This document shows, piece after piece, positions 1 to 64,000 of a stretch of DNA of 64,000 nt. The position numbers and the translations under genes were made by a program. Numbering within the stretch: position 1 is the stretch's first letter; each line of letters starts with the position of its first letter. The notes under the pieces were generated by a model. That model had not been told where the DNA came from and searched no databases. It saw only the letters and a program-made list of their open reading frames with translations. This DNA is from Sordariomycetes sp. S80-01Y (lineage: Eukaryota; Ascomycota; Sordariomycetes), in assembly GCA_037042185.1 (NCBI GenBank), contig JAXQJY010000027.1:496001-560000 (forward strand), written 5' to 3'.

Positions 1-1116
1 CGGGTGGAGACTCGAGAGCGAACGGCAGCAGCGACGATCAAGCGATGCAGAGGAAGACGAGAACGGAGGTGGTCCCAGCAGCGTGAGGAGGGGGAAAGAA
101 AGGAAGTGAGGCCAACGGTGAGAAGGGAGATGGAGAGACGGCTGCCAATCTGAGATGGTGTTGAGGCTGAGTCCGACCAGGTTGTTGCTTCGGTGTGGGA
201 GAGTTGGATCGATTGCCCTGGCAAGCCTGGATGGGACATCAGCATACTGTCAGCCAAGCCCCGTCACTGTGTCTTTGTTTGGCAAGTGGCAGCCCAGACC
301 GGCTTTCGATCGCACCTGCGTCTGACTTCAGGGCCCATTCTTCGTATTTTCGATACGCTAAACCGAATGCGACGCGCAGTCCCTCCTCCTCGCCATTGCC
401 TTCGTATCTCTATTTTCTCTGCGTCCCGTCGCCTCGTCCCCCTTTCTCTGATCCCGTGTCTTTTAACCAAAATTGCTTCCTGGCAAGTGTTTGAGACCTT
501 CATGTCCTGCTGCAGTGCCTGCTTTCTGACGCTCCAGCGGATTGGCCCTTGCTCCCTTGCTCGATGAGGGTCGGGGGTCCCCCCGTTGTTGGTGCGACAG
601 TCTCGCAGCCAGCCAATCATGGCCGCCTTTTCGTGCAGCAGACTGATTGAGACCGGGGCCCCTCCGGCTGCACCGGCCGAGCTCACGCCGTCCGCCCTGT
701 TGGCTGAGCGACGATGGGTCCATCAACCAGTTCATCGACGCCGAGAGCGCTGCTCACGTCACCACGTCGCACGACCGTGACATGACGATGGCTTCGCGAA
801 CCAAATATGCCTCTCCGTGGCCGTTACTGTCGCTCGCATGAACTCGATTGCTACATGCATTGTGTGGTACGCTGAAACGTTGGAAAATCCTCATGAAACA
901 CAGCACCGTCCCCCTTGCGATGGGCTCATCTCACCGTGACCTGAGCCGCCCGTGTCGATGCATACAAGTTTCATTGTCGCTCGCGTATCCCTATTAAACA
1001 TGTACCGCACAAAGTCTATCAATTGCGCTGTCCTCAACTCAACGCTATGCTGTACAGTCCAAATTGACCGAGCAACCCATTCTTTAACCAATTCCCAAAA
1101 CGCCCTGCACCGCGGC
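1..1116. other. gene-free stretch at left edge
   Basis: I see no convincing gene. Short open frames on both strands (for example the minus frame at 264-686) lack a recognisable domain and overlap one another. The stretch would hold the 3' untranslated region of the Zn2Cys6 gene that ends at 1117 and upstream or 5' untranslated sequence of a neighbour beyond the window. Confidence 0.5.
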
Positions 1117-3755
1117 TCAGCACACTCCTGACAAGATTGAAGTCGAATCCGAGATGGGTTGAGCCTGCCAATCCAAAGTCCCGTCCTCCCGTACTGTAAA
1201 GTCCGCTGCTTCTTCTACCAGCTCCCACATACCTGTCTCGGGGTTCCTCTGCGCGGACCGGAAGATGATATTCGTCCCAAAGTCCTCGAAGACAACCTCG
1301 CGTCGGCGAAGTCGAAGCCATTGCAGCTGCTCGTCGTCACCCCATGCCGCGCTTTCTGCCTCTGCCAGCTGGTTGCGGAGCGCAATTGCCCTGAATACAC
1401 GGCTGTCTCGTAAGGCGTTGCGGATGGGATACTGCCCCAGGATACGGATGGCATCAGCCCGAGTCGTAGGGTCACGGCATCCAAAGGCCGACACGAACAG
1501 AGGCCAGGTCCATCCCGAATCCATAGCAAATCCGCAGTTTGGCCGCGCCTGTAGCAGTATCTCGGCTAGGGCGTTGATCTCCCGGTATTGCGGCGTCAGG
1601 CCCTTGGCTGTGATCAGTCCTGAGAAGCGTGGTATGGCCGTGTAGATGTATAACACGAGGTACTCGATCCTTAAATTAACAGCCTGTAAGTATGACTGCA
1701 TGTCTTGGTGCTTGTTATGGGCAGCGGCCTGATATAGAGGATCGTATGCCTCGATCCACCGCTGCAGCCAGTATCTTGACTCGGCAACAAACTTGGAGAT
1801 CTTCGGATTCTGCTTCACGCTGCTCAGCTTCCTTTCCAATTCAGCCTCATCAGATATCCTGGATAGCTGCAGCTGGCTCGAAGTGACGGTCAAAATGGGG
1901 ATATACTGGACCATTTGCCTCTGCAACAGGCCCCAGTATCCCTGAGCCTCGTCATAGGAAGAGAACACACGTGGCATTTCTTCCAAAGAGGTGATGCTCG
2001 ATTGCTTCGGCCTGAAATATGGCGAGTGTTTGGTAAAGGGGAGAATTCCCGGCGGGCGTCGCGGTCGTGGAGGTGTCTGTCCATCGCTCTGCGGGCTGCC
2101 TTGGCTCTGCGGACTAGGAAGACCGGTCTGGCCTTGCGGACCTGGGTGCTGGCCGGGCTGGGGTGACTGGCCCTGCCATGGAGTTCCGGGTTGGCTGGGA
2201 GGGCTTAAATCCGCTGTCGAGACTCGCGAAGTAGGTGCTGTGTTTGTTTCCACTGGTGGTGCCCCAGCTGGCCCTGGTCCAGGTATGTTGGCAGGCGTTG
2301 GGGCGGGCGGTAGCGACCCAGCCCCAGGATTAACCCCAGGGGTAGTGCCCATAGCAGGCTGCCCAGTTTGCTGTTGTCGTTGGCTGGGGGGGAAGAAGAA
2401 CTTCTGATAGGATCCCATGAAGGATCTCGATTGTAGCTCTAGGGGCTTGTAACAGTCGAGGATCTCTTGGACCAACGAGGGCGGCGCGGGCGCTATACTG
2501 ACCAGGTCCGGGGCCTTCGGGGTGCACGAGGCCAGCTCGTTGAGCATACTGAAGCCGTGCGTGATGTGCTTCAACGCTGCGGGCATGTTGGCGCGCTGTG
2601 TCTCGAAGCATATAAACAGCAAGGACGACAGCATGGCCGTCCGCAAACCCTCACGAGTGGGGCGAGCTTTCGATTGCAGACGTAAAGCCTCGCAGTAATA
2701 TATGATGGCGTTGAGGTAGTGCTTGTTGGTGGTAGTCAGGGCGGATGCAACGTCGCGACCCTCCTGCATATAGGCTTTGCGAAGTGCTCCCACAGCCATG
2801 GCACCAAACCGCAGCACCGGTTCTTCGAGGGTTAGCTGCGGCATGGTCTGCGTCCACAGACGGGTCTGGACCAAACCACCGGAAAGGAAAGTCATCGACA
2901 ATGAAGACCATTCGTCAAAGTATGATCTTTGGTCGGCACTTTCAAAGCGAATGGTGTTGACCATGGGTTCCTCAACCAGTACCGGTGCCTTCTTGGTATG
3001 AATAAGCTTGCCCGCCGCTGCTGGGCCTTGTGATTCTGTGCCGGCGTAGCCATCGCAGTACCCTCGCCACTTCATACAGTTGAGACATGATGGCTTCGTC
3101 TCGTCGCATTTCACATGTCGTTTCCTGTCGGAACGTTAGTGTATGAACAGGTGTAGGGCATGACTGGCTCAAGCTATTCCCGTGCAAGAGCTCGGATCGG
3201 GCTGATCAGCCGCTGAGGTGACAACTCACTTGCCTATTCACCGACCGTGTTAGCGTGTGATACTGCGCGGGTGACAAGAGTTAAGAAATCGGAGCGAGAC
3301 AACGAGGCCAAATAGGTGAGATTGACTTACAGGTTGCGCAACCAGTGCGCGCACGAGTCGAGCTTTTGCGCGTATGTCTTGTCCTTGAGTCAAGCGCGAA
3401 TCGGTGGGTGCCTCCATGGGTACTTCCGCGTCCGCGAGTAGGAGGTGCCCCCGCAGATCTGGAGGATGCCGTTGCAGATGAGGAGCTGAAGGATAAGGCG
3501 AAGCACGTCAGCTCAGCTTTGCGGCCAAGACGATCCTATCATTTCACACGTGTACGGATACAAGATCGCAAATGAAGCGCCATTGAGGGCTACAACGTCT
3601 GTCGTGAGCAAGCTCGTTTCGACATGACGGCGTCCGCGGCTCTTGTTCCATTGACAGGTTGAACGGGGGCAACTGAAGATGGAAAGCACTTACCTATTTT
3701 TCGGATTGTTCCTCGGAGGATCCGCGCCGATGGGAACCGTGAACTGAATCTCCAT
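1117..3755 (-). CDS. Zn2Cys6 transcription factor with 4-nt microexon
   Basis: Spliced model complement(join(1117..3124, 3230..3233, 3331..3485, 3694..3755)), 742 residues. It is a nuclear DNA-binding regulator of unknown targets. The zinc cluster sits at about residues 70-97 with spacing C-x2-C-x6-C-x6-C-x2-C-x6-C and the typical RTGC..CKKRHVKCDE core. It is only complete if exon GCAA (3230-3233) is included: the donor GTAAGT at 3330, the acceptor TAG at 3236-3234, the donor GTGAGT at 3229 and the acceptor CAG at 3127-3125 all fit, with CTAAC branch sites in both flanking introns. The first exon (ATG at 3755) joins with phase 2 through GTAAGT to CAG. A Pro/Gln/Gly-rich linker lies near residues 300-420, followed by the helical fungal-specific C-terminal region. 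The body after the cluster is one long open frame. The target pathway is not known; the first-exon start is less certain than the rest. Confidence 0.85.
3230..3233 (-). other. 4-nucleotide coding microexon
   Basis: Bases GCAA on the minus strand, between introns of 97 and 105 bases. It completes the second cysteine codon (T|GC) and starts the following lysine codon (AA|G) of the zinc cluster. Skipping it puts an in-frame TGA at the junction, so it is needed for function. Both flanking introns have consensus donors (GTAAGT, GTGAGT), CTAAC branch sites and AG acceptors. This is read directly from sequence; transcripts would prove it. Confidence 0.8.
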
Positions 3756-6700
3756 GCCGTGTCCCGAATTCTTGCAATTCTACGACGACTCGCACAGAGC
3801 GCGCGGGATGAGTTGCGGTATAGATATGAACCTGAGGTGTTCAACAGTGAGAACTGTTGGTGGCGACGTCAGCAGATCGCGGGGCTCCAGACGCACGGCG
3901 CTCTTTAGCCTGGAAGATGCGTTGTTAAGCTCGAAAATGTCGAAAGGCCCGAGTCTTTGGGCGAGCTGGATCCAAGGTATCGGCAGCCGTGGCGTGCGCC
4001 TGGCAATGCTTATTACGACTGTGCACCAACAGGGTTGGGAGAAGCCAGAAAGGAGTAAAGGGGCTTTTGAGTTCGAAGAACAAGGTCCTGGCGCTTGACA
4101 GACCTGTAGGACGAGTGAGCAACCAGACTGACTAGCAAAGTTGGGGAAGGGCGGCAACGGACGAACCAGCTCACGATATTTATTGAAACGGACTGAGGAG
4201 GGCGGGTCGGGCTCGGGGAGGGCGGTGGAGCCAATTTATGGCGGCATTCGAGATCAAGAAGTTCGTCCCGGCGTCTCCAGAGCTTGGGCAGACCACAAGC
4301 AAACACGACAAGGTAGATAGTTCCGAGCTAGCGCGAGATGTGCAGCACAGATTTGTCCATATCAAGACGAGAAGTCTCGATTCGCTGTTGCGGGTGTTGG
4401 GATATAGCTTGAATCTAAATGTCGAAAATAGCAATCCCTGGCAAGCTGAAGCTGGGCGTCATGGAGATGCGGACCAAGAGGGGGAGCTGGAGACGAAGCG
4501 GATCAGGCGAGGCGGACTGCATGGAGGTCGAGGCGGACCCGAGTTAAGGAGGAAGGGCGTGGGACTTTCTTATTTTCTTTCGTGCTCGCTCGTAGGATAG
4601 ACCAAGATCTGAGCTGCCCTTGACCCTCTTGGAAAGGATGTCCATCTTGGGATCGATGTGCACGGATGGGCTCCATGTGTGCTGCACATCGCCGGCAGTG
4701 AGGCCGCTGTAGCGGGTACACGTCGAGGACGACGACATCTCCGCTGCGAGGGTGCAGTAGTTGGCAGTTAGCCTGTGGCCCTAAGAGGTAAAGCCACCAC
4801 ATGGGATCGGGGGTAGGGGGCGCACTCCACTGGGCTAGCGAAACGTAGTGGATGGTAGCCTGTGACCCGTGCCGGCACTTGGCGTTGGCAGCCATCGGTC
4901 CTGGGCGGCTCGAGTTGCGAGGCCATCGTGAGGAGGAGTGATCGTCAGGGCTTTGCAGACTCACACACACACATATATGCGGGCCCGGGGGGAGCAATGC
5001 ACTCAGGAGGTACCTGCCAGGAGGAGTTCAAACTGTCGCCGTGTATGGCAGCTTGAGCCTGAGCCTAAGCCTGCTGAGCCTGAGGGCTTCGAGGTGGGTC
5101 GAGGGAGGACTGGGAGTTGAGTTGGTGACTGACGGTGTCAGCAGATACAGTACCCTGAGGTACCTGGGTTGGCACCTCAGATAAGTCCAGTTTGCAGGGC
5201 AGTGGCGGCGGTGGACGGTGCAGGTGCAGGTGGGGGTTTTGGAGGGGCAGACTCGGAGCCGCCATCGCACTGTCAGGGCTGTAATTAGTGGTGGCGACCA
5301 CCTGGAGAGACGGGGCTCGATAACGAAATCGAGCTCGAGCACTGGCATAACCCCCCTCTGTTGAATCTGCCAAGGGAAGCCAAGTAAAGCTTGACTTGAC
5401 TTCTCCTTGACAGCAAAAAAAGCTTCTGTTTCTTGCCGTAACTTACAAACGCGGCCGTTCCCCAGTGCAGCGGTCCAAGGTCCAAGGCGATCCATCCCAC
5501 CGGACGCCAGCGCCAGTGTCAGCGCGAAAGCCGACCCCTCCTTTGAAGGTCCAACTATCGGTCCCATCTTCTACGGACCGGCAGGGCTGCACTGCTGGAC
5601 GCCACAGACGGATCGTCAACATATCGAATCGGAAACAAGTATCAGCAGCTCCTGAAACACATCCGCTGAGAGATCGTCCCGCTGATTTGTCCGAAACAAA
5701 TGCAACCCTGGCGATGGCGTGGCAAATATGCCGATAACTTCTTGCGATGTGCACAACTCCATATCCAACCACGAGGGACATCGCGCTACTTACGGAATCG
5801 GCCGACGCGAGCCCGAAGAACCGGCGCAAGAAGAGGCCTGAAAGGGGCTTGGGTATGACAAGTTCGGCCTGCAAAAGCTGCGCACGTATCTGGGGAGAGC
5901 ATGTGCTGTGGTTTCTGTTTACTCTGACAGCATCCCTCGCTCAGAGCATCCTCACCGAACCCTCGCTTTGAAACCGTTCAAACCAAGCTCAGGTTCAGAT
6001 GGAAAGATATGTACCAATTTGGGGCAACCATCATCTCCTATCACATATTGTTCGTGTTTTCTTTGCACATCAAAGCGGGCAGCAGCAGTAGTAATACTCC
6101 TCTTCCCGTATGAGTACTAGCATGTGTCGACGTGCTGCATCCTCCACAAGTTCCTGAGCTAAGCTTCCATCTCGACCCATAAGGGTCGGCCGCCCGTACC
6201 ATGGTGCTATGGTCGCTGGCCTTGCTGGCCAAGCAAAAGCTGCAGCCAAACAACGCAACGGCTCATGATAACATCCTCTGTCATGTTTGCAGCTCGACGT
6301 GGCTTGCTGCCGGCATCGCCGTGAATGTGGCGTTGGCATCCCTGTTGACGATGACCAAACTTGGACGTGGGAGGCAAGGTTGTCCCACAAAGACTGTGTT
6401 GACCACGGCACGCAAAAAGTACCAAGTTCATAGACTAGAAAGGATCCAAGGTCTAGTAGGCATTTGAACATGCATATGTCCGCATCTCATTCGGCCCATC
6501 TGCCCTGTCAAGCATGCCACGTCCTCGCAAGTGCCTGTGGATGACGGACCGACTCAAGCACCGCGCGCTCTGTGGACCAGCGGCCCTCGAATCCGGGGCC
6601 GAAGAACTCTTGTTTTTGGATATCCTGGGGAGGACTTACTTGTCAATTAAGTTGTCAGTAACCAGCTGCGTCGATGAGTTTCGCAATGGACTCTGCCTGG

Positions 6701-6838
6701 AGAAACCTGCGAAGAGGCAAGATGTCAAAGGTCAAGGGTAAAATTTACTTGATACGTTGCGTAGCGCCATGAATTGGATAGCTTGCTGACTAGCTAGTAG
6801 TACTTTTTCCCAAACGCCAAACTTCCATCCTCCTATGA
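3756..6838. other. 3.1 kb gene-free stretch
   Basis: Upstream region of the Zn2Cys6 gene on the left and downstream region of the disordered-protein gene on the right. Overlapping open frames occur on both strands (for example 4503-4997 minus and 5028-5567 minus), but none has a recognisable domain or consistent splice sites. A short CA/TA run lies at 4962-4979. I infer promoter and untranslated sequence. A long upstream region of this kind is common for fungal regulators. Confidence 0.5.
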
Positions 6839-7421
6839 TTACCTGCGCTCGCTAGCGACGCCCTCAGCGGACACAGGAGGTTGATCCTCAGCTGTGGGAT
6901 AGTCGGAGGCCCCCTTGCCGGTCTTTCCAGTCTCATAAGGGCGGTCGTGGTGGTTCTGGTGGATTGGATCCGTGAGGTTGGCGCCCACACCAGTCAGACC
7001 AGCGCGATCCTTCTTGTGGGTGCCGTGAAGCTCTTGGCTGGTCTGTCCAGATCCGGGATGTCCCAGTCCTTGGTGGACGGATGCAGAAGTAGCACCAGGG
7101 AGGGTCTCTGAGGCGGCAGTCGTAGCTTGAGCATCGGGGTTCTGGGCCTGACCGGGCACCTCATTGACGGGGTTGGGCTGGAAAGTGTTCTCCTTGGGAG
7201 CAGTTCCAGGAGGGTGTGTCTCTGCATGGAACTCGGGTACGGCGTCATTGCCGACCTTGACACCGGGAGCGTGCTGTTGACACTCGTCAGTCTTCAAGTG
7301 AAGATGTAGTGGGAAAAGTGATACTTACGCCCTTGGTGGTGAGAGGCTCGGAAGGCTTGACCCGGCTGTGGAACTCGCCTTGGGCGGAGTTCATGGTGTC
7401 GGTGTTCCTGAAGTGAGACAT
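6839..7421 (-). CDS. small hydrophilic disordered protein
   Basis: Spliced model complement(join(6839..7273, 7329..7421)), 175 residues. The 55-base intron has a GTAAGT donor and CAG acceptor, phase 0, joining ..TTKG to HAPGVKVGND... The protein starts MSHFRNTDTM. It is very hydrophilic, rich in Gly, His, Pro, Thr and Ala, and has no Trp, Cys, signal peptide or membrane segment. It appears largely disordered. I recall similar short proteins in other filamentous ascomycetes (shared HAPGVKVGND-like and HPPGTAP-like blocks) but no named family. The composition resembles LEA-like or conidiation/stress-induced proteins; that role is an inference. The gene stands alone between long gene-free stretches. 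Confidence 0.75.
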
Positions 7422-8573
7422 GGTGATGATTTCCTTGACTTTGTTGTGGTAGATGCGCGATGGTTCCGGCAAGGTCGTGGTAAGATGAGAGATAGATGGA
7501 AGAAGACAAGACAACCAGCACGACTGGGTTTTAAAGCGACCTCTACCTTACCTCACAGAGAAACCCTGACGACATCATCACCCCGCCTGAGGAAAAGCCT
7601 GAGAGCATCACTCTGACTTATGATGTCAACTGTGTGAAGGCCCAGCCCAAAATTACATCACTCGAGGGGCACTTCTGGGGCGCTGGACACTCCAGCGCGG
7701 GCCTGTACCTGGATGCCCCTCTCAAGCGCTCACATGATTCGACCTGCGCTCAGTTAAAGACGTTTGCGACCAAAATCTTCCTCAACTATCGCGATCCTTG
7801 CGCATCGACATCGCAGTGTTGCGCATCATGACATTATGGTGGAGCGATCACGGACCTACACGTCCGCTCGCCTCCTGGTTGGCGGGCTGGCGGGGCGGTC
7901 TTGGCACTGGAGCGGGAAGCTGCAACCTTTTTACCTTCAGTTATTCCCGTTCCTTGCCCATCTCTCCAGTCGTATCGATATCGCAACTTATCGATATGGA
8001 GCAAAGCGACATGAGGTGCATCTTGTAGTTCTTGTTCCCTCTTCTCGAGATGGCTGAGCGGGCATTTGCGATGCGAGCCAGAAATGGATACCATGTCATC
8101 ATCAGACACGCAACATTCCCTATCGCCTGTCTTTTTTGTTTGCTGATGTCTCAGATGCACTCTCCCGGTGTCCTTCGGTCACCGTTCGGCGACCATTCAC
8201 AGCTCCATGATACCTAGGAAGACTCTCCCCGAGACATCGCCATCTCAAGACATGACGACTTGGCAGCCTCGCATGCGACGTCGGCGGCAGATGCCAGTCT
8301 CGCCCTCATATCCGCACGCCAACATGAACGACTTTCAGCTCCTCCACCCCTGTCTTCTACCGACAACGTGGGCACACTGAGACATAGGACAAGGCTCAGA
8401 AGGCAATGTCAAAGCAGGCTCTGGTCGCGAGCGAGGCTCGTCCCTTGCCCGACCATTCACGGCAATGCTAGTCCACTCGGAGATCTGTGGGCAGGCGTTG
8501 GGAGATTGGCGGAGTACGTGGAAGCACACAAGAGACGCGCGATTGCTTGTGGGCATAACCATGTCCGAGGCTG
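7422..8573. other. divergent intergenic region
   Basis: Lies between two divergently transcribed genes (the disordered protein on minus and the 627-residue protein on plus). No gene is supported. A short palindromic pair built on ATCGAT occurs at about 7974-7998. It probably carries both promoters. Confidence 0.5.
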
Positions 8574-10457
8574 TTGTTCTCACCTGAGCTCTGCTCGGTG
8601 AGATCATGGTCGGTGTATATGAGTGGGAAGTCTCTCCGTTGGGTAGAAGCAAAGGATGTGAGCGAACCCAGCTTTCATCAACGCTTCTCGATGCCAATGT
8701 CTGCATTCAGAGGTGATCCAGTCCGCCCTAGCGATGAGGCATTCGAATCGACTTTCGCCCATGGCTACCGAACATGGTCACATCTTCAACATCTCGCTCG
8801 CGAAAAAGGCCACAGTCAAGTCATTCTGAGCGGTCTGAGAACAGTCGACCACGCTTTTCCACACTACCCTGGTATGCCTTCTGGTCTGGTTCTGACGTAT
8901 CCTGTTCAAGGGTATGCCTTGGCTAAGGCGACCTTGCTTTGGGACATGATGCAGTCCGACCGCGAGACTCGGCCTTGGAGGGAGGATATGCGGTTCCAGC
9001 TCGCTTTCCCGAGCCCTGTCGTTGTTGAACATTCTTCGAGCTACGATGAGAGTTGGGAGACGAAGCAGCTGGTGATGCTTTTCTCAGCTTGGGCTTACGT
9101 ACTTGCAGCTCGATGGGCTGAGCTCCTACCCGGTATGGCGCACTTGAGATACGCTGATGCTGAGGGGTCCGAAACTTCGCCTCGGGAAGCACCCAATCCT
9201 CGGCATGCCTCAGAAATGGCTGGTGTTGATAACGATGGCCGTGACTGGTGGCGGTGTGTCCAAACACCAGGCTCGGGATGGGAAGCGAAAGCCTACGTGG
9301 AAGGTCAAGTGGATCTGTACTCGCCATGGTCGCTCACCGTTCAAGACGGCCAGAAGCACGGGCGGTCCGGTGCAGCAGTGACCAGCCCGAGCCTGCGGGA
9401 TTCGCCTACCTATCGACAGGCTCTGGGATATGTTCAAGCCTACTCCCACAATCACCGCGTCCACGACATCTCGAGAGCAGCTCTAGCCGCCGCAATGTTT
9501 ATCCCAGTTGCAAGGCACGACCGACGCAATATTCGACTTCATGAGTTATCATTCGAAACTAAGAGTACTCCAGACTACAACACTGCCGCCTTCATACCCT
9601 CAGATGCTGTCATTGACCGATTGCTCATGCTCAGCTGCAATGCCTTGGGTATCAAGTCTCTTCTCCACAGCACTTTCTATAATCCTGACGTTCACTGCAA
9701 TTTCAGCGGACCCTGGACACAGGGTTTGATGAGATGTTTGGGAGGTTGCGATCCGATGTCAAGATTGTCAACACTCATACATCGAGACCCGGATATTGGC
9801 TTTTTGTGGGCAGGTGCCCATATCACTGGGTTCGAGAGCTCGTGTCTGGCCCAAGTTTCATGCGGTCTTTGGAAAGTCGACCTTGCGCTTGGAGCTTTGA
9901 CCGGTACACAACTGTCGTTTATGCAGGCAAATGCTGCAATTGACACCGGAGCTTCCACGCTATCGAGAGCTGATGAGTGCAGGATTAAACATCTGTACCA
10001 GCAATCGCTTGGTGGGGCTAACTTTGCTTTCGCGCCCTTTGGCGCTTCGCATGTTTCCGAACTCGACCTGGACATTCGAAGTCATCTCTTGGGAGACTTG
10101 CCGCCCGTCATGCAGCTAAGGCACGTAACTTGGGAGACTACTTCGGGGACGAAGACCGTGAGGCTGAGGCTCCCACGTCTAAGAGAAAAACGCAACTTAG
10201 CGCCCGAATCGAAATCCGGTGTGCCTAGCCCTTCGGATGAGGAACGGAGAGCTGCCGAGCTGTGTTCGAGGAGGACTACGCAAGCAGCTTTTAGCTGGCT
10301 TCGCGAGGCTCCCATTGTGGACGGCACGACAAGTGCCTCGGGTTTGTCGGCGATTGTCGAAGGTGGGTTGGTTTGGTCGTTGGGAGAGCGTGGGATCTTC
10401 GAGCACGAGTGGCTTCGGATGACCCCCCCTCCGACAGAGGTTGTGCGAGATAAATAG
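8574..10457 (+). CDS. uncharacterised 627-residue fungal protein
   Basis: A single long open frame with coding-like composition. I do not recognise a domain. The protein is rich in Trp and His, has no signal peptide or obvious membrane segment, and contains blocks that look conserved in character: MSAFRGDPVRPSDEAFEST near residue 40, HYPGMPSGLVLTYPVQGYAL near 95-115, and a helical ETKQLVMLFSAWAYVLAARW block near 160-180. The C-terminal 130 residues are more charged and less ordered. The start is uncertain: Met16 (8619) or Met43 (near 8700) would also serve, and the latter directly precedes the first conserved-looking block. Function unknown. It would most likely be cytosolic or nuclear from the lack of targeting signals. 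Confidence 0.7.
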   Translation: MFSPELCSVRSWSVYMSGKSLRWVEAKDVSEPSFHQRFSMPMSAFRGDPVRPSDEAFESTFAHGYRTWSHLQHLAREKGHSQVILSGLRTVDHAFPHYPGMPSGLVLTYPVQGYALAKATLLWDMMQSDRETRPWREDMRFQLAFPSPVVVEHSSSYDESWETKQLVMLFSAWAYVLAARWAELLPGMAHLRYADAEGSETSPREAPNPRHASEMAGVDNDGRDWWRCVQTPGSGWEAKAYVEGQVDLYSPWSLTVQDGQKHGRSGAAVTSPSLRDSPTYRQALGYVQAYSHNHRVHDISRAALAAAMFIPVARHDRRNIRLHELSFETKSTPDYNTAAFIPSDAVIDRLLMLSCNALGIKSLLHSTFYNPDVHCNFSGPWTQGLMRCLGGCDPMSRLSTLIHRDPDIGFLWAGAHITGFESSCLAQVSCGLWKVDLALGALTGTQLSFMQANAAIDTGASTLSRADECRIKHLYQQSLGGANFAFAPFGASHVSELDLDIRSHLLGDLPPVMQLRHVTWETTSGTKTVRLRLPRLREKRNLAPESKSGVPSPSDEERRAAELCSRRTTQAAFSWLREAPIVDGTTSASGLSAIVEGGLVWSLGERGIFEHEWLRMTPPPTEVVRDK

Positions 10458-12812
10458 ATTCGAAAGCGATCAACAATCAACATTGCCTCGTACGTGTAGC
10501 CTGGCATGACACCCTCGAGGGTATGAAGAGACGACATATTGCCATATCATGCTCGTTTCGCGATAAGTCCAATTCTTTCAGTGTTCTCTGGCGACTTTGT
10601 GCTATGCGATAAGCTCATCGTTGCATCGAAGCTGGTATGAGGCATTGAAATCACTTTCATTGAATAGCGCGTCAGCAACTATGAGCTTTGCCTGTTGGCG
10701 GTGATGCCGCAAAAAAGGGGGCAACAACCTTTCCAACCGTTATGATGCTTCAAAAGCCGGTGACAACATTATGTAGATCAACTACTAGTAATTGGGAAAT
10801 GGGAAGTGCTTCTATCGCCTTGCCCCAAATTTGGAATGACAACATGCTCGCCTAAGCTACATTCCGTGTCCCCATCTGCGTGCACACACGTGCAGGGTAG
10901 GGTGAGCGCTGGCAGGCTACTATTCTAGGGTTACAAGCTAGTCTAGAGACTCCTATTGTCTCCGATGGCCACGGCTCTGGCTCCTACAAGCGCTCCAAAG
11001 AGAACCTTCACCGCGATTTCCAGGCGAAATGAGCAGATCTAGTAAGTTCCAGCCTTCACGCAGCATTTCCTCCTTTCCTTTCCTTGGAGCTTGTGTTAAC
11101 GTGCAACAAGGCTCACGGGCAAATCTCGGCTAGAAAAAGCCATAATGGCTCCCAGTCCCCGTCTACGCTTCATCCAAGGTGACTTACTGGAGGAGCCATG
11201 GAATGGACATTGTCGCAACGCTCTGCGGGGTAAGTCTGCTTACCAGGCACAATCGATCGAGGGCGTACGAGAAGATATCACCTTCATAGATGAGCTTTTG
11301 ACTGTTTTGATAGCGTCAACATAGCCACTCGATTTTGGAACGAGGCAATTAAATTAGGCTTGGAACATCAGTTGGACACAAAATTTCGTCATCCGCCAAA
11401 ACTACGCTCAAACAAGGCGAGGGCCGTCATAAGCTTGTGTCAGGCCGCGTGCAGTATCGAATCGTCTTTGCTCCGCAGACTCAAACCCAGGTTGCGCCTC
11501 GATCAAGCTTCTAGCAAGGAAGCCATCCGCAGCATACGTTATCGTTGCTGAAACAACCTAGCAGCTCGTCAAAGTCCTCCGTGGGGATGGGCAGAACAGG
11601 CCTTGCGTCGAGCCACTTGCGTCGAGTCAGACGCGCGCTCATCCTCTTGCGTCCTGGGCTTGCCGAAGGTGATGCACCCACCCTTAAATGTGTGTCCGCA
11701 GCCAAATTTGACCAGGGCGGTTTGGAGGGCGTCGGCGGCTGAGGGCGGGGAGCCGACACAGATGACCTGGAAGGTCTTGGTCCGAGTAAGTGGTGGTGGC
11801 TCTAGAATGTCATAGAGACATTTCTTATCGCCAGAAATTGATGTCCATATTGAGCGTACGCATCCTTGTTTCACTGATCGGAGGATGGATGGAATAGGGA
11901 GCCCGGCCACAACCTCTTGCGAGGCGGCCGTTGAGACTGGGCTGAGGTTGAAAAGTACCTCGTGGAACACGATTCGATGGCAACCGTAGGCTAACAAATA
12001 TATTGGCTTTAGAATAGGAATCAATCAGAACCATCGCAAGTGGAATGAGACTGGCAGGGACGAGAATCGCAATGGACCGAAAAATCAGATGCAAGACCCC
12101 ATGATGGGCCCAGAGTCTTTCTCAGATAGTAGGAAATTCTTGAACATAACCTGAGTATAGCTTGAGAAGTGGGTCTGTTTTCCATCAAAGCTACAGGTAT
12201 TCAAAGAGTGGATGTAGCACTCTCTCAAAGACTGGCTGCAATCACGTTGATCTTCCGCCGTTCCCATCAGTTTAGGAAAGAGAGTGTGTTCAAAGAGTTC
12301 AACAGACAGCACCCAAGACCTAATAAATCAAAATCTATGCCCGTAGATCTCTGAAGATAGACCTGGCTCTTGCATAAAAAACCTTCTGCACTTTAGCCCC
12401 TGTGCTGACCTGTGGAGGGGGACTGCAGCAAGCCGTCCCGACGCAACATAGAGGCAAACCGGTGCCCTTCCAAACTTTACACAGGCCAATGTGACCCGAA
12501 AAGACGAGAAGAAGGCGGTGTGGAGAAGGCAAAGAAAAACAGAGCACCAAAACTGGGTGCTGGAGAGCTTTCGGTTACTCTTGCGGCACGACTCGATGAG
12601 GTACCTACCTAGGCTCCCTCTCAAGCCTCGTTCGCCCCTTCCAATCTACATCCCGCACCTCCCAACTCTAAATTACTGGATATTCACCTCTATTTGCCCT
12701 CCCAAATTCTTTCAGTTGTGAGAATCAACACGTGTGTTCTTCTTTTCTCAGCACTGCGCTCGTCATCTCTGACCACCTACACGTGAACCTGAGAACAAAG
12801 CCACCTCTTCTC
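10458..12812. other. 2.4 kb stretch holding a gene relic
   Basis: No intact gene is clear. Part of it (11511-11870, minus) holds a sulfotransferase-like relic listed separately. On the plus strand a two-exon open frame (11145-11229 joined to 11325-11551) can be drawn but matches nothing I know. The right end, from about 12600, is C- and T-rich and looks like the 5' untranslated region of the helicase gene. Confidence 0.45.
11511..11870 (-). pseudogene. sulfotransferase-like (Sulfotransfer_4) relic
   Basis: Two adjacent minus-strand frames recall the fungal P-loop sulfotransferase family PF17784. Near 11790-11690 one frame reads KTFQVICVG..., then ALQTALVKFGCGHTFKGG, which resembles the family start 'FQVI-VG-(PRTGT)-SL-ALE-LGY---YHG'. 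The next frame (11511-11759) reads RRKWLDARP.., then EDFDELLG, which resembles the family block before the 'AVTD.PA' motif. Order and spacing agree with the family. The P-loop residues (normally G-x-PRTGT) are replaced by SPPSAAD, the frame changes between the two blocks, and a stop follows soon after EDFDELLGCFS. I therefore read it as a decayed host gene. This is a by-eye similarity and could be coincidence. Confidence 0.4.
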
Positions 12813-15800
12813 ATGATGGACAGGGACCATCAACAGGTAAAGTGACCATAGTCCAATCTTCCGCTCGATCCTACCAAGTCCTTGGCTGACAACCGTATGG
12901 CCGTAGATGGTGCGTGAAATAATCACCGCCCATGTAAAGCGGAAGCAGATTCTGCCTGACAGGGCGTCCTGGAGAGGCTGCCCTGAGCTGCCGGCCGCTG
13001 AAGAGCTCCTCAAGTCCACTCCCACACTACACCCCGACATAGATGAGCCCCAAAACAAGGCACAGTATCTTGAGAAGCAATACAAGATGTTCCGTCACGA
13101 GGGAATCGAACCTCTTCGCCGAGCACTTCAAAGCTACCTGAGGAGCAGAGGAAAGGTAGAAGGCCGAAACTCCTATGTCTACACCAACGCTCGTGTGAGA
13201 GGTTATACCTTCTCGAAGCAGGGTGCTGCTTGTCGCATAGCCTTTTCGACGGCCAAGTCGGAGACGTGTGTCAACTGGCACAATCCGGAGCAGAATCGAC
13301 TCAAGGTTGGTAGTCTCGTGGCCATGTCAAACGACAACTTCAAGTCGCAGTGTCTTGTCGCCGTTGTTGCTGCAAGGCCCCTATATGGCGGACTCGTCCC
13401 TGATCTGACCAAGGGAGAAGACGACTGGACTCCTCCACGCATCGACATTTTTTGGGCCCGCACCGAGGACGCTGTGTGGGATCCCGCAGAAGAGATGGTC
13501 ATGATTGAGGCAAGATCAGCCTACTACGAGCCGCAACGATATGCTATGCTTGGACTCCAACATGCCGCCCTCCAAGAGTGAGTTATGAATTTAGTTGCGC
13601 TATGTACTCATGATTCTAAAATTGTCAACGTATCCGTGACCTCTTTCAAGTACTCAAAGCTGACAGCTTCTTCACAGGTCTAGGTTTGATAAGTATCTCG
13701 TGAGCGGGCATAAAGATGACCCTCGCAAAGAAACATACGACGCCGAAGCCGAATACCACCGGCCTGTAGCCGCCGACAGCTTCGATGAATCCCAGGAAGC
13801 GGCTTGGTTGAGTATGATGCTCAAAGAACTAGCCATCGTGCAAGGACCACCTGGAACAGGCAAAACTTTCACTTCGATCGTGGCACTTGAAAGTTTGGCT
13901 CCTGCCCAACCTACACCAATAATCATCAGCGCTCATACAAACCACGCGCTGGACCAACTCTTACGCGAGTGCATGGCCGCTGGCATGGTGGTCGCGCGTC
14001 TCGGGGGCCGCACACAAGACGAGGACATCGAGCAGAGAACCATATACAACATCGCGCTGGAATCTAAATTTGGAAAAAGCCGGAATTTCCTGTGGGAAAA
14101 GAAACGTGTCGAAAAGGTCAGGTACATCGAGGAGGCCGTAGCCCAGTGCTTCCCCGACGCAGACTTAATATCGGCAAAGACTTTTCTGGATCATGGCATC
14201 ATCACACAGGATCAGTTTGAATCCCTCTTCGAGCTTGAGTGGGAGGTAGCCGAGGATCTCAATCCGAATGGGCGAAGACCCCCAGATGGTGTAGAGCCAG
14301 GAGCGGAAGATGCCCTTCACCAAACCCAGCAGGGCCTCCTCCTAAGGTGGATGGCAGAAAAAGTCGAGAAGGACAAGTCACACGAGTACAAGCCCCCTGA
14401 GAACAAGCCAGAGGTTTGCCCTGTAGGCCCTCTCAGTGACGATTTCTCGAGCGACGTCGTCATCGGTGAAGGCAGCGACCTCGATGCCCAAGGACCTACG
14501 CGCAAGGTTCATACCGCACCAGATGAGAGGGACAGAAAGCTGGACGGCCAGTTCCTGCCGCTGTTTATTGGGATGACGAGTAAAGTACAGGGCAAGCAGG
14601 GAGCGTTGTGGTGGAGGAATAAAGCCCGGCAACTGTTGGAGGAGAACGATGATCTATACGAAATTCAGGAGGATCAGAGAGGCCCTGTGTATCGGTATCT
14701 CCGCCAACAACTTGTCGAGCGTATCGCCGAGAACACCCTGCGTCGCCGCCTTCAAGAGTACAAAGCGATATGTGAAGATATCAGAGTTGAGAGGGACTGC
14801 AAGGACGTCCAGTTGATCAAACAGGAGCAAATAAGGGTGATCGGCTGCACTACGACCGGTCTCACCAAGTACCGTGGCTTTCTGTCAGCCCTACAGCCGC
14901 GTGTATTGCTGGTCGAAGAGGCTGCCGAGACCCACGAACCCAATATATCGGCGGCCCTAGTACCTTCCCTTGAGCAACTCATCCTTGTGGGCGACCACCA
15001 GCAGCTAGCTCCGAAGATTAACATCCAAGAAATGAGGGCTTATGGTCTGGAAGTGTCCTTGTTCGAGAGGCTTGTGGGGCTCAAGGTTCCATTCACCCAA
15101 CTCCGGGTACAACGCAGAATGGCACCTCCTATCCGCCAAGTCGTGCAGGCGTTCTACTCTGAGCTGAGCGACCATGAAGTGGTCCAAACGGAGCGGCCGC
15201 CTGTGCAAGGCATTGCCTCTGATCATAGAATTTGGTGGTTCCAGCATCGATGGCCTGACTCGCGCTGTCAAACCTCATCCATCAACCTGGAGGAGGCGCG
15301 GATGATTGTAAGGTTGTACCAGTATCTCTTTCAGAACGGTCTGAAGATCAATCAAGTCACGATCTTGTCCTTCTACAAGGCGCAAGTGGAATTGATCAAG
15401 TCCATGCTCAGCAAGGATCGATACTTTGGCCGGTTTCGCGCCCAAAAAGTCGTCGAGCGGCGGGGTCGTAAGAAAGACAATGAGCCAAGCGGCCCCAATG
15501 CAGCAGACTGGGACAGCGTCGTGAGGACTGTCGATGGTTTCCAAGGCGAGCAGAACGAAGTGATCATCTTGTCGGCGGTGCGGAGCTGTTCGAGCTCAGG
15601 CTTCGTTGCAGTGGAAAACCGGGCTGTTGTCGCTTTGAGCCGAGCAAAGCGCGGCATGTACGTTTTTGGCAACGATGAGACCTTGCTCGGTGACGGACCT
15701 GGTCGAGATACTTGGGGTAAAGTTTGGGATGTGTTCGTCAAGCAAGCTATGAAGGGAGAAAGCTTCCCCATTACTTGTGTTAAGCACGAGAGAGTGACCG

Positions 15801-16474
15801 AGATCCACGATCCAGAAACTTGGAAACAATGCGAGTATGGTGGGTGTGATCTTCCCTGCGAAGAGAGCCACTGCGGTAACCCAGACCACGCATGCACTCT
15901 CATGTGCCACCCACCCATCAGATCAGTTGCGTGCCAAAATGATTGCGAGAAGAAGCTATCATGTGGCCATAGCTGCAGTCGAATCTGTGGTAAGCCTTGC
16001 CGGTGTGACAAGGGCTGTGGTGAACCATCTATCAAGGACAAGAAGAGCTTTCCCCAGGCACAGGTCAAGGCAAAGGCGATGCCAAATCGAAGCCAGTGGA
16101 CACCCAGCCTGTCGATGCGCGGCAGCCCAAACAAGAACTCCTTGCCAGAAGTGCATGACCAGCCTGGTACTGAGATCGAGCCGCTGAGAACCTTCAGGCA
16201 GAAATATTGTGCACTAGATGAAGAGGGTCCACAGCTAACATCGTCGCACCCAGTGCTGATGCCTGTGATTCATGAGACTTTCAGGAGGACAGCGTTGAAC
16301 GAGGACGGGTCGCGCATTGTGATCGGGACTACCCATGAAGAGCATAGTGAGCTCCTCATCGACTTCTCGACAACGGATGATAAGCCGCGGCTAGGTCCAG
16401 GGCCAGCAGAGGAAGGGGTAGAGGAGGATGGTGGTCATCAGGAAACGAAGGCTGACTGGCTCATTGAGCTGTAG
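12813..16474 (+). CDS. NFX1-type zinc-finger RNA helicase (Hrr1/SAD-3/ZNFX1-like)
   Basis: Spliced model join(12813..12836, 12907..13577, 13678..16474), 1163 residues. The first coding exon is only 8 codons; introns are 70 and 100 bases with consensus ends. It is a superfamily 1 (UPF1-like) helicase. Visible motifs are Walker A GPPGTGKT (about 288-295), a Walker B-like VLLVEEAAE (about 640), GDHQQLAP, QRRMAPPIR, VDGFQGEQNE (about 850) and VALSRAKRG. A Cys/His-rich NFX1-type zinc region follows at about 949-1012 (C..GC..PC..SHCGNPDHAC..). The last 150 residues are polar and probably disordered. In fission yeast the relative Hrr1 acts with RNA-dependent RNA polymerase in heterochromatin silencing, and in Neurospora SAD-3 is needed for meiotic silencing by unpaired DNA; the same role here is inference. 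The zinc array is short compared with animal ZNFX1. Confidence 0.92.
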
Positions 16475-16983
16475 CCAGGAAAGTGATATCATGTCATGTG
16501 GCTAGCGCATGCAGAATTGCACCACCGGTAGGCTTCGCAGCCGCATTGGCCTATGTAGAGATAGGTTGCGGTTAGATGCCAGGTGTAGGGACGATCTTGA
16601 ACTTTGATACGGGATATTCGAGCATCCGAATCTGGAAGCTGCCCCACAACCCCGAGCGTCACCCGGGATTCGACCTCGCATGCCAGACTTCAGACCTCCT
16701 TCAGCCTCGTAGCATAACGCTCCGAACGACCAAACTTGCTCGTACAAACCACAAGGCCCTTGGTCTTCTGTGCTGTTCTGTTTGCTCAAGTCCTGCTCTG
16801 ACTTGGCAAAGGGTATCGACGCCGCCCCAACGACGCCGCACCTCCAGCTCCTGTCGCGCTCACTGCCTCGTGCTCGAGACGCGACGCTCGAGACATGGCT
16901 GTCGCATAGCTCGGATACAGGAACTGCAGGCGATTAGAAGAATATAAAACCATTTCGGCGCACAGAGGCGTCCAATTGCCGTC
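16475..16983. other. intergenic region upstream of the Spt8 gene
   Basis: About 500 bases between two plus-strand genes. It contains the helicase 3' untranslated region and the Spt8 promoter. An AATATAAAAC stretch lies at 16938-16947, about 40 bases before the Spt8 ATG, so it is too close to the start codon to be a confident TATA box. No gene seen. Confidence 0.5.
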
Positions 16984-19289
16984 ATGGACGAGGAGGACCG
17001 CTACTCAAACAGCTCGAACGAGTCGGATCGCGACAACGACAATGACAACGAAAACGAAAACGACAATGAGAACGACAACGATGCGGACGAGGCGATGGAG
17101 GACGCCGATGACGGCGATAATGATGCTGAAGGGGACGACGATAACAATGACGAGGACGACGAGGACGACGGGGACAATGACGACAATGACAATGATGGCG
17201 AAGGAGATGGAGATGGGGATGGCGACGCCGATGGTGAAACTACCGAGGGGCGAGATAATGCGACTACCGGAGGAGACAGCGCACGAGACCCTAGTACCGC
17301 GATGAAGCCTGAGGATGGCGACGAGCACGACGGACGTGATGCTGGAGGGCTCTCTGAACGCCAACTCGAGAAGCAAAAGGCCTCAGACACACCCAAGGAA
17401 CCCTCCAGGCCTGGATCCTCCGCGGGGCCCAGACGGCCGAAAGTCAGACAAGAAGCCCTGACGGCGGAGCTCTACGACATTGTTCCAACCATGGCGGCAC
17501 CGCAGGCTACAAGCATCAACGCGCTGGCCGTGACACCGGACCTGCGGTATTGGTTCACTGGGGGTTCGGATGGCTATATTCGAAAATATGATGGACCTGG
17601 AACCATCAATGGCAAGTTGCCCTTGACAGTAGCCCAGAAACATCCTTTTGTGGACAGCGTCACCAAGGCAGGTATCTTGATGAGCTACTGGGGCAACGAG
17701 GACCACAATCTGAAGCAGGGTGAGGAGGAGGTACTTTCCCCTGTTTACTCCTTGGCCGTGCACTCCCAGGCGCTTTGGTTGCTGTCTGGTTTGGAGACGG
17801 GTGGCATCAATCTGCAGAGCGTGAGGCACGACGAAGGAAAGCACATCCACTGCTTGCGCCAGCACACGAACGCCGTGAGCGTCTTGAAGCTTGCTCAGGA
17901 CGAGAGGAGCGTATTGAGCGGGAGCTGGGACAAGAATATCTTCGACTGGTGTCTCGACACCGGCAAGGTCAAGCGAAGTTTTGACGGCAGTGCTGGTCAA
18001 ATAGCTGCCATTGAGCTACGACCTGCTTCGGGCAAACCTGTGCCTGCTGGCGCAGACGAGCCTTTGCCTTCTTCGACAACCATTGCCACAAACAACGGAG
18101 CTCCTATGAAGAACGAGCTTACGAATGGCAGCTTCTCTAATATAGGCTCGACCGATAATGCCGACCAGACTCCGGGATTTGGAGGAGGCGGTACAGATGG
18201 GCAGAATAGTCCGGGACATGACAGCTTGTTTGGCGGTAGCGATACCGGCGATCTGTTTGGTGAGACGGCTGATGCCGGGGGCCAGCCCTTTGGGCATGAC
18301 GAGGACGACTTCGGAGGATCGATGGGGATGATGCATGGACACGGCGAGAGCGGCATGGATCACTCTGCGGACATGGCCATGGCGGGGATGGATATGGGCG
18401 CCAGTAGTGAGGCCGCAAACGAGGCCGCCCCAGCTCCCACCGAGCAAAATTTGAGCGGCGATGCCATGGAAGTCGACTCAGTACCTGCTCCGGCATCGCA
18501 ACAGGATGAAGGCGCACAAGCTCCTGCTACCAACGGCAGCGTGCACGAGGCTTCGGATCAGAACCAGCTGTCGGAGGAGCAGCTGCGCGTCGCGCGTGAG
18601 ATCAAGGAAGAAGACGGCCAGCCGCCCGCCTCTCAGGAGCAACACGCGGGGCCTGGGTCGCCGATCATCGTCCACGACAACGCCACCACGGATTTTGATC
18701 CGTCGCAGATGGACCCCAATACGTTTCTTTCGGCCGCCACTGACGGCACAGTCCGTATATGGGATCGTCGGGTACCGAACCCAACAGCGAGGATCGGCAA
18801 CAGGCCGGGTGTCCCGCCATGGTGTATGAGTGCCTGTTGGAGCCCCGACGGAAACATGATCTACGCGGGGCGTAGGAACGGTACTGTTGAGGAATATGAC
18901 GTACGCAAGGCCAAAAGAGGCTGGGAGCCGGAGAGGATACTCAAGTTCCCCGCTGGCAGTGGCCCCGTGAGCGCAGTGAAGCCGATGGTGAACGGCAGGC
19001 ATCTTGTCTGGTAAGTGGCACTGAAGGACGTCCACAAACGACTGAAGCTAACCGTCGCAGTGCCTCCCATGACATTCTCCGTCTCTACGACCTCAGGGAA
19101 CAAAATTCTGCTAAGCACTCGACCGTTCCCTTCCTCATCATTCCGGGACCTCCCAGAGCTGGCGTCATTGCGGACCTATACGTCGACCCAACGAGCAGGT
19201 TCATGCTGAGCGCTGCGGGCACGAGAGGACTAGGAGGAACATGCACCGAGGTGTTGATTGGGTACGAAATCAACGTAAGCAGCGGCTGA
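16984..19289 (+). CDS. spt8: SAGA complex WD-repeat subunit Spt8
   Basis: Spliced model join(16984..19010, 19061..19289), 751 residues. The 50-base intron has a GTAAGT donor, a GCTAAC branch and a CAG acceptor, giving ..HLVCASHDILRLYDLRE. Spt8 is the SAGA coactivator subunit that helps deliver TBP to promoters. The first ~95 residues are an extreme Asp/Asn/Glu run, as expected for Spt8. WD repeats begin near 160 (TSINALAVTPDLRYWFTGGSDGYIRKYD), run to about 340, are interrupted by a Gly/Met/His/Asp-rich low-complexity insert (about 350-565), and resume near 580 (FLSAATDGTVRIWDRR). A second GTAAGC lies four codons before the chosen stop, so a further short C-terminal exon is possible. It is transcribed convergently with the next gene. 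Confidence 0.93.
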
Positions 19290-19562
19290 GGCCTGGAGGA
19301 TGTGATACTGGTATTGGAAACAGGCGTTCGGGGTAAGCGAGTCGGGTGGCAGGATACCCCTGGATGGCCGGCGCTATGTCACTTTTCAAGAAGGAAGTCT
19401 TAGATTTCAAGCTGCCATTACGGCTTGACTTCACAGCGGACGATTGTTCACTAGGGGAGATTACATAGAAAGGAAAAGACTTGATTAAGATGTACCGTAG
19501 ACGACACCGCTGATCCACGCTCGCCAACAAAGAGTGCGACGAAGAACAACTTTTGCAGCGCC

Positions 19563-20399
19563 TCATCGCCGCAGAATCGAGGTCACACTGTCGCTCGGAA
19601 CAAGCTCCCTGGCATTGATGCCATCGGCACTAGAAATGTCAGCTTGGTGCCCCCCACACTCCGAGCGCATAGGAAAGTTGTTCATGTTGTAGCCACTTGG
19701 CGCATCGTCACCTTCATCGCTCAGAACCACCCCTGAAGCCCCGAGGTCCTCTTGATCGACGTTGTCAATCCACTCCTGAATGCGCCGGGCCTCCATGCTG
19801 GCTTCAGGCCAGATCGGAGCTCCGCCATGTTCATCGGCTTCAGCGGCGGTGGACGGGCGGTCTGAAGCAGAAGGGGTGTTGAACCACTTACCGGGCATCT
19901 TGCGGCTGTTCTTCTTCTTCTCAGACTGAGAGGATTTGCCGAAGATCTGGTGACCGAACGTCTTGAGGGCCGACATGGCACCCCTATTCTTGGGCTTGGA
20001 CGAACGAGAAGGTGACCGGCGCGAGCCATGAGGAGCAGTGAAAGGCCGAGTAATGTTAACGCAGGGCTCTGGGTTTGCGGCATCAAGCGATGGTTCATCC
20101 CTGTCATGGGCGTAGAGGTCGAGGATGGAGTCAACCTGACTTCTCTGTTCCGCGTCATCAGTCAACACCCAGTCCTGAGAACAAGGGCGCTTACCGGGAA
20201 CCTCGTCCGGCTCCTGATTCTGAGGAGGCCCAGATTCAGAAACAGAAGACCTGCTATCCTCGTGTTTCTTGCTCTTCTTGCTACTGGAACCGTGGCCGTA
20301 GGTTTTCCTCATGTAGTTCTCGTCCATCTTCTCCCGCTCCCGCTTGGAGGCGGTACCATAGGCGAGAGCATCGATGAAACTAACCTTGCGCTCGGGCAT
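19563..20399 (-). CDS. uncharacterised basic, disordered protein
   Basis: One uninterrupted frame of 278 residues starting MPERKVSFIDALAYG. It is rich in Ser, Lys, Arg, Glu and Asp, with Lys/Ser clusters (SSSKKSKKHED, SQSEKKKNSRKMPGKW) that could act as nuclear localisation signals. No catalytic domain, signal peptide or membrane segment is seen. A possible structured part lies at about residues 205-235 (EASMEARRIQEWIDNVDQEDLG), which looks like an amphipathic helix. I do not recognise the family. The 837-base open frame, a clean start and an AT-richer upstream region support a real gene. It converges with the Spt8 gene 273 bases away. Confidence 0.7.
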   Translation of the reverse strand: MPERKVSFIDALAYGTASKREREKMDENYMRKTYGHGSSSKKSKKHEDSRSSVSESGPPQNQEPDEVPGKRPCSQDWVLTDDAEQRSQVDSILDLYAHDRDEPSLDAANPEPCVNITRPFTAPHGSRRSPSRSSKPKNRGAMSALKTFGHQIFGKSSQSEKKKNSRKMPGKWFNTPSASDRPSTAAEADEHGGAPIWPEASMEARRIQEWIDNVDQEDLGASGVVLSDEGDDAPSGYNMNNFPMRSECGGHQADISSADGINARELVPSDSVTSILRR

Positions 20400-21107
20400 G
20401 ATGAATATTTGAAGCCCAGATATTTCTGGAACGATGATTTGGGCTTGTTCTAGTTAGTTACTCTATCAAAGAGAAGGCTGGCTTGAGGTTCTGTGAAGGC
20501 GAGATGCTGAAAAGGGCCAACATTTCTTGAAGACAACGAGAGCATTATATGGGAAATTTCTTGACGGTGAATGAAGGTCGATGGGAATTGGATTCACGAA
20601 CAGCTTTGTGTTCTGGCTGGTGTTCTGGGATCGCGTGTTGATGTTCCGTAGCTGGATGGAAGGCGGTCCTAGCAGTGATTGTGAACGGGTTGTTAACCCC
20701 TGAGACCAGATAGCCTCGGGGTCGAGTAAAAACTGCGTCCCGACAACAGAACGGGGACGAACTGGATAAAGATGGAGCGCTTTGTGGTGGACTGCATTGT
20801 TCGCGGTCGACGCCTCGCCTTGGAGGGTAACTGACGGTTCAGGGGCTCTTTGTTACACATGACCATCCGTCACGGCGCCTCGACCTTGATGTGTTGGACG
20901 ACGTGTTCTTTAAACCCCGGGGAAACACTGAAAGCAGGTGGTATTTAAAGCTAATGGAGATTTTGCACTTAATCTCGACTCCAGTCCCATCTTCCCCAGA
21001 CAGAAGCAACTACCCCCTTTTCTCCCCATCCCCCCCTGACTACCAGCTACCAAGCAAAACAGCATTCTCCCCTTTAGAGTCGCACGAACCCCGGCATCCG
21101 GCAAAGG
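20400..21107. other. divergent promoter region
   Basis: About 700 bases between two divergently oriented genes. No gene is supported. The right 120 bases are C-rich and A-rich in the way of a 5' untranslated region for the small Cys-rich protein. Confidence 0.5.
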
Positions 21108-21530
21108 ATGGTACAGATCGCCTGCTTCGCGTGCGGAACCTGGTGCGACCACGGCTGCTACTTCGTCCACGCGCCCGACTGGGCCTGCCACAACCCGCAG
21201 TGCCGCAACAACACAGGCCGGCGCCGCTTCGACCGCATCTTCTACCAGCGCGACGCGCGGTGGAACTGGAGGTTCGACAAGTTCATCATCTCCTTCAGCT
21301 GCGACGGCGTCACCGAGCACAACGTGCCCGTGGAGTGGTGCGGCCCCGAGGTGCGGCTGACGACGGTGGACGAGGACCGCGACGGCGTCGTGAGGGTCAG
21401 GATCGACCGTCCGCACCATCGGGCCAGGATGCTGTCTTGCCAGCCCAAGAGGAGACCTCGTAGGCATCAGCCTGCACCTGAGGACGTTCCCAAAGGCTGG
21501 ACGTTTGATCATCACATTCATGAAATCTAG
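21108..21530 (+). CDS. small Cys-rich, zinc-ribbon-like protein
   Basis: Open frame of 140 residues starting MVQIACFACGTWCDHGCYF. Seven cysteines lie in the first 45 residues (CFACGTWCDHGC, then ACHNPQC), with His near them. This suggests one or two metal-binding knuckles, though I cannot name a family. A middle part rich in Trp, Phe and Arg and a basic C-terminal tail (KRRPRRHQ) follow. There is no signal peptide, so it is not an obvious secreted effector. Codon third positions are almost all G or C over the first 110 codons, a strong sign of coding in this frame; this also opens long shadow frames on the other strand. Function unknown. Confidence 0.7.
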   Translation: MVQIACFACGTWCDHGCYFVHAPDWACHNPQCRNNTGRRRFDRIFYQRDARWNWRFDKFIISFSCDGVTEHNVPVEWCGPEVRLTTVDEDRDGVVRVRIDRPHHRARMLSCQPKRRPRRHQPAPEDVPKGWTFDHHIHEI

Positions 21531-23048
21531 GTCGAGGTGTCGAGACATGGCACCGCGAGGGCACAGATAGGTAAGTTTTGCGTTCCTTTGACTCGACAAA
21601 TTGACGAAGTGCAGCGCTGGTAAGAATTAATAAAGTCTCCTTCTAAGAAGTGAAGAATAATCTGACGTAAGTTTGACGCGTATTTTTCTTTGCCCAAGCG
21701 AGTTTCCCAGCATAATATATCTAGCAACCTCAAAGCGGCAGCGAAAAGAAAAAGGGGGTAAGGGGGGCCGAGTAAACAACAGCACTACGTTAACCACTAG
21801 TCAGTCTAATGCAACAAGCGTAGCCAAACTTGACACAACCGGAGGCACGTACGGCCTCGCATTCGCCCAATCGACACCAACGCGTGTTATCACAATTACA
21901 GCGCCCTCCACCCCGGCATTCCCAACCTCGCTAAGACCCCCTGGGTGCCTGTGCGGAAAACGGTGAGACAGCCTCATCTCATCTCACACGGCTTCCCGGG
22001 ACCCCAGGTCTTCCCCACAGCGGGCGGCTGTCCGATTGACATTCCCGACGCACGGGGCGAGATTCAGGGTCCGAGACATCTGGGGTCCATGTTGACGATA
22101 TCTGACTTGAATGTACTACTTTCGGGATCACCACGGCGGCCCGAACGAGGTCGCGGCTGCGTTCGCATGAGAGACATGGGGTGCAATGGGTCCTGGCGGC
22201 GTGGGGATCAAGTGAGCTGGAGCTCACGTAAAGGCAGTCAATGTAAATCTCCCCATTAAGGGCCTCCTCTATTCCTCTTCACAGTATACTACAATTACCA
22301 TCCGTGCGTGCGCGAATCGGTTGCTTTCCTAACCGCGGATACATCCAAAGCGCTGAAGTGAACTGTCTCCAAACATATATAGTGTCCTCGAAGCCCCCCT
22401 CTTGCCTAGTTCAGTAACAGCAGCACACCGCGCAAAAACCAGAACAGACCGCCCAATAGCTCCTCCTTCGTCGTAGCTCTTCATGCCAATAAACAAAACA
22501 TGCCTCGGCCTGCTGCTGCTCTCTTCAGAAAATTACACTGCCCTGGTAACTCCTTTTTTTTTTGAAAGCCGGACAAGGGTTCGTACAGCACATGCGTACT
22601 TCGAAACGAAATGATACACAAACAATAAATACTGAGTTTCGCTGTGTATGGCGTGGTGCGGCGCGGCGCGGTGTGGTGTGGGATGTGTAGGTGCGTGTAA
22701 CAAGCAATCATTGCTGGGGGCCTCCGTCTGCGTTTCTCTTCGTCGTCAATCGGTTCGGTTCAGAAAGAGCTTGCGATGAAGGGTATGATACGAGCGTGCG
22801 TAAAGACAATAGCAAGGGTTGGTGAAGAAGGGTGGACTCGTGCTCCAGGCCTGGCAGACCGGAGCATACGACATCCAAGCCGAGCATCCTCTAATCGTGA
22901 GATAGAGGATGCCGGTCATTATGTGCGCATTATCGACTTTCGAAGCGAATTGACAGAATAAGGAGATGTCGTTGATGATGACTCTGGTTAGGGTTATATG
23001 TCTCTCGAAAATCAAAGGGTGTCAGACTCGGCTCGTGGGCCGAACCGA
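21531..23048. other. 1.5 kb convergent gene-free stretch
   Basis: Lies between the 3' ends of the Cys-rich gene and the C2H2 factor. It has a run of T at about 22552-22561 and a GCGGCGCGGTGTG-type low-complexity patch at about 22660-22682. No open frame with a domain or sound splice sites is seen. It may contain a long 3' untranslated region or an antisense or non-coding transcript, but nothing in the sequence proves that. Confidence 0.45.
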
Positions 23049-24829
23049 CTAGGAGGCAACGCGCGGGTCGCTGAAGTACTGCATCATGCCCCAGCCCTGG
23101 GGTCCGCTGGGCTGCTGCGGGGACGTCTCATCCATGCTCTGCCCATGCATGCTCTCCCAGTCCTCGAAGACGATGGGTGCTGGCGAGTACTCAAAGTCCA
23201 TGCCCATACCATCCGCGCCGTCGTTGCCTTGCGGCGCCTGCTGATGCTGGACCTCCTGCTTAACAACAGTGGAGTGTGACGACGCGATCGGGGAGTGGTT
23301 GGAGGTAAGTGGCGAGTGGGATGTCGACTCGGGAGGCGAAGGGCCCGTCGTGCGTGGGTAGGCCTGCGAGGCCATGAACATGGGGTTGAAGCCCTGGTTG
23401 TAGGCGTTGTGGCCGCTGGGGTCGGCAGGGAGGATGGGCTGGTGCTGCTGAGCCGGCATCGAGGCAAAGGACATGCGAGGGTCCTGGTACGAGGGCATGG
23501 CGCTGGGCTGATGGGGGAAGTGAGGCGGCGTCAGCTGGGCCGTGTCCATGACGATGTCAGCGAGGTCGTAGGCCGTGCTGGCGATGAACTGGGCCTCCCC
23601 CTCGTCGCCTGAGAAGAACTCGAGCAGGTCCTGCAACTGGCCGGGGTTCTCCTTTTCGAGGAAACCCTGGGCGCGTCCTGTTTTGCTGGGATGCCAGCTG
23701 AAGCGTGGCCGGCGGCCGGCGTGCTCGGACTGCTTGCTGGTGAGGAGAGCCTCCCAAGCCTCATGGATCAGAGGTTGGTGAAGCAGACCGTAGACGACGC
23801 GCGAGTGCATCCACTCTCCCTTGGTCATGCCGCTCTCGAAGTGGCGGGCGACGTGCTCGACGTGACGCTCGCGGGCGGGATGCAGGGCGGAGCAGAAGCC
23901 ACAAGCCCAGTACTTTCGCTTCCGCAGGAACTTGACGACCTTTTCGGCGTGAGGGCAGGTGGTGCAACCATGGCACTGCTTGTGGTGCTGGTTGAAGGAA
24001 TTGGAGCCCCAGAAACTTCGGTTGCAGCCGGGCTCAGGGCAGGGGTACTTCCTCCACCGCTCGTGGAACTCATCCTCGTGGCGCTTCCAGTCGTACTTGC
24101 GCTTGAAGCTCGTCTCGCACGAGGTGCACCAGTAGATGTTCTGCTTGTTGATGGTACCGCTGGCGCCGACGGATCCAGCGTTCATAATGGGGGCGCCCGT
24201 GGGGGAGGTCATCTGAGGTGGTACGGGCAGCGGTGCCTGCATGCGAGGGCAATTGCTGCCGGCTGAGGCCCAGCTCATGGCGGAGTGGTTGGACATGTTG
24301 CTGAAGACGGAGGCATGGCCGCTGGAGCCGGAGCTGGTGGAGGAGACGGAGATGCGAGGACGGTGGACAAAAGGCGCGGCGGCCCCTCCCGGGTAGGCGA
24401 TCATGGCTGTATCCTTGTTAGTCGGGTGCTAATGGAAGGACTGCGGACTGCTTGACGTCGAAGGAGCGAGGAGCTCTTCCTGCGGCGCAGCGGCCGAAGC
24501 CCTGGCCCGTGTCTCGGTGCGTCTGCATCTGGGTCTGGGTGTGCGTCTGCGTCTGCGTCCGCATCCGCGTCTGCAGCAGAGGGGGGTTTTCCAACATACC
24601 AATGCCAGTGTGGACGTCGTCACTCTTCAACTCGGCGGGAGCGGACGTCGATGCGGTGGTCGTGGACGTGGCGACGGGGGAGAGGATGGGCTGTCGCTGA
24701 TGTTGTTGTTGCTGCTGCTGCTGCCGTTGCTGTTGCTGATGGGCAGCAGTCGGAGGTGGTGGTGGCGGACATTGCGGCGGCGGCGGTATGTGCTGATGCT
24801 GCTGCTGCTGAGGTTGATGCGATGTTTGT

Positions 24830-24879
<50 letters not shown>

Positions 24880-25062
24880 AACGAGAGATGACTGGCTAGG
24901 CAGTGCGAGCTGTAGGGCTTGGTTCTCATCGACGAGCTGGTGAAGCATGTCCCGCGACAGACCTGAGTCGATCAGAACCTGCAGGTTCTTGCGCGCCTCG
25001 GCGAGGACATCCTGGGCCTGAGTCGGCTGCTGCTGTTGATGATGCTGGCCGCCCGAGTCCAT
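23049..25062 (-). CDS. C2H2-type transcription factor with polyglutamine tract
   Basis: Spliced model complement(join(23049..24406, 24600..25062)), 606 residues. The 193-base intron has a GTATGT donor, a CTAAC branch and an ACAG acceptor, phase 1. The N-terminal 150 residues start MDSGGQHHQQQQ and carry a predicted coiled or helical piece (DVLAEARKNLQVLIDSG) and long Gln/Pro/His runs. Zinc fingers lie at about 247-330: YWCTSCETSFKRKYDWKRHEDEFH, then YPCPEPGCNRSFWGSNSFNQHHKQCH, and a third Cys/His group (CTTCPH.., CGFCSALHPARERHVEHVARHFE). The C-terminal half is Pro/Ser/Gln-rich and acidic, typical of an activation region. An upstream in-frame ATG (25122) would add 20 residues. It is presumably a nuclear regulator; the target process is unknown. 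The long repeat-rich upstream region suggests complex regulation. Confidence 0.88.
24695..24888 (-). repeat. CAG/CTG trinucleotide tract encoding polyglutamine
   Basis: On the plus strand CTG/TTG triplets recur from about 24695 to 24885, with the purest run at about 24840-24877. They encode the Gln-rich part of the C2H2 factor. Such tracts vary in length between strains. Confidence 0.9.
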
Positions 25063-25290
25063 GGCGCCAGCATGGATGGCAAACGAGTGAAGGGGAGTAT
25101 AAAAACGAATGGACGACCGCAAAAGCGAGCGAGTTGAACGGCGACAACGGCGACGGCGACGACAACGACGAGACCGCTGAGGCAGTTCAGGTGAGAGGAC
25201 GATGGTCGGGCGGGCCGAACGGTGGGAGGAGGAAGTGCCCGGTGCGTGGGAGGATAATTAGGATTGCCAGGTAGGAGGCAGACGCAGACG

Positions 25291-25315
25291 CTGGCACTGG
25301 CACTGGCACTGGCAG
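25291..25315. repeat. CTGGCA tandem repeat, four copies
   Basis: Four direct head-to-tail copies of CTGGCA in non-coding DNA upstream of the C2H2 factor gene. Confidence 0.85.
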
Positions 25316-26129
25316 TCTTCAAGGTGGTCCAGGGTCAGGGTGCTGCTGCAACCGCGCTGCCAGTGGGAACCGGCCTGGCAGCAGTGGATCGGGACTCAAT
25401 TCCCAGTCCTGGGTGGTGCTTACGGAGTACCTCTCTAAGCGTGCGCCTGGAAGGGGAAGGGGACTGGGGCTGGGAGTGGAAGTGGAGGTGCAAGTGGAAG
25501 AGGGGGCGGCAGTGCAGTGCTCAGTGCTCAGTACTCAGTACAGGTTGGTAGCACGGAGAGTTGGGAGCGCTGCCGATTCCTATTGCTGCCAGTGGCAGAT
25601 GGAAGGTTCCCAGGCGGCTAAGTACGCTGCAGCGACAAGGACAGGGCACCTGGGCAGCACGACAGGGCCACGGGGCCACGGAGGTAAGGTAAGGTACGGC
25701 AAGGTACCCAGCTACTCAGTTCCTTGCGCAGGAAGAAGTGCGTAGCTTGGCTCGTTCCAAGCCAAGCAAGTACCAAGTATTCTCCGACGGGGGGGCTGCC
25801 TTGCGTGCTTCGTTCGTGAGAGGGGAGAAAACGCATCCCGAGAGAACGAAATGATGATAATATTGCGTCGCGTCGGCGGCGCGGACGAGGTGTGGCCCTC
25901 TGGCGGCGCTAACACTGGGCTTCCGCGTCCCTGGGATTGGGTGGCATGTGTCGACAGGTACCAGGTAATTAATTGCCTGCTGGTAAACGCTCAATGGCAC
26001 TCTGGACGCGCAGGCAGGTACTATATGCTATCTAGTACTGACGCGCGCAGACTGAGGTGGTCCGGCTCGCGATGTTGCAGTGCGTTGGTGACTGCGCTGC
26101 ACTCATCTGTTCCTTCACAGTCCAGCTGC

Positions 26130-26180
26130 TCTTCTTCTTCTTCTTCTTCTTCTTCTTCTTCCTCCTCCTCCTCCTCTTCT
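26130..26180. repeat. CTT/CCT trinucleotide microsatellite
   Basis: About ten CTT units pass into CCT units and back into CTT. This pyrimidine-only strand run lies about 1.1 kb upstream of the C2H2 factor start. It opens long artificial frames on both strands (poly-Glu or poly-Phe) that are not genes. Confidence 0.95.
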
Positions 26181-28961
26181 TGTTGGCTTTCTGCTGTTCC
26201 AGCCATCCAGGCACGGCCGCATCCATGCTCGGCCCTTGATCCATGATCCCTGACCCATGCCCAATGCATCCACACCATTTCCCTATCCAGAGTCGCTGGT
26301 GGGTCAGGGGGGCATCTCGCTCTCCCAACGGCGCCAACCACAGCCGGCGCGGTGCGTGTCACAGCAGACGCTCCTCGTCAAGAACCAACAGCAGCCACGA
26401 CGTACATGACATGATGAGGGACGGTCTAGAGAGGGTCCCGATGATGCTCGGCTGGTGAGGAGACGACAGCCCACTGCCTCAATCCTGAGCAGCGTGAGTG
26501 CCAGAGCAGTTGCCGGGAACAAAGCGGAACCCGCGTATAGCTTCCCATCCCTGGGCCCTTGCGCGGATGCTCCGGTTCCCTGATAGTGCCTGATCACTGA
26601 TCACTGATCGTTCATCAATCGTCATCACCGACGATTGATGGGCCGTCCGGGGTTTGGCTGGCGGATCGTCTGCTGCTGCAGTTTCTCCTCCGGCTCTGCG
26701 TTTCTCACCCGGCATGGCAGTGCGAATGGTATCAGCAGCGCACAAACGAAGGATGGGCACCGCTGCACCGCTGCACCGCACCAGTGAGCATCGAGGGGGC
26801 GCATCGACATCGTGTGACAGGACGCGAGGTCTTTTCTTCCGCACTCAATCTTGCAGGGCCCCCGTGCTGGGCCCCTGCTGGACGGCTGACTTGCTCATCC
26901 TCATCCTCCCAAGCCTCCACCCTCCCCCCTCCCCACTGCCAGCCCCTGATCGCCCTTGTCCAGCCGCCGATAAGCTCACTCGCAGTCGACCGATCTGACT
27001 GTGTGACGTTTTCGCCCGCTTCCCTCTCCCCTCTTTTGACAGGTTTCGTCTGCCTGTCAGACAGGCAGACAAAGACAATCTGCTCGCGTCAAAGTTGCGC
27101 CTGCAGGAACAGCAGAAAGACGTCTCACAGCTCCCCGTATCGACGTATCGAACGCGACACCTGAAACGGCTCCGCCTCCCAGGGGCCCAGGGGCGTCTGT
27201 CTCTTCCTGTCTCCTTCGCCGAGCGTTTCGAAACATTGTGGTCCTCGAAAGGAAGAACAAAGATAATCGACTTCCAGCCTTCCTGATGCGCTCGGCGCGA
27301 GATGGTTATCTTGGATCAGCGGGATGCGATGGGTTGATTATCCATGAAACCCGAGAAAAAAACCCCTCGGGTGCGCTAGCCTGGTCATCCCGGCCGCCGT
27401 CGTCTGCCTAGCGCCGCGCCGCCCCATGATTTGAAGATTGCTGCCCGGGAATTGTGCCTGTTCCTGTGCCTGTGCCTGGTCTGGTCCCCATTGTGCCCCT
27501 GCTGCTGGTGCTGCTGCTGCTGCTGCTGAGCCCATCAGCCGAGGCACGCGTTTGTACCTCCATCCATCCAGCGCCACATCGACAGCAATTGACCAAAGAC
27601 CTGGAGATGGAGCTGACGCAGGTACAGGACGGCAAAGATCAGCACCTCCAGGCTCAGCTTGTTCTGCGATGCGGAGCAGCTTCGTCATCTTGCTCCATCT
27701 TCACAACTGGCGCACGGCACCTTGGGCTCGGAGTGACGCGACAACAGCAGCGAACCTTTGAAGCCCGTGTGAGACTCTGTTGGGGGTTATTTGCCGCTCG
27801 TTGCATCCCTGCGCGCCTTGGGCGAAGTGTTTGGTGCTAGGGCCTCAATTGGATTGAAGGGGAGGTGCTCAGAAGGAAATCGTGCTCTATCAAGCCTGAA
27901 ATCCCTCACTTCACAACCATCAGTGTGAGGAGTCTTCAAGACCATGTAATTATTATTGCTATGACTCTGCCAAGATCCATTTGATGTCTCATGAAGGTGG
28001 CGTCCCTCGAGCCGCCGCCTCCAAGTGCTATCAACACGCGCCTTGCTTCTTCCGCGACGCGGCTGGCGCTGCAATCGTCAAGAGACGGCATAATGATCCG
28101 TAATCTCGAGAATCTCCATGTCCAATTGCCAGAGGTGCTTGCTCCCCATTGACCAGATATGACCCGCAAGGTCAACGGTGGAGCAGAAACCGTCACGAAC
28201 TCCCCTTTCCCTTCAACAAACAAAGCAGAGAAAACCTTGATGGTCATGCCTCAACCCTGCGCGGTTGAGGAGGACCCTGGGTGCTTGGCTGCGTACCTGC
28301 ATTGCCCCATGCTGCGCACTTATAATAATAGATGCTATATGTAAAACACAATATCGAACCCGCTCGCCGGGTACGGTAATCAAATCATCTGCACTATGCT
28401 CTCCGGGGGGCCTGTTCAGATCCTTTGCGTTTGAGGATATCAGCTCATTTCGTCCGTCAGCAGAATGCTAACCTCGCTCAAATGTCGGTCAGCTTAAGAT
28501 ATGGACCACACTTCCAGCCGGACCTTTCATGGCCCGACGTAAGGACCGAGGGTTGGCTGCTTGGAGCTGATGGGCCCCTCCGAGGATCCCGCAACACGAG
28601 GTCGTCGAAACGCAGAAGGCTCCAGATGCGCATCTCGGAAACATCTAAATCGGAAACGAGTCCAATCCTGGCCAGCACGTGTCCCTCGGGCACTTGTGCC
28701 GCACAGCTGCCAAACGCCGACTGCTGGGCACTGCCTCTGGCGATCATAATGAAGGCGCATATGCCCCCTTTCCGACCAGCTCCCGAGCACTCCGGTCCGA
28801 ACGCACCTCCAGCTTGACCCAAGAGTCATTTCGCGGGCTTGTATGCTTGCCGGTGCATGTTCGATACGAACTCGCCACCTAAGACAATAGTTCTCCTCTT
28901 AGCGCCGTCAGCGTGGACGCGCGTTACAGATCTCGTCTCAGGCCTCTGCCTAGTGCAGACG

Positions 28962-30203
28962 CTATCCGCTCGTGCTGAAGTAGTAGTTTTCCCAGAGATA
29001 CTCATAGTCCTCGAGGATACCGCCAATGAAAGCCGGCATCCTCTTCGTAACGCCGCCGACCATGCCTTTGGTCACATTCTCGTAGAAAGCACCCCTCATT
29101 GCCCACCAGGCCATAGCCCAGCCCCTCTTGTTCCACTCGTCGCGCTCGAGAGGTGTGGTCCTTAGGCTTCGATCCCTCAGCTGACGAGCGGCATACTCAA
29201 CGGACAGGCCGATGAGCCATGGGGTCCAGGACTTCTTGTTCTTGCTCCTCGCCAGGGCAGTGGCATAGATGAGCGGGGCGAGAATCTGAAGAACCTCGGC
29301 GGCCTGGCCAACACCTTGAAGCTGGTTGAGAAGTTTGGTGGCAGGCTTGATGTCGTCCGCTGTGAGAACCCGACCAAGGAGGTATGACGAGATATCGCCT
29401 GGGTTCGGCAGAGAGGGAAGTTTCATGCCCGTCCGTGGCATTTTCCAGTCGCGTTCGTGCGGTCGCTTCACTGAGCCGTTGAGAAGAGCCTCCGCGGCTG
29501 CAGCGGTCTCGGGGTCGACGTCGTCCATGAGCTCGCTTTCGCTTTTTGACGAGCTCTCCTCGAGCATATCCTCGGTGCTATCCTCTGGTATTGGCTCGCG
29601 CTCGGGTAGCACGGGAGTCACAAGCGGTCGCGAACGAGTGATCCGAAGTAAAAGCAACCGGCAGATTGCCTTGATCGCCTCCAAAAGGACCACTACCTTC
29701 CACCGTGACTTGTCCCCTCCCCTCCTCTTCGCCGTCATCTCGCACAACAGCTCCGTATATACAACCATCTGCAGCAGTATCGCAAATCTCCGATATATCT
29801 TACTCTTTTCGCTCCAAAATCGTGTGTACCGAGCATGCGCCGATGGCATGGGCGAGATGGGTAACTTGGAGACGGCGCGCGTGAGCAGGTTGTCATGGTA
29901 CATCGACAGGAGCTGGACGCCCGAATGTATCGATTCGGATGCGATCTCGGCATCGCGGAAGCGACCTGGCCTCAATGTTAGCCTACCATTTCTCTGCAAA
30001 GGCGCGCTCAGGGCAAACATACCAGGAATGATGTACGTCAGACTACGCAGCGCGCTCTCAATCTGCGACACCTGTCCCGCGTTCTTGGTGATGAACTCCT
30101 CGTACATGCCCAGCCATTGAGGCGGAAGTGCGAGGATTTGACCTAGCCTTGGGCGAGATGGAGGCCTCGCGTCCTTGCCCACGAGCTTGGACTGCGCAGG
30201 CAT
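28962..30203 (-). CDS. pex16: peroxisomal membrane biogenesis protein Pex16
   Basis: Spliced model complement(join(28962..29965, 30023..30203)), 394 residues, close to the usual fungal length. Pex16 is an integral peroxisomal membrane protein needed for peroxisome assembly and membrane-protein import. Family blocks visible are YEEFITKNAGQVSQIESALRSLTYIIPG near the N-terminus, then RFRDAEIASESIHSGVQLLS, a hydrophobic YRRFAILLQMVVYTELLCE region, and the C-terminal KKSWTPWLIGLSVEYAARQLR and RGAFYENVTKG blocks. The 57-base intron (GTATGT, CTAAC, CAG) falls inside IIPG|RFRD; it has no stop and a length divisible by three, so an unspliced message still encodes protein with 19 extra residues. I start at 30203 (MPAQSK); the same frame is open upstream to 30551 but that part looks non-coding. 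Confidence 0.93.
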   Translation of the reverse strand: MPAQSKLVGKDARPPSRPRLGQILALPPQWLGMYEEFITKNAGQVSQIESALRSLTYIIPGMFALSAPLQRNGRLTLRPGRFRDAEIASESIHSGVQLLSMYHDNLLTRAVSKLPISPMPSAHARYTRFWSEKSKIYRRFAILLQMVVYTELLCEMTAKRRGGDKSRWKVVVLLEAIKAICRLLLLRITRSRPLVTPVLPEREPIPEDSTEDMLEESSSKSESELMDDVDPETAAAAEALLNGSVKRPHERDWKMPRTGMKLPSLPNPGDISSYLLGRVLTADDIKPATKLLNQLQGVGQAAEVLQILAPLIYATALARSKNKKSWTPWLIGLSVEYAARQLRDRSLRTTPLERDEWNKRGWAMAWWAMRGAFYENVTKGMVGGVTKRMPAFIGGILEDYEYLWENYYFSTSG

Positions 30204-31501
30204 CGCGACGCTACGAGGACTGCGTCTGGGGAGGTAGAGGAGCCGGTCGTTGCTTGCTTCGGATATCGCAGGATCCACCCAGACAGAAGAAAAGCCGATG
30301 TTCAATGCGACCTTGAAAGACCTATGAGATTGGAGATGATGAGGCAAAGGTGAGAGGCGTTCGCGTGGAGTTGGAAGATTGACGTCGACGATGGGGCGCG
30401 CACGTAGCTTCGATCTTCGGCAACGGCTGTTGCCACTGCAGCCGAGGCACACTGCATGCGTCAGATGTGACCCCGTGGGGAGCCCTACCCTAGACCGGCC
30501 CCGTCGTCTTCTCACTTTCCGGATATTGGCCATCCTAGGTATTGAATACATTTACTGGGTTCGCTATAAATGTTTTGACCTCTGTTTTATCGGAGATTCG
30601 GTCTGAGTCTTGACTTTTGATTGAAACGTTGCAACTCCACGTGGACAATCTGTGGTTTTGAGCAAATACTGTCACGAAACGCTGCTACTACGGAGAGTGC
30701 GCGAGATGCTACAATTCCACACGTTTAGCTGAGCGGAGTGTTTAAATTGCCAGAGACTCTAGAATTCAATATAGACTAAGGTACATGGCGAGGTAAATAG
30801 AACCCCCTCCAGATGGTGTATGCGGCATCAGGGTGCCCGTCAGCGAGGTGGTAACGAACCCTGGGCCGTTAATCGTAAGACTACACGTCGACATTCCTTC
30901 TGTCCGACCATCCCACCACAACGACATGAAGGACTGCTAGACTGCCTCCCACCCAATCGCACAAGGGCGAATATCATTCATCAAAAACACTGCGACTAAA
31001 CGCCGCCGCCGCATGATGCTTGAAGCGCGACTCGTGGGGTATCATTTCTTCGAAAGCTTCCCATCGCAAAAACACCACACAACTACAGTTTCTTCGTGTC
31101 AACGTCGCACATGGTTCCAACGGTCTTCGATTGAACGTTCTTGAGCATGTCTCAGTGACCATTCGCACCAGAACTCTCCCAAGGGAAGAGAGGCAATGGT
31201 CCGCAAATCTGCGTATATTGCTCAACCATCGTGGAGCTTGGAGATCTCTGGCTGCGGAGGCCCAGAGCACGATGGAGGTGGGCTTGAAGACTGGCCCTTT
31301 GCGGGATCTTAAGTGCTGTGTGCTCCCCCCCAAAAAGTATATCCGCCAACTCGCCAACGCCGTGCACCTTATGGCATGAATCTCACCACAGCCTGTCTTC
31401 TGCAGAGGTAGGGTAAATCCTCAAAGATCAGGACGTGGATTCCCCTTTGAGTATCCACGCGCAGAGAGTTTCCTCTTTCGACAGGGTTGCTCAGTGCCCG
31501 A
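30204..31501. other. gene-free stretch upstream of PEX16
   Basis: Promoter of PEX16 and 3' flank of the NirA-like factor. Short frames on both strands around 30974-31380 overlap each other and show no domain. I see no gene. Confidence 0.5.
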
Positions 31502-34153
31502 CTATAGCAAGGCGAAGCCAGACTGCTCCAGTTCCCTCCCGCTTGGTAGCATCGGACGGCCTTGCATCGGGAAGGGCCAGAAAAGAGGATTGTCCATGGT
31601 ATCACCCGCCTTTTGCGCGGTAGCATCCTCCTCCGCCTTCGCAGCCCCTGGGCTCGATTGCCTCGGCGCAGAGCCCCAATCGCAGACAAAGTCGGCCTCC
31701 TGAACATGTGGCGCAAAGAAATTCAGACTGCTGGTGTTCGGCTTGACCCCCCTATCGACATCATCTGGCACTACTTTGTCGCTTTCGATATCTACGTCGA
31801 TATGCCACTTCTTGGCGAGATATCGTAGGATATTGAGAGCTTGCTCGGCGAAGTGATGGCAGGGTGCCATCTCGGCAAGATCCGATATGCCTTGTTTGAG
31901 GGACTCCGAAACCTTGGGGTCAAGCTTTGCGACAGCTTCTATGTTCTCGGGCGAAGGGTTCTGGGAGTCGTCGCTTGTGGTAACGGCTCCTATGGCAAGA
32001 TGCATGATGGTGGAGGTGAGGACAAAGTATGGGACGAATGATGGCGTCCGTCGAAGGGTGTAGAGCTGTGAATAGGATCTCAGCAGGCCCTGAATAGCGT
32101 CGGCAGCCTGGCAACACAGATCGCGAGGCGATACCGTGGAGCCAATGATGCGTAACTTGATCATGGGTCTGAAGAGAAGGAGGATAGCGAAGTGATAGTA
32201 CATGCTGGCAGTGCATTAGTAACCACGTATCTACATTAATGCTGTTCGAGGCACTTACTGGGCGAACAACACGGCTGGGGTGAAGTTGTGGCCTAGTCGC
32301 AACACCTCGGGTATTCTATCATACCAGTCGAGGTATTGTGTGTATATGCTCAGCAGATCCCTTGCTGTCAAGTGACGGCCGGGAGAGTGGAGTATGTACA
32401 GCGATTGATGAACCAGTTCGCTGAGTTCGCAAAAGCACTTGTACACCGACCTAACGTTAGAGGGTTGTTCACACGAGCGTTGTAATGGAGCGCCGTCGTC
32501 TGTGTATGGGATCCACAGGGAAGCCTCCACATCACCGATGATAGCAGGTTTGGGAGGCAGATGCGGGAAACAAGAGCATTGCGGGAGCGAGCCGGTCGCC
32601 AAGGACCACGCACTAAGACCTGTTAGCACTTGAAAACGGGCTGGGATCAAAGACCTACTGATCCAGTGCGAATGCACCCCAGAAAGTAGCTGCTTGCACT
32701 GCTAGCTCATCCTCATCGCCTTCATCATGCACACGATGCAGACCCATTTCGACGGCCAGCCGTATGCTCTGGCCCGCATAGTACCAGCTTTCAGAGTCTC
32801 TCCCACAGCTTGCTTCCCGAATGGACATGATGCCCAGCGCCTGGATGGTTGGTAATGAGTGGTGATCCGTCTCCAGGTAAAAGAGCCTCTGGGACTCTTT
32901 GAAGAAGTGATCTCCGGAGGAGTAAGGGTCGTTCGGGTTAGCCCGAGTGGCGGGCTGCGTCGAAAATCTACAACCTAACGCGAGTAAGGCGTTGACCAAG
33001 ATCGGTGAGCAGTATCGATGCCGTCCGTCCTGGAAGTCCCGGAGGAAATGCTCCTTGCTTAGGGACGCAAAAGTGGGGTACTCCCAGCAGAAGTAGAGCG
33101 CGAGCAAATGTTGCACCAGGTTGATATCACTGGTAATACTAGTCCATGAACCTGACGGGGACTTGGCGCCATGCTTGTCCATTGGCGATAGAATTTGCTC
33201 GAGTCCTTGGAATCGAGGCATGGTCCCCGCCATGTCCTCCTGGTCGATGTTGTCTCCCCAGAAGCCGACGCGGGACTGCGGCGGGCCTGACAGATCGGGC
33301 TGCCAATTCATCATCTCAGGGTGAGAGCCCCGACTAGAATCGCTGACGCCGCGTGAGTTGAACCAGGGGCTGCTCTGCCCTAAGTTGCCGCGCATTGTTG
33401 GAGATGGTTGACCCCCAGGTGGACCAGTCAAGTCGGTAAGGGTGCTCAGGCTCATGGCTGCCATGCCTTCCGAGGGACGGCCGAAATGCGTTGCTGAGGT
33501 TGTGTTGGGACCTGCGTTGATGTTGGGATTGCCTTGTTGAGGGAGGTTTGGCATGATGCCTCCGCCCGAGGGCAAGCTCCCATCAAGCCACTCGGAAATG
33601 TTCTCGACGGTCTGACCGCGTCGCAAGCGGTCGAGCACATCCTCCCACAGCTCAGGCCTGACGAGTGCTGCCAGAACGCTGTCGCTGGATCGTTGGCGCG
33701 AGCGAAGAGACTCGATCTCCGTACGAAGGTTCTCTTTCGACTGGCGCACTGGCACCTCGTATACGCAATCGACGTCTTTTTGTGAGCGGCAGCGACTGCA
33801 TGGCTGCGTGCCGTCGCACTGGGGTTGTGAGCTTGGGATGCGATCAGGTTTGGGAGCCGACGTACCTTTGCGCGCTTCTTGCGGCATTCTGTACAAGCAT
33901 TAGGCGTCACAATCCCGAGCCCGCGCCGTCGCTTGGAATTCGTAGGACCTGTAGTAGCCGACGAGCTGCCCGCTTGAGCTGAATTGGCCGTAGAAGCCGT
34001 CGTGGCAGCTGGCGTAGGATGGCTTTGCGAAGGCGTGCCCGAGTTACCGGACTGCGAAGTGGAGGCTCCCTGGGGGGTGTTGCCAGTGCTCGACTGGTTG
34101 GGGCCAGAAGGAGTCTGGCTTCGACTTTTCGTATCTTCCATGATGTGCGACAA
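31502..34153 (-). CDS. NirA-like Zn2Cys6 transcription factor
   Basis: Spliced model complement(join(31502..32204, 32259..32612, 32659..33818, 33866..34153)), 834 residues. The zinc cluster is at about 87-117, C-x2-C-x6-C-x5-C-x2-C-x7-C (CTECRKKRAKC..). A 47-base intron lies between the third cysteine and the residue before it. A linker helix follows (RQSKENLRTEIESLRSRQRSSDS), then ELWEDVLDRLRRGQTVENISEWL, and from about 300 the fungal-specific factor domain (PF04082) with HLLALYFCWEYPTFASLSKEHF and SIREASCGRDSESWYYAGQSIRLAVEMGLHR. The later introns are 46 and 54 bases; the donor of the 46-base one is GTAGGT. The layout resembles factors often annotated as nitrogen-assimilation NirA type; nitrate control is not demonstrated by sequence. 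Met at 34141 is an alternative start. Confidence 0.88.
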
Positions 34154-35674
34154 GACCGAGGCCGAGCGATGCTGTCGGTGCGATGGAGCGGATTTCTCAG
34201 ACGTGGAGCGCGCGACCAGGGCACGGCTTGCCTGCTGCCGATGGCCGGGGTGGTGAATGATGTCGAAGCGACAGGAGACCGGAAAACGTCACGGTCAAGG
34301 CCTCTTCAGATCTCTCGAAAAAAACCTGCGTTTGTCGTGGCACATGCTGTATTGCGAGGCGACGCAGCCGATCGTGGGTTGGAGGTCAGACTGAGGTAAA
34401 GCTCAGCTGTCTCGAGGGGCAAAGGAGGGAGAAGTCAGTCAGATCCAGGTTATCGCGGTCCCAGTTGGTAGAGTCAGTTGTCGAGATGCCCGGGTCGTAG
34501 ATGTGGGGCAGCCCGTCGACGGCGCAAACGTTCGGGTACTGGCAGTTGGGGACTCGGACTGAGTGTGCCTTATTTGTAGGTTGTGCGTTCCTGAGGCCGA
34601 CAACCTGGAGCCCAGCGAGAACTACAAGCTGGAATGGACTCGGAGGCAGTTCCGCGCTCTTCCTCTGTCGTCCGTCAAGCAGCATAGACGCTGAAGGAGA
34701 CTCTGCAGATTTTCTTTTCCCCGCCGACACGGCCGGTTGGTTTCTTCCGGTGGGCCACGCGCGGTTGAGAGCGATAATCGTTCGTGGGCGATTCGCTTCG
34801 CCTTGGTACGGTATGAGTACTGCTGATAGTACTATAGTAGTAGCAGGCAGCCGCAGGAATCCTCAGAGTGCCGTTAAGCTCGTCGAGAGGCGCAGCGCAG
34901 CCTAGGCTTCCGAAGGCGGGTTTTGAGAGGAATGGAAGTCTCTTGCGATCTGACCTGATGTTGGAGAATGGGGATTTCCCTTACGCAATATCGATATGAT
35001 GGGGACGGGGAATCGCGATACAGGGGCCCAGCATCCAATACCTTGCATACCTTACCTTACCGTTTGCTCACTTGTGCGCGCAGGCCCAGTACTGATGTTG
35101 GACCTGATGACAGTGGCGAAAAGCATTGCTTCTGTCGTTACTCTTATTACTAGCGTCAACGGTTGCAAGACGCAGGTCATACCGTCGCAGAATTTCGACC
35201 TTGAGCAGTTCTTCTCCATTGTGTCTTTTGCCTTCCCCAAGTATGACGATCATGATGCCATCCACACGCCAGTTTACATCGTCCAATCATCGAGCTCGAT
35301 GCCCTAGTCCTTTGCCCGGTACCTGTCTTTCAACGTCCTCGCCTCCCGTCAGTCAGCACCCCACCTTCAATCAAGCTGAGCCAGAGTTGCCAGTTCCGGT
35401 TGCCAAGGAACCGATTTTCCGCACCGAACAACTTAAAATATCGCGTAGTGAGGATTCGATGACCAACAACAAACCGTAGTGTCCCCAATTTCTATTGCAC
35501 AAGAGACGGAAGACAGACCACCGTGATCGAGAAACTGCATTTCTCATGTATATGCCCCTATTCTCTATTGACCAACGCCATGCATGCCCGTAACATTTCC
35601 AAAAACCGCTGCTACAACAAGACAAATGCCCTGCAAACGTACGCTTTTCATCTCCTTGTGTTGTCGTCTCCCGT
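34154..35674. other. 1.5 kb gene-free stretch
   Basis: Upstream region of the NirA-like factor and 3' flank of the Brr6/Brl1-like gene. A TACTGCTGATAGTACTATAGTAGTA inverted-repeat-like patch lies at about 34818-34842 and a CATACCTTACCTTACCG patch at 35046-35062. No gene is supported. Confidence 0.5.
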
Positions 35675-37175
35675 TCAGTACTCTTTCCTGGGGCTTCTGT
35701 ACTTGATAGGGCTCATCGACCTGTCACGCTTCGTTGGACTCCGACGGCCAGATGCCTTGACTGACGGCAAGTAATGCTGCGGAATTGACGGTGACCCGTC
35801 AGTATCCGTGTCATCATAAGTTACCATGTGTCGCTGCCGGCGTGGGGTTTGCACTGGAATCCACATGACATCGCCCGAGCTTTGTGGCTGCATTGACGCC
35901 GTGTGTGAGGGCCGCGGAGGTGCCGTCGGTGCGTGATACTGCCCCGATGCCGAAGGGTTCCGGCCTACGAGGGTGTTGTTGGCGATGGCCATGAATACGA
36001 TGAACCCGATGAAAGCGCCCTTGCTGCATGTCAGTGATATCCATTCTGTGGACCCTCAAGAATAGAGAACATACCCATGCCTTCAGGTTCAGCCGACCGA
36101 AGAAGTCATTCATGATGTTGGCCACCTCGTTGAGGGTCGCCCTAGTTTTCATGATGTCCTCACTCTGGCGCATGCACTCCAGCCACTCACTGCACATCTT
36201 CTTGAAAGCCGGTGCATTTGTCGTATCGCAATGATTGGCCATGTACTCGTCCTGGCAGACAGCGGCCTTCGCTCTGATTTCGTTGCGCGCATCCTCGTGA
36301 ACAGTGCGAATGTCTGACATGACACCCTGGACAACCGCAACGATAGCGCCACAGAAGAGAAGCATCAGGAACACATTGACGCCAAATTTGACCCAGCGAC
36401 CAAGGTTGTCAGGAGCATCACGATGCTCGTCCATCATGCGGAACATGGCGCCCACAACCCCGCCACTGCCCCGGGACCGGGGAAGTCGGTCCTTTTTCAT
36501 GTAATGGCCATCCGAGTCTTCTGCATCGTCGTCGGTATCTTCAGCATATCTCTGAAGGGGGTTGTGCTGCTTCTTTCGTCGTCGAGCAAGATCCATTCCC
36601 GCACTCCGCCCTGGTCGGATCTCTCCCTTCCCAGATGCATGTTTTCGATACCGCAAAGACTTGTCCACCTTGCTTGGAGTGATCGTGCCACCCATAGTGA
36701 CGTCTCCCTGTCGATCTATCTCGGGAGTGTCGTTCGGAAAGTCTGATTCAGTTTGCGCAGGGCTATCTTCTGCACCAGACGCTTCACTAAACGCGCTCTC
36801 GTCGACCGGCTTGCGAGGAGTCGTAAACGCTGGGTTTCGAAAGGGTGGCGCTGTTGGCCTTGATGATGCTTGCTGTTGAGTGAAGACGGGTCGGGTCTTG
36901 AGTTGTTGTTTAGACGGTGTTGCGAAGGGCTCATGTCGCGTTTGCGTGGCGGCGGGCGATCCAAAGCCTGAGGTGAAGGCAAGGTCAGCTAGAGGCGCGC
37001 AACTCCGTTTCAGATCAGACGAAGACGAACCTCCAAAGCCATGCTGCATTCGACTGCCCTGTGCAGCCTGTGCAAAAGGACTTGTCGGATCCAGAGGTCC
37101 TCGACTGTGGTACTCCCACTCCATCGGTCCTTCTTGTGTTCTGCGAGCCATACCTGCTGTCGTCGTCGGGTTCAT
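35675..37175 (-). CDS. nuclear-envelope protein of the Brr6/Brl1 family
   Basis: Spliced model complement(join(35675..36019, 36075..37175)), 481 residues. The 55-base intron has a GTATGT donor and AAG acceptor, phase 0, between AW and GAFIGF. The Brr6/Brl1 domain (PF10104) has two membrane segments around a lumenal disulfide loop. Here TM1 is at about 261-285 (WVKFGVNVFLMLLFCGAIVAV), the four loop cysteines are at 307, 316, 328 and 334 (AVCQDEYMANHC.., MCSEWLECM), and TM2 is at about 368-384, created by the splice. The first 250 residues and the last 90 are polar and disordered. In yeasts these proteins act at the nuclear envelope in nuclear pore assembly and membrane lipid balance. Its start faces that of the Iws1 gene 448 bases away. 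Confidence 0.92.
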
Positions 37176-37623
37176 AGAATGGTAGAAAAAGAAGAGTCAA
37201 ACGAGCGTCCTGAAGTAAAGAAGAACCTGGGTGTATTATAGCGTCATGGCTGTGTTGTGATGGCTGTGAGGGATGGACTGTCGAGCTTCCATTCCATCGG
37301 CAGCAAGGGTCTTGCAACCATGGCCGTCACCCGTCGATAGCAACGAACGCCACAGTAAACAAACAAGGATTTCGGTGGCGGCTCAAGCCACATTCACCCA
37401 TAGTGGGGAAAGGGTAAGGCGAAGCATGTGCTTCTGCTTATGTCATCAAGTATTCTATCCCCAACTGGCCTGGAGCTTTGCGGATTCTTTGTTCGATTTC
37501 TTGCATTCGCGCGTTCACCTCCCAAGTCTCAACCAGCAGTCTCTCCTAATTGCGCTTGCATTAAGCATTTTAATCTTCACTCGACACGCGAATCTAGCAA
37601 CCTAACCGGAACCAGAACGCACG
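37176..37623. promoter_or_regulatory. divergent promoter of Brr6/Brl1 and Iws1 genes
   Basis: The 448 bases between two divergent ATGs must carry both promoters. The Iws1 side is C-rich, as expected for a 5' untranslated region. No specific binding site is claimed. Confidence 0.55.
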
Positions 37624-38923
37624 ATGTCCGACGCCGGATCTCCCCAGGACGCGTTGGGCAACGAGAAAGTTGATGATGGCCAAGAAGAGGAGTTTCAGGA
37701 TGCGCTCGCCGCGGGCGATTCGGATCGCGATAGCGACGCCCTGTCGGAAGTTGACGAAAACTTGATCGAAGATTACGACCCGGAGGCTGCCGATATCGAA
37801 GATCGACCTGTTGACATCGATGAAGATGTCGCACGGACGCTCAAAGCCACAAAGCGTAAGCGTGCCGATGGGGAAGCTACTAAGAAGCCTAAAGAGGGTC
37901 GCCGAGAGAAGAAGCGCAGGGATCGAGATGAGGACATCGACATGGGCGGCGGCGACGACGACAGCGCGAGGAAACCGCGCAGGGCACGCAGGGGAGCCGA
38001 CAGTGAAAGGCGCAGCAAGCCTAGAGCCCCATCGCCCGAGCCCGAAAACGAGGAACACTTGACTCCTGAGGAGAGGAGGAAGCGGGCCATCGACCGTGCG
38101 CTTGATGCAGCAATCAAAAAGCCTAGTGCTCGCCGCAAGCGGAAGGACGAGATCGACCTGGAGGACGAGATTGACGACCTTCTGGCCGAGTTGAAGATCC
38201 AAATGGAGAGGGCATGCCAGGCGGACAACACAGCTCGAGAGAATGGACAGCCGGCTCTGCATAAGCTCAAGCTCCTGCCCGAGGTTACTGGGATTCTGAA
38301 CCGGAACAATGTGCAGCATGCCGTTCTCGATCCCGACACCAACTTTCTGCAGCATGTCAAATTCTTCCTCGAACCCCTCAACGACGGATCGCTGCCTGCC
38401 TACAACATCCAGCGCGACATTTTCATGGCGCTCTCAAAGCTCAGCATCGAGAAGGAGGCCCTCATCAGCAGTGGCATCGGCAAGGTTGTAGTCTTCTACA
38501 CCCGAAGCAAGCAGCCAGAACAGAGCGTAAAACGCATGGCCGAGAGGCTGGTTGGGGAGTGGAGCAGGCCTATCCTCAAGCGGACAGACGACTACAAGAA
38601 GCGTCACATCGAAACGCGCGACTTTGACTACACGTATGGATGCCACGCTATTGTTACCATGATGACAGATGCTGACTTTCTACAGTGCCGCCAAGATGGC
38701 CCAGCGCCAGAAGGCTGGTTCGCAGTTTACGCTGTCCCAAAGGCCAGCAGCATCTCAAGCAGCCGACGAGAACCGCGCTCGTGCGTCAGGTCTGCCTTCC
38801 AGCTACACCATTGCACCTCGCAGCACTTTCGATGGACAAAGGGGCAATGCTCATCGCCCCCTGGGCTCTGGTGGTATGGAGGCTTTCCGTAAGATGACAC
38901 AGAAGGGCAAGAAGAAGACCTAG
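37624..38923 (+). CDS. iws1: transcription elongation factor Iws1/Spn1
   Basis: Spliced model join(37624..38633, 38686..38923), 415 residues. The 52-base intron (GTATGG donor, CTACAG acceptor, phase 2) joins RDFDYT to AAKMAQRQK. Iws1/Spn1 binds Spt6 and RNA polymerase II during elongation in the nucleus. The first ~170 residues are acidic and then Lys/Arg-rich (KRKRADGEATKKPKEGRREKKRR), typical of the family and likely disordered. The TFIIS N-terminal/LW-like helical domain spans about 205-320 (KLLPEVTGILNRNN.., LPAYNIQRDIFMALSKLSIEKEALISSGIGKVVVFYTRSK, LVGEWSRPI). The C-terminus ends in a basic tail (KGKKKT). Without splicing, the frame runs on to 38892 with an unrelated tail. Confidence 0.93.
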
Positions 38924-40672
38924 AAGGCGACTCAGTAGGTGGAAAGTACCGCCGAGAACGCGACACATCTGGCTTCATGTACTATCGTCACAGGGCCCAT
39001 GGATTGGCAAAGGTTTCTTTAGTGAGGCGTTCAGGAAGATAGCGGCGTTTATGGTTTATAAGGGAGAGGTCTCAATTACTACGCCGAATCCGAGTTCATT
39101 GAACGCAGAACTATACGTCAGTTTGGTGTGGCCAGATGCGGCGCACGATGTTCTATGACAAGGCTTCCGAGAGTCCTTCGGGATGTGGGCATATTCTTCG
39201 CATCAGGCGCTACAGACCAGCACATCTTGTCTTGATCAGCGCACCAATGGTGATAAGTGTATTTTTACTCAGACACTGAGTTTTAAACCTGGCGAAACCT
39301 TTCACCCTGAAGCTCAAATCCATGGGAAGCCTCCGCCAGTGCCAGGCTCGTCCTACACGAAGAACAAGGGTCCACAGAACTTTGCCGCAGTCCCCAGATC
39401 CTTCTGACGTCAATGCTGTGAAGATGCTTGACCAGTTCCACAGTCGAGTTCAGTAACAACCGGTGGGAGAAGGGAAGAAACACGTCTAAGCATGATCAAT
39501 TACATTACATACTATAGCAATACTTAGCTGGCGGTTCCTTCTCTTGGTGGTGTACCAGAAACAAGGCCTCTCTTGTTATCATCAGACGAACAACTGGGTC
39601 GTGCCTTTGATTCCCATCCGAAATCGCGGTTGACTGTCGGGGAAGGTGCAGCCCTGGTGGAGCGTCGCGCGGTTGCCCAGGGACATCGTGCGCTGCAGCC
39701 CCTCCATCATCATCGCCGCCCAGCGCCACTGGCAGTTTTCCGGACAGCATTCTATCCGAACAGCTCCCACTTCGCTCCATCACACCCTCAAAAAGACATA
39801 AGAAATCTGGCAGCGCCTTCGCATCTATCGACAGCACTTTTCGACACTGCGGTCTTGTTTCGCCGACAAGCCTGTCGCCGCAATCGTCACGATTCTCGTG
39901 CAGCGACCAGGTGAGTGACTTCTCCGTCTTCGTCGTTCCTGGGAGTGCCAATGTCGCACGGCGGCACGCATCAGCTCTCGGAGGTCGTGCGGCATGTCGA
40001 GCGACTCTTGAAAGGCGTCGCAGAAGCTGCACCGCCGTCACCGGCGCCGCCGCATCGAAGCTGTTGCCAGGCAGTGGCAGCGGCTGGAGACTGTGGTCGC
40101 GATCGGGCCGCAATGAAGCAACACCTGCGGCTTGCCAACCTAACACGGCGATGGACATGGATTTGTTGAGCATGACGTGCGGCATGGGCCGGAACGCGAT
40201 GTTCCCTCTCAAACAGTCACTAAGGTTTCAGTTGCTGACACGCTGCGACAGCTTAAATCTACATTATCGTCACTGGTCGAGCCAGCCCGACCGACCAGCA
40301 AATCTGCTCGACTCTTGGTCGCCGCAATTCAATGCTTTGCGCCGCCGCTATCGCTCCTCCCACCAGCATCTGATCCGCGCATCCCATACTTCACGTATCA
40401 CCCCATCTTAGCCTTCGCCAACCCCTCCGATCAAAATATTTGCCAGCCACTACGCCGCGCCGGACGGCCCCTTCGCAGCGACTCAACCGTCCCCAGCCTC
40501 AGAGACATCCGTACTTTCCAGCATCCAAGCCAGTGTCCAAGCTAGCGGAACATACATCTGCGCAATTCCCGCCTCGCACCATCCAATCCGGACGATCCGC
40601 AGCGCAACACCGTCCTCGCGAGCCGCGTTTTCATAGCGGACTCGGATCTGACAGAGCCAGAAAGAAATCAAG
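38924..40672. other. gene-free stretch with probable kinase 5' untranslated exons
   Basis: No coding gene is supported. A consensus donor CCAG|GTGAGT at 39910/39911 and a GCTGAC...GCGACAG acceptor at 40251 define a possible 341-base intron in the leader of the kinase gene. The flanking sequence (39770-39910 and 40252-40672) is C-rich with short upstream reading frames, as expected for a leader. A 235-residue minus-strand frame (39505-40212) has no domain and is treated as chance. Confidence 0.4.
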
Positions 40673-43847
<3,175 letters not shown>

Positions 43848-44755
43848 AATGGCTTGCTGGGGAAGAGGAAGCGACGGCAGGACCCCGATGGAGCATGTCT
43901 ACCCAATGGAGGACCTTCTGGGTCTGCTTCAGGTGATCAAATTATGTCCAAAATTGTGGGAAAGGGAACCTGTCACACAACACAAATATCAAGGCCTTTG
44001 AGCCCCCGGGATTGGCTAGACCCTTGAGGCTTTGGGCGGATGGCGGCAGGAGCATGTGGAACGAAATACGATCATGACTGCATGGTGGCGAGATGTGCCG
44101 AGGTGCAATTTGATAGACTCCCTTTTGCCTGGCTTCTTGGTGCTTTCTCAACGACCGACCGGTGGGCTCATGGAGCGGGAGAAGATGACATGAGGGGAGC
44201 AAGCGAGGTTGTGGCGAGCGTCAGGCGAGTTGGCGAAGCCGTGTTGAGTAAGATAACACAACGCTTGGGTCATATGCGAACATGCATTGATTCGAGCACA
44301 GCAAATGGCAACAAGAAGTGAAATTTGAATCGAATCACACGAGGGTGGATTAGTGACGTTGCGAAAGCTGTGTCATGTCGGGTGGAAAAGGGGCCGGGCC
44401 ATATGGAGCTCGATAATGCGACAGCAAGGCTTGGGGGTGGCAGCGTTTCGTCGAAACAAGGAAGACCGATGGGGTGTAAGAGTGTTGTTCAGCTAAGGAG
44501 GTAAGTAGCAGTAGGACCGAACAGGATATCCGTGGAAGCCTCATCAAGCAGCGTCGGCGAGACGTGATGTAGACTGTTCTTCAGAGACTTCGACAACTAT
44601 GATGCGCCTACGTTTGATCTGGTCCATCTGATTCGGGCGCATCGTTGCAAATGGTATACCTGGGGCCTTTTCTCTACTGCGCGGCCTACTGTTGTCACCT
44701 TCGAGCACGAGTCTGGCTTGATGTGTATCAAAAAGCATGCATGTCGTTTATAAGG
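43848..44755. other. convergent gene-free stretch
   Basis: About 900 bases between the 3' ends of the kinase and Lunapark genes. Short frames on both strands show no domain. Probably 3' untranslated regions. Confidence 0.5.
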
Positions 44756-45849
44756 CTACTCGTCCTCGTCGCCCTCAACTCTAGGCGCCTGCGCCTCTTT
44801 CTCCCTTAGCACCTCCCTCACGATCTTCTCTCCCTCGTCCTCTTTGACCTCACCGTTCAGGGTGCCACACTGCATACACCTCCACTGGCCGACATCCGCT
44901 AGGGTCTTTGCCCCTGGCGGGGCCTGCCCATTCACTAGGCGACAAGCTCCACAGATGAGAGCGATGCGATTCTTAGGCGCCGTCTCGTCCTCGCCGAGCA
45001 GGACGTCGAAGACTCGATCGTACCAGTGCGACTCGGGAGCGGGGGCCGCGGGTAACGGCTGGACGGAAGGTCTAGTATGACTTTGCGCTGGATCATGGTT
45101 GGGTTCGTTGCTGTATTCCGCATTGGGTGCGAATTCGGCCGTGGGTTCCATCTCTGGCCGCCGTTGAATGTTGGCTGTAGGTGGAGGAGGCATCATGGTC
45201 CGTTGCGGTGTCGCGCCTTGGCTTTGCCTTGCTTTCTTGCCTCTCTTGCTGCCCGGGCTACCTCCGACCTCTTGTTGATCCTCTTCTTGCCCCCTATTCT
45301 TGTCCTTTGGCGACTTGCCCTCGCCCCCGTACTTCTCGATGAGCTCCATAGTGGAATCATACTTAGTGGCGTCTTTGAGTTTCTGGATTGTCTTTGCTCG
45401 CTCCTCCTGTTGCTCCTTGAGTCGCGCAGACAACGATTCGATGCGAAAGTTGTAGTATGTGGATAGCAGTGTTCTCGTTCCGTATATCCTGCGATAGCGT
45501 TAACGACCGTAGCGCACATGCCAGGCGGCAGGCGAGCTTACAGTACCGGCCCACCGGCCAGACCGGACCATTCGTAGGGCCCCATGTAGTTATGACCGAC
45601 AACTAGCAGCAGGACAATGGCGTATACAAGATAGGCAAATGTGAGGTAGAGACTCCATAGGACCTTGACACGGCGTGCGCTGGCGCGGAGTTTGTCGAGG
45701 CGTTGCTGGTTCTCGGCGATCTTGACGGACAGGGTCGAGAGAGTCTTTTCGAAGGAGGCTGTGGAGGAAGAGTCGCCCTGGAATGTTAGTCATGTCTCAG
45801 GAGACAATTTCGAGTAAAGACTTACCCTCCAGGGCCAAAGCGAGACCAT
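44756..45849 (-). CDS. lnp1: ER-shaping protein Lunapark
   Basis: Spliced model complement(join(44756..45488, 45542..45777, 45826..45849)), 330 residues. The first coding exon has 8 codons (MVSLWPWR); introns are 48 and 53 bases with consensus ends. Lunapark stabilises three-way junctions of the endoplasmic reticulum network. A short coiled coil precedes TM1 (VLWSLYLTFAYLVYAIVLLLVV, about 50-72), a brief loop (GHNYMGPYEWSG) and TM2 (GPVLIYGTRTLLSTYYNF, about 84-102), then a coiled coil (ARLKEQQEERAKTIQKLKDATKYDSTMELIEKYGG). A Pro-rich linker leads to the C-terminal zinc ribbon, CGAC..CMQC near residues 270-300, which is the family hallmark. The acidic tail may be flexible. Divergent from the golgin gene. 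Confidence 0.92.
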
Positions 45850-46293
45850 TGTGACGGCGTGATTGGCAAGGCCGGCAGTGATATGAAGGGGAGAAATCCA
45901 TGTGTGCCAACGTGGGCGGATGTGACCTCACAACCTGAGCTCCAACTTCTGGGGTCCCTGCTGTGGCGCGTGCTTGCCTGCCGCCACATCTCCAATCACC
46001 AGCCCCATCTGGAGATTCGCAAGCATCGACGGGCAGGAGCGCGGCCGGGATTCATCAATGGTGTCCCTTCCCGTGATTATCCCATCTGACACTCTTCTTC
46101 CACACCACACACTCCTTGTCGCTTTTGGTCGCGAGCATTGCTTCTTTGCCATTGATAATGCTGCGACTGCTGTCTTGAGCACATTCTCCTTGTTTGTATT
46201 CTTCTTGTACATCTGTTCTACGTAGTCACCATCTCCGACTTAGGCGTTGTCTTCTGGTGCAACAGGTCGTACAGGCGTTGACGGGACGCCAAA
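45850..46293. promoter_or_regulatory. divergent promoter of Lunapark and golgin genes
   Basis: 444 bases between two divergent start codons of endomembrane genes. Shared control is possible but not shown. No binding site is claimed. Confidence 0.5.
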
Positions 46294-49200
46294 ATGTTCC
46301 AAGTATGGACCCCGATAACCGACACTCTCCGAAATTCAAGCATGCTGATGTTGTTTGTCCATAGCGACTTAGAGACGCGATAGATAGGACCGTCGCTGAG
46401 GAACAAGCTCGTCAAAAGGAACAGCAGCCCACCCCTTCGAGATCCGGCTCGACCGCCAAGCGCTCTCAAGGGAAAACAGCCAACAGCGACGTGAAGGCGA
46501 CCGATACAGCGCCGAACCCCGATCCGGCCGTCTTCGAGGCCGCCTTCGTTATCGACGACGAGGACGATCCCAGCCGAGCAGGCACACCAAAGCCTGCGCC
46601 TCCCGAGAAGGATGATTCTACCGCAGGAGACTCCAAAGAAGAAGGGGCGAAGAATGAGAAGATGAGCGAGGGGGCCGAAGCCAAAGCTGGTTCTGATGAG
46701 AAGAAGCATGATGGACCCGCCAAGGAGACAGGCTCTACGGACTCTGCCTCCCAAGGTCCCGGGCCTCTGTCGCCTGACGTCAAGAAGAGATTGCAGAAGC
46801 TCGATAAGATGGAAAAGGCATACCCTGAACTTTTGCGATCCTACCGCCTTGCGCATCGTAGAGTGACCGCCATCGACACATTTGAGAAGGCTTTGCGAGA
46901 GAACACACCTTTCACCTCAATCAGCGACCCGACTGCCTTGACCGAGTACATCGACAATCTCAATCGGAAGAGTGACATGGCTATGGAAGAGCTCAGGCGG
47001 GTTTCAGGAGAGAACGACGAGCTCAAGAAGCAGCGCGATCAAGACACAGAAAAGGTCAAGAAGTTGGAGGAGGAGCTCAAGGCCGCAAAGTCGGGCAATC
47101 CAACAGAAGCAGTCGCTACGGACAAGACGGAGACTCCGCGGCAATCGACTGACGATAAAGAGGATGCTGCGCCAGAGAAGGTCAAGTCACCAGTAGCATC
47201 TGTCATGGGCATGTTCTCCCCAAAACAGAAGGCTGTCGAGAAGACGGAGGCAAAGGAGGACGGTGATTTCTTTTCTTATGATGAAGAAATCCCCCAGCTC
47301 CAGTCCGACTTGGCATCGAAATCTGAAGAGATTGAACAGCTTCGGGCCAAGATTGTCGACCTCGAAACGAAGCTATCGGCTGCACAGGATAGTAGTGCCA
47401 GTATGGTGGAGGATCTCGAAAAAGCTAAGCGGGAGCTTAGTGATGCCCGCGAGGCCAATACCACACAGGAATCGTTCAAGAGCCAGCTCGAGGCCCGCGC
47501 CAAGGAGATCGAGACGTCGAAGGAGCGTTTGGCAAAGGCAGAGACTGCGCGTAGCGAACTACAAGCGAAGTTCGATGCTGAGAACAAGAGCCACGCTGTC
47601 AAGGTCAAGGAACTGGAGGCTTCCAAAGCGACGTCTGACAAGCGCGCGAGCGAATTAGATGCAGAGTTGACCAAGGCCTCAAACGCTAAGAATGTAACAG
47701 TCAAGCTTATTGACGATCTGAACACTCAGATCGCAACTTTGAAAAAGGAGAAGACCGACTGTGAGGCTAAGATTGATGCGCTCACGAAGAAGCTTGAGAG
47801 CTCCCAAGCACAGAAGACCGAACCAACGGCTTCGACTGCTCAGCCGGCGCCTGCTGCTACTCCCGCCACTGCCACTGGAGGTTCTAAGAAAAAGAACAAC
47901 AAGAAGAAGAAGGGCAAGGGTGGTGCCGCCGCGACCCCAGCCGCGGCTGCTGAAGAAGCCACTCCTGAGGGCGCAGAGACCGAAGCCACCCACCCTCAGG
48001 GCAGCTCCAATGCTGAGACCGAGTCCGAAATTAAGAAACTCAAGGAGGAGTTGGTGGACAAAGATGCCCGCATCGAAAACCTGGCTAAACAAGTCAAGGT
48101 TGAGGAAGATCTGCGCGAGGAGATTGAGAGCTTGCGAGAGGATCTCATGACGATCGGCAATGATCACGTCGAGGCAAAGGATAAGATTAAGACGCTCGAA
48201 GCCGAAAAGGCCGAGTTGAAGGTCGAGATCGCCGATTTGGAGAAGAAGATTGCCGCTTCAGCCAATATCGGCGCCGAGGCCTCTGGCAAGCACCAGGCCG
48301 AGAAGGACAAGCTGCAGAAGGAGTTCGACGACTTGAAGGAGAAGTCGGCGACGCTCAAGTCGGATCTTGGAGCCTCTGAACAGCTGGCTCAGCAGCGATT
48401 CAAGGAAATCACAGACCTCAAGGACATCCTGCAGAAGGCGCAACCTGAGCTCAAGAGCCTTAGGCAAGAGTCATCCGAGCTCAAAACGGCGAAACAGGAG
48501 CTGGCCACGAAGAAGAAGGAGCTCCAGGAGGCCGAGAAGAAGGAGAAGGAGCTCAAGCGTGATCTGGACCGAGTCCAGAAACAGAGCGCGGATCGCGAGG
48601 CCGAAGTCAAGTCTGTACAGGAGAAGCTCGCATCCGAGAGCGCAGCCAAGGCGCGTCTCGAGGACGAAAAGCGCGTCGCCGGCCGTGACCTTCGTCGCGC
48701 CGAGTCCGAGAAAAAGGAGCTCTCGACCAAGGCTGAAAACGCGGAGAAGGAACTTGCGAAGATTCAAGAGGAGGTTTCCAAGCTGCGGCCACGTGTGAAG
48801 GAGCTGGAGGAGCAAATGCACAAGCTGCGCCGGGACAACTCCGCCGCTCAAGAGGAGGTCGACTTCAAGAATAAGCAGTATGCGAATGCGCAGGAACTGC
48901 TTACGAGCATGCGCGACCAGGTGGCCGAATCATCGACGCAGCTAAAGGAGTCCAAGTCGCAGTCCGAGGCGCTGGAGGAAGAGTTGGCGGAGGTGCAGCG
49001 GCTGCTTCAGGAGCGTACCAGGGACACTGAAACGATGAGGCGACTATTGGCTGAGCAAGACGAGCGTACCGACTCCAAGGTCAGGGAGATGCGCAACCGC
49101 ATGGAGTCTGCAATTGAGGAACGAGACCGCATCGAAGATGAGTCCAGCACACTTGCCAGACGCAAGGCGCGCGAGTTGGAAGAATACAAAGGCAAGATTA

Positions 49201-49783
49201 GAGAACTCGAAAGGGACGTGAAGACCCTGGGCCGCGAGCGTGACGAGCTTGAGGAACGCGAGAAGGAGTGGCGCCGCCGTAAGGAGGAACTCGAAAGCGT
49301 CGAAGAGAAGGCAGATGCCGAAGCTTCGGAGCTGCGCTCAACCAATGCACAATTACGGTCCGCCCTCGACGCGTCAGAAGGTCAAGTGCGGGATGCCGAG
49401 AAGCAACGTGCCGAGCTTCGCAAGCTCCTTGATGAAGCCAAACAACGATACGAGCGTGCGCAACGAGAGCTCAAGACTACACAGTCAAAGCTGGTGGCTG
49501 GTTCAAGTAGGAGTAGTATGGACTCCAGTCGAAGTGGCACGCCAGCGAACGGGCAAGCTCCTGGTGGCGGCGACTTGATGTATCTGAAGACGATCCTCCT
49601 GCAATTTTTGGAGCAGAAGGATGGTAAGTTGAGGGCGCAGCTTGTTCCAGTCTTGGGGAAGCTGCTTCAGTTCAACCAGTGAGTGCTACCTCGAGAGACG
49701 GTTGTGAGAATATGTGACTGACGATTCGTAGGACCGAGGAACAGAAATGGAAGAGCGCGGTTCAGCATATCGAGGTGCGATGA
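46294..49783 (+). CDS. GRIP-domain golgin (Imh1-like)
   Basis: Spliced model join(46294..46302, 46365..49678, 49732..49783), 1124 residues. The first coding exon is only three codons (MFQ), joined by a 62-base phase-0 intron to RLRDAIDRTVAEEQARQ. Golgins of this class tether vesicles at the trans-Golgi. After an acidic, Pro/Ser-rich N-terminal part (to about 150) the protein is almost continuous coiled coil, interrupted near 500-540 by a low-complexity KKKNNKKKKGKGGAAATPAA segment. The C-terminal block YLKTILLQFLEQKDGKLRAQLVPVLGKLL.. matches the GRIP domain (with the conserved Tyr), which binds Arl1-type GTPases. The last intron (53 bases) falls within the GRIP end and the last exon encodes TEEQKWKSAVQHIEVR. 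Confidence 0.92.
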
Positions 49784-50109
49784 TAGGCTCACGAGTAGAG
49801 GACCAACGAATAACAACACCTTTGTATACCTTGTGGTCCAGACATGCTGTCGGATTCCCCTGCAACTCCTATAATCTTCACATTCTGGATACTCCGCACT
49901 CTGAAGTTGACTATTGAACCGTTCCTCTTGAACAACATGCTACAATGTCCTCGAGACCGACTAATTAGCTTGCCCTGACTTTATACTCTCCCTCGGAAGG
50001 TCAAACAAACGGCAACACCCAGACAATCCAGAACATTCTCTTCCAGTGATACCGACAATTGCTTCTTTTCTCCCCAAGATTCCTGCCTCCCAAATCGCCA
50101 ACACTGGAC
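49784..50109. other. convergent intergenic stretch
   Basis: 326 bases between the 3' ends of the golgin and RBR ligase genes. No gene seen. Confidence 0.5.
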
Positions 50110-51506
50110 TCAGGCCCTGGCGCGATTGTCCCGGCATCTTGTGCAAGCGAGCGTGTGGCAGTTCGCACAGCGGTGGATAAACCGGTCCAGGGTATCACCG
50201 CATTGTTCACATTCATAACTTCCACTCCTGCGGCACCAGAGATGGCGAGTGCATTCGTGATTCTGTCGCTGGTTGCGCATCTCCCGCTGTATAGCAGTTC
50301 GGCGCCCAGCTTCGTCCACGCCCGCAGTCTGTCCCCGTTGTCCCGCAGCCAAATCTCTGTCTACTATTGCTACTGCTCTCGCCCAGAGGTGGCGCTCTGT
50401 GACGTGCTCACAAGGGCAGTTCTTCCAGCGTTCGCCGCAGAGGTAACAGAACTCCCCTCCGCATCGGCAAGCTGGTTCCAAATGGTGAGCACACACCCGA
50501 AAGAACTGGCTAAAGTGGATGAAAACTCACTGATGTGATTGCAGCCCGTGTTCAGCTCCACCATACGATGGCAGCTAAAGCACCGTTGCCAACCTCGCTC
50601 TCGCGCAAGCTGCAGAAGCTCTTTGCTCGCTGGGTCCTCTGGACAGTCCTTCCCATCGTGGGCAGGCCCCTTGCAGCTTGTACAGGTCGATTCAGAACAT
50701 ACGGGACACGAGGCAGTCTGTTCCTGCATCGGCGCGGGAATGAAGGCTGAGCACTCTAGCTGGTGACAGTATGTCCTGTCCAAGGTGTTGTACTCGACTG
50801 CCTTTTCGTGGAACTGCGTGACAACCGCAGGAGTTAGGAACTCTTGGAAGTCGTCAACAGGAATTGCCATCGTGCAGCAGCGAGGGGGGAAGAGCGACTC
50901 ATCGGTAAGTGAATGTGTGAAGAGCGCAGACAAGCAGTCAGAACAGTACCAGTGGTCACAGGGACAGTGGGCGAAGCTCAGCCCCGGGATCAGATTGTGG
51001 CGGTAGACTTCTCTGCAAGCGACGCATTCAGGCGTCTCGATGCCTTGGACGGGGGATTCCTGACTAGGTTTGCTGACGTTTGACGACACCTCGTCTGTAT
51101 GCCGAGCATCATGCGTCTCGTTCGGTGACGCGTCTTTCACAGACGGTTCTTCCACAGGCGCGGAGTAGATGTCCTCTTCTTCATCATCTTCAGCTTCGGC
51201 AGTGGTGGCATGGTGTGGGTCAGGGTCAGGGTCAGACTGTCGCTGTCCTTGAACGCCTTGCGCGGGTTGATTGTCCGCGGGAACATTGTCATCCCTGTTG
51301 CCGGGCTCTTCACCTCGGGCAAGGATTTCGCACAGGCGACGGTCAGCCTCTAGAGCCCGTAGCTCGCTGCGATAGATTTGGAAAATGACTGTGTCATCGT
51401 TCTTCCCCCCCTTTTCATGGCCGTTCTCGACCAGCGAATCGGCGTCTTCGAGTTGAAGTCGTATGATGAGCTCTAGGCTTGGATCATCCATCTGAAGGAG
51501 TGCCAT
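50110..51506 (-). CDS. RBR (RING-IBR-RING) ubiquitin ligase
   Basis: Spliced model complement(join(50110..50471, 50531..51506)), 445 residues. The 59-base intron (GTGAGT, CCAG) interrupts RING2 at GCNHI|TCRCGG. RBR ligases take ubiquitin from an E2 onto a RING2 cysteine and then onto substrate. RING1 is at about 160-210 (CVAC.., CPCDHWYCSDC), the IBR at about 230-290 (YNTLDRTYCHQLECSAFI.., CPVCSESTCTSCKGPAHDGKDC), and RING2 at about 310-350 (CFSCHRMVELNTGCNHITC.., FCYLCGERW). The Cys of GCNH is the expected catalytic residue. The N-terminal 150 residues are acidic and Asp/Pro-rich. After RING2 there is an unusual extra Cys-rich tail (CTRHLWCRRSGSYECEQCGD.., CANCHTLACTRC) that could bind more zinc. 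Substrate unknown. Confidence 0.92.
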
Positions 51507-52693
51507 ACCTGCAGCGACGACGGCAATCCAGGGATTTATGGATTCGAGATGAGATCCGCCTTAGGTACTACTCACCACCTTTGAGCGACAAGTGTTGAGG
51601 AGGGGAAGAGATAGCGAGTGTGAGAATAGCACACGCTGAAGGGATTTGAATGAGAAAGGAGAGAACGAAGTTTGAAGAAGTTGCAGAGCCAGCGTACCTG
51701 CGCTGTTGAAGCCAGGCTACTACTAGACGATGCAGCTAGGGCAACACAACTTAGATAGTCAGTGCTCAAACCCGCCTAGCTTGCAGAAAGGCGGTCCAGT
51801 GGATTACGAAATCCCTTCTAGACCAATAGCCGAGAGGCGCTGACCGTGACTGCAAACAGCTGCCTGCAGCTGTGCAGCTACATCCTACGCTGAGCATGTC
51901 AAGAGTCTACGTTGTGCCTTCTTAGTGTCCTCGCGCCGCAGTTCAGTCAAGGCCAACACCAAAATCGAAGACAACTGGGCCGCTTTGCGGCTGTTTCCAG
52001 TTGTTCTTGGCCTAGACTTTGGCTACACACTCATGCGTACAGCATGGGCATCCTCTGATTCCATCAGATCATCCGGTCTTCTGGTCTTCGTGCCTAGCCC
52101 CAGCACTAGGATCTCTCTAAAAGACAAATTTTTGATGCCGATGACCATGTAAGGGACCCGGAGGTAGTGTCGGCCTGTGACTGGGCTGGTGACGTGATTG
52201 AACGGGACGACATTGCGGTGTAGTCGGTTGAAGTGATAGGTTTGTAAGAAGCTTCGTTAAAAGGAGGTGGCCTAAGGCAGTGGGGGATCATTAAGGAAAC
52301 AAAAAGCTGGGTTGTGAGCTGAGGAACAGTGTTGACATTTCGATAGAACCTACGATGTTACCACATCACCTTGAAAAGTAGATTAGTGCTTCTTTGTAAA
52401 AGAATAAATCAACATCATCGGATTCATCGTTCACAAGAGCTGTGCAGTCAAAGTATGGGAGGGTTACTTGACAAGCTGTGCAAGTGTCCTCAGAGATCTC
52501 ACAAGAAGTAGCAGCTAGGCGTCTTAAAATAAGAGGCTTGACACTATTTTACGCTAAGAACACCAGGCTGACACCCGAATGTTTGTAATGATCTTATGCT
52601 AAAGGGACAAAAGTCATATAATTTTATGTACAGGAATTTTGAACAGATAACCTCATAAAGAGTCGTCTCATCACACCCCATTACTGCATCAGC
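51507..52693. other. gene-free stretch between RBR ligase and oxidase
   Basis: Promoter side of the RBR gene on the left and the 3' flank of the FAD oxidase on the right. The right 400 bases are noticeably AT-richer than the core genome to the left. I see no gene or recognisable transposon. Confidence 0.5.
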
Positions 52694-54831
52694 TTAGTCC
52701 TTGCGGCACAGACGACCCTCCTGAGTGATCAGGTAGTCCTCCTGACCGGTCATGTACCAGCCCTCGCTACCGACGGCCGTGGGAGCCCAGAAGAGGTCCT
52801 TGGGATCGACCTTCTTCTTGATCTCAACGAGGCGGTCGTAGTTGCTGCCGTAGAAGGACTGCGCGAACTCGGGGTCCATCAGGTCACCTTCGTTGAGGTA
52901 GCCACCGGACCCAGGAGAGATGTCCTTGAGACGTTGGCCGAGGTCGTGGGTCAGCTTGACGTTGACAGCCTCAATTTCGGACTCGGTGCTGTCCTCGTCC
53001 CACATGAGACCAATGATGCAGAACATCATGACGTCGCGCCAGGCAGGGTTGACGGCGCTATCAGCGGTATTGTCGATCTTGTCGGCGTTGATGTTGTAGT
53101 GGACGAGGAAAGCACCCTCCTCGACGACGCCACGGAGAGTCTGGATAGTGGTATTGCGGAGCTCCTCGTCCTCCCAGTTCTTCTTGGGCAAAAGACGGGA
53201 TGCGGTACGGGCAGTGCGGCCACCGACGGGAACTGTAGGGAAGTGGTTCAACCAAGCGCCCTCGAGGGACTCGTACTCGAAGAACTCAAGCTTGGGATCG
53301 ACACCAAGAGCCTCCCAGTCGTCAAGAAGAGGCTGGACAAGCTTCTTGAAGTCAACGAGCTTCATGCCGGGGATCATGAAAGGCTTGCCCCTCCACGCGT
53401 AACCGCCGTCGGGAAGACCTGACATGCGGCAGTAGCCGTAGGCCTTGTGCGCAGAGTAGTCGGGGTAGCGGGTCCAGTAAGCCTCGATGGCCTTCCAGAA
53501 GGTCTCGTCGTCGATGCCCATTTCGACAGTGGTGGTGTCCCAAGACATACCGGAGAAGACAGTCTTCTCGAAGACGCGGACGGTCATGGACGTGACGACA
53601 CCCCAGGTTGCGGGGCCACCACCACGCATGGCCCAGAAGAGGTCAGTGTTCTGTTCCTCGTCGGCGGTGATGAATCGACCGTCAGGAGTAACGACGTCGA
53701 TGGACAGAACCTGGTCGGATCCCATGCCATAGAGAGAAGTGACAGGGGAGTGACCACCGCCAGCGATGTAGCCACCGGTGACACCGACTGTGCGGCACTC
53801 ACCACCAACAGTGTTGTAGCCGTACTCCTCGCCAGCAGCGTACATCTCGTGGACCATGACACCGGCGCCCATTTTGAAAGCAGGGCCCTTGTAGCGACCA
53901 CCAGCAGACTCGTAGTCCTCGATGACCTCAATGTCGTTGAGGTGGTGCGTCCAGAGGGACAGAGCACCAGCACCGGTGTTCTTTCCAAGGAAATCGTGGC
54001 CAGTGTTGCGAACGACGAGACGAATGTTGAGGTTACGGGCGAAGTTGACGGCGAGCTGGATTTGGGCAGCATTAGTGATGTTGAGAGAGTACTCGGGGAA
54101 GCCACCAATGGTGCACTCTCCGCCGGTAAGGCCGTCCTGGGGCTCGCAAGTGGCGCCCTCGAACAGAGGCGACATGAGGGACGAAGGGTCGTGGACGTGA
54201 GTCTCGGAGATGGACCAATTCTCGATGAGGTAGTCACACTTGGCCTCATCGTAGTGCTCGCCCTCGTAGCAGGCAGCACCGAGGGGGACGGTCTCGATCA
54301 AGGCGCCTCCAGAGAGGATGTCGAGGACCTTCCAGATGGGCTTGCCGGGGTACAGCAGATCACCCGGCAGGCTCTTACACTTGGGCTGGAAGCCGGTGGC
54401 GCGCTTCTCAGGAGTGTCATCGTCGAAGTAGAAGACAGAGACATTGCTGAGGTGAAGACGCGTCAAGTTGGCGAGCGTCTCGTCCGTCAACTGGAGGTCT
54501 TCAAAGCCGGGAAACGCGCGACCGTTGGACGCGACAACTTCGGCTGCAGGAGCAACATTGTCGTAGTCGGCGGCTAGGCCAGTCAGCTACATTTCCTGTT
54601 CGCTTGCAACACGGTCCTATATGCTTATGGAGGTGTCTCATTCATACCCGCCAGACTGGGGCTGGGAGTGATCGATGTGACCGCCAAGGGGGAAGAAAAG
54701 CAACGTGCCGCAGCCACGTGGTTTGACGTACCAACAGTCTTGCCGTCAACCTCAATGGTCTGAGAACGGGAAGAGGCGACAAGGAGCGACAGTGCCGCTG
54801 TGAGCGACCAACCAAACCGCTGAGCGAACAT
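52694..54831 (-). CDS. secreted FAD-linked oxidase (BBE-type)
   Basis: Spliced model complement(join(52694..54573, 54732..54831)), 659 residues. The 158-base intron has a GTACGT donor and CTAG acceptor, phase 1. The N-terminus (MFAQRFGWSLTAALSLLVASSRSQ) is a clear signal peptide, so the enzyme is secreted or enters a compartment. The FAD-binding PCMH domain (PF01565) covers about 190-370, with RNTGHDF (His near 226) and GGECRTVG (Cys near 293), the two residues that in BBE-like enzymes hold FAD by double covalent bonds. The BBE C-terminal motif (PF08031) is at about 625-645 (YGSNYDRLVEIKKKVDPKDLFW). Relatives oxidise sugars or secondary-metabolite intermediates; substrate here is unknown. No biosynthetic-cluster core gene lies near it. 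Confidence 0.92.
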
Positions 54832-57069
54832 CTTGAACAGAGACGCCCGAAGCTTACGCCGAGAAAGAAGATGAAGATCAGTTCTCGAGGGAAGGAGAAC
54901 AGAGTATCAGATATAATATCGGACCAAAGCCTACGGCAACATGTCCATGGGAAATGCCCAGGCCAGGCGTCTGCAGCAGTGGAGATTCTGCGAAGTCGCC
55001 GTTTGAGCCGGTAGTGCGGTTGGAACCAGGAACCATTTGCCACGAGCTGGATCTAGCGGTGGAGAGGCATTGCTTGCCACATCCCAGACCCGGAGGCTGC
55101 GTCTGCCGGGGGACCACGATGCGCCGGAAACTGTCCGGTGGAGAGTGATGCGTGTGCTGCTGGGTCGGAAAGGCAGCTTGATCTTGCAGACTCGCAGAGA
55201 TCCTGGCCAGTCACGCTGATCTCGTCCACCGAGGAGGATCTCTTCCAGGGAATGTTCTTTGTCTCTCCAACCAAATCCTCAGAACGGGGGTTTCCAATGT
55301 CTCATCGCCCACGTTTTCGAGGCAAGACATGGCCGTTGCCACGCTAGTCCAGCAATGAGGAGACCAAGGATGAACGATGAGGATATTCCCCAAGATTTGC
55401 ATGAACTGGTTTCTGCGCCGGCCCTGGGGAATCTTCGCCAAATGTCGCCCCCCCTTTACAAATTGCGCTGGCGGCAAAGCCCCCCTCTTTTGGCCATTGG
55501 GGCCGCTAACCCACCACCAGCAGCGCGCGGCATCGGCGGGACTGGCCAAGTGCTCCAGATGCTTGATTCAAGCTTGTGCAGAAGCTTGTCCGACGGGTGA
55601 CAGCCTTAGAGTTACGAGCTATTGACGGGTAGGACCCGTGGTCACCGTTGTGTGTAAGTGAGCCGGCAGATGGGATTCAGACGAAAAGATTAGAGTTACC
55701 ACAGTTCTGGACCTCGTGCGCGCTGACACCTCACAGGTGCCTCCCAGCCGCAGCGCGTGCCGGGTTGCTGGGAAATGGGGGCCATGCCACAAGAGAGCAG
55801 CGCTGAGCAGCCCGCTGATCAAATTCCAACCACGCACAGAACATGGCTCCTGGAGCGGGGACGTCGCGCCGACTTTCGAAGGAACGGGGTCCTGGTCTCG
55901 CGTAAGTGGCTCACAAGCGAGTTTCTGCAGCTCTTGTTGGAACCGGCAAAGATCTTCAGGGCTCGCAGGGGTGCGGACCCCTTGTTGTGAACCGAATCAG
56001 CCTATCAAGACTGATCAGTCGCCAGGATACCGACGCTTTGGCGAGCCTGCGCTCCCGGCATGAGCCTTATGCAGGCGACTTATTCGTACCTTGTACTTGG
56101 TAGTGTAAGCCACCTCTTCTTCAGCTCGGTGGGACCTGCGTCGACGTGCTGCTTCCTTTGCTAGCTGTCCCGATTACCGAAGCATCTTGTCCGCCAGCTG
56201 GACATCTAACAGGGGCTCTTCGCCGACCTTTGTTAATGCCAGGGGCGAGGACATGCCAGTGCAACGCGCGTTGCCGCATTCATTGAAACCTCCGTCTATG
56301 AGTCCTGCCGACGGCATCTACAAGTGGGAGCCGTTACGGAGTAATTACGTACCGGTCCCCGATTAACTTGCCGGCAGGAGGAATGTGACATATGTACATG
56401 GGCCGGCATAAGCGGAGAGTCACGCTCGCGGCCTTGAGCATGGCTCTCAAACTCCCAGACACGGTGAGACATGGACGAGGCTCATGGCAGACCTGATCGA
56501 TACTCCTTGACCTCGCTTCCAAGCTTGGTCTCCAGTCAAGTAGTTCACCGCAGATCAGAAAAAGCCTCTGCATGACGAGTTTGGGAGTTGATCAGCATGG
56601 TGCGGGAAGTTTGTTCCAAGCTTAAACTTGTAAGTCATTAAACGGCTTGACGCTAAGCCCACGAAAATGGGCCCATGACCGAGCCTAACCTGCCAACGGC
56701 GACGCCGATCGTTCCAAAGAGAGCGGTCGGGTAGCAGCCCTTGTTGAGCCCGCCTCGTAATGCGCAGAAACCGGCTCGTTGCCTGCAATGATTCGGAAGG
56801 CAAGGTTCGAGGGTTAGGGGAAGAGAAGTGGCAGTTCCGGTCTGCGGGGGTCTCAAGTGAGCTGAACATGTCTCCTGCATGAAGCGATCAAGTCCTTCAG
56901 CGAGGTTGATCTTCGCTGTCCCGGATCAGCAATAAGATTCTTCGGATCCCCGCAACCTGTTCTTTCATTGACCCTTTGGACCCTTTGTCGTCGTCCCATC
57001 TCGTCTACGTTACGTGCTGAGTGCGACCCGGCCTGAGTTTGAGACACAGACGACCGGATCAGCTGCAAG
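54832..57069. other. 2.2 kb gene-free stretch
   Basis: Divergent region between the secreted oxidase and the Pth11-like gene. Several overlapping frames occur (for example 55259-55600 plus and 55211-55549 minus), none with a domain. Presumed promoters of both genes. Confidence 0.5.
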
Positions 57070-58383
57070 ATGGCCGCCATGGATACCTCAGCATTTTGGT
57101 TGAGAGACAACGTTGGGCCAGGGCCTTACCCGAACCCTTTGGACATTCCTACGCCTCCTTTGCAGCGGGCTGCGGTCTTCATCATGTTCTTCCTGCCAGC
57201 GTTGGCCACAGTCATCTTCTCGTTGCGAATCTACAGTCGCCTGGCCACGAGGACTATTGGCATCGATGACTACCTCTGCGGTATGGCCTTGGTAAGTGAC
57301 AACGCCTGGCGGACTCGTGGAGGGAAACGCACTGACAGTTCTAATCAGGTTGCGGCCATCGTCGTCTCCTCGTCCATGTTCATGTTCTTCAAGCTCAACT
57401 ACTACGGCTGGCCAGATAAGGACGTCCCCGAGTTTGACCCCAGTCCCGGATTATGGTGGAATTTCTTCTACCAGCTGTGGTACAACCCCGTCCTTGCCCT
57501 CGTCAAGGCCTCCATCCTGGTCTTCCTGCTCCGGCTTGGAGGGCACCATCCCGCGCTCTTCAAGGCCATCTGGGCTCTGATGATCTTCAACATTTTGCAC
57601 GCCATCGCCGTCTTCTTCGGCGCTCTGTTCCAGTGCCGACCCATTCACACCAACTGGAATCCCGAGTTGCGAGAGGACCCGGACACGGTCTGCATCGATA
57701 ACAGCTTCCACATCATCCAGTCCGCGATTGCTATTTTGACAGATGTCGCGGTGCTGGCACTGCCCTTCTGGATCTTCCTGGGTCTTCGCATGCCTACCGC
57801 GACCAAGGTGGCGGTCCTTGGTGTCTTCGTCGTCGGCGCCGTGTGAGTTCCCTCCATCAAGTGCCCTTTATTCGTGCTAATCATATTGAATAGCGTTCCG
57901 ATTGTTGCCATCATTCGTCTGGTCAACATGTATCGTCTCCTCTACCTGGGCGAGAAGTCTAGACGCTACAACATCGCCTACGTCTGGACCGCCGTCGAGA
58001 TCAACTTCGCGGTCATGTCCTGCTCGATGCCTGCCCTTCGACCTCTCTTCGCCCGCTTGGCACCCCGTCTGTTCGGCAGCAGCGGCGCCAAGACCACGGG
58101 CACTCCCTACGCCAACTCCCACGGCCAGTCAGCCAACGTCACTGCAAATGGCACCAAGAACGGGAAACGTGACACCTCCATGAACTACATGCTCAAGGAC
58201 TTTCCGCATGGGAGGAAACAGACTCAGACAGAGATCCGCGGCGTTAGCCCCTCGGGCTCGGAGGAGGAAATCATGACCTATAACGGCATTTTGAGGACGA
58301 CGAACGTTAACGTCGCTTACGAGGATGCGAAGCGAAGCGACTCTGGCTCGCAGGTTTCGAATGATACCCGGTGGAACTCCTGA
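57070..58383 (+). CDS. Pth11-like integral membrane receptor (no CFEM)
   Basis: Spliced model join(57070..57291, 57349..57842, 57894..58383), 401 residues. It has the fungal rhodopsin-like domain (PF20684) typical of Pth11-type receptors, which sense surfaces or chemicals at the plasma membrane. Seven membrane segments can be drawn between about residue 35 and 290: RAAVFIMFFLPALATVIFSL, the VAAIVVSSSMFMFF segment right after the first splice, NPVLALVKASILVFLL, IWALMIFNILHAIAVFFGAL, IIQSAIAILTDVAVLALPFW, KVAVLGVFVVGAV, and a last one around YVWTAVEINFAVMSCSMPAL. The motif CRP follows TM4. There is no CFEM domain at the N-terminus. A polar ~100-residue cytosolic tail ends the protein. The first intron is 57 bases, stop-free and in frame; the second is 51 bases. 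Confidence 0.92.
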
Positions 58384-60012
58384 AAGGCATGATAAATGAT
58401 TGATGTCGGTCAGTTTAGATGCTTCAGCATGTGTCTGGCTGCCATGTATATATATGAGATGTATGAGAACCAGCCTCAGCAACCCAGTTCACCTTGAATG
58501 ACCCCGGAATCGTTGCTTGTTGTGTTGAGGGGACTTGTATGGCCTTTGGCTTTGTCGCCCTCGACGCCCTTCGTCGATGGTCTACAGGCGCCCCTTTGAG
58601 TGAAGCACGATACCACCATCATAGCTTCAGACGGCCATTTCTCTGCCTCTTGGAGCGAGGCCGCATGGATGACCCTAGTGTTTACTATTGGCGTTGATGT
58701 TGCTCGGCCCGGGAAGTTTCATTATTTCTGTGCTAATCAGGCTCCAGCTTGGCTCTGTTGGACTGCACAGATAGACCATTTGAAACAACCTTACTGTCCA
58801 CTCATCTTGTCGAGGCGGACATCAATATATCAACCAACTAGCACAATCTGGAAACTCCGCCTGCCAAGTTCGAGCGCCTAGTTGATTCTCATACTGTCTG
58901 GCAGTATGTAGTCGTGTCGAGTAGTGATTGTTGCCATTCTCGATGCTGGAGACTTGCGGTCCCTAGAACAAGGCACATTCAAGGGCACAGATTCCCTCTA
59001 GCAACATTCTAGCATGTTAGAAATCCCCCGCTGCAGGCCTGGCACACGGCTTCCGAGGTCCCATAGAACCCACCGGATGCTTGGATATCATCTAGTACTT
59101 GTGGCCAGAGACTAGATTAATTTAGCGGTGGAGTGCAGTGCGAGGAAGACAGGCTAAAAGGAGGCCACTATGTGACTTCACACGCCGAAAATGTGGACAC
59201 CAATACACCGCCAAGTAAACAAGCGCTGTATAGGCCTCGAATTTCATACAATATCCAGTTGCGCTTTAGCAAATGGTATTTAATCGGAGCTTCGATTGCG
59301 TCGCCGCTTGGGTTCCACAGCTTGCTGATGCTTACCTACACAATTACGCCTCTTAGAGTCCATGGGCTGTAACGTGGTGGGATATATATTGCATGGATTG
59401 GTACGTGTAAGAGGCGACTGCTTCAGGCACAATGTATTACTATAACTATCCAGAGAAGTCACCAATGTGATCGTAAGTGAGTAGTGGAGGCAGTTGTTCT
59501 CTAATCCACAGTATGCCAGAATATCGCCTGTACTCTGGGCTAGCAGAAACTGAGGGATGGAAATCCGAAGAGGCATTGGCTGAAGACGAAGGGAGGGGTT
59601 CATATAATCGTAAAGATTCAATCAGGAATTTGGACGAAGCCTCGTGACTGTTTTGGCAGTAGGTGCTGCAGAATCGAATTCAATGAGGCTCCGTCGCTGT
59701 GTGCTTCGTCAAATTACCTTCCGCCTGAAATATTCAATCCACGAAGATGGAAATCTTCCTCAACCGTGACGGTTACCCACTTGACATCATAGGGAGCTCT
59801 TATACACGAAAGCGTCATATTCCCGACTGATCCGGGCCGCCACGTCATGAGTGGAACACTAAGATCACGGACTTGAACGAGCAACATGAAAGGGTTTTCA
59901 GTGTACACACTATCTAGGGCAGTCGAGGTTGTAGAATCACGGTACCTACCAGAATCATTCTAATTCGCCGCAAAAGCCGTCTCTCGAGAATCTTCAACCC
60001 CAAAAAAACACT
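58384..60012. other. 1.6 kb gene-free stretch
   Basis: Between two plus-strand genes. It is AT-richer than the left part of the window. Open frames are short and lack domains. I looked for transposon ends or long repeats and saw none. Confidence 0.5.
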
Positions 60013-61290
60013 ATGGCCTACCATGTTACAGAAAACACAGCCTACCGCAAGACAAAATCTGAGATCAGAGACATAAACGCGCCCCCGGATCCCGTGGAGT
60101 ATGAAAACACCATCTATCAGAAGGGGCTTCACTATGAAAGACCCGGCCTTTCCTTCCAACCCACAACCTGGGAGGCTGATGCGAAGCAGCGCTTGTCCGC
60201 CGAATCAGCAGGCTACTTGATTGGGAACGCAGGGACCGGCGAGACAGCAGAGAAGAACCGCAAAGCATTTTCAAAATGGTCCATCTTGCCGTCGCGCTTA
60301 ACCAAGACGGGTGCCCTTCCTGCGCTGGCCACCCGCGTGCTCGACACGGATGTGCCTTTCCCCATCGCTGTGGCTCCAGTCGGTGTTCAGCGCATCTTCA
60401 ACCCAGAGGGGGAATTGGCGAGTGCGCGGGCTGCAGCATCAGAGAAGGTGCCCTATATCATGAGCACAGCAAGCAGCACTAGTATCGAGGACGTGGCAGA
60501 GGCCAACGGCGAGAATGGGGTGAGGTGGTTTCAGCTGTACTGGCCCGCAAACGAGCACAATGATATCACTGCCTCCATACTCCAAAGAGCAAAGAAAGCT
60601 GGATTTTCGGCACTCGTCGTTACCTTGGATACGTACATCTTGGGTTGGCGACCATCTGACATGGACAATGGCTACAATCCCTTCTTGCGCAGCGACAGTG
60701 TCGGGGTAGCCATAGGCTTTTCAGATCCCGTGTTTCGTTCGCACTTTAAATCCAGGCATGGCTGCGAAATTGAGGAGAACATGCATGCGGCAGCTGCCGA
60801 ATGGACGCGTACAGTCTTCCCTGGGTTGAGCCACAGCTGGGAGGACATTGAGTTCCTGAAGAAGCACTGGAACGGCCCCATCATACTGAAGGGAATTCAA
60901 ACTGTTTCCGACGCAAGAAAGTGCGTTGAGCTCGGGATGCAAGGCATTGTCGTCAGCAACCACGGCGGACGGCAGGTCGATGGTGGTGTGTCCAGTCTTG
61001 GAGTGCTTCCTGGCATTGTGGATGCCGTAGGCGACGAGCTGGATGTCTTCTTCGACTCAGGTATCCGCTGCGGTGCAGACATTGCCAAAGCACTGGCTCT
61101 CGGAGCCAAGATGTGTCTGATAGGAAGGCCGTATGTGTACGGGCTGGCGCTAGGAGGCGAACAGGGTGTGCGGCATGTACTCAAGAGTTTGCTTGGGGAA
61201 TTGGAGCTGACGCTGCACTTGGCTGGAATCCCCGGCGCAAGTCCCAGAACTCTGAACCGAGGTGTTCTGGTGCGAGAGGACCAGCTTTAG
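60013..61290 (+). CDS. FMN-dependent 2-hydroxyacid oxidase (lactate 2-monooxygenase-like)
   Basis: Single-exon frame, 425 residues. The FMN_dh family (PF01070) TIM barrel covers about 50-415. These enzymes oxidise L-2-hydroxyacids such as lactate to keto acids or, in lactate 2-monooxygenase, to acetate and CO2. Visible family motifs are PIAVAPVGVQ, MSTASSTSIEDVA, WFQLYWP, VVTLDTYILGWRPSD, IILKGIQTVSDA and GIVVSNHGGRQVDG, with catalytic His317 and Arg320. The GWRPxD loop after the TLDT motif favours the lactate 2-monooxygenase-like fungal branch over plant-type glycolate oxidase. There is no cytochrome b2 domain and no signal peptide; the C-terminus (REDQL) is not a peroxisomal SKL signal. It converges with the phosphatase gene. 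Confidence 0.92.
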   Translation: MAYHVTENTAYRKTKSEIRDINAPPDPVEYENTIYQKGLHYERPGLSFQPTTWEADAKQRLSAESAGYLIGNAGTGETAEKNRKAFSKWSILPSRLTKTGALPALATRVLDTDVPFPIAVAPVGVQRIFNPEGELASARAAASEKVPYIMSTASSTSIEDVAEANGENGVRWFQLYWPANEHNDITASILQRAKKAGFSALVVTLDTYILGWRPSDMDNGYNPFLRSDSVGVAIGFSDPVFRSHFKSRHGCEIEENMHAAAAEWTRTVFPGLSHSWEDIEFLKKHWNGPIILKGIQTVSDARKCVELGMQGIVVSNHGGRQVDGGVSSLGVLPGIVDAVGDELDVFFDSGIRCGADIAKALALGAKMCLIGRPYVYGLALGGEQGVRHVLKSLLGELELTLHLAGIPGASPRTLNRGVLVREDQL

Positions 61291-61578
61291 TTGGCTCCAT
61301 ACACATATTGAACCGTCGCAGTTTGTAGCTACGATATGGGAACTCACGTGCGCGGATGGTAGTGAACATCTTGTACACAAGGCCGTAATCTCAAGAATAT
61401 CTGTCTTACTCATTCGTCTAAGACTGGAATGGTGATAAGACAGTTCAGCTCCATTACCAGAATCTGTGAGCTTGATAGCGTCTGATACCTCTGGCCCTAA
61501 GAGTGATTGAGAGCAATTCAAACCCACAGTGTTTCTTTTTCGGTAGACTTGCACAATACGTCCTGAAACGCCCGGGCT

Positions 61579-62207
61579 TTAGTCCAGACCAGGACAGCTC
61601 TCAGAAGTCTTATCTGAGATGTCTTCGTAAGGGGGAGCAAGTGTCCAGATCAAGTCGAATCGATCGTCTGGATAGTTCTTTACGTCATCTGCCCCGATCT
61701 CTTCCGCGATGTTGTTCATCTGGCCATGCTGCCAGCTTTGGCATACCGGTCAGTAAATGTTACTGATGCTGTGATTAGGCAACATGACGTACCTTATGAG
61801 GATGTTACCATTCCCCTTGTAGTCGTGCACAACATCAGAAACACACTCACTGTCATCGCGGTCACAGGACACGTCGACAGTAAGCCCCAGGTCGTTTGCC
61901 AAAGGTAGGACGGTGTCGTATGGGCGCTTGCGCTTGCCATCTGGGGTCGCGTCAAAATCAGTTCTCATAGCGAGGATCCTGTCCCGCAAAGGCGAGACTA
62001 ACTCTCTTTGTACTCTTGGGCCATGATGTGCCCGATGTTGTACTGGGAGCCAGCCCCGAACACACTTCGGATGCACTGGGCGCGTTGCACGCCTTCCGGG
62101 CTTAAGCCAACACTGTCGTCTTCTGGCTTTTCTCCATGGCGAATCATGTATACAGTAGGCTCACATACTGCCAGAGCGACAAGACTGAGTAAAGCAATGG
62201 ATCTCAT
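61579..62207 (-). CDS. secreted histidine phosphatase (phosphoglycerate mutase-like)
   Basis: Spliced model complement(join(61579..61735, 61793..61940, 62003..62207)), 169 residues, introns 62 and 57 bases. The start MRSIALLSLVALAVC is a signal peptide. The catalytic RHG motif is at residues 23-25 (YMIRHGEKPED) and the second active-site His is at 121 (WQHGQM), recovered only by splicing. Other family blocks are GLSPEGVQRAQC, PYDTVLPLANDLGL, and the C-terminal YPDDRFDLIWT...SESCPGLD, which recur in small fungal secreted members of the family. Substrate unknown; a phosphatase acting outside the cell or in the secretory path is inferred. The first donor is GTTAGT, slightly off consensus, but both joins give intact family motifs. 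Confidence 0.87.
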
Positions 62208-63665
62208 GGTGCACGAAGAGTTCTGGGCCGGTGATTGACGCCTCGACGCTAAACTCTTCGTCATTTGGCATGCGTTGGTGAGAATATTTATACCCTCGAC
62301 TTTCACCGTCTCCAATCCAAAAAAGGCCAAGAATATTCGGAAAATACGGCATTATCGCGCCAGACTAGAGTAAGTCAACATGCAGCCCTGGAATAATCAC
62401 TCTATAGAGACCCCACGTGCAATGCTCGAGCACTATTACTTGCTCCCCTCACCGTTATGCTTGACAACACCACCCTCTCTCGGCTGCAATTGACGGGGAA
62501 GAAGATTCCTAGAACCTACCTCTTAGGGTATCTTGTTGAATTTTCTTCGGAAAGAACGGCAGAAGATTCATCGCCAGAACAGAGCCAGTCACCGTTCGCA
62601 CTGCACGTGCCGCTGAAGGCCTGCCTGCCTGTGGATTCGCGGGTCAGCTTCGAGACAGAAAGATAGGTCGCCACAATGTACTTTTGCCAACTGTGCCTCG
62701 ATATTTATATGTGATCAAAGCGGCACAGAGATTGTGAAAGCTCCGAATCAAGTCAGGCGTGGACAGCCGGATAGATCAAGATATGAGCCGCAGCGTAGGT
62801 GCAGATGTCCTACTCGCAGATAAATGTTGCTTGTGTACAGGAATATAGGAGAGGTCATTCTAGAAGGCTAACGGATCTTCTGCGATATTGATTGTATATT
62901 GCATCGCATATAGAATCGCAGAATTGCCCAGGAGGGGTCTCAGTCGGGCAACGCCTCTGGAGTTTATGCAAGTACACTCAAAACCGTAGGAATTTTGCGC
63001 TGATGGGTGATTCCTTATGGATTTATCGCTGAGATAAAAATTTTACTCAATGATCGTAATGTGATAAATTGCCCCATTGGTACCGCTACACTATAGGCGC
63101 AAGCAACTGTTGTTCCTCGGAACAATTCGTGCCTCGACCCTCTGAGCCTGCTTTCCTTTGGGATTCCACCACTCTTAGGTCGATTGATTATGCAAGAGTA
63201 ACACGTATCCGCGATATAGTCAGAGCCGGTTTGGTCGGAGCCTGAGTCCTCTAACTTTGCTCGTCGCTTGCTGCGCTCACTTGTGGGATTGGGCAACCTG
63301 TAGATGTAACCAGGAACCAATCCTCTTCTTTGATTTTCCGGTCAGTATGCCCATACTAAATATTAAAAGTAGTAACGCCGAATCTTCCGAGGAGTGAAAT
63401 AAACACCCCCAAGCCACCTCTTGCTCCACCTGTCTGCATAGTGAGGTCGGAACTGATTACATAGATCGACTACCAGCTTCGACGAAACGGGTCACTTCCG
63501 TTGACGTCTGTGGGTCATAGTGATGGCGGCAATCACCATTGGCGTCGCGATCTAACCATCTCTTATTTGTGCTCTATACGTGGGACAGTCTCCTCTGGAG
63601 GGTATCTTAACAACATGTCTTGCTCGATTTCGCCAGTATTTGTCTATGTACACAGAAAGACTAGC
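62208..63665. other. 1.5 kb gene-free stretch
   Basis: AT-rich region between the phosphatase start and the permease 3' end. A TATTGATTGTATATTGCAT-like AT patch lies near 62886-62905. Short frames (such as 62457-62666 plus and 63015-63320 minus) have no domain. No gene is supported. Confidence 0.5.
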
Positions 63666-64000
63666 TTATTTCGACTTTGCGAACAGCTTCTTCCAACTTG
63701 AAGATGCGGTTCCAGCAGACTCCACATCAGTGTGCGTCGTGGATGCCTCAAGGACATCATCAGGGCTATACACCAAGTTGATCTCTTCAACCGGAATAAG
63801 CCAGCCATCGCCACGTCCGACTGTGAATTTGTGCCCAAAGAACAACACAACAAAAAGAAGTGTCCCAATGTAAGCTGTCAGGAAGTCCGACACATTCCAC
63901 TCCGAGGGGAAGAAGACGTAGAATCCGTTGAGAAGGCCAACGACAACTGAGAAGACGATGCAAACGTATGCACCAGCCTTTCCGCATATTGACTGGTAAG
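63666..64000 (-). CDS. amino-acid permease, C-terminal part (cut by window edge)
   Basis: Minus-strand frame ending at 63666 and running off the right edge. The readable part holds the last two membrane segments of an amino-acid permease of the APC superfamily (PF00324/PF13520 type): GAYVCIVFSVVVGLLNGFYVFFPSEW, then DFLTAYIGTLLFVVLFFGHKF, followed by a cytosolic tail with the family's PVEEINL block and ending SSSWKKLFAKSK. The spacing of the two segments and the DFLTAYIG motif are typical of fungal general or specific amino-acid permeases at the plasma membrane. Substrate specificity cannot be told from this part. An intron boundary may lie close to the edge (AG followed by TCAATATGC at about 63992). 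Confidence 0.8.
   Translation of the reverse strand, partial: YQSICGKAGAYVCIVFSVVVGLLNGFYVFFPSEWNVSDFLTAYIGTLLFVVLFFGHKFTVGRGDGWLIPVEEINLVYSPDDVLEASTTHTDVESAGTASSSWKKLFAKSK

What the first reader, a model, noticed from the sequence alone, without database searches (positions are those of the whole stretch)
3125..3330. A 4-base exon completes a Zn2Cys6 zinc cluster
The coding frame gives a perfect C-x2-C-x6-C-x6-C-x2-C-x6-C cluster only if the exon GCAA (3230-3233) is spliced between two introns of 97 and 105 bases. All four splice sites and two CTAAC branch sites are in place, and skipping the exon leaves a stop at the junction. Exons this short are rare and gene finders miss them, so this gene is probably mis-annotated (truncated zinc cluster) in related genomes.
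Basis: partly seen in the sequence, partly recalled or inferred. Interest (0 to 1): 0.75.

Follow-up and report, generated by a model that had tools for sequence, protein, structure and literature searches.

The report
A four-base exon in zinc-cluster regulators
In this fungus the DNA-binding zinc cluster of a gene regulator is predicted to be completed by an exon of only four bases, and the same four bases between splice signals stand at the same spot in two sister genes, so gene-finding programs have likely misread this gene family in many related fungi.

Summary
The sequence facts hold: on the minus strand one exon ends at 3331 and another starts at 3124; GCAA (3233-3230) lies between GT-AG introns of 97 and 105 bases, each with a CTAAC; joining all three gives a perfect C-x2-C-x6-C-x6-C-x2-C-x6-C cluster, and skipping GCAA gives TGA. 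One claim is wrong: GCAA is not the only solution. A donor 4 bases downstream of the first (TGTAA|GTCAAT, 3326) gives the identical protein with one 202-base intron. What decides it for me is a comparison within the genome. Two paralogues (31% and 41% identical to orthologue P0007) carry AG|GCAA|GTNNGT at the same codon; in one of them none of 59 single-intron joins works. Of 18 other split zinc clusters solved with one intron, 13 have it exactly at the microexon's downstream junction, so the microexon looks like an old intron plus a second one 4 bases upstream. Relatives' protein models are often garbled here, including the Glu/Thr/Ile residues that the decoy donor predicts. No RNA was available. 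A real, conserved, often mis-annotated 4-nt exon is very likely; 1-nt and 20-nt microexons in fungi are already published.

The parts
3694..3755 (-). Predicted exon 1 (62 nt), starts ATG, MEIQFTVPIGADPPRNNPKN; donor AATAG|GTAAGT
   Evidence: the MEIQF start is shared by many homologues. Splice sites predicted, not shown by RNA
3486..3693 (-). Predicted first intron (208 nt), acceptor CTTCAG
3331..3485 (-). Predicted exon 2 (155 nt), ends ...RTGCA-ACC-T: first Cys and first base of the second Cys codon
   Evidence: conserved as protein in homologues
3234..3330 (-). Upstream flanking intron (97 nt): GTAAGT ... CTAAC (3253-3249) ... GAATAG
3230..3233 (-). 4-nt microexon GCAA: last two bases of the second Cys codon and first two of the following Lys codon
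3125..3229 (-). Downstream flanking intron (105 nt): GTGAGT ... CTAAC (3139-3135) ... CGACAG
1117..3124 (-). Predicted last exon (2008 nt with stop): remaining four Cys and the PF11951-like body
3321..3326 (-). Rival tandem donor GTCAAT; its use would add GTAA (3330-3327) to exon 2 and give the same protein with one 202-nt intron

Best explanation
GCAA at 3233-3230 is very likely a real 4-nt exon, predicted to be spliced between introns of 97 and 105 bases so that the second Cys and the following Lys of the Zn2Cys6 cluster of a predicted 742-residue regulator are assembled from three exons. Its downstream junction coincides with an intron site that is common among this genome's other split zinc clusters (shown); the upstream junction is inferred to be a second intron gained 4 bases before it in the ancestor of one clade, leaving GCAA stranded. 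I infer stepwise splicing: four bases leave little room for splicing factors on both sides at once, so one intron probably goes first, most likely the upstream one, which would restore an ordinary TGCAA|GTGAGT donor, and then the other. Inclusion is needed for an intact cluster, since skipping gives TGA (shown in the letters). The upstream donor T|GTAAGT is also a decoy: read 4 bases further it supplies TGT for the missing Cys, which likely explains the odd residues in annotated relatives.
For: Letters and frames. Shuffles. Paralogue L017 (C15): T|GTAAGG, 51 nt, TGCTAG|GCAA|GTAAGT, 67 nt, CCTCAG gives CITCKRRHVKC; 0 of 59 single-intron joins work and 1 of 56 two-intron joins does. Paralogue L030 (C10 near 2053 kb): GTAGGT, 47 nt, ATGCAG|GCAA|GTGTGT, 56 nt, TCTTAG gives CATCKQRHIKC. 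AGGCAAGTNNGT occurs 47 times in 30.87 Mb, three of them at these three genes. 13 of 18 single-intron clusters have their intron at the microexon's downstream junction. The three GCAA genes with fungal orthologues are split from 13 other paralogues at 98/96. P0035, P0132 and P0133 read [P/I/A]-G-K-[K/R]-R-H-V, as NNA GGC AA, i.e. AG|GCAA| joined to the last exon. Zn_clus rises from 24.2 bits, profile 8-32 (last exon alone) to 34.0 bits, profile 1-32.
Against: No transcript of this gene was available. In the window the tandem donor gives the same protein, so protein data cannot decide there; in L030 one of 93 single-intron joins (GTGCCA) also works and four two-intron joins keep the spacing, two of them with the exon exactly GCAA. 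The wrong-frame models of some Fusarium and kin (P0070, P0073, P0083, P0098, P0102) can also be read as a contiguous TGCAA|GTRAGT exon end without a microexon in those species. The C15 paralogue sits on a long branch and its frame after the cluster is short. No DNA of any relative outside this genome was seen. AGGCAAGTRAGT is not enriched genome-wide (6 against 7 for the reversed control).
Confidence: 0.92

Rival explanations
1. Tandem donor: exon 2 would end four bases later (ACCTGTAA|GTCAAT) and be joined by one 202-base intron straight to the last exon, giving the identical protein; GCAA and its splice signals would be a coincidence.
For: The join is open and gives the full cluster. The Glu, Thr and Ile residues in 10 of 31 intact-cluster homologues suggest that gene finders choose such a join in relatives.
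Against: Donor GTCAAT has A at +5; all 18 single-intron donors of zinc clusters resolved in this genome have G there, with G or A allowed by the filter. The 202-nt intron is longer than any of those 18 (46-125 nt). In the C15 paralogue (GTAAGG) no such join exists. In relatives it would put Glu, Thr or Ile at a site that is Arg/Lys in 36 of 40 clusters of this genome (His 3, Phe 1) and Arg in the five solved structures shown. It leaves the shared GCAA sites unexplained.
Confidence: 0.06
2. Neither join: the main transcript would lack an intact cluster (exon 2 dropped, intron kept, or translation starting in the last exon), giving a regulator without its DNA-binding domain.
For: Many homologue models look like this: 19 of 139 rows begin MEIQF-like and reach KRHVKC without exon 2's RTGC or with it damaged. 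In Trichoderma virens Xlr2 a form without the cluster is reported when a 20-nt microexon is left out (PMC11121469, Results read).
Against: Exons 1 and 2 are conserved as protein across homologues. Many truncated rows are unspliced metagenome ORFs and cannot show the join. P0007, 734 aa on a 2802-nt unnamed contig, crosses every junction with Lys and is probably a spliced transcript.
Confidence: 0.02

Closest known systems
1-nt exon of CYP621A P450 genes in Fusarium (PMC12940212, 2026; abstract, introduction and discussion read)
   Same: Tiny exon inside a conserved motif in filamentous fungi, out of frame if skipped, conserved among relatives, missed by gene prediction
   Different: Other protein family; 1 nt, not 4; splicing shown there with public reads, not here; no tandem-donor decoy in the parts I read
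20-nt microexon of Xlr2, Trichoderma virens (PMC11121469, 2024; abstract, Results, section 3.5 and legends read)
   Same: Microexon carrying part of the Zn2Cys6 cluster of a fungal regulator, missed in most annotations
   Different: 20 nt and two whole Cys codons; PF04082 body, whereas this protein matches PF11951; inclusion there depends on glucose, untested here
Plant microexons of 15 nt or less (PMC8831610, 2022; abstract and passages read)
   Same: Conserved tiny exons, wide misannotation, gene copies with and without the microexon, GTRAGT donors next to a 1-nt exon
   Different: Plants, other genes, backed by RNA-seq and RT-PCR

Membership tests
Zn2Cys6 (Gal4-type) transcription factor, PF00172 | Six Cys with the 2-6-(5 to 12)-2-(6 to 8) spacing (spacing rule recalled) | tested here: met
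   2-6-6-2-6 with GCAA included
Zn2Cys6 (Gal4-type) transcription factor, PF00172 | Profile score above the curated cut-off (21 bits) | tested here: met
   34.0 bits over profile 1-32; 24.2 bits for the last exon alone
Zn2Cys6 (Gal4-type) transcription factor, PF00172 | Zinc and DNA binding | not testable with these tools
   No assay
PF11951 (Fungal_trans_2) regulators | Profile score above the curated cut-off (21 bits) | tested here: met
   22.0 bits for the whole protein, only just above; 0 single stretches pass on their own
Microexon (very short internal exon between spliceosomal introns) | Canonical GT-AG introns with branch motif on both sides | tested here: met
   for the window; for two paralogues
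Microexon (very short internal exon between spliceosomal introns) | Inclusion in mature RNA | not testable with these tools
   No RNA reads; P0007 is a probable transcript of a relative, seen only as protein
Xlr2 | PF04082 middle domain, as the Xlr2 paper states | tested here: not met
   Only PF00172 and PF11951 reported at E up to 0.001
Xlr2-like splicing switch | Condition-dependent inclusion | not testable with these tools
   No RNA

The most novel reading that the evidence does not exclude
AG|GCAA|GT is an ancient, fixed 4-nt exon of a whole clade of Zn2Cys6 regulators, older than the split of several Sordariomycete orders, spliced stepwise like a recursive splice site and used as an on/off switch for DNA binding: inclusion gives the regulator, while skipping it or using the upstream CGCAG acceptor gives an early stop.
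Probability: 0.2. Interest if true: 0.75.

Novelty: new member of a known kind. Interest (0 to 1): 0.52.

Why it matters
A conserved 4-nt exon inside a DNA-binding domain would mean that a family of fungal regulators is wrongly annotated in many genomes, sometimes by one wrong residue (Glu, Thr or Ile for Lys) next to a zinc-binding Cys, which a Pfam score does not flag. Anyone who clones, expresses or models these regulators from database sequences would then work with a faulty DNA-binding domain. It also offers a clean test of how introns on both sides of a 4-nt exon are removed: in this gene the two rival splicings differ by one base of mRNA.

Tried and rejected
The phage, plasmid and E. 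coli collections were not searched, as I expected no fungi there. The exact site AGGCAAGTRAGT has 6 occurrences in the genome; the four that are not at the window's gene or the C15 paralogue showed no cluster halves by my patterns within about 500 bases either side on that strand. Not counted as evidence: wrong-frame models P0070, P0073, P0083, P0098 and P0102, because their letters (ASK, ASE) fit both GCAA followed by GTRAGT as a separate exon and a contiguous TGCAA|GTRAGT exon end. I looked for a studied orthologue: FGSG_02805 (name derived from FG05_02805 of P0070) is in one paper, PMC5144959, once, as a PCR-amplified gene of a mapped interval (passages read). Pfam score does not separate the Lys model from Glu, Thr or Ile models (34.0 against 33.9, 35.6 and 33.1 bits). 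In one search the class 'wrong-frame exon2' (10 rows) holds at least one false positive (P0031), and the class 'junction garbled' (12 rows) holds four rows that are in fact intact clusters with other letters (P0126, P0134, P0135, P0136, all Lys). P0088 was filed there under another class than I read it. Structure prediction was not used.

Full report
OBSERVATION. The gene runs on the minus strand. Stop-to-stop frames show one long exon with the last four Cys of a zinc cluster and an upstream piece that reads ...RTGCAT. On the minus strand exon 2 ends ACCT at 3331, GCAA lies at 3233-3230 between AATAG and GTGAGT, and the last exon starts GAAACG at 3124; the introns are 97 and 105 nt and each holds a CTAAC. 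Joined, they give CATCKKRHVKCDETKPSCLNCMKWRGYC, a 2-6-6-2-6 cluster. Leaving out GCAA gives ACC TGA. I add a predicted first exon (3755-3694, MEIQF...) and a 208-nt intron, which makes 742 residues; the MEIQF start is shared by many homologues.

Enumerating joins from the first Cys to the third, one of 180 single-intron joins also gives the cluster: donor GTCAAT at 3326, four bases after GTAAGT, which adds GTAA to exon 2 (TGT AAG in place of TGC AAG) and gives the same protein. Of 1366 two-intron joins only GCAA works. So the 'only if' of the finding is false, and the two readings had to be told apart in another way.

CHANCE. In 100,000 dinucleotide shuffles of the 206-nt stretch with its ends fixed, small exons (1-16 nt) restoring the spacing with a GTNNG donor appeared in 865, with Lys/Arg at the next residue in 109, with GTRAGT in 25, and with Lys/Arg, GTNNGT and both branch motifs in 0. 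By contrast, a GT four bases into a donor is part of the common GTNNGT form, and T|GT always reads TGT, so the rival join costs little by chance (inference from the letters).

PARALOGUES. Searching the window's own genome (30.87 Mb, 16 contigs) with the orthologue P0007 gave 46 matches; the best outside the window's gene are on C10 near 2053 kb (41% identity to P0007 over residues 61-326) and on C15 near 867 kb (31% over 60-278). AGGCAAGTRAGT has 6 sites (reversed control 7), one of them just upstream of the C15 gene's second cluster half; AGGCAAGTNNGT has 47 (reversed control 24), three of them at these genes. In C15 the frame VRTGCIT ends T|GTAAGG; 51 nt on comes TGCTAG|GCAA|GTAAGT; 67 nt on CCTCAG|ACGGC, giving CITCKRRHVKC. 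None of 59 single-intron joins works there, one of 56 two-intron joins does, and GTAAGG offers no tandem donor. In C10 2053 kb, GTAGGT, 47 nt, ATGCAG|GCAA|GTGTGT, 56 nt, TCTTAG gives CATCKQRHIKC; there one of 93 single-intron joins (GTGCCA) also works and gives Arg, and four of 96 two-intron joins keep the spacing, two of them with the exon exactly GCAA. All four flanking introns of the two paralogues hold CTGAC near their 3' end (letters).

WHERE IT CAME FROM. I chose candidate split zinc clusters by hand (from matches that lack the first cluster half or begin near it) and left out five fetched loci whose cluster is uninterrupted (L045, L046, L048, L049, L050). One search examined 28 rows, 25 distinct genes (three rows are second fetches). 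Three take the GCAA solution (the window also the rival one), 18 take one intron, four were not resolved (L021, L023, L029, L042). Thirteen of the 18 have their intron exactly after the second base of the codon that follows the second Cys, which is the microexon's downstream junction; two have it at ACATG| or similar, three elsewhere. All 18 donors have G at +5 (the filter allowed G or A); the rival donor in the window has A. A tree of 23 rows splits the three GCAA genes plus seven homologues of other fungi from 13 other paralogues at 98/96; C15 is on a long branch, 11 of 20 inner branches are open, and the root is for drawing only. The simplest history is an old intron at the downstream site and a second one gained four bases upstream in the ancestor of this clade; this is inference.

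RELATIVES. No DNA of relatives could be fetched, so I read their protein models: 139 proteins from three searches (one search listed 120 of 157). Of these, 31 show CxxC-x-[KRQ]RH[VI]KC: Lys 21, Glu 8, Thr 1, Ile 1. Glu, Thr and Ile are what a tandem donor gives if the first donor is GTGAGT, GTACGT or GTATGT (inference by codons). In the first 40 of 150 listed clusters of this genome, the best-scoring and so biased to consensus, the residue is Arg 31, Lys 5, His 3, Phe 1; in the five solved structures whose alignments were shown it is Arg. Models of Fusarium verticillioides (P0052, Glu) and of F. proliferatum and F. xylarioides (P0121, P0067, Lys) differ here although they are close kin (kinship recalled). 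Three models run out of the first flanking intron into the microexon and then join the last exon: P0035 Beauveria asiatica (PGKKRHV), P0132 Colletotrichum orchidophilum (IGKRRHV), P0133 C. musicola (AGKRRHV); each fits NNA GGC AA, an AG|GCAA site. P0033, P0039 and P0093 and P0088 (my reading) fit exon 2 joined straight to the last exon in a wrong upstream frame. In three Beauveria models RTGC-x2-CKP (P0013, P0029, P0035 with a variant) implies GTAARCC, which has no tandem donor. P0007, 734 aa on a 2802-nt unnamed contig, crosses all junctions with Lys and is probably a spliced transcript; an intronless copy is not excluded. P0131, on a 16.6-kb contig, may be intronless. The models P0070, P0073, P0083, P0098 and P0102 are ambiguous and could mean that some Fusarium and kin have no separate microexon.

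LITERATURE. Full-text searches of the held library gave two close precedents: a 20-nt microexon in the zinc cluster of Xlr2, included when glucose is low (PMC11121469; abstract, Results, section 3.5, legends read) and a 1-nt exon in Fusarium CYP621A with read support (PMC12940212; abstract, introduction, discussion read). The listings of these searches showed no paper on a 4-nt exon in a Zn2Cys6 gene; the library lacks most subscription journals.

VERDICT. The microexon is very likely real (0.92), shared by a clade of regulators, and an annotation trap. Seen directly: letters, frames, paralogue structures, counts. Inferred: splicing itself, its order, its age, and the cause of the relatives' odd residues. 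As a kind it is known; as a case I found no earlier report in the searches named.

Noticed in passing
window 3262-3230 (minus strand): The upstream intron has a second acceptor (CGCAG) with its own TTAAC (3284-3280); using it would give a 33-nt exon with an in-frame TAG, a possible poison exon.
   Followed up: partly
L017 (G000:C15:866300-868600, minus strand): The C15 paralogue's open frame ends about 302 residues after the cluster start, against over 600 in the window's gene; it may have more exons or be shortened.
   Followed up: no
L039 and L044 (G000 C9 and C16): Two other zinc clusters have their single intron three bases further upstream (ACATG|), so intron positions in this short stretch vary among paralogues.
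   Followed up: no
P0052, P0067, P0107 (Fusarium), P0036 (Neonectria): Some database models are 1000 residues or more and carry a further domain (PF08610 or PF01636), possibly fusions with a neighbouring gene in annotation.
   Followed up: no
P0131 (16.6-kb unnamed contig): A relative that reads through the cluster without a break and may be an intronless copy with Lys at this site.
   Followed up: no
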